The notes under the pieces were generated by a model. It saw nothing but the letters and a program-made list of their open reading frames with translations, did not search any database and was not told the DNA's origin. From Pseudobdellovibrionaceae bacterium (GTDB taxonomy: Bacteria > Bdellovibrionota > Bdellovibrionia > Bdellovibrionales > Bdellovibrionaceae): a stretch of 64,000 nt of DNA. Where the stretch lies: the NCBI GenBank assembly GCA_022843825.1, contig JALHMX010000007.1:1-64000 (forward strand), read 5' to 3'. Of this stretch, positions 1 through 64,000 are shown piece after piece (positions within the stretch are counted from its first letter, which is position 1; each line of letters starts with the position of its first letter). Made by a program: the position numbers and the translations under genes.

Positions 1-1
1 C

Positions 2-340
2 GTGGGAGTCCTTTTATTTAATGCTGGTGTAAGCGCAGTTGGCGGTAATCCTGAGCAGTTCATTGGATTAACATCTGAAATCAGTCTTCGCGTGATATCA
101 GATACCAATTTCCAAGGAAGCTTAAATATTACTCGTAAAAATTCGCAAGGAATGGAGTCGATCAATGTGCCCCTATTGATTTCATCACAAAATGCCTTTT
201 TTATTCACTGGAGAAACGATTTATTTGGATTTGACCCTGAATCTCCGATTATTAATGTCCCACCGTTTCAAATATTGCGCTCCCCACGATTCGTTGAAAA
301 ACAGACAGATCTAGTTATAATTTTAGAACCTAATTTTTAA
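2..340 (+). CDS. C-terminal part of an unrecognised protein (cut by window edge)
   Basis: An open frame enters from the left edge and stops at 338-340, leaving about 112 residues. The apparent GTG at position 2 is probably internal, so the true start lies outside the window. The visible part is a mixed, beta-rich sequence with no signal peptide, membrane segment or motif that I recognise; it ends in a hydrophobic stretch (LVIILEPNF). The next gene starts 17 bases downstream on the same strand with an AGGA-type ribosome-binding site, so the two may share a transcript with the purine/pyrimidine salvage genes that follow. Function unknown. Confidence 0.6.
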   Translation: MGVLLFNAGVSAVGGNPEQFIGLTSEISLRVISDTNFQGSLNITRKNSQGMESINVPLLISSQNAFFIHWRNDLFGFDPESPIINVPPFQILRSPRFVEKQTDLVIILEPNF

Positions 341-357
341 AGTGATAGGATACTTAT

Positions 358-1128
358 ATGAATCCAAGTGCCAGTAACCATAACTATGGGCCGCAGTTTC
401 ATCTGATTGATGACACCTTTCTCCAAACTATGCTGACGGAGTTATGCCTTGCGCGCACAACTCAACCACAAATTAATCGCCTCATCGAATTTTTATACAA
501 TGGCCTAATCATTCATACGGCAAATCAACTTTTCCCCAAAGAATATTCGACATTCAAAACGCGTATGAATGCAGATCTTCATGTAGAACTCTTTGCCAAT
601 TCAACGAAAGCCGTGTCGGTTAATTTAGCGCGTGCTGGAACTTTTCCCAGCCATATATGCTATCAGTTTTTACATTCGATACTTAAGGCTGAGAATATTC
701 GCCAAGATCATATTTTTGCGGCACGCAGCACGAACTCCCAAGAGCAAGTTACTGGCACTCAGCTTAATAGCCACAAAATTGGGGGGCAAATTGACGACTG
801 CTTTGTACTGTTTCCTGACCCCATGGGCGCCACCGGCGGCACTATTTTATCAGCTATAGATTACTACGAACGTGAAATTCCAGGCAAGCCTAAGCACTTT
901 GTGGCTCTTCACTTAATTGTGACTCCTGAATACTTAAAACGTGCCTTAGGTGCAAAGAAAAATCTTCAAATTTTTGCCTTAAGAGTCGACCGGGGCCTTT
1001 CTCCAGAACATGTTATAAAAGCAAAACCAGGGCTTTACTGGGATCAAGAAAAAGGGTTAAATGAAAAACAATACATAGTGCCAGGTGCTGGTGGCTTAGG
1101 TGAACTACTAAATAATTCATTCGTATAA
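358..1128 (+). CDS. Uracil phosphoribosyltransferase-like protein
   Basis: 256 residues, longer than the usual ~208 of Upp because of about 30 extra N-terminal residues. The PRPP-binding loop is clear (DPMGATGGT, about residues 150-160), and an upstream LARAG segment matches the RAG motif of UPRTs. The C-terminal YIVPGAG matches the start of the uracil-binding motif, but the following canonical GD-x-GD is replaced by GGLGEL. Family knowledge: Upp makes UMP from uracil and PRPP. The fold is secure; the base used is less so. It precedes hpt by 21 bases, which fits a salvage operon. Confidence 0.75.
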   Translation: MNPSASNHNYGPQFHLIDDTFLQTMLTELCLARTTQPQINRLIEFLYNGLIIHTANQLFPKEYSTFKTRMNADLHVELFANSTKAVSVNLARAGTFPSHICYQFLHSILKAENIRQDHIFAARSTNSQEQVTGTQLNSHKIGGQIDDCFVLFPDPMGATGGTILSAIDYYEREIPGKPKHFVALHLIVTPEYLKRALGAKKNLQIFALRVDRGLSPEHVIKAKPGLYWDQEKGLNEKQYIVPGAGGLGELLNNSFV

Positions 1129-1149
1129 TGAATTAAGATTGAAGGACGT

Positions 1150-1686
1150 ATGAACGCAAAGAATTTGGACCTGCAGGTGTACATCTCTGAAGAAAAAATA
1201 AAAAAAGCCGTGGAAAGAATTGGCAATGACTTAACCACCAAACTTAAAGGCAAAAAAGTAGTCGCTGTTTGCGTGCTTAAAGGTTCATTTTTATTTTATT
1301 CTGATCTCATTCGACGAATAGATACCGATATTACTTGTGAATTTTTTGGCGTTTCTAGTTATCATGGTGGCACATCCTCTTCTGGCGAGGTTAAAGTGAC
1401 ATTAGATTTATCCAGTCCTATTGAAAACCAACACGTTATCTTGGTTGAGGATATCGTTGATACTGGCTTAACCATGAATTATTTAAAAAAAGCCATAGAG
1501 TCCCGTAACCCCGCTTCACTAACGACTGTCACTTTATTAGAAAAACCGGACGCCTTAAAAGTTCCCTGCAAATTGGATTACGTAGGATTCCAAATTTCTA
1601 ATGAGTTCGTCGTAGGTTACGGCCTAGATTATCAAGGATACTATAGAAACTTGCCCTACATAGCCCAGGTACTAAACTTACAATAA
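1150..1686 (+). CDS. hpt: Hypoxanthine phosphoribosyltransferase
   Basis: 178 residues, normal for bacterial Hpt. It converts hypoxanthine (and often guanine) with PRPP to IMP/GMP in purine salvage. The PRPP motif ILVEDIVDTGLTMNYL is complete with both acidic residues. The early VCVLKGSFLF segment is the conserved PPi-binding LKG loop, and KLDYVGFQI matches the purine-binding region. A GGA ribosome-binding site (gaaggacgt) lies just before the ATG. Its last base is shared with the start of the next gene, so the two are translationally coupled. Confidence 0.92.
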   Translation: MNAKNLDLQVYISEEKIKKAVERIGNDLTTKLKGKKVVAVCVLKGSFLFYSDLIRRIDTDITCEFFGVSSYHGGTSSSGEVKVTLDLSSPIENQHVILVEDIVDTGLTMNYLKKAIESRNPASLTTVTLLEKPDALKVPCKLDYVGFQISNEFVVGYGLDYQGYYRNLPYIAQVLNLQ

Positions 1687-2492
1687 TGTCATACAATCTA
1701 AGCGCAGATGAACGTAAGCAATTGTTCGAAAAAGAGATTCCAGCTCTGACGAACACTATTGCCAGTTTTACGTTATTGGATCTAGACAAAGAGGCCGCTT
1801 ACAAAGTAAAAAAATTAGTCGCCGTAGAAGATGAACTTTCCTCCAAGCAACTTTTGAACTTAAGCTTTCGAAAGAATGTCGACTTTGTGATTCAAAACAG
1901 TGTGCAAACTTTAACTGATAAAATAAAAATCATTGGCCAACTAGATAAGGATATTAACGCCTATTACAGAGAAACTTTTTCTTTTTTTTCAAAGCCCTCA
2001 GTTCGTCATAAAATTGTTTTTGACAGCAGCATTCCCAGAAAAAGAGTAATGAACCTTGCATTTCACCGGCTGCAAATTGATATTGAAGCTAATCGCTCAG
2101 CCAATTTAAAAACAGCTATCGAAGAAATGGTGATGAATGCCCAGATCGATGCAAAAAAACTTTCTGACCCAAAATCAAACTATAAATCGAGTTTGATCTT
2201 AGAAAAATGTGATAAGCTAGTGGCCGTATCCGTTATAGATACTTATGGAACATTGGTCTATTCAAAGTTTTTAGGACAAGTTGAATCTTGCATGGATATC
2301 GGCATTTCCTCATCTATTAACCAAAATCGACAAAAGGGTGCTGGCGTAGGGTCTACGCTTATTTTTAATGCCATGGACTCCTTATACTTAGGCTGCATAC
2401 CCGGTGAAAAAACGCGCGTTTCTGCCATTATTCCCTTTGGGCTTAGCGAAAAGAATCAAGAAAAGCTTCAAAAATCTATTTTTTTGCTCTAA
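1686..2492 (+). CDS. GHKL-type ATPase-like protein (anti-sigma/kinase fold), unknown role
   Basis: 268 residues, no signal peptide or membrane segment. The second half carries weak but ordered GHKL marks: an N-box-like AIEEMVMNAQIDA (about 144-156), a VIDTYG that could be the G1 box, and GAGVGSTLIFNAM resembling the G2 box. No phosphoacceptor His domain is visible, so an RsbW-type switch kinase or a stand-alone ATPase is more likely than a sensor kinase. Start overlaps the hpt stop by one base and thyA follows after 9 bases, so it sits inside a nucleotide-metabolism operon. The assignment is inference from motifs only. Confidence 0.5.
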   Translation: MSYNLSADERKQLFEKEIPALTNTIASFTLLDLDKEAAYKVKKLVAVEDELSSKQLLNLSFRKNVDFVIQNSVQTLTDKIKIIGQLDKDINAYYRETFSFFSKPSVRHKIVFDSSIPRKRVMNLAFHRLQIDIEANRSANLKTAIEEMVMNAQIDAKKLSDPKSNYKSSLILEKCDKLVAVSVIDTYGTLVYSKFLGQVESCMDIGISSSINQNRQKGAGVGSTLIFNAMDSLYLGCIPGEKTRVSAIIPFGLSEKNQEKLQKSIFLL

Positions 2493-2501
2493 GTTTAAAG
2501 C

Positions 2502-3296
2502 ATGAAACAATATCATGACCTTCTTCAGCACGTCCTTGAGCATGGATCCGTTAAACAAGATCGCACAGGCACTGGTACCGTCAGTGTGTTTGGTTATCAA
2601 ATGCGATTTGATCTTCAAAAAGGCTTTCCGCTTTTAACCACCAAAAAATTGCACACACGTTCAATTTTTCACGAGCTGCTGTGGTTTTTAAAGGGTGAAA
2701 CTAATATTCAGTATCTTAAGGACAATAAGGTCAGTATTTGGGATGAGTGGGCAGATGAAAATGGAAATTTAGGCCCCGTTTATGGAAAACAATGGCGTTT
2801 TTGGGAGACCGCAGACGGACGAACGGTAGATCAAATTCAAAACGTTATTCACCAAATTAAAACTAATCCTGATTCTCGCCGCCACTTAGTGGTCGCTTTT
2901 AATCCCGGGGATGTTGATAAGATGGCTTTACCACCATGCCACGCTTTTTTTCAATTTTACGTGGCCGATGGAAAACTTTCTTGCCAATTATACCAAAGAA
3001 GCGCCGACATTTTCTTAGGAGTTCCTTTTAATATTGCCAGTTATGCTCTACTGGTTCACATGGTGGCTCAGGTTTGTCATTTAAAGGTTGGGGATTTTGT
3101 TCATACATTAGGTGATGCGCATATTTATTCAAACCACATGGAACAGGTAAAACTCATTTTGACCCGTCCATTTAAAGAATTACCTAGGCTCCACTTAAAT
3201 CCCGAAGTAAAAGATATTTTCAGTTTTAAGTTTGAAGACATTACCATCACTGGCTATGATCCACATCCTGCGATCAAAGCAGAGGTTGCTGTTTGA
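2502..3296 (+). CDS. thyA: Thymidylate synthase
   Basis: 264 residues, exactly the usual ThyA length. It methylates dUMP to dTMP with methylene-tetrahydrofolate, giving dihydrofolate. Visible landmarks: the phosphate-binding RTGTGT near residue 22, [12 protein letters not shown] with the catalytic Cys, the QRSAD(I)[11 protein letters not shown] substrate loop, and the C-terminal AVKAEVAV-type tail (IKAEVAV). It overlaps folA by four bases (TTGA), coupling the enzyme that makes dihydrofolate to the one that recycles it. Confidence 0.98.
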
Positions 3297-3820
3297 TTCT
3301 AAATCAAATTGTAGCGATCAGTGCCAATTACTCTATTGGCAAAGATAACGATATTATTTGGCGATACGCAGAAGATTTGAAGTACTTCAAAGAGACCACT
3401 TTAAATAAAATCATTATAACTGGGCGAAAAAATTTTGATTCAATTGTCAAACCCCGTGGCAGACCATTACCCCATCGTTTTCATATTGTAATTTCAAGAC
3501 AGCCGTCAGATTATCAACATGAACAAGTTTTCTTTGTGAAATCGATTGATGAAGCCTATCAGAAGGCCCAAGAACTTATCGATAAAAAACTGTATCCAGA
3601 AGATGTTTTTATTATCGGTGGGGCTGAAATTTACAGGCAGACCTTAAATCACAGCGAAAAACTTTATATTACCCGGATCAATAAAGATGCCGAGGGCGAT
3701 GTTTTTTATCCCAAAAACTTCCCGGAGCTTTTTGAGCGACAGTCTGTTCGCCAAAGCATTGATCACCCGGAGCTAAGCTATGAAGTGTGGATAAAAAAAG
3801 TGCACACCACTTTTATTTGA
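3293..3820 (+). CDS. folA: Dihydrofolate reductase
   Basis: 175 residues. It reduces dihydrofolate to tetrahydrofolate with NADPH. The start is TTG overlapping the thyA stop; GAGG lies 7 bases upstream and no in-frame ATG occurs nearby. Family marks: [28 protein letters not shown] (conserved Asp and FK), [12 protein letters not shown], and [13 protein letters not shown] (the conserved GG-x-x-IY). The Met20-loop region reads [10 protein letters not shown], lacking the usual Pro-Trp and Leu-Pro pairs, so it is somewhat divergent and might bind antifolates differently. Confidence 0.93.
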
Positions 3821-3880
3821 CTCTACCTTTAGTTAGGGTTCTCATAATACTTAACATAAAAACAAAATTGGAGGTTTATT

Positions 3881-4339
3881 ATGGTAAAAGTTCTAGTGGC
3901 AATACTGTTTACGGGTTCATTTGCAATGGCTAAAGATGCGGGCTGTGGGCTTGGAAGTATGATTATTACTCAAAACACAAAGTTAATGCAACTTTTTGCA
4001 GGAACAACTAATGCATCATTTGGCTCGCAAACTTTCGGAATAACTTTTGGTACATCTGGATGTACTTCTAAAGGTATCGTTAAAAACGATAAACAAATTC
4101 AGTACTTTGTTGAAGTTAATCAGGATGAATTGACTCGCGAAATGGCTCAAGGACATGGTGAAAAACTATCTACACTTGCTGCTCTGAATGGCTGCGCGAG
4201 TGATACTCAAATCTTAGCTTTCAATGCTAAAGCTCAATCCAGCTTTAAAACAATTGTACCTGCAGCTCAAACATCTGCTGTTGATTTTGTTAACAACATG
4301 AAGACAGCTTCAGTTGCTGATGTTTGCCACGGAGCCTAA
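3881..4339 (+). CDS. DUF3015 family exported protein
   Basis: 152 residues. Short signal peptide (MVKVLVAILFTGSFAMA) followed by AGCGLGSMI, the signature opening of the DUF3015 family, and further conserved Cys residues (TSGCTSKG, NGCASD, VCHGA) that could form periplasmic disulfides. A strong ribosome-binding site (TTGGAGG) precedes the ATG. DUF3015 has no assigned function. In this window its 3' end overlaps the Lnb-like gene by 16 bases, so the two are probably co-translated and may act together at the cell envelope. Confidence 0.85.
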   Translation: MVKVLVAILFTGSFAMAKDAGCGLGSMIITQNTKLMQLFAGTTNASFGSQTFGITFGTSGCTSKGIVKNDKQIQYFVEVNQDELTREMAQGHGEKLSTLAALNGCASDTQILAFNAKAQSSFKTIVPAAQTSAVDFVNNMKTASVADVCHGA

Positions 4340-6291
4340 CTATCCTAAAAGTATTCTGTAATCTATTATTGATTATATTTACATTAGAAGCCTCACCAGT
4401 GTGGGGCTTTTCTCATTTGCGCACTCAAAATTATATATCCCAGGCTCAAAAGTTCAAACTATGGAATGCGCCTCAATGGATTAAGCTCGGGCACTATGAA
4501 AAAGGATGGTTTTCATACAGCTCTCCATTTACAAAAGGTTTTTTTTTAAGTCCCGCGGGACATAAATCTCCAGAGCTCGAGCTACTTAAAACTATTGAAC
4601 TCTTGTTTTCTAATACGACAATTCAAACGATAGAAACCTCCAGTGAAATCACTGACACAAGTTATTTAAAGCAACATATCCAATGTCGCTACTTAGCCCG
4701 TACAAAGTGGTTAACCACGGTTTTAAATATAGACCCGCAAGACATAGTTCCTTGTCATGAGATGCAAGCTTGGAAAAAACAGCTTAATGGAAAATCAGTC
4801 GCATTAATTTTTGCAGCAGCAGATATGGGAAATGCGTCCTCAAGCTTTGGACATACTTTTTTGAAAATTATTAATCCAGAAAATGCTGCAAACAAAGACC
4901 TTATAGACTACGGTATGAATTATGCCGCCACGACTGGTGATAGCGAAGGGGTACTCTATGCTTTGAAAGGCTTACTTGGTTTTTACAATGGTCAATTCGC
5001 CATGCTGCCTTACCATCAAAAAATTCGTGAATATATAAATCTTGAAGGCCGTGACATCTGGGAATATCACCTTAATTTAACTCCAGAAGAAGTTGATTTT
5101 CTTATAGATCACTTAGTTGAAATGGAGCTGGCGCGGGCCCCTTACTATTTTTTTAGCGACAACTGTTCTTACCAAATTCTAAAAACACTAGAGGCTGTAC
5201 GTCCAGAAATTAATATCGCAGATCGTTTTAAACATTTTGTTATTCCGATTGATACTGTAAAAAAACTTCATGAGTTATCTAGCAACTATGATTTAAAAAT
5301 TATAGCTTCTGTAAAATATAAAAAATCCCTTAAAACAGATTACCTACAAAGTTACTCGCAGCTAAATATGTTACAAAAAAAAGCTGTCAGTACTGCTGTT
5401 GAAAAATTATCCGTACCTGAAGACTATGAGCTTACCCCTCAAGAGCGCGCTGAAGTTCTGGAAACAGCTATGAAGTATTATTCCGTAAGGGCCTTCCGTG
5501 ATTCTGCCAACACCTTTGAGAATGAAAAATACCAACTTTATCTGGGCCGTTCCAATTTAGGACAACAGGTTGTCACCAAGCAAACACGAAAAGAGGAACC
5601 GCCAGAGGAAAGTCACGATTCTTCTGCTTTGTACTGGGGATTTGGTTTGCGCGATCAACTTAATTTTTCCTCTTTAAAATTTCGAAATGCCTTTCATGAT
5701 ATAGAGCAAAAAGATTTTGGCACCGTAGCTTTCAGTCACAATGAAATGGGAAGTCTAGAAATACGTTATAACCAGCTTAAGCAAAGCACTAATAGCGTAG
5801 ATACTTCGCAAAGTGAATTTAAAAATCTTCAAATTCATCGCTTTACACTTTTGAATCTAGTGAATTTAAATCCTGTAACACCTTTGGACACTTATACTTC
5901 ATGGAGAGTCAGCGCAGCAGTTATGAGTGGATGGAAGCCTGATTTAGATTTGGCAGCAGGATATAGTTTTGATGTTGATATTTTTCAGCGATCACGTATC
6001 GCCTATATGTTAGCTGTTAAAAGCTCGAGTGCATTTGATCAATTTGAAAATTACAAATATTTGAATGGATTAGGGCCTAATGTCCTTTTCGTCAGTCGCC
6101 TCAGTGAAAACTGGGGATTTTCCTTAGATTTGTACTATTACTTAATCGACAAAAATGCTGATTTTTTTCGCTATAAAGCAAAGTTTAATTATACTCTCAG
6201 AAAAAACTTTGACGTACAAATTCATAGTGAAAATGGCTATGATGGAAGAAGCGAAACTCAAGCACAATTAGTGTGGAATTTTATACTTTAA
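4324..6291 (+). CDS. DUF4105 (Lnb N-terminal periplasmic domain) protein, candidate lipoprotein acyltransferase relative
   Basis: 655 residues starting at TTG inside the DUF3015 gene; no better start is in frame. A signal peptide (about 5-28, ending SPVWGFS) is followed by the DUF4105 core: SFGHTFLKI with His177 and SDNCSYQIL with Cys281, the likely catalytic pair of a permuted papain-like fold. The last third (about 420-655) is rich in alternating hydrophobic strands and ends in VWNFIL, compatible with a beta-barrel-like domain. Family knowledge: the domain is now named after Lnb, the Bacteroides lipoprotein N-acyltransferase. Whether this protein has that activity is inference. Confidence 0.75.
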   Translation: MPRSLTILKVFCNLLLIIFTLEASPVWGFSHLRTQNYISQAQKFKLWNAPQWIKLGHYEKGWFSYSSPFTKGFFLSPAGHKSPELELLKTIELLFSNTTIQTIETSSEITDTSYLKQHIQCRYLARTKWLTTVLNIDPQDIVPCHEMQAWKKQLNGKSVALIFAAADMGNASSSFGHTFLKIINPENAANKDLIDYGMNYAATTGDSEGVLYALKGLLGFYNGQFAMLPYHQKIREYINLEGRDIWEYHLNLTPEEVDFLIDHLVEMELARAPYYFFSDNCSYQILKTLEAVRPEINIADRFKHFVIPIDTVKKLHELSSNYDLKIIASVKYKKSLKTDYLQSYSQLNMLQKKAVSTAVEKLSVPEDYELTPQERAEVLETAMKYYSVRAFRDSANTFENEKYQLYLGRSNLGQQVVTKQTRKEEPPEESHDSSALYWGFGLRDQLNFSSLKFRNAFHDIEQKDFGTVAFSHNEMGSLEIRYNQLKQSTNSVDTSQSEFKNLQIHRFTLLNLVNLNPVTPLDTYTSWRVSAAVMSGWKPDLDLAAGYSFDVDIFQRSRIAYMLAVKSSSAFDQFENYKYLNGLGPNVLFVSRLSENWGFSLDLYYYLIDKNADFFRYKAKFNYTLRKNFDVQIHSENGYDGRSETQAQLVWNFIL

Positions 6292-6362
6292 GCCTGCCGC
6301 TTATTTAAACTATAAGAATATTTTTATTGGATGCCTACTGAGAACTGGCTACGCTTGATCTC

Positions 6363-7661
6363 ATGAAAAATACACTTTTTATAGCACTTCTTGTTTTTAT
6401 CTTTTCTGGCTTTTTTCAATCAGCTCAGTCTACTCAGCACAAATACTATTGGATCAAAGTTGAAGCCCATGACAAATTTCAACGCTCGTTGATTGCGAAC
6501 ACAGGAGCCGCGATTGAAATTGTAAAAGATGACTATGTTATAGCTTATGGAAGCGAAGCGAACCTTAAATCTATTCAAAGAATTGCACGAGTCATTGCCG
6601 CATCAGATATGGTCGAAGAGGCAAACTTTCATCGTCAGCAAAGTAAAAAGTGGCGCACATTAGATTTTCCCGCAGATGATTCACAATTTCATAATTACTC
6701 GGAGTTAACAGCCGCGCTTCAACAGTTAGCGCAGGATAATCCCGGATTAGTTCACCTTTCATCCATTTCGAAAACCAATGAAAACCGAGATCTTTGGGTG
6801 ATTCGTATTACTAAAGACCTTGCTATCGCAGAACAGAAACCTGCTGTTATATATATGGGAGGGCATCACGCCAGAGAACATGTATCGGTAGAAATTCCTT
6901 ATCTCTGGGCAAAATATCTGGTCGATGAATATCATAATGGAAACCAACGTGTTATAAGCCTGATCAACTCAAGAGATATTCATATCATTCCCGCTGTTAA
7001 TCCGGATGGTTTAGAATTTGATGTCTCAGGTGCTAAATATAAATTGTGGAGAAAAAATCGTCGTGCAAATGCTGATGGCACCTACGGAGTGGATCTTAAT
7101 CGCAACTACGGATATCAATGGGGAACAGGCGGATCATCATCAAAAACGACAAGTGATACTTATATGGGACCCTCACCGTTTTCTGAGTTAGAAACTCAAG
7201 CTATTAAAAACTATATCGAAACGCACACAAATATCACCATACTTTTGTCTGTTCATACATTTTCCAAACTTATTTTGTACCCCTGGGGACATTCCTATTC
7301 ACCAATCGGTGTAAATAATGATTTCCGTGTACACGAAAAAATGGCACAAACTATGTCTACATGGAATGGCTACAAGCCCCAACAGAGCTCGGATTTATAC
7401 ATAGCAAGTGGTGACACCACAGACTGGTCTTACGGAGTACACAAAATTATATCTTTTACCTTTGAGCTAGATCCTGATCCCAGCTCTGCCGGAGGCATTG
7501 GCGGAGTTTTTAATCCTAAATGTGAAGGTTTTTTCACTCCAGGTTGCGCAGGATTTTATCCAGGACAAAATATTATTCAGCCCACATTCAGCAAAAACAT
7601 AGAACCTTTCTTATATTTACTTGAGTATGCAGATAATCCTTATCGCGTCTTAAATAACTAA
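6363..7661 (+). CDS. Secreted M14 zinc carboxypeptidase
   Basis: 432 residues with a signal peptide (1-23), an inhibitory-type propeptide region to about residue 105, and a peptidase M14 domain. The zinc ligands are visible: His169 and Glu172 in GGHHARE and His298 in SVHTFSK. Substrate-binding NPDG and DLNRN motifs are present, as is the catalytic Glu368 in FTFELDP. It removes C-terminal residues from peptides outside the cytoplasm. NADP or metal cofactors other than Zn are not suggested. It is a lone + strand gene, convergent with the next; a digestive role in prey or nutrient breakdown is inference. Confidence 0.93.
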   Translation: MKNTLFIALLVFIFSGFFQSAQSTQHKYYWIKVEAHDKFQRSLIANTGAAIEIVKDDYVIAYGSEANLKSIQRIARVIAASDMVEEANFHRQQSKKWRTLDFPADDSQFHNYSELTAALQQLAQDNPGLVHLSSISKTNENRDLWVIRITKDLAIAEQKPAVIYMGGHHAREHVSVEIPYLWAKYLVDEYHNGNQRVISLINSRDIHIIPAVNPDGLEFDVSGAKYKLWRKNRRANADGTYGVDLNRNYGYQWGTGGSSSKTTSDTYMGPSPFSELETQAIKNYIETHTNITILLSVHTFSKLILYPWGHSYSPIGVNNDFRVHEKMAQTMSTWNGYKPQQSSDLYIASGDTTDWSYGVHKIISFTFELDPDPSSAGGIGGVFNPKCEGFFTPGCAGFYPGQNIIQPTFSKNIEPFLYLLEYADNPYRVLNN

Positions 7662-7664
7662 TTT

Positions 7665-8855
7665 TTATATTCCAGATATCAGAGTCTCTACGAAATTTTT
7701 TGCAGAATTGAAATAGAGACCTATTCCAAATAACACTAATGAAGCTGCAAGCTTTGAAAAAAACGGAACATCACGACCTAAATAGGATTTAGTAAACATA
7801 ATCCAAATACGCTTATGAAACTTCTTGGCCATACGAGCTTCATCCTCATTCAGTACTGATCTGGATTGGAAAGTAAAAATTGATATAGCAACAACAAGCA
7901 ATATCATTTCCAGTGGCCATGCTACAAAAATATATCCAATGAGAATCTGTAAAAACTTTAGCACGTTTAAAGGATTGCTAAACAATGCTTTGCCTTCTTC
8001 GCGTAGTAAACTGCCCGCAATTTCTTTTTTTATCTTCTTGGCTTTGTCATTGTCGCCAATAAGTTGCAGTTGTTTTAAATAGTTCTTTTGCACAATTTTC
8101 TGTGCTAGCGCAGAAGAGTCTTTCCCTAAAGCCCACATATACAAAACCTCAAGCTCCGCACCACTGATAGGAGCCAACTTCTGCGCAAAGCCTAATGATA
8201 GACGTGCCAGTTTCTCGCCATATTCACGATATCTGTCAGGATGCTTAAAAGTCCGCTTGTTAACCGTTAATGCCGCCAAATGCTTAGTGGTCAAATCCAT
8301 CGGATAACTTAGCTCATGTAAAAAATAAGATGTCCAAAAAAAATCTGTGTACCGTATCTGCTTATAAGAAGCATAAAACAGGCTGGTTGATTGCGTTAAT
8401 AACAGATCATGTAGTTTATCAAATTGAGAAGCCTGAATATTCAAATTAATTTCGTTAGCTTTTTTAATGGCCTGGCTTAGACCATAAAAATTGAGCTGCA
8501 GAAGCGCCCTTTTATTCAAGTCTAAAGACAGGTCATAATTATTTTTTAAGATCTGAATATACTTAACGACTTCGTTTGTTAAGTGATCAAAATTAAAGTG
8601 GCGTGCATCATTTTTGATATTTTGGTAGATTACGCGCTTTTCTATCTTATAAAAAATAACATCTAAGTCATTGTCATTCGGGGAAAACGATTGCTCTTGA
8701 AACTCCGATAATGCCTGCTGAGCTGCTTTATAATAGTATGATTTGCGAAGCTGAATATTTTCAGCCGACGAAACCTTTTTTGGCCATGCAAAGCTAGGAT
8801 AACTAGCTAACTGTGCTAAAGCCGCTATGACTATTAAACTGACAAATTTTATCAT
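7665..8855 (-). CDS. Exported protein with C-terminal membrane segments, unknown
   Basis: 396 residues. A signal peptide (MIKFVSLIVIAALAQ...PSFAWP) leads a long alpha-helical, Lys/Gln-rich region (about 30-300) with no recognised motif. Two hydrophobic segments follow, about 308-332 (a long GYIFVAWPLEMILLVVAI run) and 370-388 (SLVLFGIGLYFNSAKN). The layout suggests a periplasmic helical domain anchored in the inner membrane by its C-terminus. It ends 3 bases from the convergent carboxypeptidase gene. I do not recognise the family. Confidence 0.7.
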   Translation of the reverse strand: MIKFVSLIVIAALAQLASYPSFAWPKKVSSAENIQLRKSYYYKAAQQALSEFQEQSFSPNDNDLDVIFYKIEKRVIYQNIKNDARHFNFDHLTNEVVKYIQILKNNYDLSLDLNKRALLQLNFYGLSQAIKKANEINLNIQASQFDKLHDLLLTQSTSLFYASYKQIRYTDFFWTSYFLHELSYPMDLTTKHLAALTVNKRTFKHPDRYREYGEKLARLSLGFAQKLAPISGAELEVLYMWALGKDSSALAQKIVQKNYLKQLQLIGDNDKAKKIKKEIAGSLLREEGKALFSNPLNVLKFLQILIGYIFVAWPLEMILLVVAISIFTFQSRSVLNEDEARMAKKFHKRIWIMFTKSYLGRDVPFFSKLAASLVLFGIGLYFNSAKNFVETLISGI

Positions 8856-9120
8856 GCTCTAGTTATATTTCATAGACAGACTGTCACCTAATGATTCGTA
8901 ATAAGTATACTCATTTTCTTTGAAATGCTCGTTAAAGCCTGTGTTTTTTATAAGACCGTCGAAAAAAATGACACTTTTTGTTCCGAAAAATAGGGATTTC
9001 CGCAATGACGACTTCCCTTTTCGCCACCCTCTCCCGCTTCAGATAAGTCACAATTTATTAAAATCAGGCCCCGTTCCTGAATATACATTCTTAAAATAAA
9101 ATTAACTGAAAGGAAATTTC

Positions 9121-9705
9121 ATGAAAATCTGTAAAATATTGTGTCTAAGTTTAGTTCTTGGTTTCGCTGCGCCGGCCAGTGCAAACCATCCTCCGGTAAC
9201 CACAGTGCCCTCTGTCGATTTGGACCGTTACATGGGTCTATGGTATGAGATTGCTAGCATTCCACAGAAGTTTCAAAAGGCTTGTGTAAGTAATATCACA
9301 GCTGAGTATGCTATATTAGAGAACGGTGAAGTTGAAGTTTATAACTCCTGCGAAAAAAATAATGGTGAAAGAAAAGATGCCACCGGTCGCGCTAAAGTTG
9401 TAGATCAGCAGACTAATGCAAAACTGAAGGTCACCTTTGTTAAGGTTTTCGACTGGATCTATTTATTAGGTGGAGACTACTGGGTGATCGATTTAGCGGA
9501 TGATTATCGCTATGCCGTGGTCGGACATCCCTCTCGTAAATACGCTTGGATTTTAAGCCGTACGCCTTCTATGGCTACAGAAGATCTTCAACTGGTTTAC
9601 CAGAATCTGATAACGCAAAAGTACGATACTTGTAAAATTTTAACATCGATTCAAAACGGCGGCTTTTTCGAGAGACGCCAATTGTGTGAAGTGGTGCAGC
9701 CCTAA
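9121..9705 (+). CDS. blc: Bacterial lipocalin (Blc family)
   Basis: 194 residues. A signal peptide ends near PASA-N. The lipocalin fingerprint follows: RYMGLWYEIASIP (G-x-W motif), ITAEYAILENGEVEVYNSC (second strand pair), and YWVIDLADDYRYAVVGHPSRKYAWILSRTP, which matches the third conserved region with its Arg. Blc-type proteins bind lipids such as lysophospholipids in the envelope. Unlike E. coli Blc there is no lipobox, so this one is probably soluble in the periplasm or secreted. AAAGGAA ribosome-binding site upstream. A perfect inverted repeat lies 30 bases after the stop. Confidence 0.93.
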   Translation: MKICKILCLSLVLGFAAPASANHPPVTTVPSVDLDRYMGLWYEIASIPQKFQKACVSNITAEYAILENGEVEVYNSCEKNNGERKDATGRAKVVDQQTNAKLKVTFVKVFDWIYLLGGDYWVIDLADDYRYAVVGHPSRKYAWILSRTPSMATEDLQLVYQNLITQKYDTCKILTSIQNGGFFERRQLCEVVQP

Positions 9706-9735
9706 ACGTCGACCTGTCTCAATCTTATACACCAA

Positions 9736-9762
9736 CCGAGCTTATATTGCATATAAGCTCGG
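9736..9762. terminator. Perfect 12-bp inverted repeat, possible terminator or operator
   Basis: Arms 9736-9747 (CCGAGCTTATAT) and 9751-9762 are perfect reverse complements with a 3-base loop. No T-tract follows, so intrinsic termination would be weak. It sits between the lipocalin stop and the next gene, 19 bases ahead of that start, so it could also be an operator or a leader hairpin. Confidence 0.5.
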
Positions 9763-9780
9763 TATTACAGGGTCTTAAAA

Positions 9781-10245
9781 ATGCATCGATGTCTCAGCAT
9801 GAGAAAACTAGTTAATATAATACTTTTAGGTACGCACTTACTGGTTGCTGGAGCGGTCTGGGCTAAATCCCCAGCTCGCCAAATATTACCGGTCGAGAAG
9901 TGTTTAAACATCGTCACTAATGCCCCTCAAGAATGCATGAAAAAGCATATGAACGGCGTAACAATACGAACCTGCTATGCCTTAAGTGAAAAAATTTATT
10001 CTTATCATGCGCGAGAAAACGTTAAGAGCCATTGTTTTTATAATGTATCAGAGTTTTCTCATCTAGATGTTTGCTTAGGTTCGGCCCAAAAGTTTTTTCT
10101 TGCGGAAGACAGGGACGCTGCACTTTTTGAGTGCTTCCGTCAGTTTTCACAATCTATCGATCAAAAATCTTGTCTAAAAATTTCTAAGAAAATGATATTT
10201 CAAGAAAAAAGAAACTACTTAGCCAATCACTGCCGTACTTTATAA
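9781..10245 (+). CDS. Small Cys-rich exported protein, unknown
   Basis: 154 residues. A signal peptide (about residues 7-29, LVNIILLGTHLLVAGAVWA) is followed by a helical region with regularly spaced cysteines (EKCLNIV, QECMKKH, RTCYAL, SHCFYN, VCLGSA, FECFRQ, KSCLKI, NHCRTL), eight in about 115 residues, suggesting several disulfides in the periplasm. The ATG at 9781 has AGGG eight bases upstream; an in-frame ATG at 9799 is an alternative. I do not recognise the family. Convergent with polA. Confidence 0.65.
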   Translation: MHRCLSMRKLVNIILLGTHLLVAGAVWAKSPARQILPVEKCLNIVTNAPQECMKKHMNGVTIRTCYALSEKIYSYHARENVKSHCFYNVSEFSHLDVCLGSAQKFFLAEDRDAALFECFRQFSQSIDQKSCLKISKKMIFQEKRNYLANHCRTL

Positions 10246-10268
10246 TGTTAGCATGACTTAGCGCTTCG

Positions 10269-12857
10269 CTAGTGGCTTTCGTCCCAAGTATTTCCTATGG
10301 CGTAGTTTACTTTCAAAGGAACACTTAATCGCGCTACATTTTCCATTTTATATTTAATTTTTGGAACGAATTCTTTGATTTTCTGTTCAGTGCCTTCGAA
10401 GATCAACTCATCATGCACTTGCAAAATCATTTTAAGATCTACATTTTTTGAAATATCAACCATAGCCAATTTTACTAAATCGCTTGCTGTTCCCTGAATA
10501 GGAGCATTTATCGCGGCACGCTCTCCAAACTTTTTAATCATGACATTGATTGAGTTCAACTCATCTATGTAGCGTTTACGACCGAACAAAGTTTCTACAT
10601 ACTTATTTTTATGAGCCATCTCTATGGTTGAATCAATATATTCCTTAATACCGCTGAAACGATTAAAATATTTTTCAATGATTTCCTTAGACTCTGAGCG
10701 ACTTATACCTAATGTCTCCGCTAAACCAAATACGCCTTGACCATAGGCGATACCGAAATTTACAGCCTTTGCTATACGACGTTGATCTTTATTAACTTCA
10801 CTTAGTTTGATTGAAAATATTTCAGCTGCCGTCGCCTGATGAATATCTAAATCATCTGCAAAGGCTTGAATCAAATTTTTGTCTTTAGAGATATGCGCTA
10901 ATACACGCAACTCTATTTGTGAATAATCCAAAGATAACAGCTTGTGTTCTTTTTCTGCAATAAAACATCGGCGTACGCGCTGGCCTTTCTCAGTTTTTAT
11001 GGGAATATTCTGTAAATTGGGTTGAGTGCTTGAAAGTCGTCCCGTTGTCGTTAACGCCTGGTTAAATGATCCATGCACACGATGATTTTCATCCACAAGC
11101 TGAGGCAGGGAATCCACATAGGTGGATTTTAGTTTAGCCAACTCTCGAAACTCTATCACCAATTGTGCAATAGGGTGTTTCAATTTTTCTAAAACATCAT
11201 TGTCTGTCGAATACCCTGTCTTCGTTTTTTTTATGGCCTCTAGACCTAGTTTCTCAAATAAAATAACTCCCAACTGCTTCGGAGAACCCACATTGAATTT
11301 CTCTTTAGCAATTTCATGAATTTTTGCTTCCAATATTTCAAGCTCTGCTCCTAACTCTTTAGAAAATACACTTAACTGCTGCACATCTAATTTGATGCCA
11401 TTTTTTTCCATACGATGTAAAATTTTAATCAGTGGTCTATCCATTTTTTCATATATGGCTAAAGCTTCAGTGTCTGCCATCGCTGCAGTGACAATTTTAT
11501 CAACCTGCAAAAGTACTTTATAAACATCAATGGCAGCAGCATCTTTAAGTTTAAATTCCTCTTTTAGATAATTTTTTGACAGCTTTTCAATATCACTGGT
11601 GTCTGAGGCCTTGGTGACATACGCGGCAACCATAAGATCCCAAACAACATTTGCCTGCAGCACGACTTCGTCTGACAACTGAAGGCGATGCCACACAGTT
11701 TTAAGGTCGTATCCCGACCACTTTAAATTATTAAGAAAACTTTTGTCTATAATCTCTTCGGGGTTCACTAAAAAAAGGTCTTGGTCAAAACCAAAACCAA
11801 TTTCATTTTGATGCGAAAAAATTAATGGCTTTTCAGTCTGCAGTCTATGAGCTACAACGGTTGCGTCCCAGGTGCACTCTTGAATATTTAATGCCACCAC
11901 AGGTTTAGATGAAACTTCAGCATGATCAACTGTTACGGTAGGCACACTAGTATCTATGACCAGCTCAGCGGCAGTTCCGTTATATGAAACTTTGCCTTCG
12001 TCTAAAACATTTTTTTCAAAAGTTTTAAAATTTAGTTTTTGAAAAAACGAACGTAGCTCTTCTTTTTTCAAAGGCTGGCGTTTAAAGTCTTCAACATTTT
12101 TCTGGACGGGAACATCTAAAGAAATACTAACCAATTTCTTGGCCAAGAAAACATCTTTTTCAGAAGCAATCAGCTTCTGCTTGGTGGACTCACTTGAAAT
12201 TTTATCCAGTGATTTATAAATATTTTCTAAGGTTCCGAAATCCTGAATAAGTTTTTGAGCACCCTTAGGACCTATTCCGGCTACGCCTTTAATGTTATCC
12301 GAAGCATCACCAGTAATGGCTAAGTAGTCGATAAATTGTCCTGGTGTGACTCCGTATTTTTCAAAAACGAGTTCAGGAGTAGTGGTCATTTCTTTCATAG
12401 TATCATACATGATGACGTGCGAATTAACTAACTGACAAAAATCTTTATCACTGCTTACAATGACAGCCTGCAAGTTATGTTGCTTAGCCATGATAGACAA
12501 AGTCCCAATAACATCATCAGCTTCATATCCAGCGACTTCAATATCACAAATCCCAAATAGCGGAGCCACCTGACGTATGAAAGGCATTTGCACCTGCAAA
12601 TCATCAGGCATTTCTGTTCGATTAGCTTTATAATTTACATCAAGATCTTTTCTAAATGAAGGCTCTTTACGGTCATAACAAAAAACAATGTATTCTGGAT
12701 TTTTTTCTTTGAGAAGTTTAACGATCATGGAAATAAATCCATAGACCGCATTGACCGGCGTACCGTCGGCTGCGCTCAGTGGACGTATGGCATAGAACGC
12801 GCGAAAAAACATTGAGCTGACGTCAATTAAGTAAATTTTTTTCATTTGATTCTGCAT
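10269..12857 (-). CDS. polA: DNA polymerase I
   Basis: About 862 residues. Domains in order: 5'-3' FEN-type exonuclease (starts KKIYLIDVSSMFFRAFYAI, Asp-rich SSDKDF and AGIGPKGA motifs), a shrunken 3'-5' exonuclease fold (about 300-460), and the family A polymerase with motif A LSLDYSQIELRVLAH, motif B RRIAKAVNFGIAYGQG and motif C LQVHDELIF. It works in repair and Okazaki-fragment processing. The proofreading domain has no Asp-x-Glu motif, so proofreading is probably absent, as in Taq and Bacillus PolA. Start is uncertain: ATG at 12857 or 12845, neither with a clear ribosome-binding site. Confidence 0.96.
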   Translation of the reverse strand: MQNQMKKIYLIDVSSMFFRAFYAIRPLSAADGTPVNAVYGFISMIVKLLKEKNPEYIVFCYDRKEPSFRKDLDVNYKANRTEMPDDLQVQMPFIRQVAPLFGICDIEVAGYEADDVIGTLSIMAKQHNLQAVIVSSDKDFCQLVNSHVIMYDTMKEMTTTPELVFEKYGVTPGQFIDYLAITGDASDNIKGVAGIGPKGAQKLIQDFGTLENIYKSLDKISSESTKQKLIASEKDVFLAKKLVSISLDVPVQKNVEDFKRQPLKKEELRSFFQKLNFKTFEKNVLDEGKVSYNGTAAELVIDTSVPTVTVDHAEVSSKPVVALNIQECTWDATVVAHRLQTEKPLIFSHQNEIGFGFDQDLFLVNPEEIIDKSFLNNLKWSGYDLKTVWHRLQLSDEVVLQANVVWDLMVAAYVTKASDTSDIEKLSKNYLKEEFKLKDAAAIDVYKVLLQVDKIVTAAMADTEALAIYEKMDRPLIKILHRMEKNGIKLDVQQLSVFSKELGAELEILEAKIHEIAKEKFNVGSPKQLGVILFEKLGLEAIKKTKTGYSTDNDVLEKLKHPIAQLVIEFRELAKLKSTYVDSLPQLVDENHRVHGSFNQALTTTGRLSSTQPNLQNIPIKTEKGQRVRRCFIAEKEHKLLSLDYSQIELRVLAHISKDKNLIQAFADDLDIHQATAAEIFSIKLSEVNKDQRRIAKAVNFGIAYGQGVFGLAETLGISRSESKEIIEKYFNRFSGIKEYIDSTIEMAHKNKYVETLFGRKRYIDELNSINVMIKKFGERAAINAPIQGTASDLVKLAMVDISKNVDLKMILQVHDELIFEGTEQKIKEFVPKIKYKMENVARLSVPLKVNYAIGNTWDESH

Positions 12858-12905
12858 CAAGAAAACTTACTTAAGATCTGAAATATTGTCACCCGTCTGT
12901 TGTTC

Positions 12906-13130
12906 TTATAAGTTTTTATTTTCTTCTTGAAGATCGTCGTATTTATCGACCTGTTCAACCTGTTGATGCGTCTCTAGCCATTGATCACAAAGGGCTTGCA
13001 GTTTAATCTCTGCTGATTGATCGTCTATTTGGTTTCTAATTGCGTGGAAATCTAGCTGCCCGAGGGTTAAACGCCGCTTAAGCTCACTACGAGTCAGTCC
13101 CAGATACAAATGTAAATAGCTCAGTTCCAT
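12906..13130 (-). CDS. Small hypothetical protein
   Basis: 74 residues, predicted soluble and mostly helical (KRRLTLGQLDFHAIRNQI, then a Gln/Glu-rich tail). No motif recognised. It lies between the FtsB-like gene and polA on the same strand with 45-52 base gaps, so the three may be one transcript. A real gene is supported by its position in the gap and normal codon use, but evidence is thin. Confidence 0.45.
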   Translation of the reverse strand: MELSYLHLYLGLTRSELKRRLTLGQLDFHAIRNQIDDQSAEIKLQALCDQWLETHQQVEQVDKYDDLQEENKNL

Positions 13131-13182
13131 AGTACTCCAATGTAGAGCAAAAGCTCTATCCTGTAAAGACCAAAAAATAGGA

Positions 13183-13488
13183 TTAATTCTGAAAGATAAA
13201 GACCAAGTCGTTTTCGCCCACCAGGTCCATTTTATCCTTTGCCAGTCGCTCTATGTATTGAGGGTCTTTAGCGAGCAACATTTGCCCCTCCACCATAATA
13301 GCGTCAGCTTTAGCACGTATTATTTCCTGCTTAAAACGTGCTTCATCGCGATAGAGTCCCCACACCTTCCAAACTGTTCCATTAATCATCAACGACATCA
13401 CTAACAGGCCTAAGCACACCACAAATACCTTAGAGGGGTGATAGAGCCAGTTTTGGAATCGATACGATAGAACTTTGAGTTGGTGCAT
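13183..13488 (-). CDS. Septum formation initiator (FtsB/DivIC) family protein
   Basis: 101 residues: short cytoplasmic N-terminus, one membrane helix (about 20-40, VFVVCLGLLVMSLMING), then a helical periplasmic part ending DPQYIERLAKDKMDLVGENDLVF, the conserved tail of FtsB/DivIC proteins. Family role: a bitopic protein that joins FtsL and FtsQ/DivIB in the divisome. The coiled-coil segment (YRDEARFKQEIIRAKADA) is short but present. It leads the - strand set that includes the small unknown and polA. Confidence 0.8.
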   Translation of the reverse strand: MHQLKVLSYRFQNWLYHPSKVFVVCLGLLVMSLMINGTVWKVWGLYRDEARFKQEIIRAKADAIMVEGQMLLAKDPQYIERLAKDKMDLVGENDLVFIFQN

Positions 13489-13635
13489 AGGTTTATTCTA
13501 CACCATATTTTTTGCAGGTCACCCCGGCGAAGGTCCGAAACAGGACTGACCAAAGGTTTAGTCTTTCTCTATCCAATTCAGAGTTAATCAAAATGATCCG
13601 ATATAAAGCTGAGCTAAAGCAAAGGGGAATTCTTC

Positions 13636-15267
13636 ATGGAGCAACGGAAAAAAATTGGTTTTATTGGGTTATTTTTAGTGACCGCTATAGCCACTACAGT
13701 CATTTTTCAAAACTGCTCAAAAGTAAACTACAATGTTAACTCTCGAGATAATGTTACGCCCCACGGACAAGTGACTCGAATATTAAATATCCAACCTACA
13801 GTATCTACTGAAAATTCTGATATGAAAGTATTATTCGTGGTTGATGATTCCTATACGATGAGCCAATCGCAGGTGCGCTTATCAAATGCCCTAGACTCTT
13901 TGATGAATCTTCTATTCCGACGAAATGTGGAGTTTAAAATTGTTTCAACATCTGGCGTGCCAGACAATCAAATCGATTACCAAATTGACAGCAAATACTA
14001 CACCGCCAACAATAACGTTGAAATTCCTCCATCACAATTACCATCATATTCTAACTACTTTATTGACAAAATTGTTACGAATAAACCCTCCGGTCGTCAT
14101 AATAAATTTGCTTCTTACAAAAATTATAACCAGACACAATTTAACAATGTCAAAAATCAAGTTAAAGCGGCCATTCTAAATGTCGGAGTTAATGGATCAG
14201 ACAATGAAGAAGGCTTCTGCGCAGCCTTACGACAACTTTTTGATCCAAACAGCAATTCCTTTTTTAAAACTGGCGATAAGGCTGCAATTATTTTTCTTAC
14301 TGATGAAGATGATGATAGTCGATTCAATACTTGCGTTTCTAGATATCGACAGCAGGTATCTACGCAACCTGTTGTTTATTACAATTACCTTGAAATGCGT
14401 GCCACACTAACATTGGAATACGAAGTTGTGAGGGACGGCATTTCTGCATGGTACCCCGTCACTTGGGGAGTCGGACTTCCGAATGGCCAAAACTTTAATG
14501 CCGGACAAACATGTCATGTCAGTGATCTTTCGATTGCTCAGCAAATCATTATTAGCCGTGGATACAATATCCGAAATATCTCTTATTGCGTTTATGAAGC
14601 CACGCCATCAACCCGCTACGGAGCTGACTTAGGTGACAACGGTTCTAATCCCAATCTTAATCTGTGCTCTTCCCCACTCGTCTACCAAGGTATAACTTAC
14701 GCTAACCTTTACAGTCTAATTACAGCATCTAACCTATCCGCTGTAGCCGGCAGTTGTGAAAAAATTGTTCAACCCTCAAATACTATTGTGAATACAGGGG
14801 TTTTCACCTCTGTCATTGATAGTGATCCTGCAACAACATTCGCACAAGATCTAGAGGGTGCACTTGTTTCTAAGTCCAATGAGCTTTTCGGATCTGGCTT
14901 TATTCATGCCCATATTATTCGAAAAAGTAATGACCAGTGCGCATTACAAACCGGCCAATCCTATGGTGTTAAATATGAACAACTGGCGTCTCGCTTACCA
15001 CAAAATTCTGTCGTCGAATCGCTTTGTGAAAATGATTTTTCTCAAGTTCTCAGTCAAGTTTCACAGTTTATTATTACACAAGTTGATAATAGCTATGTCA
15101 TTCCTGGATTAAATGAAGGTGAAATTATTCTTAGCGTTGCAGTGAAGCGACAAGGTCAAACCATAGCACTAAACTCGAGTCAGTATGAAATCGTAGGTCA
15201 TACGATCAATATGATTAACTTTACACTTTTGGCTGAGGATATTTTAGAAATTAGCATAGGAATGTAG
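13636..15267 (+). CDS. Putative lipoprotein with von Willebrand A-like domain
   Basis: 543 residues. A hydrophobic N-terminus ends IFQNCSKV, an atypical lipobox with Asn before Cys27. The mature part starts with VLFVVDDSYTMSQSQ, matching the MIDAS-type D-x-S-x-S opening of VWA domains, and continues with AAIIFLTDEDDDSRF, the second metal-site strand. Many Asn/Ser/Tyr residues suit a surface-exposed protein. VWA domains bind metal and partner proteins; the ligand here is unknown. It has GGGGA upstream of the ATG and stands alone, convergent with the SGNH genes. Confidence 0.75.
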   Translation: MEQRKKIGFIGLFLVTAIATTVIFQNCSKVNYNVNSRDNVTPHGQVTRILNIQPTVSTENSDMKVLFVVDDSYTMSQSQVRLSNALDSLMNLLFRRNVEFKIVSTSGVPDNQIDYQIDSKYYTANNNVEIPPSQLPSYSNYFIDKIVTNKPSGRHNKFASYKNYNQTQFNNVKNQVKAAILNVGVNGSDNEEGFCAALRQLFDPNSNSFFKTGDKAAIIFLTDEDDDSRFNTCVSRYRQQVSTQPVVYYNYLEMRATLTLEYEVVRDGISAWYPVTWGVGLPNGQNFNAGQTCHVSDLSIAQQIIISRGYNIRNISYCVYEATPSTRYGADLGDNGSNPNLNLCSSPLVYQGITYANLYSLITASNLSAVAGSCEKIVQPSNTIVNTGVFTSVIDSDPATTFAQDLEGALVSKSNELFGSGFIHAHIIRKSNDQCALQTGQSYGVKYEQLASRLPQNSVVESLCENDFSQVLSQVSQFIITQVDNSYVIPGLNEGEIILSVAVKRQGQTIALNSSQYEIVGHTINMINFTLLAEDILEISIGM

Positions 15268-15270
15268 AAC

Positions 15271-16281
15271 TTATTTTCTATGTAAGTGCACAAGTAAATT
15301 GTCATACGAGTGCAACATGATATAAAAATAATTTTTTTCTGTCGGATGAAAAGCATCAGCAAACATCTTTAGCCATACCATCATGCTGGATTCACTCGTA
15401 GAGACGAAGACATTCCCACCGACTAACTCTGGACGATCAAACGGCGATATATGCGCAGGTGGAAGTGTTGATCCAGGCGCCATGATACTCGGTGGAATTC
15501 CGTCGTAGTACTGCATCAACCCTAAGTGATGAATATAAAAAGTCTGCTTTCGATCCATCAACGATGATAAATACGCACTAAACCCAGCCAATGCCTTGTT
15601 TAACTGCGCCGGTGTCGGCCGTCCCATTCGATTATAAATCTTTCTATAGACTGGAATAGCGTGGTTCAATTTAAAATGCGGATAATCATAGCCCGATATG
15701 ATTATTTTAAGATCAGGACGTAGCGCTAAATACTTATCTGTTATTCTTTTTAAATCACTTGAAATCCTCACCAACAACTTGTCCTCTTCAGAGCTGTTCA
15801 TGTTAACGTTCCAACCGTCAAGAACATCATTGCCGCCTAATGAAAGATATATAAACTTTATTCGCTTATCATGGATTATAATATCAGTCAGTTCCAGGTC
15901 TTCCTTGGTTCCCAACCACTCATCGGCTCTCATGCCTAAGCGGGAAGTTTGCTGGCAGCGCCAATCATTTTTAAGGCGAGAATTAACATATTTTAAAACT
16001 TTTTCCATAGAGTCAAAGCTGCAAGGAAATGCGGCCCAGCTATCTCCCGCCAATATAATACGATCTTTGCCTTCTTCTAAAAGATTAAGTGGATTAACAG
16101 GATCAAGAGGTGGCGGTCCCTTATCGAAAAAAAAGTAATCTAAAGATACAAGTTGCTGAAAGGTATGAATTTTTGAAATGCTGGTAAACGCTGTGCTTGA
16201 AGGCTCCGCCGATATGGCCTCCGAAGGTGGAGAAAAGCTTAACAAAAATAAAAAAGCAAACCATGACAAGCGCTTTAGCAT
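15271..16281 (-). CDS. Exported SGNH/GDSL-type hydrolase, paralogue 1
   Basis: 336 residues with a signal peptide (1-24) and a ~50-residue linker. SGNH blocks: IILAGDSWAAFPC with Ser81 (block I, GDSW in place of GDSL), YLSLGGNDVLDGW (block III, Gly and Asn), and FADAFHPTEKN (block V, Asp-x-x-His). All catalytic positions are present, so an esterase or O-deacetylase acting outside the cytoplasm is likely; the substrate is unknown. It is the last of three tandem paralogues on the - strand, 19 bases after the second. A shared HHLGL-x-YYDG motif distinguishes the trio. Confidence 0.82.
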   Translation of the reverse strand: MLKRLSWFAFLFLLSFSPPSEAISAEPSSTAFTSISKIHTFQQLVSLDYFFFDKGPPPLDPVNPLNLLEEGKDRIILAGDSWAAFPCSFDSMEKVLKYVNSRLKNDWRCQQTSRLGMRADEWLGTKEDLELTDIIIHDKRIKFIYLSLGGNDVLDGWNVNMNSSEEDKLLVRISSDLKRITDKYLALRPDLKIIISGYDYPHFKLNHAIPVYRKIYNRMGRPTPAQLNKALAGFSAYLSSLMDRKQTFYIHHLGLMQYYDGIPPSIMAPGSTLPPAHISPFDRPELVGGNVFVSTSESSMMVWLKMFADAFHPTEKNYFYIMLHSYDNLLVHLHRK

Positions 16282-16299
16282 TAGATGACAATCCCCTCA

Positions 16300-17151
16300 C
16301 TATTTACTGACAATATTAACCAAAACATTGTTGTAAGTGTGTAGCATAACGTGAAAGTAATTTCTATCACTTAAATGAAAAGAATCCCGTACAAATTTAT
16401 ACCACCTTTTCATGCTATCTCCACGTGTAGGCTGTCCTATATCGCCCCCTACTACACCCGGATCATTAAATGTGGAAATAAGATCGGGGTGTAATGTCGT
16501 CTCTGGTGGAAACGCACTATGAGGGCCACCATCGTAGTAATGGGTTAATCCTAAATGGTGTATGTAGTACACATTTTTATAATCTGCAATTTGGACCATT
16601 TTTTGACTCATTTTTACAATGACACTGTTTATACGTAAGGCAGTCGGAGCACCGAGTTGTTTATACATTTTCTTAAATACAGGGATTATGCGGTCCGCTT
16701 TAAAATTAGGATAATCATATCCCGAAAGAATAATTTTGATATCAGGTCTAATTTTAATGTAACTTGAAATCGTTTTTTGCAAATCTCGGTAAATCATGTC
16801 AAATAATGCGTCTTCTTGCGCGCTGGTCATTTCGGTGCTCCAGCGATTTAAAAAATCATTTCCACCCAGTGAAAGATATATATATTTTATACTACGGTCT
16901 GTCAGAATATAATTTCTTAGATTCATGTCAGCTTTTGAACCTATCCACTGAGACGCTACAGCCCCTAACTCTGTCGTCTCCTTGCAGCGCTTGTCATTTA
17001 GAAATTCAGCTTTCACTTCCTTGATCATTTTCTCCATACTTTTAGCGCTGCAGGGAAACTTTGCCCAACTGTCACCGGCAAGAATAATAAGGTCGTCGGC
17101 AAATGCCCAGTTTGACAAAAAAACAAAAATAATTGGCACAAATCTTCGCAT
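16300..17151 (-). CDS. Exported SGNH/GDSL-type hydrolase, paralogue 2
   Basis: About 283 residues from the ATG at 17151, chosen because GAGG lies 8 bases upstream and a signal peptide (MRRFVPIIFVFLSNWAFA) begins there; a longer frame to 17202 has neither. Blocks: IILAGDSWAKFPC (Ser28), YLSLGGNDFLNRW, VRDSFHLSDRN. Immediately after the signal peptide the catalytic block starts, so this copy lacks the linker seen in paralogues 1 and 3. It shares KSM-x-K, YDYPNFK and YYIHHLGLTHYYDG with its neighbours. Confidence 0.82.
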   Translation of the reverse strand: MRRFVPIIFVFLSNWAFADDLIILAGDSWAKFPCSAKSMEKMIKEVKAEFLNDKRCKETTELGAVASQWIGSKADMNLRNYILTDRSIKYIYLSLGGNDFLNRWSTEMTSAQEDALFDMIYRDLQKTISSYIKIRPDIKIILSGYDYPNFKADRIIPVFKKMYKQLGAPTALRINSVIVKMSQKMVQIADYKNVYYIHHLGLTHYYDGGPHSAFPPETTLHPDLISTFNDPGVVGGDIGQPTRGDSMKRWYKFVRDSFHLSDRNYFHVMLHTYNNVLVNIVSK

Positions 17152-17304
17152 ATTAAAAACCTCGTATCTAGTTGAGTTATGCGAAAACTGGGTATTCGTC
17201 AAACAAACATAAATTCTTGTGGCATTCCTAAATATTCAAGATCTATATGAAATATACGAAAGATAGGCGACTGACTCTATTAGAAAAATTACACAGGCAC
17301 TAGG

Positions 17305-18315
17305 CTATAGCCGCGACAAAACGTTATCGAAAGTATGTAGCAGCACTCGATCATAATTGCGTTCACTCAGGTGAAAAGCATCATAAATAAACCAAAGCCA
17401 ATCAATCATACTTTTCTGGCTGCTCGGATATTGAGTATTTCCTCCAGTTACTGAGGGGTTGTGATACGGAGAAATTAGATCTGGATGCTGAGTAACATAT
17501 GCTGGGAAAAACTTTTCAGGTACGCCGTCATAGTACTGAGAAAGGCCCAAATGGTGGATGTAGAATATGTTTTTATAATCTGTAACTGTCGACATGCGAC
17601 GAGTAAAACGCTCTAAACCCTCATTGATTACTAAGTCTGAAGGCTTTCCCATGTTTTTATATATTTTGTTGTACATTGGTATTACATGATTATCCTTAAA
17701 ATGTGGATAATCGTATCCTGATAAAACTATTTTGATATCTGGTCGAAGTGAAATGTACTGACTGATTGCGTTTTGAATATGCGCATAAGTTTCGGCAAAC
17801 AATAACTCTTCTTGTTGAAAGGTGAAGTCTTTGTTCCAAGTTGACATCAAATCGTTACCGCCAAGCGATAGGTAAATGTATTTGATATTCTTGTTAGCAG
17901 CGATATACTTCTTTAGTCTTTGATCCTGCGATGACCCTATCCACTCACGTGCTTCAATTCCCAGTTTCGAAGTTCGTAAACAGCGCTCATCGTTGCTAAA
18001 CTTTGCTGCTCTTAGTTTTATTGTTTTTGTCATGGATTTATGCAAACAAGGAAAAACAGCCCAACTGTCACCGGCTATAATGATTTTTGTGTTATTGTCT
18101 GAAGCTGTCCTGACTGTATCCAGGTCTAATGCGGGATCATCTGATGTTTCCATCTCTAAAAGATAGTTCGCTAAATCTTTACTTTTTAACGAAACTAAAT
18201 CGTAATACTCATTGGGTTTATCTACTTTTTTTTGAGAATCATTAGAAGCTGAATCAACGCACCCTGTGATGAAACTAAGAACCACCAAAAAGCCTATGTA
18301 ATACATTTTTTTCAT
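17305..18315 (-). CDS. SGNH/GDSL-type hydrolase lipoprotein, paralogue 3
   Basis: 336 residues. This copy is a lipoprotein: MKKMYYIGFLVVLSFITGC gives a canonical lipobox at Cys19. Blocks: IIIAGDSWAVFPC, YLSLGGNDLMSTW and IYDAFHLSERN. Its start overlaps the ddl stop by four bases (ATGA), so it is translationally coupled to D-Ala-D-Ala ligase. That coupling makes an envelope substrate (peptidoglycan or a surface glycan) plausible, but this is inference. Paralogues 1 and 2 lie directly downstream. Confidence 0.82.
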   Translation of the reverse strand: MKKMYYIGFLVVLSFITGCVDSASNDSQKKVDKPNEYYDLVSLKSKDLANYLLEMETSDDPALDLDTVRTASDNNTKIIIAGDSWAVFPCLHKSMTKTIKLRAAKFSNDERCLRTSKLGIEAREWIGSSQDQRLKKYIAANKNIKYIYLSLGGNDLMSTWNKDFTFQQEELLFAETYAHIQNAISQYISLRPDIKIVLSGYDYPHFKDNHVIPMYNKIYKNMGKPSDLVINEGLERFTRRMSTVTDYKNIFYIHHLGLSQYYDGVPEKFFPAYVTQHPDLISPYHNPSVTGGNTQYPSSQKSMIDWLWFIYDAFHLSERNYDRVLLHTFDNVLSRL

Positions 18316-19394
18316 AAGTAGTCTTTCTTTTTCGAAGCCTCTTTATCAAATTTATCAAAAGCAAATTGAACAAGTTCAGTTATAAGTGTTTTGTAATCAG
18401 TGCCCGTCGCTTCCCACATTTTCGGGTACATCGAGATTTTTGTAAAACCCGGAAGTGTGTTAATTTCATTAACCACAAGTTCGCCATTAGGCTTTAAGAA
18501 AAAATCAACTCGAGCTAAACCATCGCAGCTGAGCGCCTTATAGGCTTTAACGGCCATCTCGCGCACTTTTTGCATGCTGGTCTCAGAAATCTGAGCAGGG
18601 ATAACAATTTCGGCACCGTTAGCGTCTAGATATTTTGCCTCATAGGAATAGAACTCATGTTTAACGATCAATTCACCAGCCAATGAGGCTTGAGCCTGAC
18701 TATTTAATCCCTTCACAGAACATTCAAGCTCTTGGCCTTGGATAAATTCCTCAGCTATAACTTTGTGATCATATAAAAATGAATCTTTTATCTTTTCAGG
18801 AAAATCAGATTCAGATTTAACTTTATGAACACCCACAGATGAGCCTGTATTTGCCGGCTTAATGAAAAAAGGACTTCCCAGCTTATTCTTAATATTTTCG
18901 TAAGAGTATTTATCGGACTTATTTACAACTATATATTTACTATTCGGAATACCTGCCTGTGTTAAAACCACCTTCATGAATTCCTTATCCATGCAAACGG
19001 CTGAGCTTAATACATCGCAGCCCACAAAAGGTATATTCAACATTTTAAGTAGCCCTTGCAATGCTCCATCTTCTCCGTTAGTTCCGTGGACAATAGGAAA
19101 TGCACAATCAATTTTTTTATGCTGGTTGCTTTCTAAAAAAATCAAAGTCGGTTTACTTAAATAGGAAACTAAACTAATACACTGCTCTTTACTAAAATCA
19201 TTATCATTTATACTAGTCACTTTTAACAGCTGTTCAGTCGACAGACTGTACCAAGTGCCTTGTTTTGAAATGCCCGCCAGCACTACGTCGAATAGGTCAG
19301 TATCAATGGCCTTATGAATATTTTTAGCCGAGTTTATTGACACTTCATGCTCTGATGAATGTCCTCCAAAAATAAGTACCAGTGTCTTTCTCAT
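18312..19394 (-). CDS. ddl: D-alanine--D-alanine ligase
   Basis: 360 residues. It joins two D-Ala with ATP for the peptidoglycan stem. ATP-grasp marks are visible: LIFGGHSSEHEVSINSA (N-terminal motif), VHGTNGEDGALQGLL, FIKPANTGSSVGVHKV (phosphate loop), EEFIQGQELECSV, and the C-terminal FLKPNGELVVNEINTLPGFT with the Mg ligands and Asn. It lies 19 bases after the OmpA-family gene and overlaps the SGNH lipoprotein gene, forming an envelope operon. Confidence 0.96.
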   Translation of the reverse strand: MRKTLVLIFGGHSSEHEVSINSAKNIHKAIDTDLFDVVLAGISKQGTWYSLSTEQLLKVTSINDNDFSKEQCISLVSYLSKPTLIFLESNQHKKIDCAFPIVHGTNGEDGALQGLLKMLNIPFVGCDVLSSAVCMDKEFMKVVLTQAGIPNSKYIVVNKSDKYSYENIKNKLGSPFFIKPANTGSSVGVHKVKSESDFPEKIKDSFLYDHKVIAEEFIQGQELECSVKGLNSQAQASLAGELIVKHEFYSYEAKYLDANGAEIVIPAQISETSMQKVREMAVKAYKALSCDGLARVDFFLKPNGELVVNEINTLPGFTKISMYPKMWEATGTDYKTLITELVQFAFDKFDKEASKKKDYL

Positions 19395-19413
19395 TCAATT
19401 CCCATCCCACATT

Positions 19414-21378
19414 TTAGCGATAGATTTTAAACTCAACCCGTCTATTCAGCTGGCGCCCAGCATCTGTAGTGTTCGTTGCTACAGGAAATCTTTCACCTTT
19501 ACCCACAGCTTGAAACTGAGATTCTACAAAGTTGTAATTATTGACTAACCATTTTTTTACGCTTTGAGCACGCCGTTGAGAAAGATCTAAGTTGTAACTA
19601 TCAGAGCCCTTGCTATCAGTGTGTCCTTCAATAATGACTTTTTTAAATGGACGTTTTTTTAAGTATGTAGAAATACGCTCAAGATCCCGTTGTGCTCCGG
19701 GACGAATTTCATCCTTGTCGAAATCAAACAGAACTTCAGCGCTTAATCGAAATAACTCGTAGCCCTCTTTCTGTATTATTTTTAGCTCAGTTCTTTTAAT
19801 CCATCGTACAATTGTTGGACGCGAAAAAGGTTGCCATTTTCCACTTAGGTTTTTAGCGACTGCACACATGGTGATTCCACCATCGGGCATATCTTTAATA
19901 GTTGTTATTGCTGGCTCTGTTCCTTGCATTTCTTCGGAGTATCCAGCTTCTTGTTGACACTTCGTAGTTGTGGTTGGTCCAATTTTCCAACGATAAGCTT
20001 CGTAATCATTGGGATCTAACGCTGTCACCGGAATGCTCAGTTCTGTTTCTTCCGACTCCATTCGTGGGTATTGAGTAATCACGGCGACTGGTAAAGGAGT
20101 CGCCTTAGGCTTCTCTGAGGCCTTTATCCAACGCACTATAGTCGGTCGATTTAATGGCTGCCATATCCCCTGATCATTTTTAGCTAAAGCACATAAGGTT
20201 ATGCCACCATCAGGAATTTCGCCGATGTCTGTCTGGATCGTCAATTCACCTGGAATCTCATCAGAGTAACCACTTTCAGAAGTACAATTCATTTGTGGTG
20301 TTGATCCGATTTTCCAGCGATAGCCAACCATATTTTTTGCTGTTACAGGCATATCCAATTGTCGCTGAAGTGAGGTCCCTATAGGAGCATTGTTAACGAC
20401 CGCCGTAGGAATCTCTATACGCTGGCTTCTCGTTTCACACACGGGCCCAAATTGCATATGTACACCCAAGTAGGCACGAATATCAGGGCTGGCCTGAGCA
20501 TTAGCAAACTTAGTTCCTAAACCTCCGTGAATGTTCACCGTTTTGGAAAAGTCATTTCGCAGACCTAAATTCATCTCTAAGGCCTGTTGAGCTTGTCGAG
20601 CAGAATCACTTTCATCCAGCTTACCTGAATGACTTCCCAATAACTCTACGATTAAGTCAGAATTTATACTTTCAAACCGTTCAGCTAAGGCTAAAGAAAA
20701 AATCCAACTGTCTTTGAAGGGCACAAATGGCGGAATGGGATTAACATCAATTATTTTAGGGCCAGAGTTACGCTTTCTATATCCAACATTCGCAGCTAAC
20801 TTTGTTCCTCCGCTAAAGGTAGTGTCTCCGATAAGCTGAAAGTTGATTGTGGCTCCAGGGTCTCTACCGGCGAAAGGATTATCCTGAATCACATTAAAGT
20901 TAGCCGATACACCTATGGCCAAGCCACCGGTATCATCGCCGTAAAAACGAAATTTCGTCATCGGACGAACTTCCGTTAAACCGAATTTTTCAAAATAACT
21001 GACACCGTAAGGGTCATCATTTCGAGCAGTAACAACAAAGGGCAAAACTAAGCCGAAGTCCCAATTCTTTGTAATTCCAAAACCTAACAACAAATCCGCT
21101 CCCACCAAAAAGTCGTTTGCTCTTTTGCCGGTTAAATCTTGATCGGGTCCCGAGCTATAATACGTATCTGAATATGTTAAAGTGTTTTTAGCATAGTTAA
21201 AAAACAATCCTAAGCTGCACATGCAAGGCTTTAATGTTTCGGAAGATTCTACTGTGGTAAAATCTAAGCCTGAGTACGTCGGTGCAAAGTTTTGATACTC
21301 TGTTCCCACCACATTAGCGTGCACCTGACCCATGAGCACAAATGTCAAAGTAGCTGCAATCGATAAAACTTTTACCAT
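19414..21378 (-). CDS. OmpA-family outer membrane protein with two internal repeats
   Basis: 654 residues. A signal peptide (1-21) is followed by a barrel-like region with alternating strands to about 320. Two ~80-residue repeats follow, each running from YRWKIG through PDGGIT(L/M)CA(L/V)AKN to RPTIVRWIK. Last comes an OmpA C-terminal domain (VLFDFDKDEIRPGA, IIEGHTDSKGS, LSQRRAQSVKKWL, NRRVEFKI) that binds peptidoglycan. It therefore links outer membrane and wall. The repeats are unusual for OmpA-type proteins and may be surface or periplasmic spacer domains. Confidence 0.88.
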   Translation of the reverse strand: MVKVLSIAATLTFVLMGQVHANVVGTEYQNFAPTYSGLDFTTVESSETLKPCMCSLGLFFNYAKNTLTYSDTYYSSGPDQDLTGKRANDFLVGADLLLGFGITKNWDFGLVLPFVVTARNDDPYGVSYFEKFGLTEVRPMTKFRFYGDDTGGLAIGVSANFNVIQDNPFAGRDPGATINFQLIGDTTFSGGTKLAANVGYRKRNSGPKIIDVNPIPPFVPFKDSWIFSLALAERFESINSDLIVELLGSHSGKLDESDSARQAQQALEMNLGLRNDFSKTVNIHGGLGTKFANAQASPDIRAYLGVHMQFGPVCETRSQRIEIPTAVVNNAPIGTSLQRQLDMPVTAKNMVGYRWKIGSTPQMNCTSESGYSDEIPGELTIQTDIGEIPDGGITLCALAKNDQGIWQPLNRPTIVRWIKASEKPKATPLPVAVITQYPRMESEETELSIPVTALDPNDYEAYRWKIGPTTTTKCQQEAGYSEEMQGTEPAITTIKDMPDGGITMCAVAKNLSGKWQPFSRPTIVRWIKRTELKIIQKEGYELFRLSAEVLFDFDKDEIRPGAQRDLERISTYLKKRPFKKVIIEGHTDSKGSDSYNLDLSQRRAQSVKKWLVNNYNFVESQFQAVGKGERFPVATNTTDAGRQLNRRVEFKIYR

Positions 21379-21411
21379 ATACTTCCTTAAGTTAACTTAC
21401 CTACTGACGAA

Positions 21412-22083
21412 CTACTTTTCTTCTTTATCTAAAAGTGATGTCTTCTGAGCCACTACTTTTTTAGCGATCTGGCTAGGATTTAAATTGTTCCGCATTAAAT
21501 ACAATCCACGCTCTCTTGATGCCGCCTTAGAGTACGATACATTCGAAGCAGCTATTTGATTAACAACTTCAGTTTCAAAGCCGCCTGTCTTGTACTGCTT
21601 AATGTAAAAAGGCTTCAGTTCTGCAACAATATTTTCCAAAATTACGCCGGCGGTAACTTGGTCGGCCGCAGAAACTTTGCTATCATTCATATTATCAATT
21701 GATTGTCGCACCAGACTTACAATTGTATTCTCCCATTCTCTCTCTTCTTCCAAAAGCGTCTGAACATGGGGCAATACTTTTTCTACCATACCGTCATCAT
21801 CCGGGCGGGCAAAAACTATAAACGCTGATTCCTTTAATGCTTGTGGGTCATTATCACGATTAAAGCGATTAATTTTTTCTTGAAGTAAATCATTCACTTG
21901 ATCTAAATCAAGAGTTGCTAGTTTTCGATATGTCGCGGTGGAAATAATCCGATCATAGTCGCCTTCGAATAACCCCGAATGAGAACTGGTTGTCTGCGTA
22001 GTGGCACACGAGAATAAACTCATCGCGCCAAAAGTCAAAAAAACGACGATCAAAACTTTTCTAACAATTGAATATGTCTTCAT
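21412..22083 (-). CDS. Lipoprotein, unknown
   Basis: 223 residues. Signal peptide with a lipobox MSLFSC (Cys26). The mature protein is helical, with repeated leucine and charged residues (ATLDLDQVNDLLQEKINRF) and no recognised domain. It lies 33 bases upstream of the OmpA-family gene in the same direction, so they probably form an operon and may work together in the outer membrane. Its upstream region carries a 53-bp palindrome shared with the divergent DsbA-like gene. Confidence 0.7.
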   Translation of the reverse strand: MKTYSIVRKVLIVVFLTFGAMSLFSCATTQTTSSHSGLFEGDYDRIISTATYRKLATLDLDQVNDLLQEKINRFNRDNDPQALKESAFIVFARPDDDGMVEKVLPHVQTLLEEEREWENTIVSLVRQSIDNMNDSKVSAADQVTAGVILENIVAELKPFYIKQYKTGGFETEVVNQIAASNVSYSKAASRERGLYLMRNNLNPSQIAKKVVAQKTSLLDKEEK

Positions 22084-22149
22084 TCTTTAAAATTACTTGT
22101 TTTCTGAGGTAATGAGGAGTCTTTCATAAGCTAACTAGACTTCAGCATA

Positions 22150-22202
22150 GGTAACAGTTCCCTTTTGGTATCGCGGCGCGATACCAAAAGGGAACTGTTA
22201 CC
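22150..22202. repeat. Palindromic element A (26-bp arms)
   Basis: Arms 22150-22175 and 22177-22202 are perfect reverse complements around a single base. The arm opens GGTAACAGTTCCCTTTTGG. It lies between two divergent genes. Element B at 26685 has nearly the same arm sequence, so this is a dispersed repeat and not just a local hairpin. REP-type mobile repeat is the leading interpretation. Confidence 0.9.
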
Positions 22203-22281
22203 CTAATTGACGATTCATTTTCAGCGTGAAACAATGTTTCGACCTATTTGTAAACACTAACCGAACCAATGGAGGTTTCGA

Positions 22282-23079
22282 TTGAAACAAAAAACTAGTC
22301 TTCTTAAAATCACAGCTTTATTGGCCGCAGTAGGATTATTTTTATCCTCGTGCGCGCCCAATGCAAAACAGCTTAAAGAAGCTGTAGAAAAAGATCCTAC
22401 CATCGTCTTTGCAGCGATTGAAAAAGCTCCAGACCAATTCATCGAAGTGGTGATGAAGGCTCAGCAAAATGCACAAAAAGTCGCAGCGGAACGGGCTCAA
22501 GAAGAAGAAAAAAAGCAACGTGAAGAGCAATTTAAGAACCCACTTAAACCCGAAATCGATGAAACCCGAGTTATCTTTGGAAACAAATCCGCACCGATCA
22601 CTATCGTAGAATTTTCTGATTTTCAATGTCCATACTGCGTTCGCGGCAACCAAACTATTAAGCAAGTTTTAAATGAGTACGGTGACAAAGTACGTGTTGT
22701 ATTCAAACATTTACCTTTGGACTTCCATCCTCAAGCTTTGCCAGCGGCTCGTTATTTCGAAGCGATTGCACAGCAAGATCATGCTAAAGCCCAAAAGTTT
22801 CACGGAATGGTTTTTGAGAACCAAGATAAACTACGTGGAAATGCAGACGAATTTTTTAAAGATGCCACAAAAAAAGTTGGCGCAGATCTTAAAAAAGTTG
22901 AAATAGCCCTTAAAGATGAAAACATTGCAAAGCGAATCGAATCCGATATGGCTGAAGCGAAAAAATTTGGTTTCTCTGGGACTCCAGGATACATCATCAA
23001 CGGAGTTTCCCTAAAAGGAGCTTACCCAATTGATTCTTTCAAAGAAATCATCAACCAACACCTTTCTGCGAAGAAGTAA
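22282..23079 (+). CDS. DsbA-family thioredoxin-fold lipoprotein
   Basis: 265 residues from a TTG with GGAGG six bases upstream. Lipobox LFLSSC (Cys24), then a helical linker rich in Lys/Glu (60-90), then a DsbA-like domain: TIVEFSDFQCPYC with Cys116 and Cys119, HLPLDFHPQA, and the cis-Pro loop GTPGYIINGV. It should catalyse disulfide formation or exchange in the periplasm, tethered to a membrane. The two Cys-rich exported proteins encoded just downstream on the other strand are plausible clients. A GAAA-loop terminator follows. Confidence 0.88.
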   Translation: MKQKTSLLKITALLAAVGLFLSSCAPNAKQLKEAVEKDPTIVFAAIEKAPDQFIEVVMKAQQNAQKVAAERAQEEEKKQREEQFKNPLKPEIDETRVIFGNKSAPITIVEFSDFQCPYCVRGNQTIKQVLNEYGDKVRVVFKHLPLDFHPQALPAARYFEAIAQQDHAKAQKFHGMVFENQDKLRGNADEFFKDATKKVGADLKKVEIALKDENIAKRIESDMAEAKKFGFSGTPGYIINGVSLKGAYPIDSFKEIINQHLSAKK

Positions 23080-23123
23080 AAAGGGGTCAGGCTCCCAAGC
23101 TGTAAGCAACGCGTCTTTTACGA
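23080..23123 (+). repeat. Half palindromic element F
   Basis: Starts on the first base after the DsbA-like stop codon: AAAAGGGGTCAGGCTCCC followed by CTGTAAGC and GCGTCT. The same block occurs twice at 56993-57067. It matches the left arm and loop of the longer palindromes but has no right arm. Confidence 0.75.
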
Positions 23124-23140
23124 CACTAAAAAACAAAAAA

Positions 23141-23169
23141 GGCTTTGAAGAAATTCAAAGCCTTTTTTT
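23141..23169. terminator. Bidirectional intrinsic terminator
   Basis: 9-bp stem (23141-23149 with 23154-23162) around a GAAA tetraloop, T7 on the right and A-rich on the left. It serves the DsbA-like gene on the + strand and the convergent Cys-rich gene on the - strand. Confidence 0.88.
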
Positions 23170-23190
23170 ATTGATCATCATCAACTTATC

Positions 23191-25071
23191 TTAATATCCG
23201 AAAGGCAATATCCCGATACAGGCTGACCAAGCTGGGGCCACACAGGCTTGGCAGTTACGAACTACCATTCTGCACCCCGTCGGTGGCGGTGCTCCGTAAT
23301 AACTTTCGCAAGCCGCTGTTAATGTAGGCTCAGTGATTCCAGGCATGCAAACGCAGTCCGGTGGAAGAATTGGCATTGCCGCGCTTCCGCAAGACTGAAA
23401 TACTGGAGCCGGACATGCTGGAAAATCACAGGCTGGAAATGGATTGCGGGTCACGGTTGTTACACCGTCAGGACATAACTGAGTAGCAGGCCCCGCACAA
23501 ACCGGTGAACCGCAACGCTTCTCATCCGATGTACAATTTGGTACCACAACGTTATAACTCATTCCCATTGAACAACAACTAAGACAATCATCTAAAGCTT
23601 CAGGCCCTCCGAAGCACTGACCGGCCAACTTACATACATCTCCATCAGCAATACAAGCTGGCGGTATAATCGGCGGACACGCCGGAAAATCACAAGCGGG
23701 CGCAGGATTGCGAACTACTGTCGTTAGTCCGTCAGGACACAAAAGGGTTGCAGGCGCAGGACACACCGGAGGTATCACCGGTGGACACGCCGGAAAATCA
23801 CAAGCTGGTGCAGAGTTACGAGTCACCGTGGTCACTCCATCTGGACATAAAAAAGTCGCAGGGGCTGGGCAAGCCGGAATAGCCGCTTCGCTTTTGTAAA
23901 GATGTCTGATTCTTGGACTTTTTGTGCTAAAAAGTGTACTTAGCGTAGGCACTGCAGTAAACGACCCTCCTCCTACTGGATTGACTACAAACTGTTTCGT
24001 ATCTCCCTCTTCTATAGTCATCGTCGTCGTACCCTGAGCATCAGCAGCAGGAAAAACTAACTGAAAAGGTAAAGTATTTACATTTACAACAAAAGTTTCA
24101 TCGTTGCTTACTACGCCGACTGGACCACCGCAGGCTTCAGTGCTTTTATAAAATAGCATGGGCGGCGATGGAAGTGCCGATATATTAAAGGTTTGTTCGT
24201 TGTCGATACAAGTAGGGCACGGAGGAAAACCACAGCCCGGAAAAGGATCGCGGGTCATTGTCGTCACACCATCCGGACACAACATCGTGGGTGGCGCAGG
24301 GCATACTGCGGGACAGGCCGGAAAATCACAGGCTGGTGCAGGATTACGCGTCACTGTTGTCACACCATCCGGACATAATTGAGTGGCTGGCGCAGGACAT
24401 ACTGCGGGACATGCCGGAAAAGCACAGCCCGGAGCTGGTCCACGGGTTACCGTCGTCACGCCATCCGGACACAACATCGTGGCTGGCGCAGGGCATACAG
24501 GAGCTCCCATCGCAAAACAATAAGCGGATGATCCCGGCGCACAAGCCATGCAGGCTGGAAGTACTGATATCTGTTGATTGCAACCACCGTAGTTAGTTAA
24601 AATATCAGGATAGGGCATTCCATAAAGTTGCGAACATACAGATTCAAACGTTGGCGGAAGATCGGTCGCGCAGCCGCAATTAGGTCTAAACGCCGGACAT
24701 GCTGGCGGTGGTGGACAACCTACGCACCCACAATATGTTGGGGGGTCGGGTATTACTAATGTAGGAGCTCCAGTTGTGGTACCACACTGTAAAGTTCCTC
24801 CGCCTCCACAAGGCGCTCCAGCAGTACAACCTGGAGTTCCCTCTTCGCAAACAGGTACACCACCGCAGCTAGGGCGCGGCACACAAAGGTTATACATTAA
24901 ATTCGAACAGCGTCTGTTCTCGCCGAAACCACAAGTCATTGCAGGGTCCATACAACAGCCCTCTCCTTGACCCGGTATCTCATCACAATCTGTACAGCAC
25001 GTGGCGCTTACATCTGGCGCATAAAGAAAAAGTGCAAATAATAATATAAAAATATATTTAATTTTTAGCAA
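23191..25071 (-). CDS. Exported Cys-rich protein with six CPDG repeats
   Basis: 626 residues from a TTG with GGAA upstream. The signal peptide ends near VSATCC. Very rich in Cys, Pro and Gly. Six copies of a ~30-residue unit, CPAPAT-x-LCPDG-x-TTV-x-R-x-P-x-P-x-C-x-FP-x-CP, occur in two groups of three separated by a beta-rich domain that ends near TLSTLFSTKSP. Each unit has four Cys, so extensive disulfide bonding is expected. A surface or extracellular-matrix role is likely; function unknown. It lies next to the shorter gene carrying one copy. Confidence 0.8.
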   Translation of the reverse strand: MLKIKYIFILLFALFLYAPDVSATCCTDCDEIPGQGEGCCMDPAMTCGFGENRRCSNLMYNLCVPRPSCGGVPVCEEGTPGCTAGAPCGGGGTLQCGTTTGAPTLVIPDPPTYCGCVGCPPPPACPAFRPNCGCATDLPPTFESVCSQLYGMPYPDILTNYGGCNQQISVLPACMACAPGSSAYCFAMGAPVCPAPATMLCPDGVTTVTRGPAPGCAFPACPAVCPAPATQLCPDGVTTVTRNPAPACDFPACPAVCPAPPTMLCPDGVTTMTRDPFPGCGFPPCPTCIDNEQTFNISALPSPPMLFYKSTEACGGPVGVVSNDETFVVNVNTLPFQLVFPAADAQGTTTMTIEEGDTKQFVVNPVGGGSFTAVPTLSTLFSTKSPRIRHLYKSEAAIPACPAPATFLCPDGVTTVTRNSAPACDFPACPPVIPPVCPAPATLLCPDGLTTVVRNPAPACDFPACPPIIPPACIADGDVCKLAGQCFGGPEALDDCLSCCSMGMSYNVVVPNCTSDEKRCGSPVCAGPATQLCPDGVTTVTRNPFPACDFPACPAPVFQSCGSAAMPILPPDCVCMPGITEPTLTAACESYYGAPPPTGCRMVVRNCQACVAPAWSACIGILPFGY

Positions 25072-25160
25072 AATAGATTCCTTTACTGTAAATTCTGTCC
25101 TTACGTATACTCATAATATGTATGCTATCCTTATAAATATCCCATCGTAAACTTAAATTT

Positions 25161-25841
25161 TTACGGCGCACAGGTCATGCCGATCTTATTTCCGCTGCAA
25201 CAAAACGCTGCATGCATTGCTGGCGCCCCATTCGCCTTACATTCTTGAGAATAGTATTTATAATCGTAGTGATAAAGCCCTTCTGGTTGATCAGGCACAG
25301 CTTTGGGACATGGTGATGAGGTGTCATAATCTGAGTGGCCCGAACAGTCACTGGGAACGACCACCGAAAACGTCATCGAGCTATCTATACCCTCACAGTT
25401 CCCATTACCACCGATGGTTTGTTTCACGCGCTCGATGCAAATCGGCCATGTGGTGGATGGACAAGCTGGCATGGTGCAATCCGGAGATGGATTGCGATTT
25501 ACGGTGCTTCCGTCTGGACAAAGTTGCGATGCCGGAAGTGGACACACGACAGCCCCGGTAGTCCTCCACGAATATAGAAAAGTGGTAGATATCGAGCTTA
25601 GCTCAGAAATCGAAGATCCCTCAGGCAAAATATATGGTAACCCCGAGATATTGTGATTGGACAGCGGCGGCAGATCAGGGTTACCCCCACATGAGGGGTC
25701 GGTGGTGTTAAATAGTGGGATACTTTCAGGAAGCGTTCTTACGTTAACTTTCACCGTATGGACGTCACAGGCATGCGATTCCGTTACCGAAATCAACAAA
25801 ACTAAAAACCCAAATATTAAAATATACTGAATATTTCTCAA
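25161..25841 (-). CDS. Exported Cys-rich protein with one CPDG repeat
   Basis: 226 residues from a TTG with GGGGA upstream. A signal peptide (to about TESHA) leads a beta-rich region whose NVRTLPESIPLF resembles VNTLPFQLVF in the downstream protein. One repeat unit follows (CPLPASQLCPDG, MPACPS), then a Cys-containing C-terminal domain ending CCSGNKIGMTCAP. It probably arose with the downstream gene by duplication and is co-transcribed with it (89-base gap). Function unknown. Confidence 0.75.
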   Translation of the reverse strand: MRNIQYILIFGFLVLLISVTESHACDVHTVKVNVRTLPESIPLFNTTDPSCGGNPDLPPLSNHNISGLPYILPEGSSISELSSISTTFLYSWRTTGAVVCPLPASQLCPDGSTVNRNPSPDCTMPACPSTTWPICIERVKQTIGGNGNCEGIDSSMTFSVVVPSDCSGHSDYDTSSPCPKAVPDQPEGLYHYDYKYYSQECKANGAPAMHAAFCCSGNKIGMTCAP

Positions 25842-25911
25842 CTGTTGTCCCCTTATAATATTATCGGCAAATTATAACTGGACTAAAGCCCTGATGACTC
25901 AAAATGAAACG

Positions 25912-26673
25912 TTAAATCACGTTTAGTTTTTCACTTGTTAAATAAATCTGAGTTCGATCCATATAAACGATTAAAGGAGTAACTTTAAGGCCTGCGTCCA
26001 TAGCCCTGTAAAACAATTGGGCATACTTGGGGTCATGCTGAGCACAGGGAGAAAAAGTCTTAGTGTCGCTACGTTGGACGGTATAAATAATTTCACACTG
26101 ATGTCCCAGCTTCATTAATTCCATCATCTCAGTAAGGTGTTTTTGACCACGCTCGGTGACCGCATCGGGAAACTGTGCGATAGCCTTTTTCTCCTCTGAA
26201 ACGTAAGTGGTATTTTTAATTTCAATAAAGTGGGCTTTAACTTTGGATTTTTTATTTTCTTTGTAATCAATATAATCTTCTTCTGTTGAAAAAAAAGCTC
26301 CATCAAGCCGAGTTTCTTTGCTGATTTTAAATTCAGGCTTATAATAATTATAACTTTTCCAATGAGGCAGAAAAGGTTTTTTTTGAATAGCCTCGGTCAC
26401 AATGCGATTAGGATTTGCAGTGTTCACGCCGACCCAAACTCCGGTAGGAGTCTGCACCGCCTCTAGCGTTCCTTTCAACTTCTTCGTTTCATCTCCATGC
26501 AAACTAAACCAAATTTTTTGGGGCTTTTCAGGCGATTTTTCAATAACCGATTTTAAACTTCCTGTGTTAGGAACATGAATGGTGAACTTTTCCCCATTGT
26601 ATTCCACATCGGCAAAAAATCTTTTATATCTTGAAAGCAAAGTGCCTTCTAACAATTTATCTTTAAATTTCAT
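25912..26673 (-). CDS. sfsA: SfsA family protein (sugar fermentation stimulation / DNA-binding nuclease fold)
   Basis: About 253 residues from ATG 26673, chosen because GAGAGGG lies 5 bases upstream and the family begins there (LLEGTLLSRYKRFFADVEY). A longer frame to 26724 would be translated through a palindromic repeat. Family marks: HVPNTGSL, VGVNTANPNRIV, RLDGAFF, FIEIKNTTYV, FPDAVTERGQKHL and YTVQRSD. SfsA proteins have an OB fold plus a PD-(D/E)XK-like domain; the physiological role is unsettled. Downstream of argS in the same direction. Confidence 0.9.
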   Translation of the reverse strand: MKFKDKLLEGTLLSRYKRFFADVEYNGEKFTIHVPNTGSLKSVIEKSPEKPQKIWFSLHGDETKKLKGTLEAVQTPTGVWVGVNTANPNRIVTEAIQKKPFLPHWKSYNYYKPEFKISKETRLDGAFFSTEEDYIDYKENKKSKVKAHFIEIKNTTYVSEEKKAIAQFPDAVTERGQKHLTEMMELMKLGHQCEIIYTVQRSDTKTFSPCAQHDPKYAQLFYRAMDAGLKVTPLIVYMDRTQIYLTSEKLNVI

Positions 26674-26684
26674 CTTACCCTCTC

Positions 26685-26741
26685 TAGGTACCAGTTCCCT
26701 TTTGGTATTGCAACGCAATACCAAAAGGGAACTGGTACCTA
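26685..26741. repeat. Palindromic element B (27-bp arms)
   Basis: Arms 26685-26711 and 26715-26741 with a 3-base loop. It opens AGGTACCAGTTCCCTTTTGG, nearly identical to element A. Its right end is two bases past the argS stop (26744, - strand), so it may end the argS transcript as well as being a mobile repeat. Confidence 0.9.
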
Positions 26742-26743
26742 TC

Positions 26744-28534
26744 CTACATTTTTTCCGGAGTGGGAATTCCCAAAAGCGCCAAACCCTCTTTTAAAATTCT
26801 TCCTGTAGCGTAGGTCAAACTTAAACGAGCACTTTTTAAATTTTCATTTTCAGCAGTTCCTATCGGGCATTCATGATAAAACACATTAAATTTTTTCGCC
26901 GTTTCATATAAATAGGTGCACATGGATGCGGGTTTAAAACCATCAGCGCAAATTATTATTTGAGTATTAAAATTCATCAAGTGCTGCATCATTTGAATTT
27001 CAGCAGGATGCATTAACAATGCACTATCGATTTTAGTTTGGGGATCAAATGAAAACTTTTTAAGTAACGAATTAATCCGCGCACACGAATACTGAATAAA
27101 AGGTCCGGATTCGCCGTCTAATTTTAGCCATTCATTCATATCAAAAACAATTTTCTTATTAGTATCTTGACGAAGCATTCCGTATTTTATGGCACCTTTA
27201 GCCACAATATCTGCGACCGTTTCTACTTCATCGGCCGACCATTCATTGGCATACCGACTCAAATATTCGACCTTTACATGATTTTTCATTTTAGAAACTA
27301 ATTCCATTAATGGAACAATATTTCCTTTTCTAGAACTCATGGCGCCATCTGGTAATTCCACAAAGTTATATTGTAAGTGATAACAGTTTTTAGCTTGCTC
27401 AAAGCCAAGATGCTCTAACGCCTTAAAGACTTGTTTAAAATGCAAAGCCTGGCGCATATCCACAACGTAAATGGATTTTTCTATTCTAAAATCTTCAAAT
27501 TTTCTACGCGCCAGTTCTACATCTTTAGTGGCGTACAGGCCGGTTCCATCAGATTTTAAAAGCAAACAAAACCCTAAGTTTTCATTGGAAAAATCCAGCC
27601 CGATAGCTCCTTCAGATTTTTGCAGCTTTCCTTCTTCATAATATTTTTTAATGGTCACCACCGAAGCCGCGTCTACTTCTGATTCCCAATACCAGCGATC
27701 AAAGTTTACATCGGCCCAGGAATAAACTTTATTCATTAGATCTACCGACCACTGACGAGTCTCTTTCCACAGATTGTAAAACTCTCCGCTACCTGCTTCT
27801 AATTGTTTTAAAATTTCCGTCAGCTGTTTTTTATTTTTTTCATAAAATTCGGGAATTTTTTCTTCGTCCTCTAATTTTAAATTAGCGGATGAGTACATAC
27901 GACCTAACCACTCACCTCGATCAGGCGAACTTCGCTGCTTATCGAACTCCTCTGGTTTCACAAAATTTTTGATATACCATAAACATTTTGCCACATGGGT
28001 TCCCACGTCGCCGGGAAAAGTTGAACTGATAATGGTTTCTTCACCATAAGCCCGTCGCATAAGACGAATAAGCGCATCACCTAAACATAGATTTCTCATG
28101 TGGCCTACGTGCAGCTCTTTGTGCGTATTTGGCTGAGAATACTCCACCATCGTTTTCTGCGTTTGCGTCGGGTTTACTAGCACACGTTGAAAGTAACTTT
28201 CGTTAATAATATCGGAAACCACATTCTGATAAAGAAAATCTGATGTCAGTTTAAAATTTAAATATGGCCCCGCCGCAGTTGCTGATTGAATTCCTTGAGC
28301 TTTAAGATCAAAATTGTCCGTTATTACTTTGCATAGCTCGGTCGCCACCAGCGCCGGTGATTTTTTTAAATTCTTAGAAACTATAAAGCAGCCAAAAGCT
28401 AAATGCGCCATTTCCAAATTAGGAGGCTCTACTAAAGTTTTATAGACATCCCCTGCGGCGATGTCGGTACCCATTTTTTTGAAGGCCTCTGAAATTAGCT
28501 CTGAAAGTTTTACTCGAATTTTTTCATGCATCAT
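26744..28534 (-). CDS. argS: Arginyl-tRNA synthetase
   Basis: About 596 residues from ATG 28534 (GGA nine bases upstream). A longer frame to 28624 would overlap the divergent gene and has no homologous extension. Class I synthetase that charges tRNA-Arg. Visible: N-terminal Arg-specific domain (KLSELISEAFKKMG), the HIGH motif as THKELHVGHMRN, SSTFPGDVG, LLLKSDGTGLYATKDVELA, and the KMSKS-like AMSSRKGN. C-terminal anticodon-binding domain ends GLALLGIPTPEKM. Confidence 0.96.
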   Translation of the reverse strand: MMHEKIRVKLSELISEAFKKMGTDIAAGDVYKTLVEPPNLEMAHLAFGCFIVSKNLKKSPALVATELCKVITDNFDLKAQGIQSATAAGPYLNFKLTSDFLYQNVVSDIINESYFQRVLVNPTQTQKTMVEYSQPNTHKELHVGHMRNLCLGDALIRLMRRAYGEETIISSTFPGDVGTHVAKCLWYIKNFVKPEEFDKQRSSPDRGEWLGRMYSSANLKLEDEEKIPEFYEKNKKQLTEILKQLEAGSGEFYNLWKETRQWSVDLMNKVYSWADVNFDRWYWESEVDAASVVTIKKYYEEGKLQKSEGAIGLDFSNENLGFCLLLKSDGTGLYATKDVELARRKFEDFRIEKSIYVVDMRQALHFKQVFKALEHLGFEQAKNCYHLQYNFVELPDGAMSSRKGNIVPLMELVSKMKNHVKVEYLSRYANEWSADEVETVADIVAKGAIKYGMLRQDTNKKIVFDMNEWLKLDGESGPFIQYSCARINSLLKKFSFDPQTKIDSALLMHPAEIQMMQHLMNFNTQIIICADGFKPASMCTYLYETAKKFNVFYHECPIGTAENENLKSARLSLTYATGRILKEGLALLGIPTPEKM

Positions 28535-28599
28535 AAGTTCAAATCCATCTGTAAAGATTAAACATTGTTTTCGATATAATAGCCTGCTAAATAATCGCA

Positions 28600-29082
28600 A
28601 TGCAAAATCTCTTTTTTTCTGCACTTATTTTCTTATTTAGTTTTTACACACAAGCTGAAACAACGGTCTATTTTTTCGAATATCGCATGCCCAATGGTCA
28701 AGTGTACACCTTTGATGAGGGCGGACGTTTTTATCACGTCGCTATGAAATACAAAAATCAAGTTTTAGAGGCGCACCCCTATTTTGGAGTTCGGCTGGTG
28801 GTGGACATTAAAAAAGTGGGTCATTTAGTAGCAGTTCTTAAACACCACCAGGCAGTTAAAAACCTAGATTTAAAAGTTCAAGCGGAATTAGGCAAAAAAT
28901 TTGATCTTTACAGTCCCTGGAATGACCCTACAACGACTCAATGCTCTAAATTAATTGGCCAAATAATCGGCGTTTCGCCAGTTATAGTTGCTAACGGCAA
29001 CTTGTCTTTATCTCCGGATCTACTCTATGCAGAGCTGATAAAACACGGCTTTCGCGACTGTCAATCCTGCTTGCCTAAGTAA
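28600..29082 (+). CDS. Secreted permuted papain-like (YiiX/NlpC-type) protein
   Basis: 160 residues with a signal peptide (1-19). The core has a His in GGRFYHVAM (His46) and a Cys in TTTQCSKLIG (Cys115), the His-before-Cys order of permuted papain folds such as YiiX and the DUF4105/Lnb domain. A thiol amidase, peptidase or acyltransferase activity is possible; no substrate can be named. Divergent from argS and 24 bases upstream of lipA. Its C-terminus carries a CQSC pair. Confidence 0.65.
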   Translation: MQNLFFSALIFLFSFYTQAETTVYFFEYRMPNGQVYTFDEGGRFYHVAMKYKNQVLEAHPYFGVRLVVDIKKVGHLVAVLKHHQAVKNLDLKVQAELGKKFDLYSPWNDPTTTQCSKLIGQIIGVSPVIVANGNLSLSPDLLYAELIKHGFRDCQSCLPK

Positions 29083-29106
29083 TCAATTATAAGTAGAACT
29101 TTAGGC

Positions 29107-30030
29107 ATGGAAAATTTTGTACGAAAGCCTGAATGGCTCAAGGTTAAAGCTCCTGCTGGCGAAAATTACACTCGTATTAAAAATATGCTCGGCGAGCTTA
29201 AATTGGCCACTGTATGCCAAGAAGCTCGCTGTCCAAATATGGGCGAATGTTGGAGCGGCGGTACAGCGACTTTTATGTTGATGGGAGACACCTGCACCCG
29301 CGGATGTCGCTTCTGTAATGTAAAAACCGGAAATGCCAAAAAAGGATTGCCGCCAGTTGATCCTTTTGAACCAGAAAAAGTGGCACATTCCATTTCGCAA
29401 ATGGGCTTACACTATGTCGTCATCACGTCGGTAGATCGTGATGATATGCCCGATCAAGGTTCAGATCACTTCGCCCGAACCGTTAAAACTGTTAAAAAAT
29501 TAGATCCTAATTTAATAGTTGAAATTTTGACTCCGGATTTTAGCGGACAAGAAAACTTAATTCGCCACTTAGTGGAAGCTAAGCCGGATGTCTTCGCGCA
29601 TAACATCGAAACGGTAGAACGCTTGACCCCTACAGTACGTGATCCCCGTGCGAAGTATCGGCAAACCATGCGCCTTCTTCAATTTGTTAAAGAAGTTGAC
29701 CCAACCATGTACACCAAATCTTCCATCATGCTGGGCTTAGGCGAGACCGACGAAGAGGTTTTGCAAACATTAAAAGATTTAAGAGCGGTTGGTTGTGATG
29801 TTGTTACCTTTGGACAATATCTGCAACCCACTCCAAAACATTTAAAAGTTATTGAATACATTACTCCAGAAAAATTTCAGGAATGGCAAAAAATCGCTGA
29901 AAGCCAGGGATTTTTGTATGTAGCCTCGGGCCCGTTGGTTCGCAGCTCATACCGCGCCGGAGAGTTTTTTATGAAGGGCATCATCGAGAAAAATCGGAAA
30001 GGATCTGATCAAACATGGCAACAGATGTAA
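29107..30030 (+). CDS. lipA: Lipoyl synthase
   Basis: 307 residues. A radical-SAM enzyme that inserts two sulfurs into octanoyl groups on lipoyl domains. Both Fe-S sites are seen: the auxiliary cluster motif CQEARCPNMGEC and the radical-SAM CTRGCRFC. Also VVITSVDRDDMPDQGS, ARYRQT-like RAKYRQTM, and the C-terminal SGPLVRSSYRAGEFF with the conserved RSSY Ser that ligates the auxiliary cluster. It overlaps the E2 gene by 16 bases, so the modifier and its substrate protein are made together. Confidence 0.97.
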   Translation: MENFVRKPEWLKVKAPAGENYTRIKNMLGELKLATVCQEARCPNMGECWSGGTATFMLMGDTCTRGCRFCNVKTGNAKKGLPPVDPFEPEKVAHSISQMGLHYVVITSVDRDDMPDQGSDHFARTVKTVKKLDPNLIVEILTPDFSGQENLIRHLVEAKPDVFAHNIETVERLTPTVRDPRAKYRQTMRLLQFVKEVDPTMYTKSSIMLGLGETDEEVLQTLKDLRAVGCDVVTFGQYLQPTPKHLKVIEYITPEKFQEWQKIAESQGFLYVASGPLVRSSYRAGEFFMKGIIEKNRKGSDQTWQQM

Positions 30031-31649
30031 AATTACCAGAATTAGGCGAGGGCGTTACCGAAGGTGAATTAGTCAAATGGATGGTTAAACCCGGAGACCA
30101 AGTAAAAGCCGATCAGACCGTGGCCGAAATCATGACGGACAAAGCAACAGTGGAAGTACCATCGCCTGTAGCAGGAACCGTTAAAGAATTATTATTTAAA
30201 CCGGGACAAGTAATCAAAGTTGAATCGGTGATTTTAAAATTAGATGGCGCTGGAGCAGCTCCTACTGCTGCGGCTCCACAGGCTGCTGCTGCACAGAAGC
30301 CTGCAGCACCTCCTTCTAACGGCGCGACACCACCTGCTGCCGCAGGCGGCGCGACCACTCCAGTAAAACTTCCTGAGTTAGGCGAAGGCGTTACTGAAGG
30401 CGAACTGGTTCGCTGGATGGTGAACATTGGCGATCAAGTTAAAGCCGATCAAACTGTCGCCGAAATTATGACGGACAAAGCAACGGTCGAAGTTCCCTCA
30501 CCTGTGGCTGGAACAGTTAAAGAATTTAAATTTAAAAAAGGTGACGTAATTAAAGTTGAGTCGGTGATCTTGGTTTTATCTGGAGCCGGAGGCGCAGCTG
30601 CTTCTGCTCCACAAGCAACTCCATCTCCTAAATCAGCGCCGCAACAACAGCAGCAGCAACCAACTATGTCCGCTTCATCGTCAGGCGCTGGGGCTGCGTT
30701 TTACCCTCCGGTGGCGGATTCCAAAGTATTAGCTACGCCCGCTACTCGTCGCTTAGCGCGCGAGATGGGTGTGGACATCAACGGTATGGTGGGATCTGGC
30801 TTGGCAGGACGAGTAACACGGGAAGATGTGCTTTCAAGCAAAGGCGGAGCAGCTTCAATTTCCAATACTTCGGGCGCAGGGGCAACTTCAGCAGGCACGC
30901 CTGCAATGAATTTTCCTAAACCGGCTTTCAATTCACAAAATGCCACACAAGAAGAGCGCGTGGATCTTATCGGAATTCGTAAAAAAATTGCGCAGAACTT
31001 ACAAATGTCAAAAGCCATTATTCCGCATTTCACATTGATGGATGAAGCTGATGTTACCCAAATGGTTAAATTGCGTGAATCTTTAAAAGATTTTGCAGAA
31101 AAAAATGGAACAAAAATCACTTATCTTCCGTTTGTGATGAAAGCCCTAATCGCAACGATCAAAGAATTTCCACAATTTAATGCCTCCATTGACGATGCAG
31201 CCTCGCAAATTGTTTATAAAAAATATTTTAACATTGGATTTGCAGCTGATACGCCTAACGGATTACTGGTTCCAGTGATTAAAAATGCTGATCAGAAAAC
31301 TATCCTGGAGATTTCGAAAGAGATCATTGATCTATCAACACGAGCGCGTGCAGGTAAATTAAAACCGGATGAAATGAAAGGCTCTACTATTACAGTGACC
31401 AATATTGGGTCAGTAGGTGGAACTTACGCTACGCCAATTATCAATCATCCTGAAGTGGCGATCATAGGAATGTATAAAATTTCGGATAAGCCAATTCTAA
31501 AAGACGGAAAAATCGATTTTATTAAGTCGATGAATTACACTGTAACAGCTGATCATCGTTTAATCGATGGTGCAGTGGCAGCGAATTTCTTAAAGTCATT
31601 CTTTCAAAAAATTCAGAACCCTGGAATTTTAATGATGGGGTTATCGTAA
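30015..31649 (+). CDS. Dihydrolipoamide acyltransferase (E2) with two lipoyl domains
   Basis: 544 residues. Two lipoyl domains (about 2-76 and 116-191) are very similar even in DNA, each with the lipoylated Lys in MTDKATVEV. Ala/Pro/Gln-rich linkers follow. Next are an E3-binding domain (ATPATRRLAREMGVDINGM, about 236-270) and a catalytic domain with the active site TADHRLIDG. The EIMTDKATVEVPSP pattern is most like pyruvate or branched-chain E2. E1 is not in the window, so the substrate cannot be fixed. It overlaps the next gene by one base (TAATG). Confidence 0.93.
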   Translation: MATDVKLPELGEGVTEGELVKWMVKPGDQVKADQTVAEIMTDKATVEVPSPVAGTVKELLFKPGQVIKVESVILKLDGAGAAPTAAAPQAAAAQKPAAPPSNGATPPAAAGGATTPVKLPELGEGVTEGELVRWMVNIGDQVKADQTVAEIMTDKATVEVPSPVAGTVKEFKFKKGDVIKVESVILVLSGAGGAAASAPQATPSPKSAPQQQQQQPTMSASSSGAGAAFYPPVADSKVLATPATRRLAREMGVDINGMVGSGLAGRVTREDVLSSKGGAASISNTSGAGATSAGTPAMNFPKPAFNSQNATQEERVDLIGIRKKIAQNLQMSKAIIPHFTLMDEADVTQMVKLRESLKDFAEKNGTKITYLPFVMKALIATIKEFPQFNASIDDAASQIVYKKYFNIGFAADTPNGLLVPVIKNADQKTILEISKEIIDLSTRARAGKLKPDEMKGSTITVTNIGSVGGTYATPIINHPEVAIIGMYKISDKPILKDGKIDFIKSMNYTVTADHRLIDGAVAANFLKSFFQKIQNPGILMMGLS

Positions 31650-33085
31650 TGTCTGCACAAAGTTTTGATATCATAGTAATAGGTTCAGGTCCTGGTGGAT
31701 ACGTCGCAGCTATTCGCGCGGCGCAGTTGGGTTTTAAAACAGCTATTGTCGAGCGCGAAGCGCTAGGTGGAGTGTGCTTGAACGTGGGATGTATTCCTTC
31801 AAAAGCCATGATCACCGCGACTCACCTTTTACACAAAGCCCAGCATGACTTTAAAACCATGGGATTAAACATTATGGGCGGTATCGACGTGGATATGCCG
31901 ACCTTAGTAAAATGGAAGCAATCCGTTTGCGATAAAATGTCCGGTGGAGTGAACCAACTGCTTAAAGGCAATCAAATTACCATTATTAAAGGCTCAGCTG
32001 AATTCACTTCTCCTCAGGAAATCAAAGTTGGCGCAGACAAGTTTTCAGCTAAATATTTTATTGTAGCTACGGGATCGCGTCCGATTGAAATTCCAGGATT
32101 TCCTTTTGATGAAAAAGAAATTTGCTCGTCAACAGGCGCCCTAGCATTTGATCAAATTCCAAAGCGCGTGGTGGTTATCGGCGGTGGCTATATCGGTTTA
32201 GAAATCTCTTCTTATTTAAGAAAATTAGGAACTGAAGTAACTGTTATCGAAGCTAATACTTCATTGTTAGCTGGCGTAGTTGATCCTGATTGCGCTCAGG
32301 TCGTGACTCGTAAAGCCGAAAAAGCCGGTATTAAAATTATATACGGCGCAAAGGCCAAGTCTCAGAAAAAAACTAAAGACGGATTTGAAGTTGCTGCAAC
32401 GGTTAATGGTAAAGATGAAATTTATAAAGCGGATAAAATATTGGTCACTGTTGGACGTCGTCCTAACGGCGATCAGGGTAATCTAAAAGCGGCGGGCATC
32501 CAAGTGGATGAGCGCGGCTTCGTCAAGGTGGATGCTCAACGCCGAACAAATGTAAAAACTATTTTTGCCATCGGCGATGTTTGTGGACAACCGATGTTAG
32601 CCCATAAGGCATCACATGAAGGCGTAATGGTTCCCGAAATTATTTCTGGCATTAATCGTGTCTATGACGCTAAAACTGTTCCTGCGGTGGTGTTTACTGA
32701 TCCCGAAATCGCTGCTGCTGGATTAACCGAAGCTGAAGCAAAAGCAAAAGGCTTTACTGATTTGCTGATCTCTAAATTTCCCTTTGCAGCCAACGGACGC
32801 GCGGTCAGCATGAGCGAAACAGAAGGCTTTGTAAAAATGATCGCTGATAAAAAAACCCATGTCATTTTAGGTATTCATATCGTAGGACCCGAGGCTTCTA
32901 ATCTCATTTCTGAAGCGGTATTAGCGATCGAAATGGGCGCGCGCTTAGAGGACATCGCCTTAAGTATTCATCCACATCCTACTTTAGGGGAAACCATGAT
33001 GGAAGCGGCAGAAGCGACTTTAGGTCACGCGATTCATATTATCCAAAAACCATTAGGCGGAGCGAATAAATCCGCGCATACCTAA
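31649..33085 (+). CDS. lpdA: Dihydrolipoamide dehydrogenase (E3)
   Basis: 478 residues. FAD enzyme that reoxidises dihydrolipoyl groups with NAD. Landmarks: FAD-binding IVIGSGPGGYVAAIRAAQ, the redox disulfide GGVCLNVGCIPSKA, the NAD-binding VVIGGGYIGLEISSYL, FAIGDVCGQPMLAHKA, and the C-terminal His-Glu pair in SIHPHPTLGETMMEAAEA. Directly coupled to the E2 gene; lipB follows after 3 bases. Confidence 0.97.
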   Translation: MSAQSFDIIVIGSGPGGYVAAIRAAQLGFKTAIVEREALGGVCLNVGCIPSKAMITATHLLHKAQHDFKTMGLNIMGGIDVDMPTLVKWKQSVCDKMSGGVNQLLKGNQITIIKGSAEFTSPQEIKVGADKFSAKYFIVATGSRPIEIPGFPFDEKEICSSTGALAFDQIPKRVVVIGGGYIGLEISSYLRKLGTEVTVIEANTSLLAGVVDPDCAQVVTRKAEKAGIKIIYGAKAKSQKKTKDGFEVAATVNGKDEIYKADKILVTVGRRPNGDQGNLKAAGIQVDERGFVKVDAQRRTNVKTIFAIGDVCGQPMLAHKASHEGVMVPEIISGINRVYDAKTVPAVVFTDPEIAAAGLTEAEAKAKGFTDLLISKFPFAANGRAVSMSETEGFVKMIADKKTHVILGIHIVGPEASNLISEAVLAIEMGARLEDIALSIHPHPTLGETMMEAAEATLGHAIHIIQKPLGGANKSAHT

Positions 33086-33088
33086 TTT

Positions 33089-33718
33089 ATGATCTTCGAA
33101 GACTGGGGTCCTATTGATTATCAAGCGGCTTTAGATAAGCAGCTTGAATATGTCGAGATTGTATCCACAGGTGAAGACCACTCTGGCTTTCTGATTTTCT
33201 GTACTCATCCTGCTGTTGTAACCACTGGCCGTCAAACTAAACCGGAAGACATTTTTTCCTGGCAAGGACCTGTGATCGAAATCTCACGCGGAGGCCAAGC
33301 CACTTATCATGGGCCTTCGCAAGTAGTGGTTTACCCGATTTTAAATCTTAAAAAGCCTCGTGCTGGACGAGCCGCCCAGGAAATTCGGGGCTACCTTCGC
33401 GATTTTGAAAAAGCGATTGTGGAAACGCTTCACCATTTTGATATTCACGCTGAAGGTAATAAATCCGACAAAGTTGAAGACACTGGAGTGTGGGTAGGAT
33501 CGCAAAAAATAGCTTCATTAGGCATTGCCGTAAAAAAATGGATCACCTTTCACGGCGCCGCCATTAATGTACATCATGATCCTGCGGCCTTTGTTGGAAT
33601 AAATCCTTGTGGCTATAAAAGCGAGACGATGATTTCGATGGAAAAATTCTTAAATAAAAAAGTAAATGCCGAAGAGTTCAAACAACAGCTTCGGCATAAT
33701 TTGGAAAAAAGTCTTTAA
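33089..33718 (+). CDS. lipB: Octanoyltransferase
   Basis: 209 residues. It moves octanoyl from acyl carrier protein to lipoyl domains, the step before LipA. Family marks: ISRGGQATYHGPSQVVVYPI, EDTGVWVGSQKIASLGIAVKKWITFHG (catalytic Lys-type segment), and NVHHDPAAFVGINPCGY (the conserved Cys in NPCGY). It ends the four-gene lipoate/E2/E3 block. A long palindrome begins one base after its stop. Confidence 0.95.
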   Translation: MIFEDWGPIDYQAALDKQLEYVEIVSTGEDHSGFLIFCTHPAVVTTGRQTKPEDIFSWQGPVIEISRGGQATYHGPSQVVVYPILNLKKPRAGRAAQEIRGYLRDFEKAIVETLHHFDIHAEGNKSDKVEDTGVWVGSQKIASLGIAVKKWITFHGAAINVHHDPAAFVGINPCGYKSETMISMEKFLNKKVNAEEFKQQLRHNLEKSL

Positions 33719-33777
33719 AAAGGTGCCAGGCTACATTTCGGAACGCGGGGCGTTCCGAAATGTAGCCTGGCACCTTT
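33719..33777. repeat. Palindromic element C (28-bp arms) between convergent stops
   Basis: Arms 33719-33746 and 33750-33777 around GGG. Opens AAAGGTGCCAGGCTACATTT. It fills the whole gap between the lipB stop (33716-33718) and the stop of the convergent small gene (33776-33778). Same arms as element D. It would act as a bidirectional terminator hairpin. Confidence 0.92.
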
Positions 33778-33997
33778 ATTTAATCTCGCAAAAACTTAAT
33801 CTAGAATTCAATCGATCAACGGTACACTTAATGGTGGCTGTATAGCTTTCTTGATTAGCAAAGCGTTCATTGAGTTGTAATCCCTCACGACGAACCATTT
33901 CAATTAAATCAGATCCTCGAATGGTTTCATCTGCGCTGATCTCGGTGGCTAAACTTAATGTTGGTAGTAGTAAAAGAATTAAAATTAGTTTTTTCAT
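33776..33997 (-). CDS. Small exported protein, unknown
   Basis: 73 residues from ATG 33997, chosen because it overlaps the CHAP gene stop as ATGA and opens a signal peptide (MKKLILILLLLPTLSLA). The mature part is about 55 residues, acidic then Cys-containing (TIKCTVDRLNSRLSFCEIK), with two Cys that could pair. Coupled translation to the CHAP amidase gene suggests a joint envelope role. No family recognised. Confidence 0.65.
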   Translation of the reverse strand: MKKLILILLLLPTLSLATEISADETIRGSDLIEMVRREGLQLNERFANQESYTATIKCTVDRLNSRLSFCEIK

Positions 33998-34833
33998 AAT
34001 GTTGTGAAGTTTATCCAATAAAGAACCTGTCCAATACCAAGTACGCGCTCACCACTCCATTTGCCATTGGCTGATTTTGTAAAATCAATAGAGCGGATTT
34101 CTTTTTTAGCGCCGATTTTATGTTTGGGAAACCCATGTTGCTCAAAAAGATGAACTCGAACCGTGTTATTATCGATAACTTCCACAAAGCGAACGATGGC
34201 AATGTGACCGAACTTACCGCTTTGAAAATTAATAGGAGAGCCCACAGCAGGAGGCTCTGCTGAGTTCCCATTTTGACGTAAAGTCATTTTGATATTTTGA
34301 TCTTTGTATTTAAAAGTATCGTTACCAAAGGTTTTTGCAAAATTTTGTGTTAACACATTCGCGTGACCCATACCATTTCCAACCTTGGTAGGTACACCGA
34401 AGACATCATTTAAAAAGCGATGAGTTACTTCCGTACACTGAAATTTGCCATTTCTTTTATTGGCATAGGCCGTTACACCCATAAACTTGTCATAAGCTAC
34501 ACCGTGACTTTTCCATGTATTATTTTTTTGTATTTCTGATCGGGGCGTAGGAATTAATAAAGTATTTTTGTTATAGAAAGAATCTAGAGGAGAAGAGCCC
34601 GGCTTTGCTTCTCTTTTAGTTTGAACAGAGCCATTGGCTTCAACACGGGCTGCCTCTTCAAGCTCAGCCTCTTGCTCGGGATCTTCAGAACCAAATAATG
34701 AAATAGGCGAATCTAATTCAAATATCGTTACTCGAGAATCCTTTTTTGGCAAAATCGGGATCTGGTCTTGAACCTGGGCTTTCGCACCTACTACACATAA
34801 TGTAACTGCTAAATGAACTATTAAATGCTTCAT
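33994..34833 (-). CDS. Exported CHAP-domain protein (putative amidase/endopeptidase)
   Basis: About 279 residues from ATG 34833, with GGAG seven bases upstream (the ATG one codon earlier is also possible). Signal peptide (KHLIVHLAVTLCVVGAKA), an acidic Glu-rich linker, then a CHAP domain: KFQCTEVTHRFLNDVFG supplies the catalytic Cys, and VGSPINF plus GKFGHIAIVRFVE the His. CHAP enzymes cut peptidoglycan cross-bridges or stems, or hydrolyse glutathionyl-polyamines. A wall-related role is the more likely. Unusual for the family is the long linker of about 90 residues. Confidence 0.78.
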   Translation of the reverse strand: MKHLIVHLAVTLCVVGAKAQVQDQIPILPKKDSRVTIFELDSPISLFGSEDPEQEAELEEAARVEANGSVQTKREAKPGSSPLDSFYNKNTLLIPTPRSEIQKNNTWKSHGVAYDKFMGVTAYANKRNGKFQCTEVTHRFLNDVFGVPTKVGNGMGHANVLTQNFAKTFGNDTFKYKDQNIKMTLRQNGNSAEPPAVGSPINFQSGKFGHIAIVRFVEVIDNNTVRVHLFEQHGFPKHKIGAKKEIRSIDFTKSANGKWSGERVLGIGQVLYWINFTTL

Positions 34834-34939
34834 CATAATTCTCCTACGCACTAAACAAAGCGAGAAGCATTCCACCCTTAATGTCGGCGTGGTCGTTTAT
34901 ACGTGTATAGAGATTTGACAGACGCAAAAATTGTTTCAG

Positions 34940-34992
34940 GGTGCCAGGCTACATTTCGGAACGTGGGGCGTTCCGAAATGTAGCCTGGCACC
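34940..34992. repeat. Palindromic element D (24-bp arms)
   Basis: Arms 34940-34963 and 34969-34992, loop TGGGG. The arm sequence is the same as element C (GGTGCCAGGCTACATTTCGG), with one change at the loop. It lies between the CHAP gene start and the gene ending at 35066. Confidence 0.92.
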
Positions 34993-35003
34993 TTTTAAAT
35001 AAA

Positions 35004-35030
35004 ACACCCCTAGTTTTTAAACTAAGGGTG
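35004..35030 (-). terminator. Intrinsic terminator of the gene at 35066-36184
   Basis: Stem 35004/35005-35016 with 35019-35030 (one internal mismatch) and a two-base loop. Read on the - strand it is followed by TTTTATTT. It lies 36 bases after the stop. Confidence 0.65.
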
Positions 35031-35039
35031 CTGATGGGT

Positions 35040-35066
35040 ACTATAGGGATTTTATGGTCCTATAGT
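35040..35066 (-). other. Hairpin directly after a stop codon
   Basis: 8-bp perfect inverted repeat (35040-35047 with 35059-35066), core CTATAGG, loop of 11 bases. It touches the stop codon of the - strand gene and, with the terminator and element D, makes three stacked hairpins within about 130 bases. Confidence 0.6.
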
Positions 35067-36184
35067 TATTTTTTCTTATCTTTTTTATCTTTCTTGGACT
35101 CTACATAAAGTTCTTGAACGCGAACTAAGGCTCCGACTTCAATGTTGCTATTCTCTTTAACATTAAGAACTTTTGCATAAGACATTAAATCACCAGCATC
35201 CACGATCTCTACAATCCATGGATCAGAGGTGACCGATACCGATCCCTGTAATACTGAAGATTCTGCGCAAGGCTCGCCATACCAATCATGAACTTCGTTT
35301 TCGATTTTCAATTTGTCACCGGTTTTAAGACCAAGCTCAGCTCCGCCAACTAATACCACGTGAGTATCTAAATTCATAAGCACTCGTGTCTGCCATTCTT
35401 GTCGAGGAAGTCCCGCCAACATGTTGTAGATATCTTTTACGGCTTGCTGCAAACCTTTTAAAGTCACTTCAGCCATACCAGTAGCGCGGTAGAACTCTGG
35501 GCCAATTGTAATAAATCCTAAATCAATTCCAAATCCAACTTTATAGTCTGTTTTAAAAACTTCAGAATTTACGCTACCCATTTTTTCTTGGGTCCACGGA
35601 TTAAACGCGTGCATACTTAAATCCATGCGCATTTTATCCATAGAGAATTTTGCTGAAATAGGCAATTGAACTGCGGTCGAATTAAAGCCAAATTGTAACT
35701 GTCCACCAGAGAAAGCCTCTAATGCATTAATTTTTCCTAACAAAAAGTGCTGTGGGCGTGTGATCAAACAGCTTGATTCGCGATGCAAATTAATATTTGT
35801 AGATTTCTGACTTAGATCAGGAATCCACTTCTGCAACTGTCGATGAGTCTTTTCATCAGCTATTTGTTGTTGCAGCGACGTCTTTTGAAATGGTCCTCTC
35901 ACTGAAGGCACTCTCTGTTGATCATCAAAAGTTGGATACGAATTTCTTTCAAAGAAATAGTTGTTTTCGAAGAATACTCCGGAAAGCTGACTTTGAGCGG
36001 TCTCCGAAAAATTAAAGCCTGAATTATCCAAAAAAGTTGATGCACTCATCCCCAAAACCTTAACATTCTTTTTAAGTTGTCTTGGCTCTTCCTTAGCGCA
36101 CTTCGAGTTCGCCATAGTTAAAGTAGCTAATCCAATAATTGATAAGCTCTTTATATAGAAGGCTGTGTTTTTGAAGTTGCTCAT
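35066..36184 (-). CDS. Exported protein, unknown
   Basis: 372 residues. N-terminus MSNFKNTAFYIKSLSIIGLATLTMANSKCAKE has a hydrophobic core ending just before a Cys. That could be an odd lipobox (Lys before Cys) or a normal signal peptide. The mature protein includes a region with repeated beta strands (GFGIDLGFITIGPEFYRATG) and a C-terminal KKDKKDKKK tail. No family recognised. Its ribosome-binding site (AAGGGAGAG) sits in a long hairpin described separately, and a strong terminator follows. Confidence 0.65.
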   Translation of the reverse strand: MSNFKNTAFYIKSLSIIGLATLTMANSKCAKEEPRQLKKNVKVLGMSASTFLDNSGFNFSETAQSQLSGVFFENNYFFERNSYPTFDDQQRVPSVRGPFQKTSLQQQIADEKTHRQLQKWIPDLSQKSTNINLHRESSCLITRPQHFLLGKINALEAFSGGQLQFGFNSTAVQLPISAKFSMDKMRMDLSMHAFNPWTQEKMGSVNSEVFKTDYKVGFGIDLGFITIGPEFYRATGMAEVTLKGLQQAVKDIYNMLAGLPRQEWQTRVLMNLDTHVVLVGGAELGLKTGDKLKIENEVHDWYGEPCAESSVLQGSVSVTSDPWIVEIVDAGDLMSYAKVLNVKENSNIEVGALVRVQELYVESKKDKKDKKK

Positions 36185-36193
36185 TAGTGCTCT

Positions 36194-36250
36194 CCCTTTA
36201 GTTTACTGGCCTGGACCTTCTTACGGCATACTTTGGTCCAGGCTAAAGGG
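36194..36250 (-). promoter_or_regulatory. Candidate ribosome-binding-site-sequestering hairpin
   Basis: On the - strand mRNA leader, CCTGGACC pairs with GGTCCAGG (8 bp, 36235-36242 with 36210-36217). The outer CCCTTTAG (36243-36250) pairs with CTAAAGGG (36194-36201), the latter being the Shine-Dalgarno region of the gene starting at 36184. An 8-base bulge separates the two stems. Folding would hide the ribosome-binding site, suggesting translational control; a decayed palindromic repeat is the alternative. Confidence 0.5.
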
Positions 36251-36353
36251 TATTTTCAAAATAATTTTAGTTCAGGATTTACTGAAAATATTTTTTACAC
36301 TATTTGCAAACTTGTTTTTTGCTTTATTCAGTTATCGTCAAGAAAATCTACAG

Positions 36354-36410
36354 AAGGTTCCAGGTCCCAATGCGTGTCGCAGCGCTTATACATTTGGGAC
36401 CTGGAACCTT
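36354..36410. repeat. Palindromic element E abutting the clpB stop
   Basis: Left arm from 36354 (AAGGTTCCAGGTCCCAA) and right arm 36391-36410 are reverse complements with one single-base bulge. The loop, read on the - strand, contains TATAAGCGCTGCG..., similar to the TGTAAGC-GCG block of half elements F and G. The right arm ends on the first base of the clpB stop codon (36410-36412). Confidence 0.82.
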
Positions 36411-38965
36411 TAAGTTGCTATGGTAACTTCATTATTTTTCACATCAACCTTAAATGTCGACTCTGGCTTAATCTCATGAGAAATAATCATCTTAGCGACT
36501 GGATTTAAAACCGCTGTTTGGATCAATCGCTTCAATGGCCGAGCCCCATAAACTGGATCATACCCTTTTTCAGCTAACCACTGAATCAACTTATCTGAAA
36601 ACTCAGGACGAATGCTTTTTTGCTCTAAACGTTTTACTAAATCCTGCAGTTGTAACTGAACAATTGCGGTTAAGTTTTCTTTTTGTAAATGTTTAAACTC
36701 AATCACATCATCTATGCGGTTTAAAAATTCAGGTCTAAAAAACTTTCTTACGGCATTCATGATAGCTTGTGGCCCTTCGGCTTGTCCTGTGCCTAAGTTA
36801 GACGTCATCACAATAATGGTGTTTTTAAAATTAACCACCCGACCCTGACTGTCCGTCAAACGACCTTCATCTAAGACTTGCAACAACACATTAAAAACAT
36901 CGGGATGAGCTTTTTCAATCTCGTCCAACAACACCACGCTATACGGCTTACGACGAATCGCCTCGGTCAACTGCCCGCCCTCATCGTAACCCACATATCC
37001 CGGAGGTGCCCCAATCAACCGTGATACAGAATGCTTTTCCATGTACTCACTCATATCAATACGAACTATAGCCTGTGGATCATCAAATAAAAATTCCGCT
37101 AAGGCTTTCACGGTTTCTGTTTTACCAACTCCCGTAGGACCAACAAATATGAAAGAGCCAATAGGACGATTAGGATCAGCAATTTCTGCCCGAGATCTAC
37201 GAACAGCATCAGCAATAACTTGCATAGCACCATCTTGACCTACGACTTTTGAAGTCAGCACTGATTCCATTTTTAAAAGCTTTTGCAATTCAGACTCGAG
37301 CATTTTGGAAACTGGAATATGCGTCCACTTTGAGACAACATCCGCAATGTCCTCATCAGTGACTTTTTCTTTGAGAATGGCCTCTGTGTTCGATTTAATT
37401 TGCTTTTCTAAATCTTGTAATCGCTTTTCAAGCTGAGGCAGCTTTTCATATTTTAACTGCGCCGCTTTTTCATAGTTAGCCTCACGCTCAACTCGAGCTA
37501 TGTCGTTTCTTACGACTTCTATATCTGATTTCAGTTGCTTTACTTCATCAATTTTAGATCGCTCAAGCTTCCATTTTTCGCGAAGCTCTGCCGACTTCTT
37601 ATTTAAAGTTTCAAGTTCGTCTATAAGCAGTTTCTTGCGCTCAAGACTTTTTGCTTCAGTTTCTTTTTTTAAAGCTTCCACTTCGATTTTATAGCTGGTG
37701 ATTTTGCGTTCGATCTCATCCACTTCCTCAGGTACACTGCGATTTTCAATTCCTAATTTACTAGCCGCTTCATCGATCAAATCGATAGCCTTATCTGGTA
37801 AAAACCGATTGGTGATATAACGGTCAGACAAGCGAGCCGCTGCTACTAAAGCTGAATCTGTAATTTGCACTCCATGATGGACTTCATATTTCTCTTTTAA
37901 GCCTCGCAAAATAGTAATGGTCTCTTCCACTGAAGGCTCATCCACTTGAACAATTTGAAAGCGTCGCTCTAAAGCCGCATCCTTTTCAATATATTTTTGA
38001 TATTCATCTAAAGTAGTCGCACCTACACAGCGAAGTTCGCCGCGGGCCAGTGCAGGTTTAAGCAATTGTCCTGCATCCATCGAGCCTTCGCTTTTCCCTG
38101 CGCCAACTAAAGTATGCAACTCATCGATAAATAATATAACTCCGCCGGCGCTTTCTGAAACTTCTTTAATCACGGCTTTTAAGCGATCTTCAAATTCACC
38201 GCGGTATTTAGCCCCGGCGATCAAAGCCCCCATATCAAGTGACATTAGTTTTTTTCCTTGGATATTATCAGGCACATCATTTTTAATAATACGAAGTGCC
38301 AAACCTTCAGCGATGGCCGTCTTACCGACACCAGGCTCTCCAATTAATACAGGATTATTTTTTGTTCTGCGCGACAAAACCTGAACAACTCGGCGAATTT
38401 CTTCGTCTCTGCCGATGACAGGATCTAATTTTCCCTCAAGGGCTAGCGCAGTTAAGTCTTTAGCATATTTAGCCAGAGCTTCATATTGATTTTCAGGTTC
38501 ATCTGTTGTCACTTTATTTTTCCCCTTAATCTTTTTCAAAGCTGTTTCGACTTTTGATCGGTCAAGCTGGATATTTTTAAAAAATCGATTGAGTACTGTG
38601 TCACCTAAAGCCAAGCTTGCTAATAGGAAGTGCTCAGTAGATATATACTCATCCCCCAACTTTTTAGCTTCCGCATCAGCCACCTGAAACAACTTTTGCA
38701 AACGACTGCTGGCATAGGTATTTTCTTGCTTCTGCGAAAGCTTTGGTAAAGCTTGTATCAAGTGATTAAGCTCTAAAACGACCTGAGCGTTGTTAATTTG
38801 GTTTAATTGTAGGATGCGCGGCACCAGTCCGTTCTCTTGTTCGACCAACTCAATCAACAAATGCTCTACTTCAACGGTTGAGTTCCTATTGCTTTCAGCT
38901 AATTGAGCAGCTGCTTGCATTGCTTCTTGGCTTTTTTTAGTCATTTTTTGAATGTCTTTACTCAT
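36410..38965 (-). CDS. clpB: ClpB disaggregase
   Basis: 851 residues, normal for ClpB. AAA+ hexamer that resolves protein aggregates with DnaK. Domains in order: N-terminal double-repeat domain (1-150), NBD1 with Walker [16 protein letters not shown] and Walker [16 protein letters not shown], a coiled-coil middle domain (about 400-520, [21 protein letters not shown]), and NBD2 with Walker [17 protein letters not shown], Walker [16 protein letters not shown], and sensor 2 GARPLKR. The long M-domain rules out ClpA and ClpC. Starts at 38965; a palindromic element follows the stop. Confidence 0.97.
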
Positions 38966-39022
38966 ACTATAGCTTAATATGGTTCATATTTTTGCATTGT
39001 CAAGAAGAGGCATTTAAATACT

Positions 39023-39253
39023 ATGAGCACACCGGCGCGTATCCGAAGATCTATCAAAAAAGAAAAAATTTCTCCGCCCGCTTATTTAAAATATAAACTT
39101 CCTATTTCCTGTGAAGATTGTTCTCATTTTTCTTTTATTCATCAAAAATGCACGCTTGGTAATGCGACTAAAGATCATCGCAAACAGGCTCAAACCCAGT
39201 CTTACATGCAGTCTGGTACAGTCGCCTTTTGTCGATTACTTGAAATAGACTAA
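39023..39253 (+). CDS. Small protein with Cys cluster (possible metal binding)
   Basis: 76 residues. Basic N-terminus (RIRRSIKKEK) followed by SCEDCSHF, KCTLGN and FCRLLE, so the Cys spacing C-x2-C ... C ... C could bind zinc or an Fe-S cluster. It starts 58 bases from the divergent clpB start. A real short gene is likely because of the conserved-looking Cys arrangement and gap position. Function unknown. Confidence 0.6.
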   Translation: MSTPARIRRSIKKEKISPPAYLKYKLPISCEDCSHFSFIHQKCTLGNATKDHRKQAQTQSYMQSGTVAFCRLLEID

Positions 39254-39295
39254 AAATATTTTTAACATTTTTTTGACTCTGTTCATTCAAGAAAT

Positions 39296-39345
39296 CTCGA
39301 CTAAAATACTTTATAGACTCGACTAAAATACTTTATAGACTCGAC
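39296..39345. repeat. 22-bp tandem repeat, two full copies plus a third start
   Basis: The unit CTCGACTAAAATACTTTATA+GA is identical at 39296-39317 and 39318-39339, followed by CTCGAC at 39340; CTCGAC recurs at 39373. The 22-base period is about two helical turns, so a regulator could bind the same face. Confidence 0.85.
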
Positions 39346-39594
39346 AAACATGCTTATGTTTTTTAAAAAAATCTCGACGTTCGAATGTAAATTTCTCCTC
39401 TGAAAAATCGAAATTTTCTGCAAGTAAAAAACTAGGATTATGTCCTGTCAAGGATCCCACGGTCCCGTCCGATCTAGTCCATAAGACGATAGAACTAATT
39501 TTAATTTAAGTAGCATGACGCTACATATATTAACCAAAAAGGAGGCCTCAAGGAAGAAGAACATTTAAGGACGATTAAATAACTTACGGAAGAA

Positions 39595-39606
39595 ATGGCT
39601 TATTAA
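39595..39606 (+). other. Mini-ORF 1 in flagellin leader (3 codons)
   Basis: ATG GCT TAT TAA (M-A-Y) with CGGA five bases upstream. The upstream block AACTTACGGA resembles AACTCACGGA at mini-ORF 2, suggesting a duplicated translation-start module. Confidence 0.4.
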
Positions 39607-39659
39607 AAATTAAAAAAATCATTGCTCGGATGCAGATGGTTTAACTCACGGAGGAAAAT

Positions 39660-39680
39660 ATGAAGATTTATATAACTTAA
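39660..39680 (+). CDS. Mini-ORF 2 leader peptide MKIYIT
   Basis: Six codons with a strong ribosome-binding site: CGGAGGAAAAT precedes the ATG with 5-base spacing. It ends 23 bases before the flagellin start. The signal is stronger than that of flagellin itself (TGGAG), so ribosomes should load here first. Might be a leader peptide acting on flagellin expression. Confidence 0.45.
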   Translation: MKIYIT

Positions 39681-39703
39681 TAATAATAGTACTGGAGAAT
39701 AAT

Positions 39704-40534
39704 ATGGGATTACGAATTGCAACGAATATTCCCGCAATTAACGCACAAAGAAACTTAGGGTATACCCAAAAGTTTATTGAAAAGACGTCTAGTCAGTTGT
39801 CGAGCGGAAGTCGAATTAATAAAGCGGCCGACGATCCAGCAGGATTAGCGATTTCAGAAAACATGCGAGCGCAAATTCGATCAGCGGCCCAGGCCCGTCG
39901 AAATGCCAACGATGGTATATCTTTAATCCAAACTGCCGAAGGAGGGCTGGGAGAAATTTCTAATATCACGACCCGTTTACGTGAATTAGCCATTCAAGCA
40001 GCAACTGACACCATCGGTGACAACGAAAGAATGCTTATACAGACAGAGGTAGATCAATTGAAAAACGAAATAGAAAGAACAGCACAGACAACACGTTGGA
40101 ATACAACAAATTTACTAGATGGCACAACTCCAGTGTTCGACTTCCAAATTGGATTGTTTAATACAGAGTTTGACTCGATCTCATTTGATACCTCCAACAG
40201 TATCGCAACCACAGAAGCACTAGGTATCGCAGATATCGACTATACGACGAAAGAGGGTGCTCGGGCTGCTTTAGAAAATGTGGATGGTGCACAAACGCAA
40301 ATCAACAATATTCGAGCAGGTATTGGAGCACTACAAAGTCGATTACAATCTACTGTAGAGACTTTAGCTGTTACTGAAGAAAATATTGCAGCATCCAATT
40401 CACGTATTCGTGATACAGATATTGCAGCCGTTACTTCTGAAATGGCGCGAAATCAAGTGATGCTACAGGCTGGAACATCAGCTATGGCGCAAGCCAATAG
40501 TAATAATCAACTGGCGCTGAAGTTACTTGCGTAA
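39704..40534 (+). CDS. fliC: Flagellin
   Basis: 276 residues. The N-terminal D0/D1 domain is typical (LRIATNIPAINAQRNLGYTQ, LSSGSRINKAADDPAGLAIS, NANDGISLIQTAEGGL) and so is the C-terminal D0/D1 (ENIAASNSRIRDTDIA, AQANSNNQLALKLLA). The variable centre is short, so the filament surface is simple. Bdellovibrio-type bacteria usually carry several flagellin genes; only one is here. Start: ATG at 39704 with TGGAG upstream. A UUCG-loop terminator follows. Confidence 0.96.
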   Translation: MGLRIATNIPAINAQRNLGYTQKFIEKTSSQLSSGSRINKAADDPAGLAISENMRAQIRSAAQARRNANDGISLIQTAEGGLGEISNITTRLRELAIQAATDTIGDNERMLIQTEVDQLKNEIERTAQTTRWNTTNLLDGTTPVFDFQIGLFNTEFDSISFDTSNSIATTEALGIADIDYTTKEGARAALENVDGAQTQINNIRAGIGALQSRLQSTVETLAVTEENIAASNSRIRDTDIAAVTSEMARNQVMLQAGTSAMAQANSNNQLALKLLA

Positions 40535-40570
40535 ATGTAAACATTTAATAAAAATACAAAGTATTTTCAA

Positions 40571-40594
40571 AGAGACCTTCGGGTCTCTTTTTTT
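40571..40594 (+). terminator. Intrinsic terminator of flagellin
   Basis: 7-bp stem AGAGACC/GGTCTCT around a TTCG tetraloop, then a T-tract to 40594. It lies 37 bases after the flagellin stop. Confidence 0.92.
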
Positions 40595-40715
40595 GTGACT
40601 GCTTCTGAGCTAAATCTTAAAAATTATGTCTACTTTTTTTTCACAATAAAACACATTAAAGGAACTCAAAACATCCTCCGAAAGATCACCACTAGACTAA
40701 AAGCGAGGTTTGAAA

Positions 40716-41501
40716 ATGAGCAAAAAAAATATTTCTTTAGGTGTTATTTTAGTGGCGATTATCTCGGCCCACTTCTTTACAGGTTGTTCTCCAAAAAGTT
40801 TTGAAGCCGGGTCATCGTTAGCTGGCGAAAATACTGGTGCGGGCAACGGAGGCGATAACACTGGTAATGGCGGCGGTTCAACTCCACCGAATACCTCGAT
40901 TGAAACTTTAGATCTTAAAAGTCGCGTTGATGATCCTAACGGCTTGTTGGGTTTTAATGGTGCGTTAGCTTTTGATTTTGATAAGGTTCGTGGCGAATTT
41001 ATTATTATGGTCCCTATGCCCAGCGGTATGGTGTTCACCCCTTCAGGATCCTTCAATAAGTATCCTGATATCAAGTTTGGCCCTATTTTCGATGCAACTG
41101 GTAAAATGAAGATGGCTATTCGTATACCTGTGAAATATGTTATCCGCGGAGTAACGACCATTAACCCTGCTAAACTTCCGAGTGGTGAAGACTTACCGGC
41201 AATGCCTGCGGGTCGCGATGAGCTACCAAGCTTAGCCCTTCAATTTCCAGCTAGTAATAATGTGCAAATTCATCTTTATATAGGAGTTAATGCCTTGGGT
41301 ATGTTCTTAACACTGCCTAATCAAGCATCACTGCCGCTGCCATTCAACCTGACTTTGCCTCTTAAAAATCAAAGTAAAACGAAAACTTATGGTTACTTAA
41401 CATATGTAACCGCTAAAAGAGGCTATGATGCAGGTCTTTTTGTTTCCTCGATCATACCTCCAGAAATCGCTCGTATCCTTGAAGACTATTTCGAGCTCTA
41501 A
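40716..41501 (+). CDS. Lipoprotein, unknown
   Basis: About 261 residues from ATG 40716 (GAGG seven bases upstream; a TTG two codons earlier is less likely). Signal peptide ends at lipobox HFFTGC. A Gly/Asn/Ser-rich linker (ENTGAGNGGDNTGNGGGS) follows, then a beta-rich domain with no motif recognised. The linker suggests a surface-tethered domain at the outer membrane. It sits between flagellin and the H1-like gene, both with their own signals, and is probably a single-gene transcript. Confidence 0.7.
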   Translation: MSKKNISLGVILVAIISAHFFTGCSPKSFEAGSSLAGENTGAGNGGDNTGNGGGSTPPNTSIETLDLKSRVDDPNGLLGFNGALAFDFDKVRGEFIIMVPMPSGMVFTPSGSFNKYPDIKFGPIFDATGKMKMAIRIPVKYVIRGVTTINPAKLPSGEDLPAMPAGRDELPSLALQFPASNNVQIHLYIGVNALGMFLTLPNQASLPLPFNLTLPLKNQSKTKTYGYLTYVTAKRGYDAGLFVSSIIPPEIARILEDYFEL

Positions 41502-41508
41502 AAGCTGA

Positions 41509-41534
41509 ACGGGGCCTTAGACATAGCGCCCCGT
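41509..41534 (+). terminator. Weak terminator candidate
   Basis: Stem ACGGGGC/GCCCCGT (41509-41515 with 41528-41534), loop of 12 bases, no T-tract. Could end the lipoprotein transcript. Confidence 0.3.
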
Positions 41535-41571
41535 CCCCCTATTTCCCCATTATTTGAAATTCAAAAACAGA

Positions 41572-41601
41572 TTCTTGATTCACGTTTTAAAAAAATATAC
41601 T
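41572..41601 (+). promoter_or_regulatory. Promoter candidate for the H1-like gene
   Basis: Good -10 TATACT at 41596-41601. The -35 is either TTGATT at 41575 (15-base spacing) or TTCTTG at 41572 (18-base spacing). A GGAG ribosome-binding site lies 8 bases before the ATG. Confidence 0.4.
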
Positions 41602-41646
41602 CTCTTGTCATACCAATAAACCAACCCTAATAAATCGGAGTTAAGT

Positions 41647-42138
41647 ATGGCTAAAAAGAAGAAGAAATCTGCTCAAAAAACCAAAAAAGCAGCTAAGAAG
41701 ACCGCTAAAAAATCTAAAAAAGCTGCTAAAAAGACTGTGAAAAAAACGGCGAAAAAAGCAAAAAAAATTAAAAAGGCAGTAAAAAAAGTTGCTAAAAAAA
41801 CAACTAAGAAGCCTGCGAAGAAAGCCGCGCCTAAAAAGAAATCCGCTGCGCCAAAAGCCAAGAAAGCAAAAACTCTTAAAACAGCTGCATTAGGTGCTGC
41901 AGGCGGAGCGATGACTCAATCTACTTTTGATGACTTAACTTCTGAGTTTGACGATGAAATTGAAGTTGATGTCGACAGTGTAGATGCTATCTCACCTGTT
42001 GAAGAAGACGATGATGACTTTCAAGATTTAGAAGCTTCAGCGGAAGAAGATGATATGGAAGAAGAGTTGGAAGATGACTCAGCCGTTGCTGCTGTAGCAG
42101 ACGAAGATGAAGACGAGGATGACGAAGGTTACTTCTAG
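41647..42138 (+). CDS. Histone H1-like nucleoid protein with acidic tail
   Basis: 163 residues in two halves. Residues 1-78 are almost entirely Lys and Ala with some Thr/Ser/Pro (repeated AKK/KKAAKK), matching histone H1-like bacterial proteins that coat DNA. A short linker (AALGAAGGAMTQ) leads to residues 93-163, rich in Asp and Glu (EEDDDDF, EDEDEDDEG). The acidic tail could fold back on the basic half, modulate DNA binding, or bind a partner. Family: H1/HC1-like. Expression probably strong (GGAG, TATACT promoter). Confidence 0.82.
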   Translation: MAKKKKKSAQKTKKAAKKTAKKSKKAAKKTVKKTAKKAKKIKKAVKKVAKKTTKKPAKKAAPKKKSAAPKAKKAKTLKTAALGAAGGAMTQSTFDDLTSEFDDEIEVDVDSVDAISPVEEDDDDFQDLEASAEEDDMEEELEDDSAVAAVADEDEDEDDEGYF

Positions 42139-42161
42139 TCTGTAGATTTTTTAATTAGAAT

Positions 42162-42193
42162 AAAAAAAGGGCTTCTTCCGAAGCCCTTTTTTT
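42162..42193. terminator. Bidirectional intrinsic terminator
   Basis: 14-bp arms (42162-42175 with 42180-42193): A7 then GGGCTTC, loop of four, GAAGCCC then T7. Serves the H1-like gene (+) and the sigma54 activator (-). Confidence 0.93.
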
Positions 42194-43262
42194 ATTTTGT
42201 TTCTGGTTTACTGTGAACTGCGTACTTCTCAAATTCTCCGTACTCATGAAGTTTGTTGTACAAAGTTTTAATCGTAATACCCAAACCTTGGGCCGCTTGA
42301 GTTTTATTACCACCATAAAATCCTAAAGCACTTATAATATATCGTCTTTCCAAATCATGCAGTTGCATCTCCGGATTAAAAGCCATGGCTTCTTCTTTTT
42401 TGACAGGTACACGAATATTTTCAGGAATATCATTTAACATGATCGTGTGACCTTCTGATAAAACTTGTAATCTTTCGCAAGTGTTTTGCAACTCACGAAT
42501 ATTTCCTGGCCAATCATACTTGATTAAAGCATTCATAGCTTCTTCATCAATATTTTTTGAATTATTCACGAAGTCTTTGCCCGTAGACAGAAAGTGATGC
42601 ACAAGTGCAGCGATATCTTCTTTACGACGACGTAATGGAGGAGCCGCTAACACTATTGTATTAATACGATAGAATAAATCTTCTCTGAAGTTTCCACGAG
42701 TCACTTCTTGGTCCAATTCGCGATTAGTCGCGCAAATAATTCTTAAGTCAACTTTGATAGCATCTTTGCCACCAACACGGTAAATTTCTCCTTCTTGAAG
42801 AAATCGCAAAAGTTTAGCTTGAATAGCCATTGGAATTTCACCGATTTCATCCAAGAATAAAGTTCCGCCGTTAGCCGCTTCGGCTAAGCCCATTTTTTTA
42901 GTGTAAGCTCCAGTGAAAGAGCCCTTTTCGTGTCCAAAAAGTTCTGACTCTAATAAGGCTTCACGTAAAGCTCCGCAGTTAACTGCTATAAACGGCTTAT
43001 TTTTACGATTTGATTTTTCATGAATCGATTTAGCAATAAGCTCTTTACCAGTTCCCGATTCTCCTAGGACTAAAACATTCGCATGCGATGGGGCCACGCG
43101 ATCAATCATTTTAATCAACTGAGCCATAATGTCAGATTTGTAGACCATCTTTTTTTCGTCTTGAATTGCAGCCGTAGGGGCCCATGTTCGAGCAGCCTGG
43201 CTTTGTTGCGAGCTAGTAGGTAATACTAAACCTGAGTTTGAGTTTGAATTTGAATCCGACAT
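42192..43262 (-). CDS. Sigma54-dependent transcriptional activator without receiver domain
   Basis: About 356 residues from ATG 43262 (GAGGTG six bases upstream). A short Ser/Asn-repeat N-terminus replaces a receiver or sensor domain. The AAA+ domain has Walker A VLGESGTGKELIAKSI, the sigma54-contact GAFTGA loop as GSFTGAY, Walker B GGTLFLDEIGEI, and the R-finger region FREDLFYRINTI. C-terminal Fis-type helix-turn-helix: NKTQAAQGLGITIKTLYNKLHEY. Without a receiver it is probably constitutive or controlled by level or a partner. Position beside the flagellar block is suggestive only. Confidence 0.92.
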   Translation of the reverse strand: MSDSNSNSNSGLVLPTSSQQSQAARTWAPTAAIQDEKKMVYKSDIMAQLIKMIDRVAPSHANVLVLGESGTGKELIAKSIHEKSNRKNKPFIAVNCGALREALLESELFGHEKGSFTGAYTKKMGLAEAANGGTLFLDEIGEIPMAIQAKLLRFLQEGEIYRVGGKDAIKVDLRIICATNRELDQEVTRGNFREDLFYRINTIVLAAPPLRRRKEDIAALVHHFLSTGKDFVNNSKNIDEEAMNALIKYDWPGNIRELQNTCERLQVLSEGHTIMLNDIPENIRVPVKKEEAMAFNPEMQLHDLERRYIISALGFYGGNKTQAAQGLGITIKTLYNKLHEYGEFEKYAVHSKPETK

Positions 43263-43440
43263 ACGTTCACCTCTATTATATTTGCTTACGTTTAGCGCAA
43301 TCTCATAATGAGACATGAGCTACGCGGTGCAATATAACCAAAGTCTGTATAAATTGCAAGAAAAATTTGCATGATATGGTATTTATTTTAGCAATTAAAC
43401 AGGACTTACACGCATCTTATGACTCATATATAATCAGATT

Positions 43441-44334
43441 ATGCAGTTGGCGTTACCTGATCTTATATCTAAATATCTGAAATATATGGAAAATATAGAA
43501 TCTTCTTCGCCATTAACCATTAAAGCCTACTCCAAAGATCTTGAACAGGCCTATTCGCAGGTCAAAACGTCCCCCATATCTATAGATAGCCTGTGGAATC
43601 ACACCCGTTTGGGGCTGAATCAATGGAGTCGGCTGTCCCTGGCTAGCCGCAATCGCAAGGTCGCCACGCTTAAAAGCTTCTTCAATTGGCTCTACCAAGA
43701 AAAGATTATCGATAAAAATTACGCTCATCTTTTGGTTTGCCCTAAAGTACCTAAGAAAATTCCTCACTTTATGTCGGTGGATGAAGTGATGAGCGTTATT
43801 CAGTTTTATTCTCAAACAAAAAATGATCTTAAGCACACGCGCGAGATCACTTTGTTCATCCTCTTATACAGCGGTGGATTGCGTATCAGCGAAGCCTGCA
43901 ATTTAAAATGGAGTGCCATTTCATTTTCACAAAGAAGAATTACTATCCTTGGAAAAGGAAACAAAGAGCGGGTTCTTGTACTTCCAGAGTTCTGCATGGA
44001 TTATTTAAAAAATTTAAAAGAAAAAAACTTTGCTGAAATCGGAATATCTGAAGATTACTTGTTTGGTGCGGATCCCTTAAATCCCCGCGCCGGCTTTGAA
44101 ATGATTCGCCAATGTGGAAAAAAATCCGGCTTAATGAACAATTTAAATCCCCATGCACTAAGACATAGTTTTGCAACTCACTTATTAGCCAGTGGTGCGA
44201 ATCTGCGCATCCTACAAAAACTTTTAGGCCACGAAAGCCTACAAGCAACTGAAAAATACACTCATTTAAATATAGATACATTGGCTCGCACGATGGAAAA
44301 CACCCACCCGCTGGGAAATCTGAAAACTAAATAG
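43441..44334 (+). CDS. xerD: Tyrosine recombinase, XerC/XerD type
   Basis: 297 residues, the usual Xer length. N-terminal SAM-like DNA-binding domain (LTIKAYSKDLEQAY) and C-terminal catalytic domain with the Arg in YSGGLRISEACNL, Lys in ILGKGNKERVL, H-x-x-R in PHALRHSFATHLL, His in LLGHESLQATEKY and the nucleophile Tyr just after (EKYTHLNI). Resolves chromosome dimers at dif. XerC versus XerD is not certain. It converges with fliA and their coding ends overlap by 8 bases. Confidence 0.88.
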   Translation: MQLALPDLISKYLKYMENIESSSPLTIKAYSKDLEQAYSQVKTSPISIDSLWNHTRLGLNQWSRLSLASRNRKVATLKSFFNWLYQEKIIDKNYAHLLVCPKVPKKIPHFMSVDEVMSVIQFYSQTKNDLKHTREITLFILLYSGGLRISEACNLKWSAISFSQRRITILGKGNKERVLVLPEFCMDYLKNLKEKNFAEIGISEDYLFGADPLNPRAGFEMIRQCGKKSGLMNNLNPHALRHSFATHLLASGANLRILQKLLGHESLQATEKYTHLNIDTLARTMENTHPLGNLKTK

Positions 44335-45133
44335 CTTCCAGTTCGCCCGCTTGAATTGCAATTGAAAGCTTGGCTTTTAGTCGAATGACGGCCTGAGCGT
44401 GCAGCTGAGATACACGAGATTCAGTCACGCGCAGCACTTGACCGATTTCTTTAAGATTAAGATCTTCAAAGTAATACAAAGAAAGCACAAGACGTTGCCG
44501 TTCAGGCAGTTCTTCAATGGCTCGCGCTACTACATCTTTAACCACTTTTACATTAAGCTGATTAAAAGGGTTGTTCGATTTCGCACCTTCCAAAAGATTA
44601 GCTATAGATTTTTTATCTGAATCACTGAAAGTGGGCTGATCGTCTATTGAAAGTAAACTGACGGGCCTGACTTGGTTGATAAGATCGTGAAATTCCTCGA
44701 TAGGCATATTAAGCTTAGCTGAAATTTCTTCATCTGTTGGAGCGCGACCCATCTCTACTTCTAAAGAAACAATCGTTCGCTCTAATGCTTTCGACTTATC
44801 TCGAACTGAACGCGGAATCCAATCTTGTGCACGCAACTCATCTAAGATGGCGCCGCGGATACGAAACTCAGCGTATGTTTTAAATTTGTTATCACGAGTT
44901 GGATCCCACTTATCGATCGCATCCATAAGGCCGATTGAGCCCGCAGAAATAAGATCATCGATATCGATGTTCGGAGGCAGGCGCACTGCAATTTTTTGCG
45001 CGACGAATTTAATAAGCGGCGCGTACTCGCGAATCAATTCATTCTTCTGATCGCGATTAACATGATCTTTTGTCGTTTTTTTTGCAATGGGCTCGTCTTT
45101 ATATTTTTTCAATGCACTAGAATTTTTTGACAT
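44327..45133 (-). CDS. fliA: Flagellar sigma factor FliA (sigma28)
   Basis: 268 residues. Sigma70 family, group 3: region 2 LPPNIDIDDLISAGSIGLMDAIDKWDP, region 3 GAILDELRAQDWIPRSVRDK, region 4 LPERQRLVLSLYYFEDLNLKEIG with the HTH. It directs late flagellar genes and often chemotaxis genes. Last gene of the flagellar operon, 78 bases after flhG. No anti-sigma FlgM is seen here. Confidence 0.94.
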   Translation of the reverse strand: MSKNSSALKKYKDEPIAKKTTKDHVNRDQKNELIREYAPLIKFVAQKIAVRLPPNIDIDDLISAGSIGLMDAIDKWDPTRDNKFKTYAEFRIRGAILDELRAQDWIPRSVRDKSKALERTIVSLEVEMGRAPTDEEISAKLNMPIEEFHDLINQVRPVSLLSIDDQPTFSDSDKKSIANLLEGAKSNNPFNQLNVKVVKDVVARAIEELPERQRLVLSLYYFEDLNLKEIGQVLRVTESRVSQLHAQAVIRLKAKLSIAIQAGELEAI

Positions 45134-45211
45134 TCAGATCTACCCCTCGAATATATATCTATTTTAAACGATTCTTTGAACAAAATAAAAGTCTAAACTT
45201 TCCTTGCCAAC

Positions 45212-46012
45212 TTAAGCATGACCAGAGGCTGGGAAGAAAATCCCAGCTAGACCGCTATAGGCTTGGTCATTTTGTCTTGCAGCCTCTATATCTACCAGTT
45301 TTGCAGATATTTCTTGTATTTGCTGTTGTGCTTGCGACTCAATACCCTGTTTCATAATGAGACGCTGCATTTGTTGGGCCTTCTTAAGAACGAGGTCCTC
45401 TGAGATCGCTCCTAAAAAAGAGAGCCGCAAAGTTAAGAACTTTTCGACCACCTCTGAAAAACGACTAAAAAGCGCTGCACCCTGCGACGCCTCTACCAGA
45501 TTACAAATAATTTTAAACTCTCTCATTTTGTATTTTGAGTTCAAAGTCTTTAGCAAAGCGTAGGCATCTGCCAAGCTTGAAGGATCCTGAGTGATGACAA
45601 GAACACATTCATCGGCCACCGAATTCAAATGCAAGACATAGTCATGTAACCCTGGCGCCGTATCAATAAGAACATAATCGTAGTTTAAGTGTATAGACTG
45701 AATTTGTTGGACTATCTCTCGGCGTTCAAACGCACTTAAAGACATTAAATCATATAACCCGCTACCGCCGGCTAACAAATCAATATTTTTTACAAGCTTT
45801 GTAATACACTCCTGGATGGGCTCTCCGTCCAGTAAATCTTTAATAGTCATCTTGGCTCGTACGCCAAAAAATATATCCACATTGGCCATTCCAATGTCGC
45901 CATCAAAAATAAGCACACGATGTCCTGCCGCTGCTAACGACATTGCTAAGTTACATGTTACAGTTGTTTTACCAACCCCACCTTTTCCAGATGTTATCGA
46001 AATCAGTTTCAT
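45212..46012 (-). CDS. flhG: FlhG/FleN-type MinD-like ATPase
   Basis: 266 residues. ParA/MinD family: deviant Walker A SGKGGVGKTTVTCNL starts at residue 8, then LIFDGDIGMANVDIFFG and DYVLIDTAPGLHDYV. It controls flagellar number together with FlhF. The N-terminal extension that carries the DQ-x-x-LR activation helix in most FlhG proteins is missing, and the start overlaps flhF by four bases, so there is no room for it. A C-terminal membrane-binding helix cannot be judged. Confidence 0.9.
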   Translation of the reverse strand: MKLISITSGKGGVGKTTVTCNLAMSLAAAGHRVLIFDGDIGMANVDIFFGVRAKMTIKDLLDGEPIQECITKLVKNIDLLAGGSGLYDLMSLSAFERREIVQQIQSIHLNYDYVLIDTAPGLHDYVLHLNSVADECVLVITQDPSSLADAYALLKTLNSKYKMREFKIICNLVEASQGAALFSRFSEVVEKFLTLRLSFLGAISEDLVLKKAQQMQRLIMKQGIESQAQQQIQEISAKLVDIEAARQNDQAYSGLAGIFFPASGHA

Positions 46013-47460
46013 AATGATTGTTCCATAGTTGATGTTTTTTTAGTTATCTCTAAGATTAAATCCAGCACTCTTTCGACCGTAGCGTATTCAAAGTCTTCTG
46101 GAATTTTAGGGCCAATACCAAATCCAAACAGCGGTTTGTTTAGCTTTCTTACTGTATTATAAATAATTCCGTAATTCGTAGACTCATCCAGCGAAGTAAA
46201 AATTAAATCATCATAGCCGATATGACGGTACTTGTTGGCTATTTCGATGATATCCTGATCCTTACCCCTTGCAGATAAAACCAGATGTGTCTGCACATCA
46301 GTATTAATCGGAGGACGAATCTGTTGTATGTAGTTAATCTCGTCTTGATTGCGCAAACTGAGGCTTGCGAAATCAACAAGCACATGATCAACGTGATTTA
46401 AATAGGGAACAATTTTTTCCCAATCCATTGGTGAACGAACAGAAACAAACGGAATGTTTAGCATTTGGGAGTAAACTTTCATCTGCTCATCTGCGCCTAT
46501 CTTAATAGTATCCGTAGAAATAATGGCTACTTTCTTATGGTCACGATGAATAAGATCATAGGCCATCTTAATCATTGAAGTAGACTTTCCTGCGGCAGAA
46601 GCTCCAACAAAAAGCTGAAATTTCTTTTGAACAGTATTTTGGATAAGCGTCGTATCCATAATATAACGAGCCACTAAGGATTCGATATAATTTTCTTTCT
46701 TAAGGTCCACTGCTTTTAGATTTTCCTGAACGGCCAAAATAACATCTGAGGCCACTTCGGGAAGAAGTCCACGAGCAGTTAAGCGCTGATAATAAGAACA
46801 CATCGAGTAATTCACTCCGAACTCAGCACCAGGATGAGATTGCACAAAGTTTTGAGGCATCGCTTTAAAATCTAATATAATTTCTTTAAGTTGTTCAATT
46901 TCAGTTTTCAGGTTTTGAACATCCATGTTTTGCCAAGCATTTTTAGCTTGTTCAGTCAGTACTGCTGCTTCGTTTTTTGTTGATTGTGCAGCCGGCACGG
47001 GCATAGCTGCTGTCTTAGGTAATAATTCAGCATCAATATCAATATACTTGCGGCTAGATCGAACAACATTATTAGAATAATTCACTGGTCTTTGATTAAT
47101 CGTCGTTGGTTCTCTCACTAAGGGCGGTCCATACAAGCGCACAGATTTTGCCGCTTGGGCTTTTTGAGTTCGAACCAGCTGATCTTCCATAACTTTTTTA
47201 ATCACTTCACGCTGATCGCGAGCAGAGCTGTTGGAAAACTGCTGCTGCTGTGGCAATAACATTTTTGATTTAACAAACTCTTTTTGCTTAAGCATAGATT
47301 CCGAGTAGGCCGCTGTGATTTCAATCATCTTTTGACCAGACATTGCAAATCCCTTAGAGACTTCCTTTGCTGACAGAATAACTGCATCCGGACCCAATTG
47401 GGACTTAACCAACTGTAGAGCTTCCTTCATCGTTCTTGCTTCAAATTTCTTGATGTTCAT
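46009..47460 (-). CDS. flhF: FlhF, SRP-type GTPase (divergent motifs)
   Basis: 483 residues. N-terminal B domain (MNIKKFEARTMKEALQLVKSQLGPDAVILS), a long Gln/Pro linker, an N domain (about 225-280) and the G domain. P-loop GASAAGKS (286-293) and STDTIKIGADEQMKVY fit FlhF. But the G3 site reads VLVDFASLS (363-366 DFAS rather than DTAG) and G4 is TSLD (422-425, Ser in place of Lys). FlhF places the polar flagellum. GTP hydrolysis may be weak or lost here. Confidence 0.92.
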   Translation of the reverse strand: MNIKKFEARTMKEALQLVKSQLGPDAVILSAKEVSKGFAMSGQKMIEITAAYSESMLKQKEFVKSKMLLPQQQQFSNSSARDQREVIKKVMEDQLVRTQKAQAAKSVRLYGPPLVREPTTINQRPVNYSNNVVRSSRKYIDIDAELLPKTAAMPVPAAQSTKNEAAVLTEQAKNAWQNMDVQNLKTEIEQLKEIILDFKAMPQNFVQSHPGAEFGVNYSMCSYYQRLTARGLLPEVASDVILAVQENLKAVDLKKENYIESLVARYIMDTTLIQNTVQKKFQLFVGASAAGKSTSMIKMAYDLIHRDHKKVAIISTDTIKIGADEQMKVYSQMLNIPFVSVRSPMDWEKIVPYLNHVDHVLVDFASLSLRNQDEINYIQQIRPPINTDVQTHLVLSARGKDQDIIEIANKYRHIGYDDLIFTSLDESTNYGIIYNTVRKLNKPLFGFGIGPKIPEDFEYATVERVLDLILEITKKTSTMEQSL

Positions 47461-47487
47461 ATAACCTCAACCTTTAAACACTTTAAA

Positions 47488-49572
47488 TTATAAACCAACC
47501 TGAGCGACCGACTGTACTTTTGCTTCCGGAGCAACTTCACTATGAGACAAAACAATCAACTGCGGAATAAATCTGGAAATAAGCTTTGCAATATGTCGTC
47601 TTACCGTAGGACTTGTAAGCAATATAGGTTGTCCTGCAATCTCTGGATGCTGTTCTATATGATTAGCAATCTGAGTAATCATTTTTGAAGCTGACTGTGG
47701 ATCCATAACTAACTGCACACCCTGCTCGGTTTGAAGTAGTGAACTTGAAATCAACTCCTCAAGCTTAGAATCAAATGTCATAACAGAAATGTCGCCTGCT
47801 TCACTCATGTATTTCTCACTAATAGATCGCGATAATTGTTTACGAACGTTTTCAGTTAATAGATCAAGGTCCTTAACTCGATTGGCATCGTCCGCAAGAG
47901 TTTCAAATATAGTTAGCAAATCACGTATTGAAACTTGCTCTTTAAGTAAGTTTTGTATAACTTTCACAACTCCACCCAAAGATAACGTATCCGGAATAAG
48001 ATCTTCTACCACTTTTGGATGAGTCTTTTTAAAGTTTTCAATTAGCTGAGAAACTTCTTGGCGACCAATAAGCTCATGAGCATGCGTTCTAATCATTTCA
48101 GTAATATGTGTAGCCATGACAGTTGGCAGATCCACCACTGTGTATCCAACAAATTCAGCCTTATCTTTTTGTGATTTGGAAATCCACACGGCATCAAGAC
48201 CGAAAGCTGGCTCTTTTGTGGGAATTCCATCAATTTTCTCTGTGACATTGCCAGGGTCCATGGCCATCAACATATCCGGCTTCAATATACCGCCACCAAC
48301 TTTACTGCCCTTAATTAAGAAACGGTATTCGCCTGCGGCCAATGATAAATTATCCCGAATATGAATGCTTGGTACTAAAATACCCAAATCAAATGAAAAC
48401 TGTTTTCGAATAGAAGATATTCGCTCTAAAAGATCCCCAGATTTAGACGAGTCCACAACTTTAATTAAGCCGTAGCCAACTTCGAGCTCTAACATATCAA
48501 CCGGCTGTACGGAATCTAAAACTTCCTTCTTAGGAGAAGCCGCTTCCTGTTCAACTCTTTTTTGCTCATCTGTTTCTTTTTCTTTTCTGTGTTGAGTAAT
48601 CATCCACGAAATTCCACCTAAAATGGCCGCAATCAATAAAAATGGCCCAGCAGGCAAACCTGGTATCAAAGCCAAAACAGTCATTACCCCTGCGGCAATA
48701 TAAATGGCGCGAGTATTTGAAAAAAGCTGACCGGTAACCTCTTTACCCATGTCAACACCAGAACCGCTTCGAGTAACAATAGCACCGGCTGCAGTAGAAA
48801 TAATTAAAGCTGGAATTTGGGATAACAATCCATCACCGATAGTTAACATCGTGTAGTATTGGGCCGCTGTAGCTATATTTAAATCTTTCTGTAAAACTCC
48901 AATAAGCAAACCGCCAACAATATTAATAACCGCAATCAAAATACCGGCGATAGCATCCCCGCGCACGAATTTACTGGCACCATCCATTGCTCCGTAGAAA
49001 TCGGCCTCTTGCTCAATATCACGTCGGCGTTTCCGAGCTTCTTGTTCGTTTATAACACCGGCATTAAGCTCAGCATCGATGGACATTTGTTTACCAGGCA
49101 TGGCATCCAAAGTAAACCGAGCTGCAACCTCTGCTACTCGTCCCGAACCCTTAGTAATAACTATAAAATTAATAACAACAAGAATACAAAAAACAATGAA
49201 TCCAATAACATAGTTATTCCCAACAACAAAACTTCCAAACGCTTGAATCACACTTCCCGCAGAAGCTGGGCCTTCATGGCCGTGAGTTAAAATAAGACGA
49301 GTGGTCGCAATGTTTAAGCCCAAACGAAACAAAGTTGTCATTAAAAGCAACGAAGGAAACGAAGTAAAATCTAACGCGCGTTTAACATAAATAGATGTTA
49401 ATAAAATAAGTAAGCTTAATCCTAATGAAAAAGTTAAAGCCAGGTCTAAGAGCACGGCAGGAAGTGGAACGATCATTACGGTTAAAATCACCAACAAACC
49501 AGCCGCGATAAACAAATCCGTATTCTTGGTGATTCGATCAAATCGTTTCATGAACTGAAATATTTGTTCCAT
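47488..49572 (-). CDS. flhA: Flagellar export gate protein FlhA
   Basis: 694 residues. Eight membrane helices in the first half (e.g. LVILTVMIVPLPAVLLDLALTFSLGLSL). The conserved FHIPEP-type region is GRVAEVAARFTLDAMPGKQMSIDAELNAG and the cytoplasmic ring domain lies after about 330 (GYTVVDLPTVMATHITEMIRTHAHELIGRQE). Export gate for the flagellar type III apparatus. Directly upstream of flhF (27-base gap). Confidence 0.97.
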   Translation of the reverse strand: MEQIFQFMKRFDRITKNTDLFIAAGLLVILTVMIVPLPAVLLDLALTFSLGLSLLILLTSIYVKRALDFTSFPSLLLMTTLFRLGLNIATTRLILTHGHEGPASAGSVIQAFGSFVVGNNYVIGFIVFCILVVINFIVITKGSGRVAEVAARFTLDAMPGKQMSIDAELNAGVINEQEARKRRRDIEQEADFYGAMDGASKFVRGDAIAGILIAVINIVGGLLIGVLQKDLNIATAAQYYTMLTIGDGLLSQIPALIISTAAGAIVTRSGSGVDMGKEVTGQLFSNTRAIYIAAGVMTVLALIPGLPAGPFLLIAAILGGISWMITQHRKEKETDEQKRVEQEAASPKKEVLDSVQPVDMLELEVGYGLIKVVDSSKSGDLLERISSIRKQFSFDLGILVPSIHIRDNLSLAAGEYRFLIKGSKVGGGILKPDMLMAMDPGNVTEKIDGIPTKEPAFGLDAVWISKSQKDKAEFVGYTVVDLPTVMATHITEMIRTHAHELIGRQEVSQLIENFKKTHPKVVEDLIPDTLSLGGVVKVIQNLLKEQVSIRDLLTIFETLADDANRVKDLDLLTENVRKQLSRSISEKYMSEAGDISVMTFDSKLEELISSSLLQTEQGVQLVMDPQSASKMITQIANHIEQHPEIAGQPILLTSPTVRRHIAKLISRFIPQLIVLSHSEVAPEAKVQSVAQVGL

Positions 49573-49574
49573 GT

Positions 49575-50681
49575 TTATAATCCTCTGTCTCTGTTGACTT
49601 TACGATCCGCAGACTGCTTCTGTTTTTTCTTTTTATTTAACCGCATAACATAGGACAAAACCTCTGCCACTGCGACGAAAAGCTCGCGCGGAATAATTTG
49701 TCCTATTTTCATCGTTTTAAAAATCGTCCTTGCTAAAGGCTTATTTTCTATGACTGGGATATTATGTTGACGGGCTATCTCTTTAATTTTTTCCGCCATA
49801 TAGTCAGCACCCATAGCCACTAACTGTGGAGCAGGTAATTTGTCCGAATACTTTAATACACAGGCAATATGTGTAGGATTCGTAATAACGACATTAGCCT
49901 TGGGTATTTCCAAGAGCATTTTACGATTCGCTATTTCGCGCTGTATTTTTCTTACGCGAGCTTTAATTAAAGGATCACCCTCTCGTGACTTGTGCTCTTC
50001 TTTAACTTCCTGTTTAGTCATCATCATATCTTTTTCAAGTTGCCAACGCTGAAACATGTAATCAGAGATGGCCAAAACCAACATGAAAATTCCGGTCGCT
50101 AAAAATAGCTTGAACAAGACTCCACCCAAATAAGACAGGATTTGCTCTAAACTGAATCCAGATAGGGATGGTATTTGATGCAGCTCTGCTTTTAATAAAA
50201 AATACATAGTCATAACCACGATAGTTACTTTTAGCAAGGACTTGGAAAATTCGACTACTCCTCTTAAAGAAAATATTCTTTTCAAGGCATTTAGTGGATT
50301 AATTTTTTTCAAATCTGGAGTAAGGGCATCTTCTACCTGTAGAAATCCTGTTTGCAAAACCTGTGCAGATACTCCAGCTATAAGCGCAAGTAAAAGTAAC
50401 GGGCCAAGCAGTAGAACAAGTTTTTCACCTAAATAAAAAAATATTTCTGCATTCTGATGATTTTTTGCCATCACTAAAAATTCACCATTCATACTTCTGT
50501 GAAATATTTCCGTAATATTTTTCAGAAAAAAGCGACCGACAAAATACATAAGCCCTGCAGCCAGCAAAATAATAAGTGCTGTACTTAACTCGCGGGTCAT
50601 AGCCACTTGGCCGCGCTTACGGTATTCATCCCGTCGCGCGTCTGTGGCCTGTTCGGTTTTCTCGCCTTGATCTTCAGCCAA
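49575..50681 (-). CDS. flhB: Flagellar export gate protein FlhB
   Basis: 368 residues. N-terminus EDQGEKTEQATDARRDEYRKRGQVA is the family signature. Four membrane helices, then the cytoplasmic domain with autocleavage motif NPTHIACVLKY. Cleavage switches export from hook/rod to filament substrates. Lys-rich C-terminus. Two bases from flhA and one from fliR, so tightly operonic. Confidence 0.97.
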   Translation of the reverse strand: MAEDQGEKTEQATDARRDEYRKRGQVAMTRELSTALIILLAAGLMYFVGRFFLKNITEIFHRSMNGEFLVMAKNHQNAEIFFYLGEKLVLLLGPLLLLALIAGVSAQVLQTGFLQVEDALTPDLKKINPLNALKRIFSLRGVVEFSKSLLKVTIVVMTMYFLLKAELHQIPSLSGFSLEQILSYLGGVLFKLFLATGIFMLVLAISDYMFQRWQLEKDMMMTKQEVKEEHKSREGDPLIKARVRKIQREIANRKMLLEIPKANVVITNPTHIACVLKYSDKLPAPQLVAMGADYMAEKIKEIARQHNIPVIENKPLARTIFKTMKIGQIIPRELFVAVAEVLSYVMRLNKKKKQKQSADRKVNRDRGL

Positions 50682-50682
50682 G

Positions 50683-51468
50683 CTATATCCCCTTCACAAA
50701 CTTAAAAAAACTAGCGCTTGTCTCCATAATCGCCACTCCCATTTGAGATGACATTAATGGCAAGCAAATCATCAATAAAACTATCCCAATCAATGCTGAG
50801 GCCGCAGAAACCGTGGATATAACGTTAATCTGCGGAACAGCTCGACTTAATAGACCCACAGCAAATTGAACAATAATCATAGAAATCACTATTGGGGCTG
50901 CCAACTGCATAGCTATAACAAAAAGACCCTGGGCACCGTAAGCCACATCCCGCAAAGTTAAGGTATTGAAGCTGACTTGCGCTAGTGGAACTGAGGTGTA
51001 ACTTTCCAATAGGCCATGAATCATCATGTGATGTCCGCCAATAGTGAAAAAAACCAGCGTAGCAAACATCATTAAAAACTGCTCGAGAGCATTTCCCTGC
51101 GAGCCCATAAGAGGATTAAATATTTGCGCCTGTCCAATTCCCAAGGAGACAGCGGTCATCTCTCCGACCATAGAAACGGCAAAGAAAAAAAGTCGTGTTA
51201 AAAAGCCCAAACATAAACCCATGACTATTTCTAAAAAGGCTAAGACAACAAGTTGATGTTGCAGGTCCGCCACTCGTGCTAAAACAGAGTTTTGCGCTAC
51301 GGTGCTATACGCCATCATCGTCAATACGACGGGCAATAAAACTTTTGCTAAAACTGGAATGCTAGGCAAACTAAGAACTGCCGCAGAAAAAACGAAGGCA
51401 ATCATTCGAAGCAATATAAGCCCGAAAGTGATCAACTGAACTTCATTTAGCTGCGACATCTCAATCAT
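50683..51468 (-). CDS. fliR: Flagellar export protein FliR
   Basis: 261 residues, about six membrane helices (LITFGLILLRMIAFVFSAAVLSLP and others) and the conserved PxxP-like PLMGSQGNALEQFLMMFATLVF stretch. Part of the FliPQR export core. Start overlaps the fliQ stop by one base (TAATG). Confidence 0.93.
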   Translation of the reverse strand: MIEMSQLNEVQLITFGLILLRMIAFVFSAAVLSLPSIPVLAKVLLPVVLTMMAYSTVAQNSVLARVADLQHQLVVLAFLEIVMGLCLGFLTRLFFFAVSMVGEMTAVSLGIGQAQIFNPLMGSQGNALEQFLMMFATLVFFTIGGHHMMIHGLLESYTSVPLAQVSFNTLTLRDVAYGAQGLFVIAMQLAAPIVISMIIVQFAVGLLSRAVPQINVISTVSAASALIGIVLLMICLPLMSSQMGVAIMETSASFFKFVKGI

Positions 51469-51743
51469 TAGAAACTCCGCACTACCGTAGCAAAGCTATC
51501 AAATAATTCGACAGTGTAGGTTTTCATAAGATCCAACATCCACGGTCCCAATAAAACTAGGATAATGGCCATAACAATCATTTTTGGAACAAATGTTAAA
51601 GTGGCTTCATTAATTTGTGTCAGTGCTTGGAATATACTAACAATCAAACCCACGATCAGTGTGCTTAACAACAAAGGCGCCGAAACCATGGCCATGGTTT
51701 TCAAGGCATTTTGACCCAGTTGCAATATAATATCATCATTCAT
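51468..51743 (-). CDS. fliQ: Flagellar export protein FliQ
   Basis: 91 residues with two membrane helices (APLLLSTLIVGLIVSIFQALTQINEATLTFVPK, the conserved QINEATL loop). Export gate component with FliP and FliR. 44-base gap to fliP. Confidence 0.95.
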   Translation of the reverse strand: MNDDIILQLGQNALKTMAMVSAPLLLSTLIVGLIVSIFQALTQINEATLTFVPKMIVMAIILVLLGPWMLDLMKTYTVELFDSFATVVRSF

Positions 51744-51787
51744 TTCAACATCCTTGTTAAAATAACGTTTTAAATACGTAGGTCAAA

Positions 51788-52558
51788 TTAGCCAAAGCTT
51801 TTGACCATCGAACCAATCAACAGCGTCCACCCGTCAACAAGAACAAAAAGCATAATTTTAAATGGCAAAGAAACTACCGCCGGGGGGACCATCATCATAC
51901 CCATGGCCATCAAAACACTGGCTGCAACGATATCAATAATTAAAAACGGTAAAAATATAATAAATCCAATCATGAAGGCTGTTTTTAATTCAGAAACTAT
52001 GAAAGCTGGAATTAAAACTATTGTCGGCACATCCGCACGAGTTTTTGGCTGCTCAACACGCGCCATTTTTACAAAAAAACCTAAATCTTGGTCCCGAGTT
52101 TGAGCAAACATAAATCGACGTAGCGGATTTAATGCGCCCTCTATAGCTGCATCCTGTGATATTGTCCCATTCACATAGGGGGTCACAGCTTTTTCATTTA
52201 TTTCTTTAAAGGCTGGGTTCATGACGAAAAAAGTTAGAAACAACGACAAACCCACCAAAAGTTGATTTGGCGGAAGTTGCTGCACACCCATTGCCTGTCG
52301 CAAAAACGAGAGTACAATCAGTATGCGCGTAAATCCTGTCATCATAATTAAAATGGCCGGAGCCAACGTCAAAACCGTCATCATCAGAATCAGCTTAATT
52401 GTCCCTACGATTTCACCTGGATTAGATGTAGATTGGAATCCTAAATTTACGGTTGGAAGAGTTACTGGCGTCGACTGCGCAGAAACAATTTTACTTATAA
52501 CTAATGTTATAAGGAATACCAGCATTACTGAATAGTTTCGTTTAAAGATGTTAATCAT
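51788..52558 (-). CDS. fliP: Flagellar export protein FliP
   Basis: 256 residues. Signal peptide, then helices with the conserved [26 protein letters not shown]-like segment ([18 protein letters not shown]) and [21 protein letters not shown]. Core of the export gate with FliQ and FliR. Confidence 0.97.
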   Translation of the reverse strand: [256 protein letters not shown]

Positions 52559-52560
52559 AA

Positions 52561-53142
52561 TTACTGTATGTTCCTCATTGATTTAATTTTTCCAGCCACT
52601 GTCGAGCGAATACCTTCAAAGGTAAACTCATCAACATCAGTCTTATCATTTTGCTCAGTCATAGTTTCAGAAAAATCTTTCGGCAATACTTGAGGAAGCT
52701 CCTCATCCAACAAAGCCAGGGATTTAATCATGGAAATGTTATGATCTGTAATACCAACTAAGATTGACTCTCCGGCGACTCGAATGATAGCTAGGCTTTT
52801 TTTCGGCCCTAAGTAATGTTGGGACAAAATCTTGATTTGCATATTCGATTTTCCAGGAATGCTTCTGTGCGAATATCTTTTTACAGTAAAATATCCTACC
52901 CCTGCTAGAATGACGACTATGCCTAAGCTAAAAATGACTCTTTGTGTACTGCTTGAGGCATTAAATGTTTTTTCGCTTTCAGTAATTTTCAGAGGAATTT
53001 GATCTTCAGCGATGGGAGCCACAGACGCTAAGGCCTCATTCGGCTCAACGTTTTCGAGAGCATTTCCGCTAGCGAAAAGGTTCATTGAAAATCCAGTAAC
53101 AAAAATTGTAAGTAAAAAATATTTTTTCATCGCTTTCACCAT
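52561..53142 (-). CDS. fliO: Flagellar protein FliO
   Basis: 193 residues. Signal-like N-terminus, short periplasmic part, one membrane helix (about 68-88, VIFSLGIVVILAGVGYF), then a cytoplasmic region with KILSQHYLGPKKSLAIIRVAGESILVGITD-type FliO core. FliO helps assemble the FliPQR gate. Position between fliN and fliP supports the call. Start overlaps the fliN stop by one base. Confidence 0.88.
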   Translation of the reverse strand: MVKAMKKYFLLTIFVTGFSMNLFASGNALENVEPNEALASVAPIAEDQIPLKITESEKTFNASSSTQRVIFSLGIVVILAGVGYFTVKRYSHRSIPGKSNMQIKILSQHYLGPKKSLAIIRVAGESILVGITDHNISMIKSLALLDEELPQVLPKDFSETMTEQNDKTDVDEFTFEGIRSTVAGKIKSMRNIQ

Positions 53143-53474
53143 TACTTCAGCTGTTCAATTCTTTCTGTCGGAGAGATCACGTCTGTTAGACGCACACCAA
53201 ACTTTTCATTAACAACTACGGCTTCGCCGCGCGCGATAAGCTTGTCATTAACTAAAACCTCCATTGGTTCACCAGCAAGCTTACTTAACTCAATAACAGA
53301 TCCCTGAGTTAGATTAAGTAATTCATTAACTGGCATCTTAGTGCGGCCCAGCTCGACAGTTACGCGCAGTGGAATATCTAATATAAGATTTAGATTTTTA
53401 TCTTTCCCACTGGACACTGTCGGCTCGGGGGCTGAAGTAGTGCTTCCTGCTGCTGGTGCTTGTTCTTCTGACAT
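53142..53474 (-). CDS. fliN: Flagellar switch protein FliN
   Basis: 110 residues. Ala/Ser/Pro-rich N-terminus, then the SpoA domain: [69 protein letters not shown]. Forms the C-ring with FliM; C-ring export dock for FliH. Confidence 0.96.
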
Positions 53475-53527
53475 TTGATCTCCTTAACTGTTTAAATTAA
53501 AACTTTTCTCAATTATTAATATTTAAA

Positions 53528-54514
53528 TTACTTTTCAATCGCCTTAGTAACCTGAACGGCCACTGATCCATGGTGAACTCCGTAGTGTCCCTTAAATTTT
53601 TTAATTTCCTCTACTAAAACATCCAGTTCACCTGTTGAATCTTGCGTAAGAGGAATAACGTCTCCAACTTTTAAATTCATAAGGTCCTTAAGTTTTATTT
53701 CTGTCTCTCCTAAATTAACTTTAACATCGACGTGGGTCTCAAGAAGTTGCTCTTTAATAATTGAAGTCCATAGTTTTTTATCAGTTTGATCAGATTCCAC
53801 TTGGAATCCCGTAGATAATTTTTGCTTTATAGGCTCAATCGTTGCATACGGCATAACCACTGCGATAGTTCCACTGATATTTTCAAGTTCAACCTCAAAA
53901 GTTGAAGCAATAACGACATCTGTAGGAGGAACAATACCCACGAACTGAGGATTAATTTCTGTTCTCTGAAAAGAGCAATCTATAACTTCAATTGTTGACC
54001 ACGCTGCTTCCAAATCAGTGATGGCCAGCTCAACTACTTTTTTTACTATTTGCAACTCGATAGGAGTAAACTCTTTACCGTCCATTTTAATAAAAGGACG
54101 ATCAGCGCCGCCAAAAAAAGAGTCCACCAAAGCATAGGCAAGCTTAGCCTCTAAGACAAATAAGGCTGAACCCCGCAAGTTATTAAAACGCAATACACTG
54201 ATACACGTCGGAATTGGCAAAGTGTTAATGAATTCGCCGAATTTAATAAATTCAGTCGAAGTTAAGGTGATCGAAGCAATTTTTCTTAAAGCAGATGATA
54301 GTGACACACGAAATGATCGCATAAATTTTTCGTAAATAACCTCTAGCTGAGGAAGTCGACCACGAATAATACGATCCTGACTTGTTAAATCGTAGCTGAT
54401 AACATTGTCATCAGATGCCGTAGCTTTAGTTTTTTTGCCATCTTTGCCAACTTCGCCATCGCCGACTGCAGCTAGTAGGGCATCAACTTCGCTTTGTGAT
54501 AAAACTTGATTCAT
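53528..54514 (-). CDS. fliM: Flagellar motor switch protein FliM
   Basis: 328 residues. N-terminal CheY-binding peptide (LSQSEVDALLAAV), the middle CheC-like domain (LPIPTCISVLRFNNLRGSALFVLE) and a C-terminal SpoA domain (VKVNLGETEIKLKDLMNLKVGDVIPL). Couples CheY-P to motor reversal. Confidence 0.97.
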   Translation of the reverse strand: MNQVLSQSEVDALLAAVGDGEVGKDGKKTKATASDDNVISYDLTSQDRIIRGRLPQLEVIYEKFMRSFRVSLSSALRKIASITLTSTEFIKFGEFINTLPIPTCISVLRFNNLRGSALFVLEAKLAYALVDSFFGGADRPFIKMDGKEFTPIELQIVKKVVELAITDLEAAWSTIEVIDCSFQRTEINPQFVGIVPPTDVVIASTFEVELENISGTIAVVMPYATIEPIKQKLSTGFQVESDQTDKKLWTSIIKEQLLETHVDVKVNLGETEIKLKDLMNLKVGDVIPLTQDSTGELDVLVEEIKKFKGHYGVHHGSVAVQVTKAIEK

Positions 54515-54532
54515 AGGCTCTGCTTCCTTTTA

Positions 54533-55078
54533 TTAATTATAAATAAGTTCCGTAAAATAAACGTTGGCTATTTTTCCCTTAACTAAAAACGTATTAATAT
54601 TGTCACGAATTTCATTTCTTAACTGATCTTTTCCTTCTTTCGTGGCAACTTCTTCATAGGTCTTGCTGGATAAGATAATAATAATAAAATCTCGAATCTG
54701 TGCTTTGCGATTATCAATCTCTTGAATCACGTCTGCGCCTTTAGCCTCGAGTTCCATATTAACCTTCAACACCTTACGACCTTTGGCCCCTGCAAGATTC
54801 ACAATAAAAGTTTCCAAAGGAACAACCTTACCAATTTCCTCACCCTGCTGGGCTTCTGCACCTTGCGCCTTTTGCTCGCCGGCTATAACTTGATCAATGA
54901 CTTTAGAAGGATCTTGATTTTGACTCTGACGAGACTGCATAACCATGAGTCCTACGCCCAGAACCACCAGCATATTCAAAATAACTAACCCAATAAGTAA
55001 TTTCGGTTTGCCTGATGATCCTCCGGTTTTGCCAGATTGTACTGCTACTTCCGTGGTGTTTACTTTATCTTCGGCCAC
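54533..55078 (-). CDS. fliL: Flagellar basal-body protein FliL
   Basis: 181 residues. Gly/Ser-rich cytoplasmic start, one membrane helix (28-46, IGLVILNMLVVLGVGLMVM), and a periplasmic stomatin-like domain with the conserved LRNEIRDNINTFL. Associates with stators and helps torque. First gene of the flagellar operon. No motA/motB adjoining. Confidence 0.93.
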   Translation of the reverse strand: MAEDKVNTTEVAVQSGKTGGSSGKPKLLIGLVILNMLVVLGVGLMVMQSRQSQNQDPSKVIDQVIAGEQKAQGAEAQQGEEIGKVVPLETFIVNLAGAKGRKVLKVNMELEAKGADVIQEIDNRKAQIRDFIIIILSSKTYEEVATKEGKDQLRNEIRDNINTFLVKGKIANVYFTELIYN

Positions 55079-55326
55079 TGCGATCTCCTCGATTTTAGTC
55101 TTTAAGACAATTCGTTAAATTTTGGATACACTTCCATATAAGAATGATGAGCAACGAAAGTGCCAACTGGACCAACGTTTGGAAATTTGAAGTAAAGATT
55201 TTTTTTTCGCCGCGGCGAGAAAACAATTCGATTTGGGGACAGAAGTCTCGGCAAAAAGCTCCAAAAATATGACTTAGTCCAGTTAAGAATTTGTCACTAA
55301 CTAGACCGTACTTTAGTCAAGAACCT
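55079..55326. other. 248-bp gap between suhB-like stop and fliL start
   Basis: No gene. It should hold the fliL operon promoter and the end of the upstream transcript. A 12-bp self-complementary TCGCCGCGGCGA lies at about 55208-55219 beside a run of T on the left. No sigma28 or sigma54 promoter could be identified with confidence. Confidence 0.4.
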
Positions 55327-56178
55327 CTATCGACTTTGGTCTTTAACCAAGGCCAAATCTTTAATAAAAACATCAACAATTTTTTTATTGCCTGCGACGA
55401 GATTACTTTGAAAAGCATCGTATTTTTTACCTGAATAATTGACACACAATCCACCGGCCTCTTCCACCAATAAAATACCTGCAGCTACATCCCAGGGCTT
55501 AATATTTTTCTCCCAGTAAACATCAAAATTCCCCGCAGCCACTTGCGCTAAATCATAGGCTGCAGCTCCGGGACGACGAATGGCTTCTGATTTTTTCACA
55601 AAATGAGTAAAGATTCGAAGCTGTTCATTAATCACTTCCTCATAATCGGCGACAAACCCAGTGGTCATAAATGCTTCTTCTAATTTATCACAGCTTGACG
55701 CTTGAATTTTAGCGCCATTGCAAAAAGCTCCCTGCCCCCGAACGGCCGAGTACGTCTGATTCAATATGGGGACATCGATAATTCCGATTTGAATCTGCTC
55801 ATCAACTTCAAGCGCCAAGGAAATACACCAGATGGGCAATTGATGTAAATAATTAGTTGTTCCATCCAGCGGATCTAAAATCCATCGCGGTTTTTTTGAT
55901 GGCCGCAGAATAACATCAGGATCAACGGCAGCAGTCTCTTCACCTAAAAAGTCATAATCAGGGCAACTCTTTTTTAAAATATTTTTTATAATCTCTTCGC
56001 TGGCCTTATCGGCATCGCTAACTAGCCCCGCCTTGTGCTTACGCTCGACGTTGCTGTTTTTCCCAAAATAATCCAGCAAACACTCTCTGCCGGCAGAAAC
56101 AGCTACTTCAGCGACCTTAAAAGCCGCTTTTATCTCAGCTGAGCTGCTATAACTGGACTTTCCAGTATTGTTTTCCAT
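55327..56178 (-). CDS. suhB: Inositol monophosphatase family protein
   Basis: About 283 residues from ATG 56178, with GGAG six bases upstream; the GTG at 56190 would be a worse start. Mg-dependent phosphatase fold: GEETAA, motif A WILDPLDGTTNYLHQLP, motif B PWDVAAGILLVEEAGG. Acts on inositol phosphates or 3'-phosphoadenosine phosphate; SuhB also takes part in rRNA antitermination in E. coli. The exact substrate is not determined. Confidence 0.9.
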   Translation of the reverse strand: MENNTGKSSYSSSAEIKAAFKVAEVAVSAGRECLLDYFGKNSNVERKHKAGLVSDADKASEEIIKNILKKSCPDYDFLGEETAAVDPDVILRPSKKPRWILDPLDGTTNYLHQLPIWCISLALEVDEQIQIGIIDVPILNQTYSAVRGQGAFCNGAKIQASSCDKLEEAFMTTGFVADYEEVINEQLRIFTHFVKKSEAIRRPGAAAYDLAQVAAGNFDVYWEKNIKPWDVAAGILLVEEAGGLCVNYSGKKYDAFQSNLVAGNKKIVDVFIKDLALVKDQSR

Positions 56179-56266
56179 ATTCTTCTCCACAAATTTGACG
56201 AAAAAACTGTTTTCAGGCTAAAATATAGCAATACTTTAAATATAAGTAAAAGCATAGGAAGCATTT

Positions 56267-56992
56267 ATGTCAGTAAATAAAAATAGAATTATCGAGTTAT
56301 GTTTAGTTTTCTTAATCTCCATTCTTTCTTTTTCGATCGGCACCTTTGTCGGAAAAAAGTATTCTGACAACCAACATCGCTTAGCCTTGTTAGACCCTAA
56401 CTACAAACATGACATCAACGCTGTAACGACAGTGGCAACTACTGAAGAGCCAACGGTGGAAGATCCGGCAACAAATGTAGAAGCTAAACCCGAACTTACC
56501 GACGCTGATGTGGCTCAATTAAACGAAGAAATGAACGAAGAGATCGAAGAAGATCCTTCAGCTTACGATAACTCAGCATTAGTAAAAACCATCAATCCTG
56601 ATGGCACCCCAGTCGCTGAGAAAAAAGAAAAGCCAAAAAAAGAGTCTGTAAAAGCTAAAGCAAAAACTGGCGCAGAAATGGTTCGCGAAGTTGCAAGTAT
56701 CTCTGAAAAAGCAAAGTCCATCGTTCAAGACACTAAAATCGTCGATGGAAAAATGCAGTACACCGTTCAGGTTGGCGCCTATGCCTCTGCCGCTGATGCT
56801 GAAAAAATCGTAAACGGCTTACAAGCCCGCGGTTACAAAGCCACACAAGCTTCAGCCACAGTCAATGGTAAAACCTGGTATCGTGTGCAAGTCGGCTTAT
56901 TCAGTTCCCTCAAAGACGCCCAAGTTTACAAAAAAGAACTTGTCGAACAAAACCGCCTTACCTCCGCAATCATCCAACGCGTCAGCAATTAA
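56267..56992 (+). CDS. SPOR-domain protein
   Basis: 241 residues. One membrane helix near the N-terminus (ELCLVFLISILSFSIGTFVG), an acidic/Lys-rich linker (60-150), and a SPOR domain (about 162-240, YTVQVGAYASAADAEKIV, GLQARGYKATQA, VQVGLFSSLKDA). SPOR domains bind denuded peptidoglycan at the septum. So a bitopic division or wall protein. Two tandem half-repeats begin directly after the stop. Confidence 0.9.
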   Translation: MSVNKNRIIELCLVFLISILSFSIGTFVGKKYSDNQHRLALLDPNYKHDINAVTTVATTEEPTVEDPATNVEAKPELTDADVAQLNEEMNEEIEEDPSAYDNSALVKTINPDGTPVAEKKEKPKKESVKAKAKTGAEMVREVASISEKAKSIVQDTKIVDGKMQYTVQVGAYASAADAEKIVNGLQARGYKATQASATVNGKTWYRVQVGLFSSLKDAQVYKKELVEQNRLTSAIIQRVSN

Positions 56993-57067
56993 AAGGGGTC
57001 AGGCTCCCTTTCTGCTCGCAGTGCGTCTGGAAAAGGGGTCAGGCTCCTTTCCTGTAAGCGGCGTGTC
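56993..57067. repeat. Tandem half elements G1 and G2 filling the gap between convergent stops
   Basis: Two ~38-base units, each AAAAGGGGTCAGGCTCC + CTG-(C/T)-(A/T)AGC-type + GCGTCT/GTGTCT. They run from the SPOR-gene stop (56990-56992) to the convergent kinase stop (57068-57070) with no other sequence between. Same unit as element F. No right arm. Confidence 0.8.
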
Positions 57068-58396
57068 TTAATTAACTAAAATTTTAAACTCTGTATTGTG
57101 GCCAGGCCGCGAGAAAAAAGAAAGCTTAGCATTCATAGCAGCCAAATCTTTTCGCGCATTCCACAGCGCAATGCCGTTACCTGAATAGCTTACGCCAACC
57201 TTACCGTATGACACCTGCTCTTCACCTAGTTTTTTCTGAACAAACTCAGGAATTCCAACGCCGTTATCTAGCACGCGTATTTGATAACCGCCCGAAGCCT
57301 CCGTAGATTCAAATCGAACTTGGATTTTGCGAAGCAATGGATCGGTCGCTTCAACAGAGTTATTAATTAAGTTTTTTATAATTGGATACAAAACTTTTAC
57401 GTTTTTGACTTCATGACTCTTAAGTTTTTCATCGTAGTGAAATTTAATCGCTGCACTATCAACCTGAAGCTCATACTCTTTCTTAATAAGATTACATAGG
57501 CCTTCAATAGTTACTCGCTGAGTACCTGATTTGATCGTATTATTCTTGGCCGTAGCCAAAAGCTCTTCAGCAATATCGTTAATGCGCAACACAACTTGTT
57601 GCTGCAAATCCTTAAGCTCTACATTATCAATTTTATGCGCAATAATATTTAATGAAGAAATCGGCGACCGTATGTCGTGCGCAAGTTTTTGTGCGATTTT
57701 AGTTAAAGACTCCTGCTGTTTCAATTGCGAATTCAAATTTTCATTTAATATAATATTTTCCTTTGCCACTATGAGCTTATTGTAGACTTGATTCAGCTCT
57801 GCAATATCATTAAACAATAAACTCGGCTTTCCATTATCTACATCAGTAGGCAGTCTATTAATAGACTCCGCGATCTGAAGCGCCAGCGATGTCAACTTAT
57901 TGCGAATAATAAGATATACTACAAAAATAGCTATGATAATGAGAAACAGTCCCCACACCATTTGTTGAAAATTAATACTCCAATTAATTTTTATGGCTCC
58001 GAAGCTTTGCCCCGTAGAACTTAATATATCTTTATAAAACTCAAAGGCAGCAAAACTTTTTTCTTTCTTAACTGAACTCGAATTGTTCCGTTTCGAATAT
58101 ACAGCTTGAGAAAATGAGTCGTAAACCTCAAAGCTTAGAATTTTAGAATCCTCTTGCAGATAGCTTAATGTTTTCTGTATTGATACGAGATCACCCGTTT
58201 GAAGGCCCACCAGTAGCGGCTTATGTGCCGTGGTAAGAAACTTATCAATCTGATACTTAGTGTATAAATAATTTCCCGCTAATCCCAATGGAATCATAAT
58301 ACCCATTGCAGCGACAAGTATCTGCGTTAACTTCTTTTGAATATTAAGCTTAAGCCATTTTTCGAGATTCATTGAGTTTGTATTGCTATATTTCAT
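57068..58396 (-). CDS. Membrane sensor histidine kinase
   Basis: About 442 residues. Two membrane helices (about 25-47 and 145-167) enclose a ~100-residue periplasmic sensor, then a short linker, dimerisation domain KIAQKLAHDIRSPISSL (phospho-His), and HATPase with N box IIKNLINNSVEA, G1 DNGVGIP and G2 YSGNGIAL. The His is preceded by Ala and followed by Asp-Ile-Arg, the usual H-box. Start: ATG 58396 or TTG 58402 overlapping the binding-protein stop. No response regulator is adjacent. Confidence 0.88.
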   Translation of the reverse strand: MKYSNTNSMNLEKWLKLNIQKKLTQILVAAMGIMIPLGLAGNYLYTKYQIDKFLTTAHKPLLVGLQTGDLVSIQKTLSYLQEDSKILSFEVYDSFSQAVYSKRNNSSSVKKEKSFAAFEFYKDILSSTGQSFGAIKINWSINFQQMVWGLFLIIIAIFVVYLIIRNKLTSLALQIAESINRLPTDVDNGKPSLLFNDIAELNQVYNKLIVAKENIILNENLNSQLKQQESLTKIAQKLAHDIRSPISSLNIIAHKIDNVELKDLQQQVVLRINDIAEELLATAKNNTIKSGTQRVTIEGLCNLIKKEYELQVDSAAIKFHYDEKLKSHEVKNVKVLYPIIKNLINNSVEATDPLLRKIQVRFESTEASGGYQIRVLDNGVGIPEFVQKKLGEEQVSYGKVGVSYSGNGIALWNARKDLAAMNAKLSFFSRPGHNTEFKILVN

Positions 58397-58398
58397 TA

Positions 58399-59880
58399 TC
58401 AATTCATTTCAATTTTATCGAAATCTAAAGTAATGGTTGCAGGCTGATAACCTAAAGACTTAACAGTGACTGGGTTAAAGTAATAGCTGCCCATCTGTTC
58501 CAATATCGGTATGACAAATCTTTTTTGTATGGCATATGCGGATAGTTTTCGCATATACCCCACTCGCTCACTACTACCACTAGCCTCAGCCGCTTCCGCA
58601 TATAGTTTATCAAAATTTTTATCATTTTGCGCGTTAGCAAATTTATGTAATGGACCTGACCGAAAAGTCCCAAACATTAACAACGGGTCCAAGTTGTCGC
58701 ATATCCTAGAAGAAACTGCAAAAGCAATATCCCTTGCTCTCTCCTTTGATAAAAACTTATCTGAACTAGCGTAAAATTTTAAACTAACTCCTATTTCTAA
58801 AAACTTTTTTTCCATAATTTCCGCAAGGCTTTGCATGTTTTCACTTAGATGATTTGATACTGAAAAGACTTGTACCTTCCATTTTTTCTGTCTTAAACTC
58901 TTCGGTATTTTATCAGCAAATTGTTTTGCTAATGCCATGCTGTAATCGTTTTTTGTATTACTCTTAGACCAAAAGTTAGTGGGCAAAAACTCATAATTTT
59001 TATTAGCATCTCGAAAAAGTGGTGTTAACTCATCTCTATTAACCAAATAAAATAATGCATTTCTAAAGTTTATATCTTTCGACAAATCATTTTCAGTATT
59101 CAGAAAGAAAGCCATTATAGTAACTGGAATCGGAGTTAAATATTTTTTTTCATTTATAATTTTGTTTTGTATAAAACTGATGTCAAAATTTACATTATCC
59201 GTCGCCTTCTTATATAGCTCAATTTGTTTAAACTTAGTATTTGCATGAGCTGATCTTAAAACTATTTTTTCTTCTGTTTCATTGATGACGCGATATTTTC
59301 CAGTTCCTACAGGGTATTTCTTCCAAGTAAGTAAATCTTCCTCGTAAAATCTTTGACTAGTGATCGAAAAGTATGGCCTTGTTAAAGAAAATAAAAACGT
59401 CGGACTTGCGTATCTAAGCTTTACCTCAATAGACAAGTCGTCAACAATCTTTACTCCCTCTACTTTTCTAGATTGATATTTGACGCTCGGAGCAATATTT
59501 TCCGTTCCTACTATCGATCCTAGATAGACGTTAAACAATGAGGCTTTATCAGAAAAAAATCCGCGCAATATAGAAAATTCTAAATCTTTTGAGTTTGGGC
59601 TTGTTCCATCGTGAAACTTTACGTTAGGATCTAATGACAATAAGTAAGTTTTTTTTTGAGAGTTCCATTTCCAGTTTTTTACTATCGATGATTTTAGTTC
59701 AAAATCACTTTCAACCTCTAGATTACTGCCTCTGACATTATAGTTAAAAGTTGATAATATTGTCCCTCCCGCGCCTTCTGTATATATAGGAGCATTATCT
59801 AAAGTCATCAAAATTTTAAGTGTATTCTTAGAATATGCTAAAGTTGTATAGAGAATTACTAGAATGAACACGATCTTCAT
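58399..59880 (-). CDS. Periplasmic solute-binding protein, family 5 (peptide/nickel type)
   Basis: 493 residues with a signal peptide (1-17). SBP family 5 marks: LKSSIVKNWKWNSQKKTYLLSLDPNVKFHDGTSP (the conserved W...F.l..ga.FhDG), YPVGTGKYRV and the final SLGYQPATITLDF. It binds peptides or similar for an ABC importer. No permease or ATPase is near, but the histidine kinase gene follows with a four-base overlap, so it may feed a sensor and not a transporter. Confidence 0.88.
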   Translation of the reverse strand: MKIVFILVILYTTLAYSKNTLKILMTLDNAPIYTEGAGGTILSTFNYNVRGSNLEVESDFELKSSIVKNWKWNSQKKTYLLSLDPNVKFHDGTSPNSKDLEFSILRGFFSDKASLFNVYLGSIVGTENIAPSVKYQSRKVEGVKIVDDLSIEVKLRYASPTFLFSLTRPYFSITSQRFYEEDLLTWKKYPVGTGKYRVINETEEKIVLRSAHANTKFKQIELYKKATDNVNFDISFIQNKIINEKKYLTPIPVTIMAFFLNTENDLSKDINFRNALFYLVNRDELTPLFRDANKNYEFLPTNFWSKSNTKNDYSMALAKQFADKIPKSLRQKKWKVQVFSVSNHLSENMQSLAEIMEKKFLEIGVSLKFYASSDKFLSKERARDIAFAVSSRICDNLDPLLMFGTFRSGPLHKFANAQNDKNFDKLYAEAAEASGSSERVGYMRKLSAYAIQKRFVIPILEQMGSYYFNPVTVKSLGYQPATITLDFDKIEMN

Positions 59881-60037
59881 ATCCCCGCCTTAATAGAAAC
59901 TAAAAATATAAACATATATTAAAAAACTATAGTAACACACTGAAAATATTGCAATAAAACGGACAACTTGTGAAAACTAAATAATGGGATTTAAAAACAT
60001 ATATGTTGTTGTTTATATTTATTTCACGATAATAAAC

Positions 60038-61168
60038 CTAATCTAACCAAAGAGCGCTTGCTGAAGAAATTCTGCCTGATTTTCCAGGCTCATGTTTGTA
60101 TACATTGTCGGTAATCGAGTCAGCATCTATCCAGCCATCATTGTTCATTTTTTGCCACTCTTCACCCCAGGAGTTATGCACCTTAAAGACATCTTTACAT
60201 TGAGTGTTTGAACCTTTTACGCACACTTTTTTGTAACCAGAAATTACTACCGAGTGACCTAGTTTGCATTTTTCACTACTGTCGTAGGCCATACACAAGC
60301 TGGGATACAAAACTGGCTTACCTCGCCCCAATATATCGATAATCTTTGTCTTAAGATCAGCTGATGTAGCTGTAGATCCATCTATCGGATAAGCCATAGC
60401 ATCATAGGGCGACGGAAACCTTTTCATATCACATCCACTAAAAAATAGTGCATACAAAAATTTATCATAAGAATCTCTAGTGAGTGCTTTTTTTAAGCTT
60501 GCAAGATTTGCATTCAATCCAGCCTTAGAGTTAATCTCATTAATACAGTCACTACAATCAAGTATATCTGCTTCGGTTTTCCCCTTATTTGAGTCATACA
60601 TCTTTTTTAAATATGCAAAAAATTGATCCCTTTTTTGTAAGCCCTCTGTCCCGCTAGTGCTAAAACTATTCACTAATCGATCAAATGGTTTACATGATTC
60701 TAATATGAAATCTCCTCCGTTTATTTTTACCCTGTTAAGAATGTCATACATACTGCTTGCCTTATCTTGATTGGGCTGAAAAGTGCGCTTAACTTCTGGG
60801 TCTTGATGCGTGTATATCATAGCACCAAAGTAAGATATGGCTTTGTCCGCAGGCGGAGAGTTACAATCAATGATGTTATTTTTATCTCTATTACATGCAT
60901 ACCATTGCATCAGTGCGGCCATGCTAAAGGCCCGACATTCGCCTAGTTCATCTTGAGTTTTTACAGGAGGCATATTAGGTATAATCACAGTGCTATCTTT
61001 TACCTCCTGGTAAACAACGGTAGGCTTAGGATTAGCCCTGGATATATCGTCGCCTTGTACATAAACTGGAATAAATGGACTGATAGGTTCAGCTAACACA
61101 GCACTAGATGATAAAATAACTGTGCCGGACAAAAGTAGTAAGCTTAATTGTTTTGTTAATTTATGCAT
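60038..61168 (-). CDS. Secreted papain-like (C1-type) cysteine peptidase
   Basis: 376 residues. Signal peptide (1-26). The active site is variant: KTQDELGECRAFSMAAL supplies oxyanion Gln72 and Cys78 (ECRAFS instead of the usual CGSCWAFS), His305 lies in CKLGHSVVISGY, and Asn332 in VHNSWGEEW. All catalytic positions are present. Many extra cysteines. Probably degrades protein outside the cell or in prey periplasm; inhibitor propeptide not obvious. Divergent from the metallopeptidase gene with only 25 bases between. Confidence 0.85.
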   Translation of the reverse strand: MHKLTKQLSLLLLSGTVILSSSAVLAEPISPFIPVYVQGDDISRANPKPTVVYQEVKDSTVIIPNMPPVKTQDELGECRAFSMAALMQWYACNRDKNNIIDCNSPPADKAISYFGAMIYTHQDPEVKRTFQPNQDKASSMYDILNRVKINGGDFILESCKPFDRLVNSFSTSGTEGLQKRDQFFAYLKKMYDSNKGKTEADILDCSDCINEINSKAGLNANLASLKKALTRDSYDKFLYALFFSGCDMKRFPSPYDAMAYPIDGSTATSADLKTKIIDILGRGKPVLYPSLCMAYDSSEKCKLGHSVVISGYKKVCVKGSNTQCKDVFKVHNSWGEEWQKMNNDGWIDADSITDNVYKHEPGKSGRISSASALWLD

Positions 61169-61193
61169 ATCTTATTGATAACATTATAGCAGT

Positions 61194-63299
61194 ATGCTTT
61201 CCAGAAAAATCACTATAACAACTAGACTAGTTTTAGTTGCTCTAATAACTGTAAGTCACACAAAAAGTGCGACAGCTGAATCAGTTAAACCTTCAATAGA
61301 AGATCGAATTTATATAACTGACTATGACGGTCATCGAAAAATAAACTATAAAGATCAGCAACTGCTTATTTATACTGGGGATAAATATAAAGCTTCTTTT
61401 TATCGTTCTAAGAATTTTGTACAAAGCTATATAGAAATCGGAAACAAAAAAGAGTGGTCATTTCAAGTTGAAAGCAAAAGCAGAAATCATCTAGTCGTTT
61501 TAAGAGATAATCAAGTCAAGTACTACAGCGCAGATAAATCTATTCATTACTTCGCTTGCGCTGAATCGCTTTTCAAAGAAATAACTGATGCTAAATTTGA
61601 TGACATAATAGAAACTGTAAGTAATCAGGGGCTAAAAAAACTATTGGATTCTAGCTGCTCAGATAATGAGAATTTTACTGATGTATACGAGAAAATTTTT
61701 GCTTATGAAACCGATAATATCAATAGTTGCCATAAACCACTGCTAGACTTTATAAGCGACAAAGATGGCCCTGACCGCACTTACTTTAATTACTTAGGAA
61801 AATTTTATAGTGATTTTTATCAGTTTACAAAGGAGATAGAGACATTTGCGCTTAATCCAGAGGAAGCAAAGAAGCCCCTAACAATTCGATGTGAATCAAT
61901 CCCTAACAATGAACTGGCATCGATGAATTCTAAAACTAATCCAAAAACTATCACATTTAACATTGAGCAAATTGAGAAAAAAATAAAAGATAAAACTGAA
62001 AACAGTAATGATCAAACTGCGGCCTACTCCAAAATACTGAGACATGAACTGTTCCACAAGGGACAACCACAACAAGAAACAAGTTCGTCAAAAATTGATG
62101 TGTGCATTAACGAAGCCATGACAACAGTATTTTCAGAGTTTTGTAGTCTGAATACTACTAAAAAAATAATTAAAGAAGATGGCGGCTCAAGCAAAGTAGA
62201 TTTCAAATTGAAACTAATTCCAAGCAAAGATATTATAGACGCCTGTAACAAAGATCCTGAAGCAAGAGTTTCAATTAAGGAAGATGGAAACATTAACCTT
62301 ATAACCAAAGCAGGAGATATAAACACAAGTCTCGCAAGTGATACATCGAAGCTTGTTGCCGGCACACAAGCCAACCAATCCGCAGCAAACCAAAAACTTG
62401 CAGCTGCAACTGAACAAAATCTCCAAAGCGTCACTGTCGCTGACTTCATTCCAACAGATACTGTATTTGCGCTAAACGAGCGTAAAATCGCAGGAGCAAC
62501 AAAAGGTGTTGAATCCTCAATACCTCCTCGTCAGGCGCCTGAAATAACTAGTGCATTTGCAGCAGCACGAAAAAGCGAGTTTACGAATATAAGATCGTAT
62601 AATTCATCAGCAGTCGCAGCAGCATCTACACTAACAGGTAACCGCGCGATCGCATCGGTGCGGGAATCAAATAACACAACATCGGAAAGAACAGCACCGA
62701 AGTCCGCGCAAGAAAAAACTAACAGACCAACGACGACCAATAATCAAAACACACCCACTGCCTCAGTAGCATCTAAAAATACCAACACTGACGCAACTTC
62801 AGGTGCTAACACTCAAGTACCGTCATTATCAGCAGCGAGCACATCAACAGCCATCGACAATCTCGCGACAACGACCACCGCTGCATCAACAGCAACTCGC
62901 ACTCCTGCTTCAACTACAACTACACCTACAGCATCAACAACATCGGCCTCCACACCTGTTGTCGAATCCAAAACCACACCAGCCCCTACTCGACAACCTG
63001 CTGCAATTAATAATCAAAATGCTCCAGAGGTTGCGATAGCTAGATCTTTTAGAAATATAAATACACGCACAGGGGCAAGTTATGATTCAGTACGTGCTTT
63101 ATATAATAACCCCACTTTTAAAGAGACCTTGTACAAAGAACGTATACGGATAGATGTTCTTGATAAAAATGGAAATCAGCTGTTGATTGGCGGACGACCT
63201 GTTCGAATAGGTTATGTTGATGACAAACTTGGGCCTCCTGCCCGCGTTTTCCAAAGTAGTGACAGTGAAAAGCGTTTACAAAGCATTCCTAGTAATTAA
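61194..63299 (+). CDS. Exported HExxH (gluzincin-like) metallopeptidase with Thr/Ala-rich tail
   Basis: 701 residues. Signal peptide (1-28). Zinc motif LRHELFHKG with His284, Glu285 and His288; Glu307 in CINEAMTTV, 19 residues on, is a plausible third ligand, giving a gluzincin-like site. Residues about 480-630 are low-complexity Thr/Ala/Ser/Pro, likely a linker, followed by a basic domain (about 650-701). No close family recognised. Next to a papain-like peptidase, so a two-enzyme degradation set is plausible. Confidence 0.7.
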   Translation: MLSRKITITTRLVLVALITVSHTKSATAESVKPSIEDRIYITDYDGHRKINYKDQQLLIYTGDKYKASFYRSKNFVQSYIEIGNKKEWSFQVESKSRNHLVVLRDNQVKYYSADKSIHYFACAESLFKEITDAKFDDIIETVSNQGLKKLLDSSCSDNENFTDVYEKIFAYETDNINSCHKPLLDFISDKDGPDRTYFNYLGKFYSDFYQFTKEIETFALNPEEAKKPLTIRCESIPNNELASMNSKTNPKTITFNIEQIEKKIKDKTENSNDQTAAYSKILRHELFHKGQPQQETSSSKIDVCINEAMTTVFSEFCSLNTTKKIIKEDGGSSKVDFKLKLIPSKDIIDACNKDPEARVSIKEDGNINLITKAGDINTSLASDTSKLVAGTQANQSAANQKLAAATEQNLQSVTVADFIPTDTVFALNERKIAGATKGVESSIPPRQAPEITSAFAAARKSEFTNIRSYNSSAVAAASTLTGNRAIASVRESNNTTSERTAPKSAQEKTNRPTTTNNQNTPTASVASKNTNTDATSGANTQVPSLSAASTSTAIDNLATTTTAASTATRTPASTTTTPTASTTSASTPVVESKTTPAPTRQPAAINNQNAPEVAIARSFRNINTRTGASYDSVRALYNNPTFKETLYKERIRIDVLDKNGNQLLIGGRPVRIGYVDDKLGPPARVFQSSDSEKRLQSIPSN

Positions 63300-63354
63300 T
63301 AATTTAGTTAAGTTTATTTTGCTGCATTAGACTAAACACCAAAGGAACACACCT

Positions 63355-63888
63355 ATGAAGTTGCTTTTAATAATCCTCTTGTTATTACCACTCACAACAC
63401 AAGCACAATCCCAATCGCAGAAAGCAACCCCACCAAAACCCGCTGCGAAAGCGAAGCCCGCAAAAACCTCCCCCAAAAAAACACTGCAAGAAAACCAATA
63501 CTCTCTTGATAAAGACAATAAAATCACTATTTTTAAAACCACCCTGTACGACAATCTTCTTCTCAGCGAAGACTGTTTTCCTGGGCAAAGCCTTGGAAAC
63601 CAAACAACTCCCAAAACAACGCTAAAAAAGCCAACGTGTATGGCGTATACAAAAAGCCTAAATAAAACCACGAAAAAGCCTGAAGATAACTTCGAGACTC
63701 CATTTCATAACAATCTGGGATCCATCCATTGTAAACTTATGGGGGGAACTGGCTTAATCGCAAAATCACATGAAAACGGTGAAAGTGATTTTTGCCAATT
63801 TAATGATGGATCGATGGTCAGCAGCTGGTCAGCTTATTACAAAACAAATCCATCGAATGAAAGTGCGAAGGATAAAAAAACCAAGTAA
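63355..63888 (+). CDS. Exported DUF333-like protein
   Basis: 177 residues. Signal peptide (1-18), a Lys/Pro/Ala-rich low-complexity region (20-45), then a compact C-terminal module (about 118-160): NNLGSIHCKLMGGTG with ESDFCQFNDGSMVSSWSAYY, matching the Cys-x-x-x-GG ... C-x-(F/L)-x-DG ... W-x-x-Y pattern of DUF333. The module is found in periplasmic inhibitor-like proteins; the role is unknown. It ends in TAATG with the next gene. Confidence 0.6.
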   Translation: MKLLLIILLLLPLTTQAQSQSQKATPPKPAAKAKPAKTSPKKTLQENQYSLDKDNKITIFKTTLYDNLLLSEDCFPGQSLGNQTTPKTTLKKPTCMAYTKSLNKTTKKPEDNFETPFHNNLGSIHCKLMGGTGLIAKSHENGESDFCQFNDGSMVSSWSAYYKTNPSNESAKDKKTK

Positions 63889-64000
63889 TGAAATATCTTT
63901 CTGATCTTTTTAAAATTGTTGTTTTTGTATCAATCATGTACATGCCATTGGCATGGTGGTCGATCCAAGATAGCATGGCGACGATTGATCGCATCGCTGA
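63888..64000 (+). CDS. Start of an unknown protein, cut by window edge
   Basis: ATG at 63888 overlaps the previous stop (TAATG). Reads MKYLSDLFKIVVFVSIMYM..., a hydrophobic N-terminus typical of a signal peptide or membrane anchor, and runs open to the edge (about 37 codons). Too short to assign. Confidence 0.6.
   Translation, partial: MKYLSDLFKIVVFVSIMYMPLAWWSIQDSMATIDRIA

Follow-up and report, generated by a model that had tools for sequence, protein, structure and literature searches.

A conserved Bdellovibrionia protein that joins an H1-tail-like basic block to an acidic block and a conserved C-terminal tip

The charge-diblock gene and its surroundings

The window (the whole 64,000-nucleotide stretch of DNA analysed here, from contig JALHMX010000007.1 of a Pseudobdellovibrionaceae bacterium) carries on its forward strand an open reading frame at 41647–42138 (stop codon included) that encodes a 163-amino-acid protein, called here the charge-diblock protein, and that has a GGAG ribosome-binding site at 41637. 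The original prediction described residues 1–78 as a Lys/Ala repeat and residues 93–163 as about half Asp/Glu, and the composition bears this out: the first stretch (41647–41880) consists of 40 Lys and 18 Ala (74% of its residues) plus other residues that include no Asp or Glu, giving it a charge of +40, and the second (41923–42135) is 52% Asp + Glu with no Lys or Arg. Neither block contains any opposite charge, the whole protein has no Arg, and the cumulative charge along its 163 residues goes up to +40 and is then followed by −37. Measured as charge segregation per residue, the protein is an extreme outlier among the 135 window ORFs of at least 60 amino acids (0.227 vs 0.058 in the runner-up). 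The two blocks are joined by a hinge of small residues (residues 79–92, TAALGAAGGAMTQS; 41881–41922), which is Ala/Gly-rich in many orthologs and variable in sequence. The acidic block opens with residues 93–102 (41923–41952), for which the consensus is DxxSEFDDE (also written DDLxSEFDDE), and it closes with the tip EGYF (42124–42135), the most conserved element of the protein and our proposed docking motif. The original prediction mentioned neither of these motifs nor the conserved gene order around the gene.

The gene appears to have transcription signals of its own. A putative promoter at 41575–41603 on the forward strand has the −35 hexamer TTGATT (41575), a 17-nucleotide spacer and the −10 hexamer TACTCT (41598); its form in the protein family is TTGCCT-17-TAGTCT, and an element of this type, with spacing that is mostly 17, lies upstream of 56 of the 97 orthologs described below. 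This conserved element has the look of an ordinary promoter of the sigma-70 type, not of one specific to attack phase; a strict consensus promoter scan did not pick it up. Downstream, an intrinsic terminator is predicted at 42156–42199 (forward strand), and a terminator-like hairpin is present within 150 nucleotides of the gene in 70 of 96 orthologs. By these signals the gene would be an independent transcription unit. In the genus Bdellovibrio (g4) the promoter −10 is spanned by an inverted repeat, TGCCCCCTTA-N-TAAGGGGGCA (for example at L062, L061, L133 and L134). Of 45 anchored promoters 15 have this repeat, some species showing paired changes in it (CCCTC/GAGGG), and it is not evident in the window. 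Such an operator-like repeat at the −10 suggests that the charge-diblock gene may be regulated.

The surrounding genes lie in the order ClpB (opposite strand), a small ORF, fliC, often a lipoprotein-like gene, the charge-diblock gene, a sigma-54 regulator (opposite strand) and an xerD-like gene, and this ClpB-to-xerD-like arrangement was found across the taxonomic order as well as in G270, a genome from elsewhere in the class. In 52 of the 56 loci with enough sequence, fliC precedes the charge-diblock gene on the same strand; in genome G004 the charge-diblock gene lies at ~2.96 Mb, downstream of a flagellin gene that is most likely fliC5 (Bd3052, PMC2791853), and in B. bacteriovorus HD100 the ortholog probably follows fliC5 directly. 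The lipoprotein-like gene that stands between fliC and the charge-diblock gene in the window (40710–41501, forward strand) lacks a Pfam match and is conserved, with low identity, in many relatives. A flagellin match is absent from 15 genomes of the order, and orthologs of the charge-diblock protein were nonetheless read in three of these (G122, G123 and G126, at L082, L113 and L094, respectively), two of them still adjoining ClpB. Since the gene is kept without flagellin, its role would not be tied to the flagellum.

Conservation of the two halves and of the tip

When the 141 genomes of the order were searched with the single window protein, 68 of them, in 31 genera, had matches, most of which spanned both halves. 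A profile built from 30 members (alignment A1), in which the MAK or MAR N-terminus and the Lys positions are nearly invariant, matched 62 of the 66 genomes of the taxonomic family; across the phylum it had matches in 238 of 369 genomes, the weaker of these being partly compositional. Two apparent absences among the genomes of the taxonomic family (G057 and G097) are contigs that end exactly at the charge-diblock gene, as is expected of repetitive sequence. From the class Bdellovibrionia we collected and read 97 distinct orthologous proteins 133 to 289 amino acids long, and all 97 keep both halves, with mean block charges of +41 (basic) and −39 (acidic). Among them the basic block is free in length and repeat order, but the layout is constant, as is the N-terminus, which mostly reads MAK or MAR. 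Both halves also align between relatives. The idea that an H1-tail-like basic block is joined here to an acidic tail is thus supported and extends to the relatives, and a frameshift or assembly artefact, or an acidic half missing from all relatives, is ruled out by the 97 orthologs with both halves. All of the features by which the protein family is recognised were found: a basic block, an acidic block, an acidic-run tip ending mostly in Tyr and a hydrophobic residue, and a position with ClpB/fliC on one side and the sigma-54 regulator on the other. Judged by this distribution among sequenced genomes, the charge-diblock protein is ancestral to the class Bdellovibrionia and near-universal in Bdellovibrio-type bacteria.

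The tip, of the form [acidic]-G-Y-F, is conserved far more than the sequence around it. The end GYF is present in 76 of the 97 orthologs, the penultimate Tyr in 92 and the final Phe in 89, the last residue otherwise being Ile, Val or Met. Its GYF codons occur in 13 synonymous combinations among the orthologs, which indicates that selection acts on the peptide, and so strictly kept a four-residue tail argues for a real, overlooked protein family. We scanned 84,980 species' genomes (257 billion bases) with a DNA pattern of the last 11 codons only and obtained 27 loci, every one of which belongs to the charge-diblock family; at each locus whose stored stretch extends far enough, the Lys-rich half lies upstream. 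The window's own genome has no DEGYF end besides that of the charge-diblock gene. Because the tip scan returned this family alone, the tip would be a private mark of the family and not a widespread tag of the degron kind, and it is the feature that, on sequence grounds, best argues for a specific function. Chance composition is ruled out as an explanation of the protein by its outlying charge segregation together with the confinement of the tip scan to the family. A tblastn scan of genome_contigs with the whole protein gave no matches, probably because tblastn masks low-complexity sequence.

Nearly all of the records returned by the tip scan are named as Bdellovibrio-type bacteria, and the three others are named "Streptomyces griseus" (a MAG), "Proteobacteria bacterium" and "bacterium". 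The first of these, public MAG record CALQIT020000018.1 (L166), carries the charge-diblock family, and its label is probably wrong.

Several further proteins have a similar layout. In the phylum outside the class, six (at L068, L069, L072, L073, L074 and L088) are basic and then acidic, with an acidic motif YGWxY, and have neither the EGYF tip nor a fliC neighbour; they are either distant relatives or convergent. The window's genome encodes a second Lys-rich-then-acidic protein of 286 amino acids (L079:1041–1901, reverse strand, contig C3), which lacks a Pfam match and contains a stretch rich in Cys and His (CxxxxC...GYCRxHY), and a distant member of the phylum has a protein laid out in a similar way (L087).

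Predicted structure and possible functions

The window protein has no Pfam match, and Pfam searches with 30 relatives gave only three scattered single-member matches. Searches of the 30 members for Hc1, HC2 and phasin domains at E 0.01 also gave no match, a negative result that is weakened by low-complexity corrections. In the charge-diblock protein we found no winged-helix H1, HMG box, histone-chaperone, AlgP, sigma, CarD or SSB domain, and the Arg-free window protein has no AT-hook (RGRP). The top NCBIfam match was to an RNA polymerase sigma factor, NF004560 (E 1.2e-4, 21 bits vs a cut-off of 711), and it falls on the low-complexity Lys/Ala-then-acidic N-terminal extension of that model; with a score so far under the cut-off, we judged it compositional and rejected a sigma-factor identity. 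A PADLOC match to HamC (E 0.0024) was likewise judged compositional. The AlphaFold model made with the 30-row alignment has a mean pLDDT of 52.8 and a pTM of 0.14, and its only helix is a short one of low confidence at residues 93–102 (pLDDT ~60), which suggests that the protein is disordered.

Elsewhere in the window's genome, a GroES (Cpn10) gene (L080:1270–1779, reverse strand, contig C6) has an in-frame Lys-rich N-terminal extension. For HD100 GroES2 a repetitive N-terminal region has been treated as a wrong start (PMC3464611), and the extension seen here hints that this region may be real.

Our preferred reading, held tentatively at a little under an even chance, is that this is a small, fully disordered, charge-diblock nucleic-acid-binding protein in which the acidic block moderates the basic one and the tip docks one conserved partner; we infer the binding of nucleic acid, the competition by the acidic block, the docking by the tip and the localisation to the nucleoid. 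Binding by the Lys/Ala block would be electrostatic, to DNA or else to RNA or polyphosphate, on the model of the H1 C-terminal tail and of the KPAA tail in AlgP; Lys/Ala blocks are able to bind RNA, polyphosphate or acidic proteins too. Within one chain or between chains, the acidic block would compete with nucleic acid for the basic block, much as prothymosin alpha competes for H1, and this competition might lead to weak, fast, salt-dependent binding or to self-association into a condensate; with its net charge near zero the protein could also be kept off DNA altogether. The complex that H1 forms with prothymosin alpha is tight and disordered (PMC7661507), and AlgP, whose Lys/Ala/Pro tail binds DNA, associates with polyphosphate granules (PMC9239181). 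The EGYF tip, and possibly the SEFDDE motif as well, would dock one conserved folded partner and so bring that partner to the nucleoid or recruit the charge-diblock protein to it. Co-variation of the charges would be expected if the two halves must balance, and the raw rank correlation between them among the orthologs is 0.39; however, phylogenetic contrasts (28 agree, 35 disagree) do not support it, and charge balance as a co-evolving property of the halves was dropped.

The NCBIfam result raises the alternative of a disordered factor associated with RNA polymerase, the ribosome or RNA, with the tip docking on the transcription or translation machinery. Myxococcal CarD, which joins an acidic segment to a basic DNA-binding segment (PMC4374960), offers a parallel, but the sigma-factor match is one of composition only and far under its cut-off, and no sigma or CarD domain was found, so that we regard this as unlikely. 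A role that has been proposed for AlgP and PhaF, anchoring polyphosphate or other granules to the nucleoid, would fit the Lys/Ala/Pro-type tail composition that the charge-diblock protein shares with both (PMC9239181) and the KPA-rich sequence of many orthologs; the lack of a phasin or AlgP domain, and an acidic block and tip that have no counterpart in AlgP as described, make it quite improbable. To the same degree improbable is the chaperone role that the histone-chaperone analogy of the original prediction would imply, in which the acidic half would bind basic proteins of the nucleoid such as HU or bacterial histones and the basic half would keep the complex near DNA. The acidic block does resemble prothymosin alpha in composition, the window's genome encodes three HU-family proteins, and the histone Bd0055 of B. 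bacteriovorus is abundant (PMC10627809), but there is no chaperone fold and a sequence-specific tip is unnecessary for such a role.

We consider it very unlikely that the tip acts like the C-terminal peptide of SSB and binds SSB-interacting repair and replication proteins: the acidic run with a C-terminal Phe (89 of the 97 orthologs) recalls the SEDIPF end of the SSB of the window's genome, but most orthologs have G-Y and not I-P before the last residue and some end in Ile, Val or Met. The least likely rival, and a highly improbable one, is a flagellar accessory, which the same-strand fliC upstream at 52 of the 56 testable loci would favour, but the gene has a predicted promoter and terminator of its own and is kept in the three genomes without a flagellin match, in two of them still beside ClpB.

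Extended to the chromosome, the preferred reading of a partner-docking charge-diblock nucleic-acid binder leads to a bolder proposal that is possible and distinctly doubtful: a hitherto undescribed core protein of chromatin or condensates, present class-wide in predatory bacteria, in which an H1-like tail and a prothymosin-like chain are fused and a dedicated partner is engaged through EGYF, and which would tune nucleoid compaction. In the Bdellovibrio lineage the attack-phase nucleoid is highly compacted, its compaction and reopening between attack and growth are little understood, and further proteins beside the histone Bd0055 are suspected (PMC11318664); the charge-diblock gene is a near-universal conserved candidate. 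The charge-diblock protein is absent from the list given in a review of the B. bacteriovorus chromosome, which comprises HU, IHF, Fis, Dps and two histones (PMC11318664), the accessible part of the nucleoid proteome paper contains no mention of such a protein (PMC10627809), and main texts searched under nearby locus tags yielded no literature on the B. bacteriovorus ortholog. The silence of nucleoid proteomics could be due to a near-lack of usable tryptic peptides: in-silico trypsin reduces the basic block to fragments and leaves the acidic half of the window protein as one 85-residue piece, and fully tryptic peptides of 7–30 amino acids number none from the window protein and one, of 22 amino acids, from the B. 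bacteriovorus ortholog. The tip gives a concrete handle toward a partner, and for the physics of disordered complexes the protein offers a naturally occurring case in which a basic and an acidic disordered chain are covalently paired.

Comparison with known systems

Bacterial H1-like proteins of the chlamydial Hc1/Hc2 type have a Lys/Ala-rich H1-like block, as the charge-diblock protein does in its Lys/Ala repeat, although it has no Pfam match to them; to our knowledge the usual bacterial H1-like proteins have no long acidic tail. The AlgP and PhaF proteins of Pseudomonas share with it a disordered, Lys/Ala-rich H1-like tail, which binds DNA in their case (PMC9239181), but theirs is a C-terminal tail preceded by an N-terminal helical domain, and descriptions of them include neither an acidic block nor an EGYF tip. 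The likeness to SSB, an acidic disordered tail ending in Phe, is one of style and not of letters, since SSB has a DIPF end and an OB fold whereas the charge-diblock protein has a GYF end and no OB fold.

The original prediction also saw a resemblance to eukaryotic histone-chaperone or HMG-type tails, which is fair as an analogy and fails as family membership, there being no HMG box, AT-hook, histone-chaperone domain or winged-helix H1 domain. Like HMGA and the HMGA-like domain of Myxococcus CarD, the protein sets an unfolded basic DNA-binding part (putatively so in its own case) beside an acidic segment (PMC4374960, PMC4482583), but those proteins carry RGRP AT-hooks, which the Arg-free charge-diblock protein does not, and CarD has a folded RNA polymerase-binding domain besides. 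HMGB proteins differ in that their acidic tail follows an HMG box, to which we found no match.

There is also a parallel in composition with H1 and prothymosin alpha, basic and acidic disordered chains that are able to pair (PMC7661507) and whose counterparts here lie in one polypeptide. By composition and low pLDDT, residues 1–78 have the character of the Lys/Ala/Pro-rich disordered H1 tail, but the winged-helix globular domain of H1 is absent, as the lack of a Pfam match and the fold-less AlphaFold model indicate, and H1 and prothymosin alpha are two separate eukaryotic proteins, so that the resemblance is of composition and not of descent. The charge-diblock family is a lineage-specific form of the bacterial H1-like kind.
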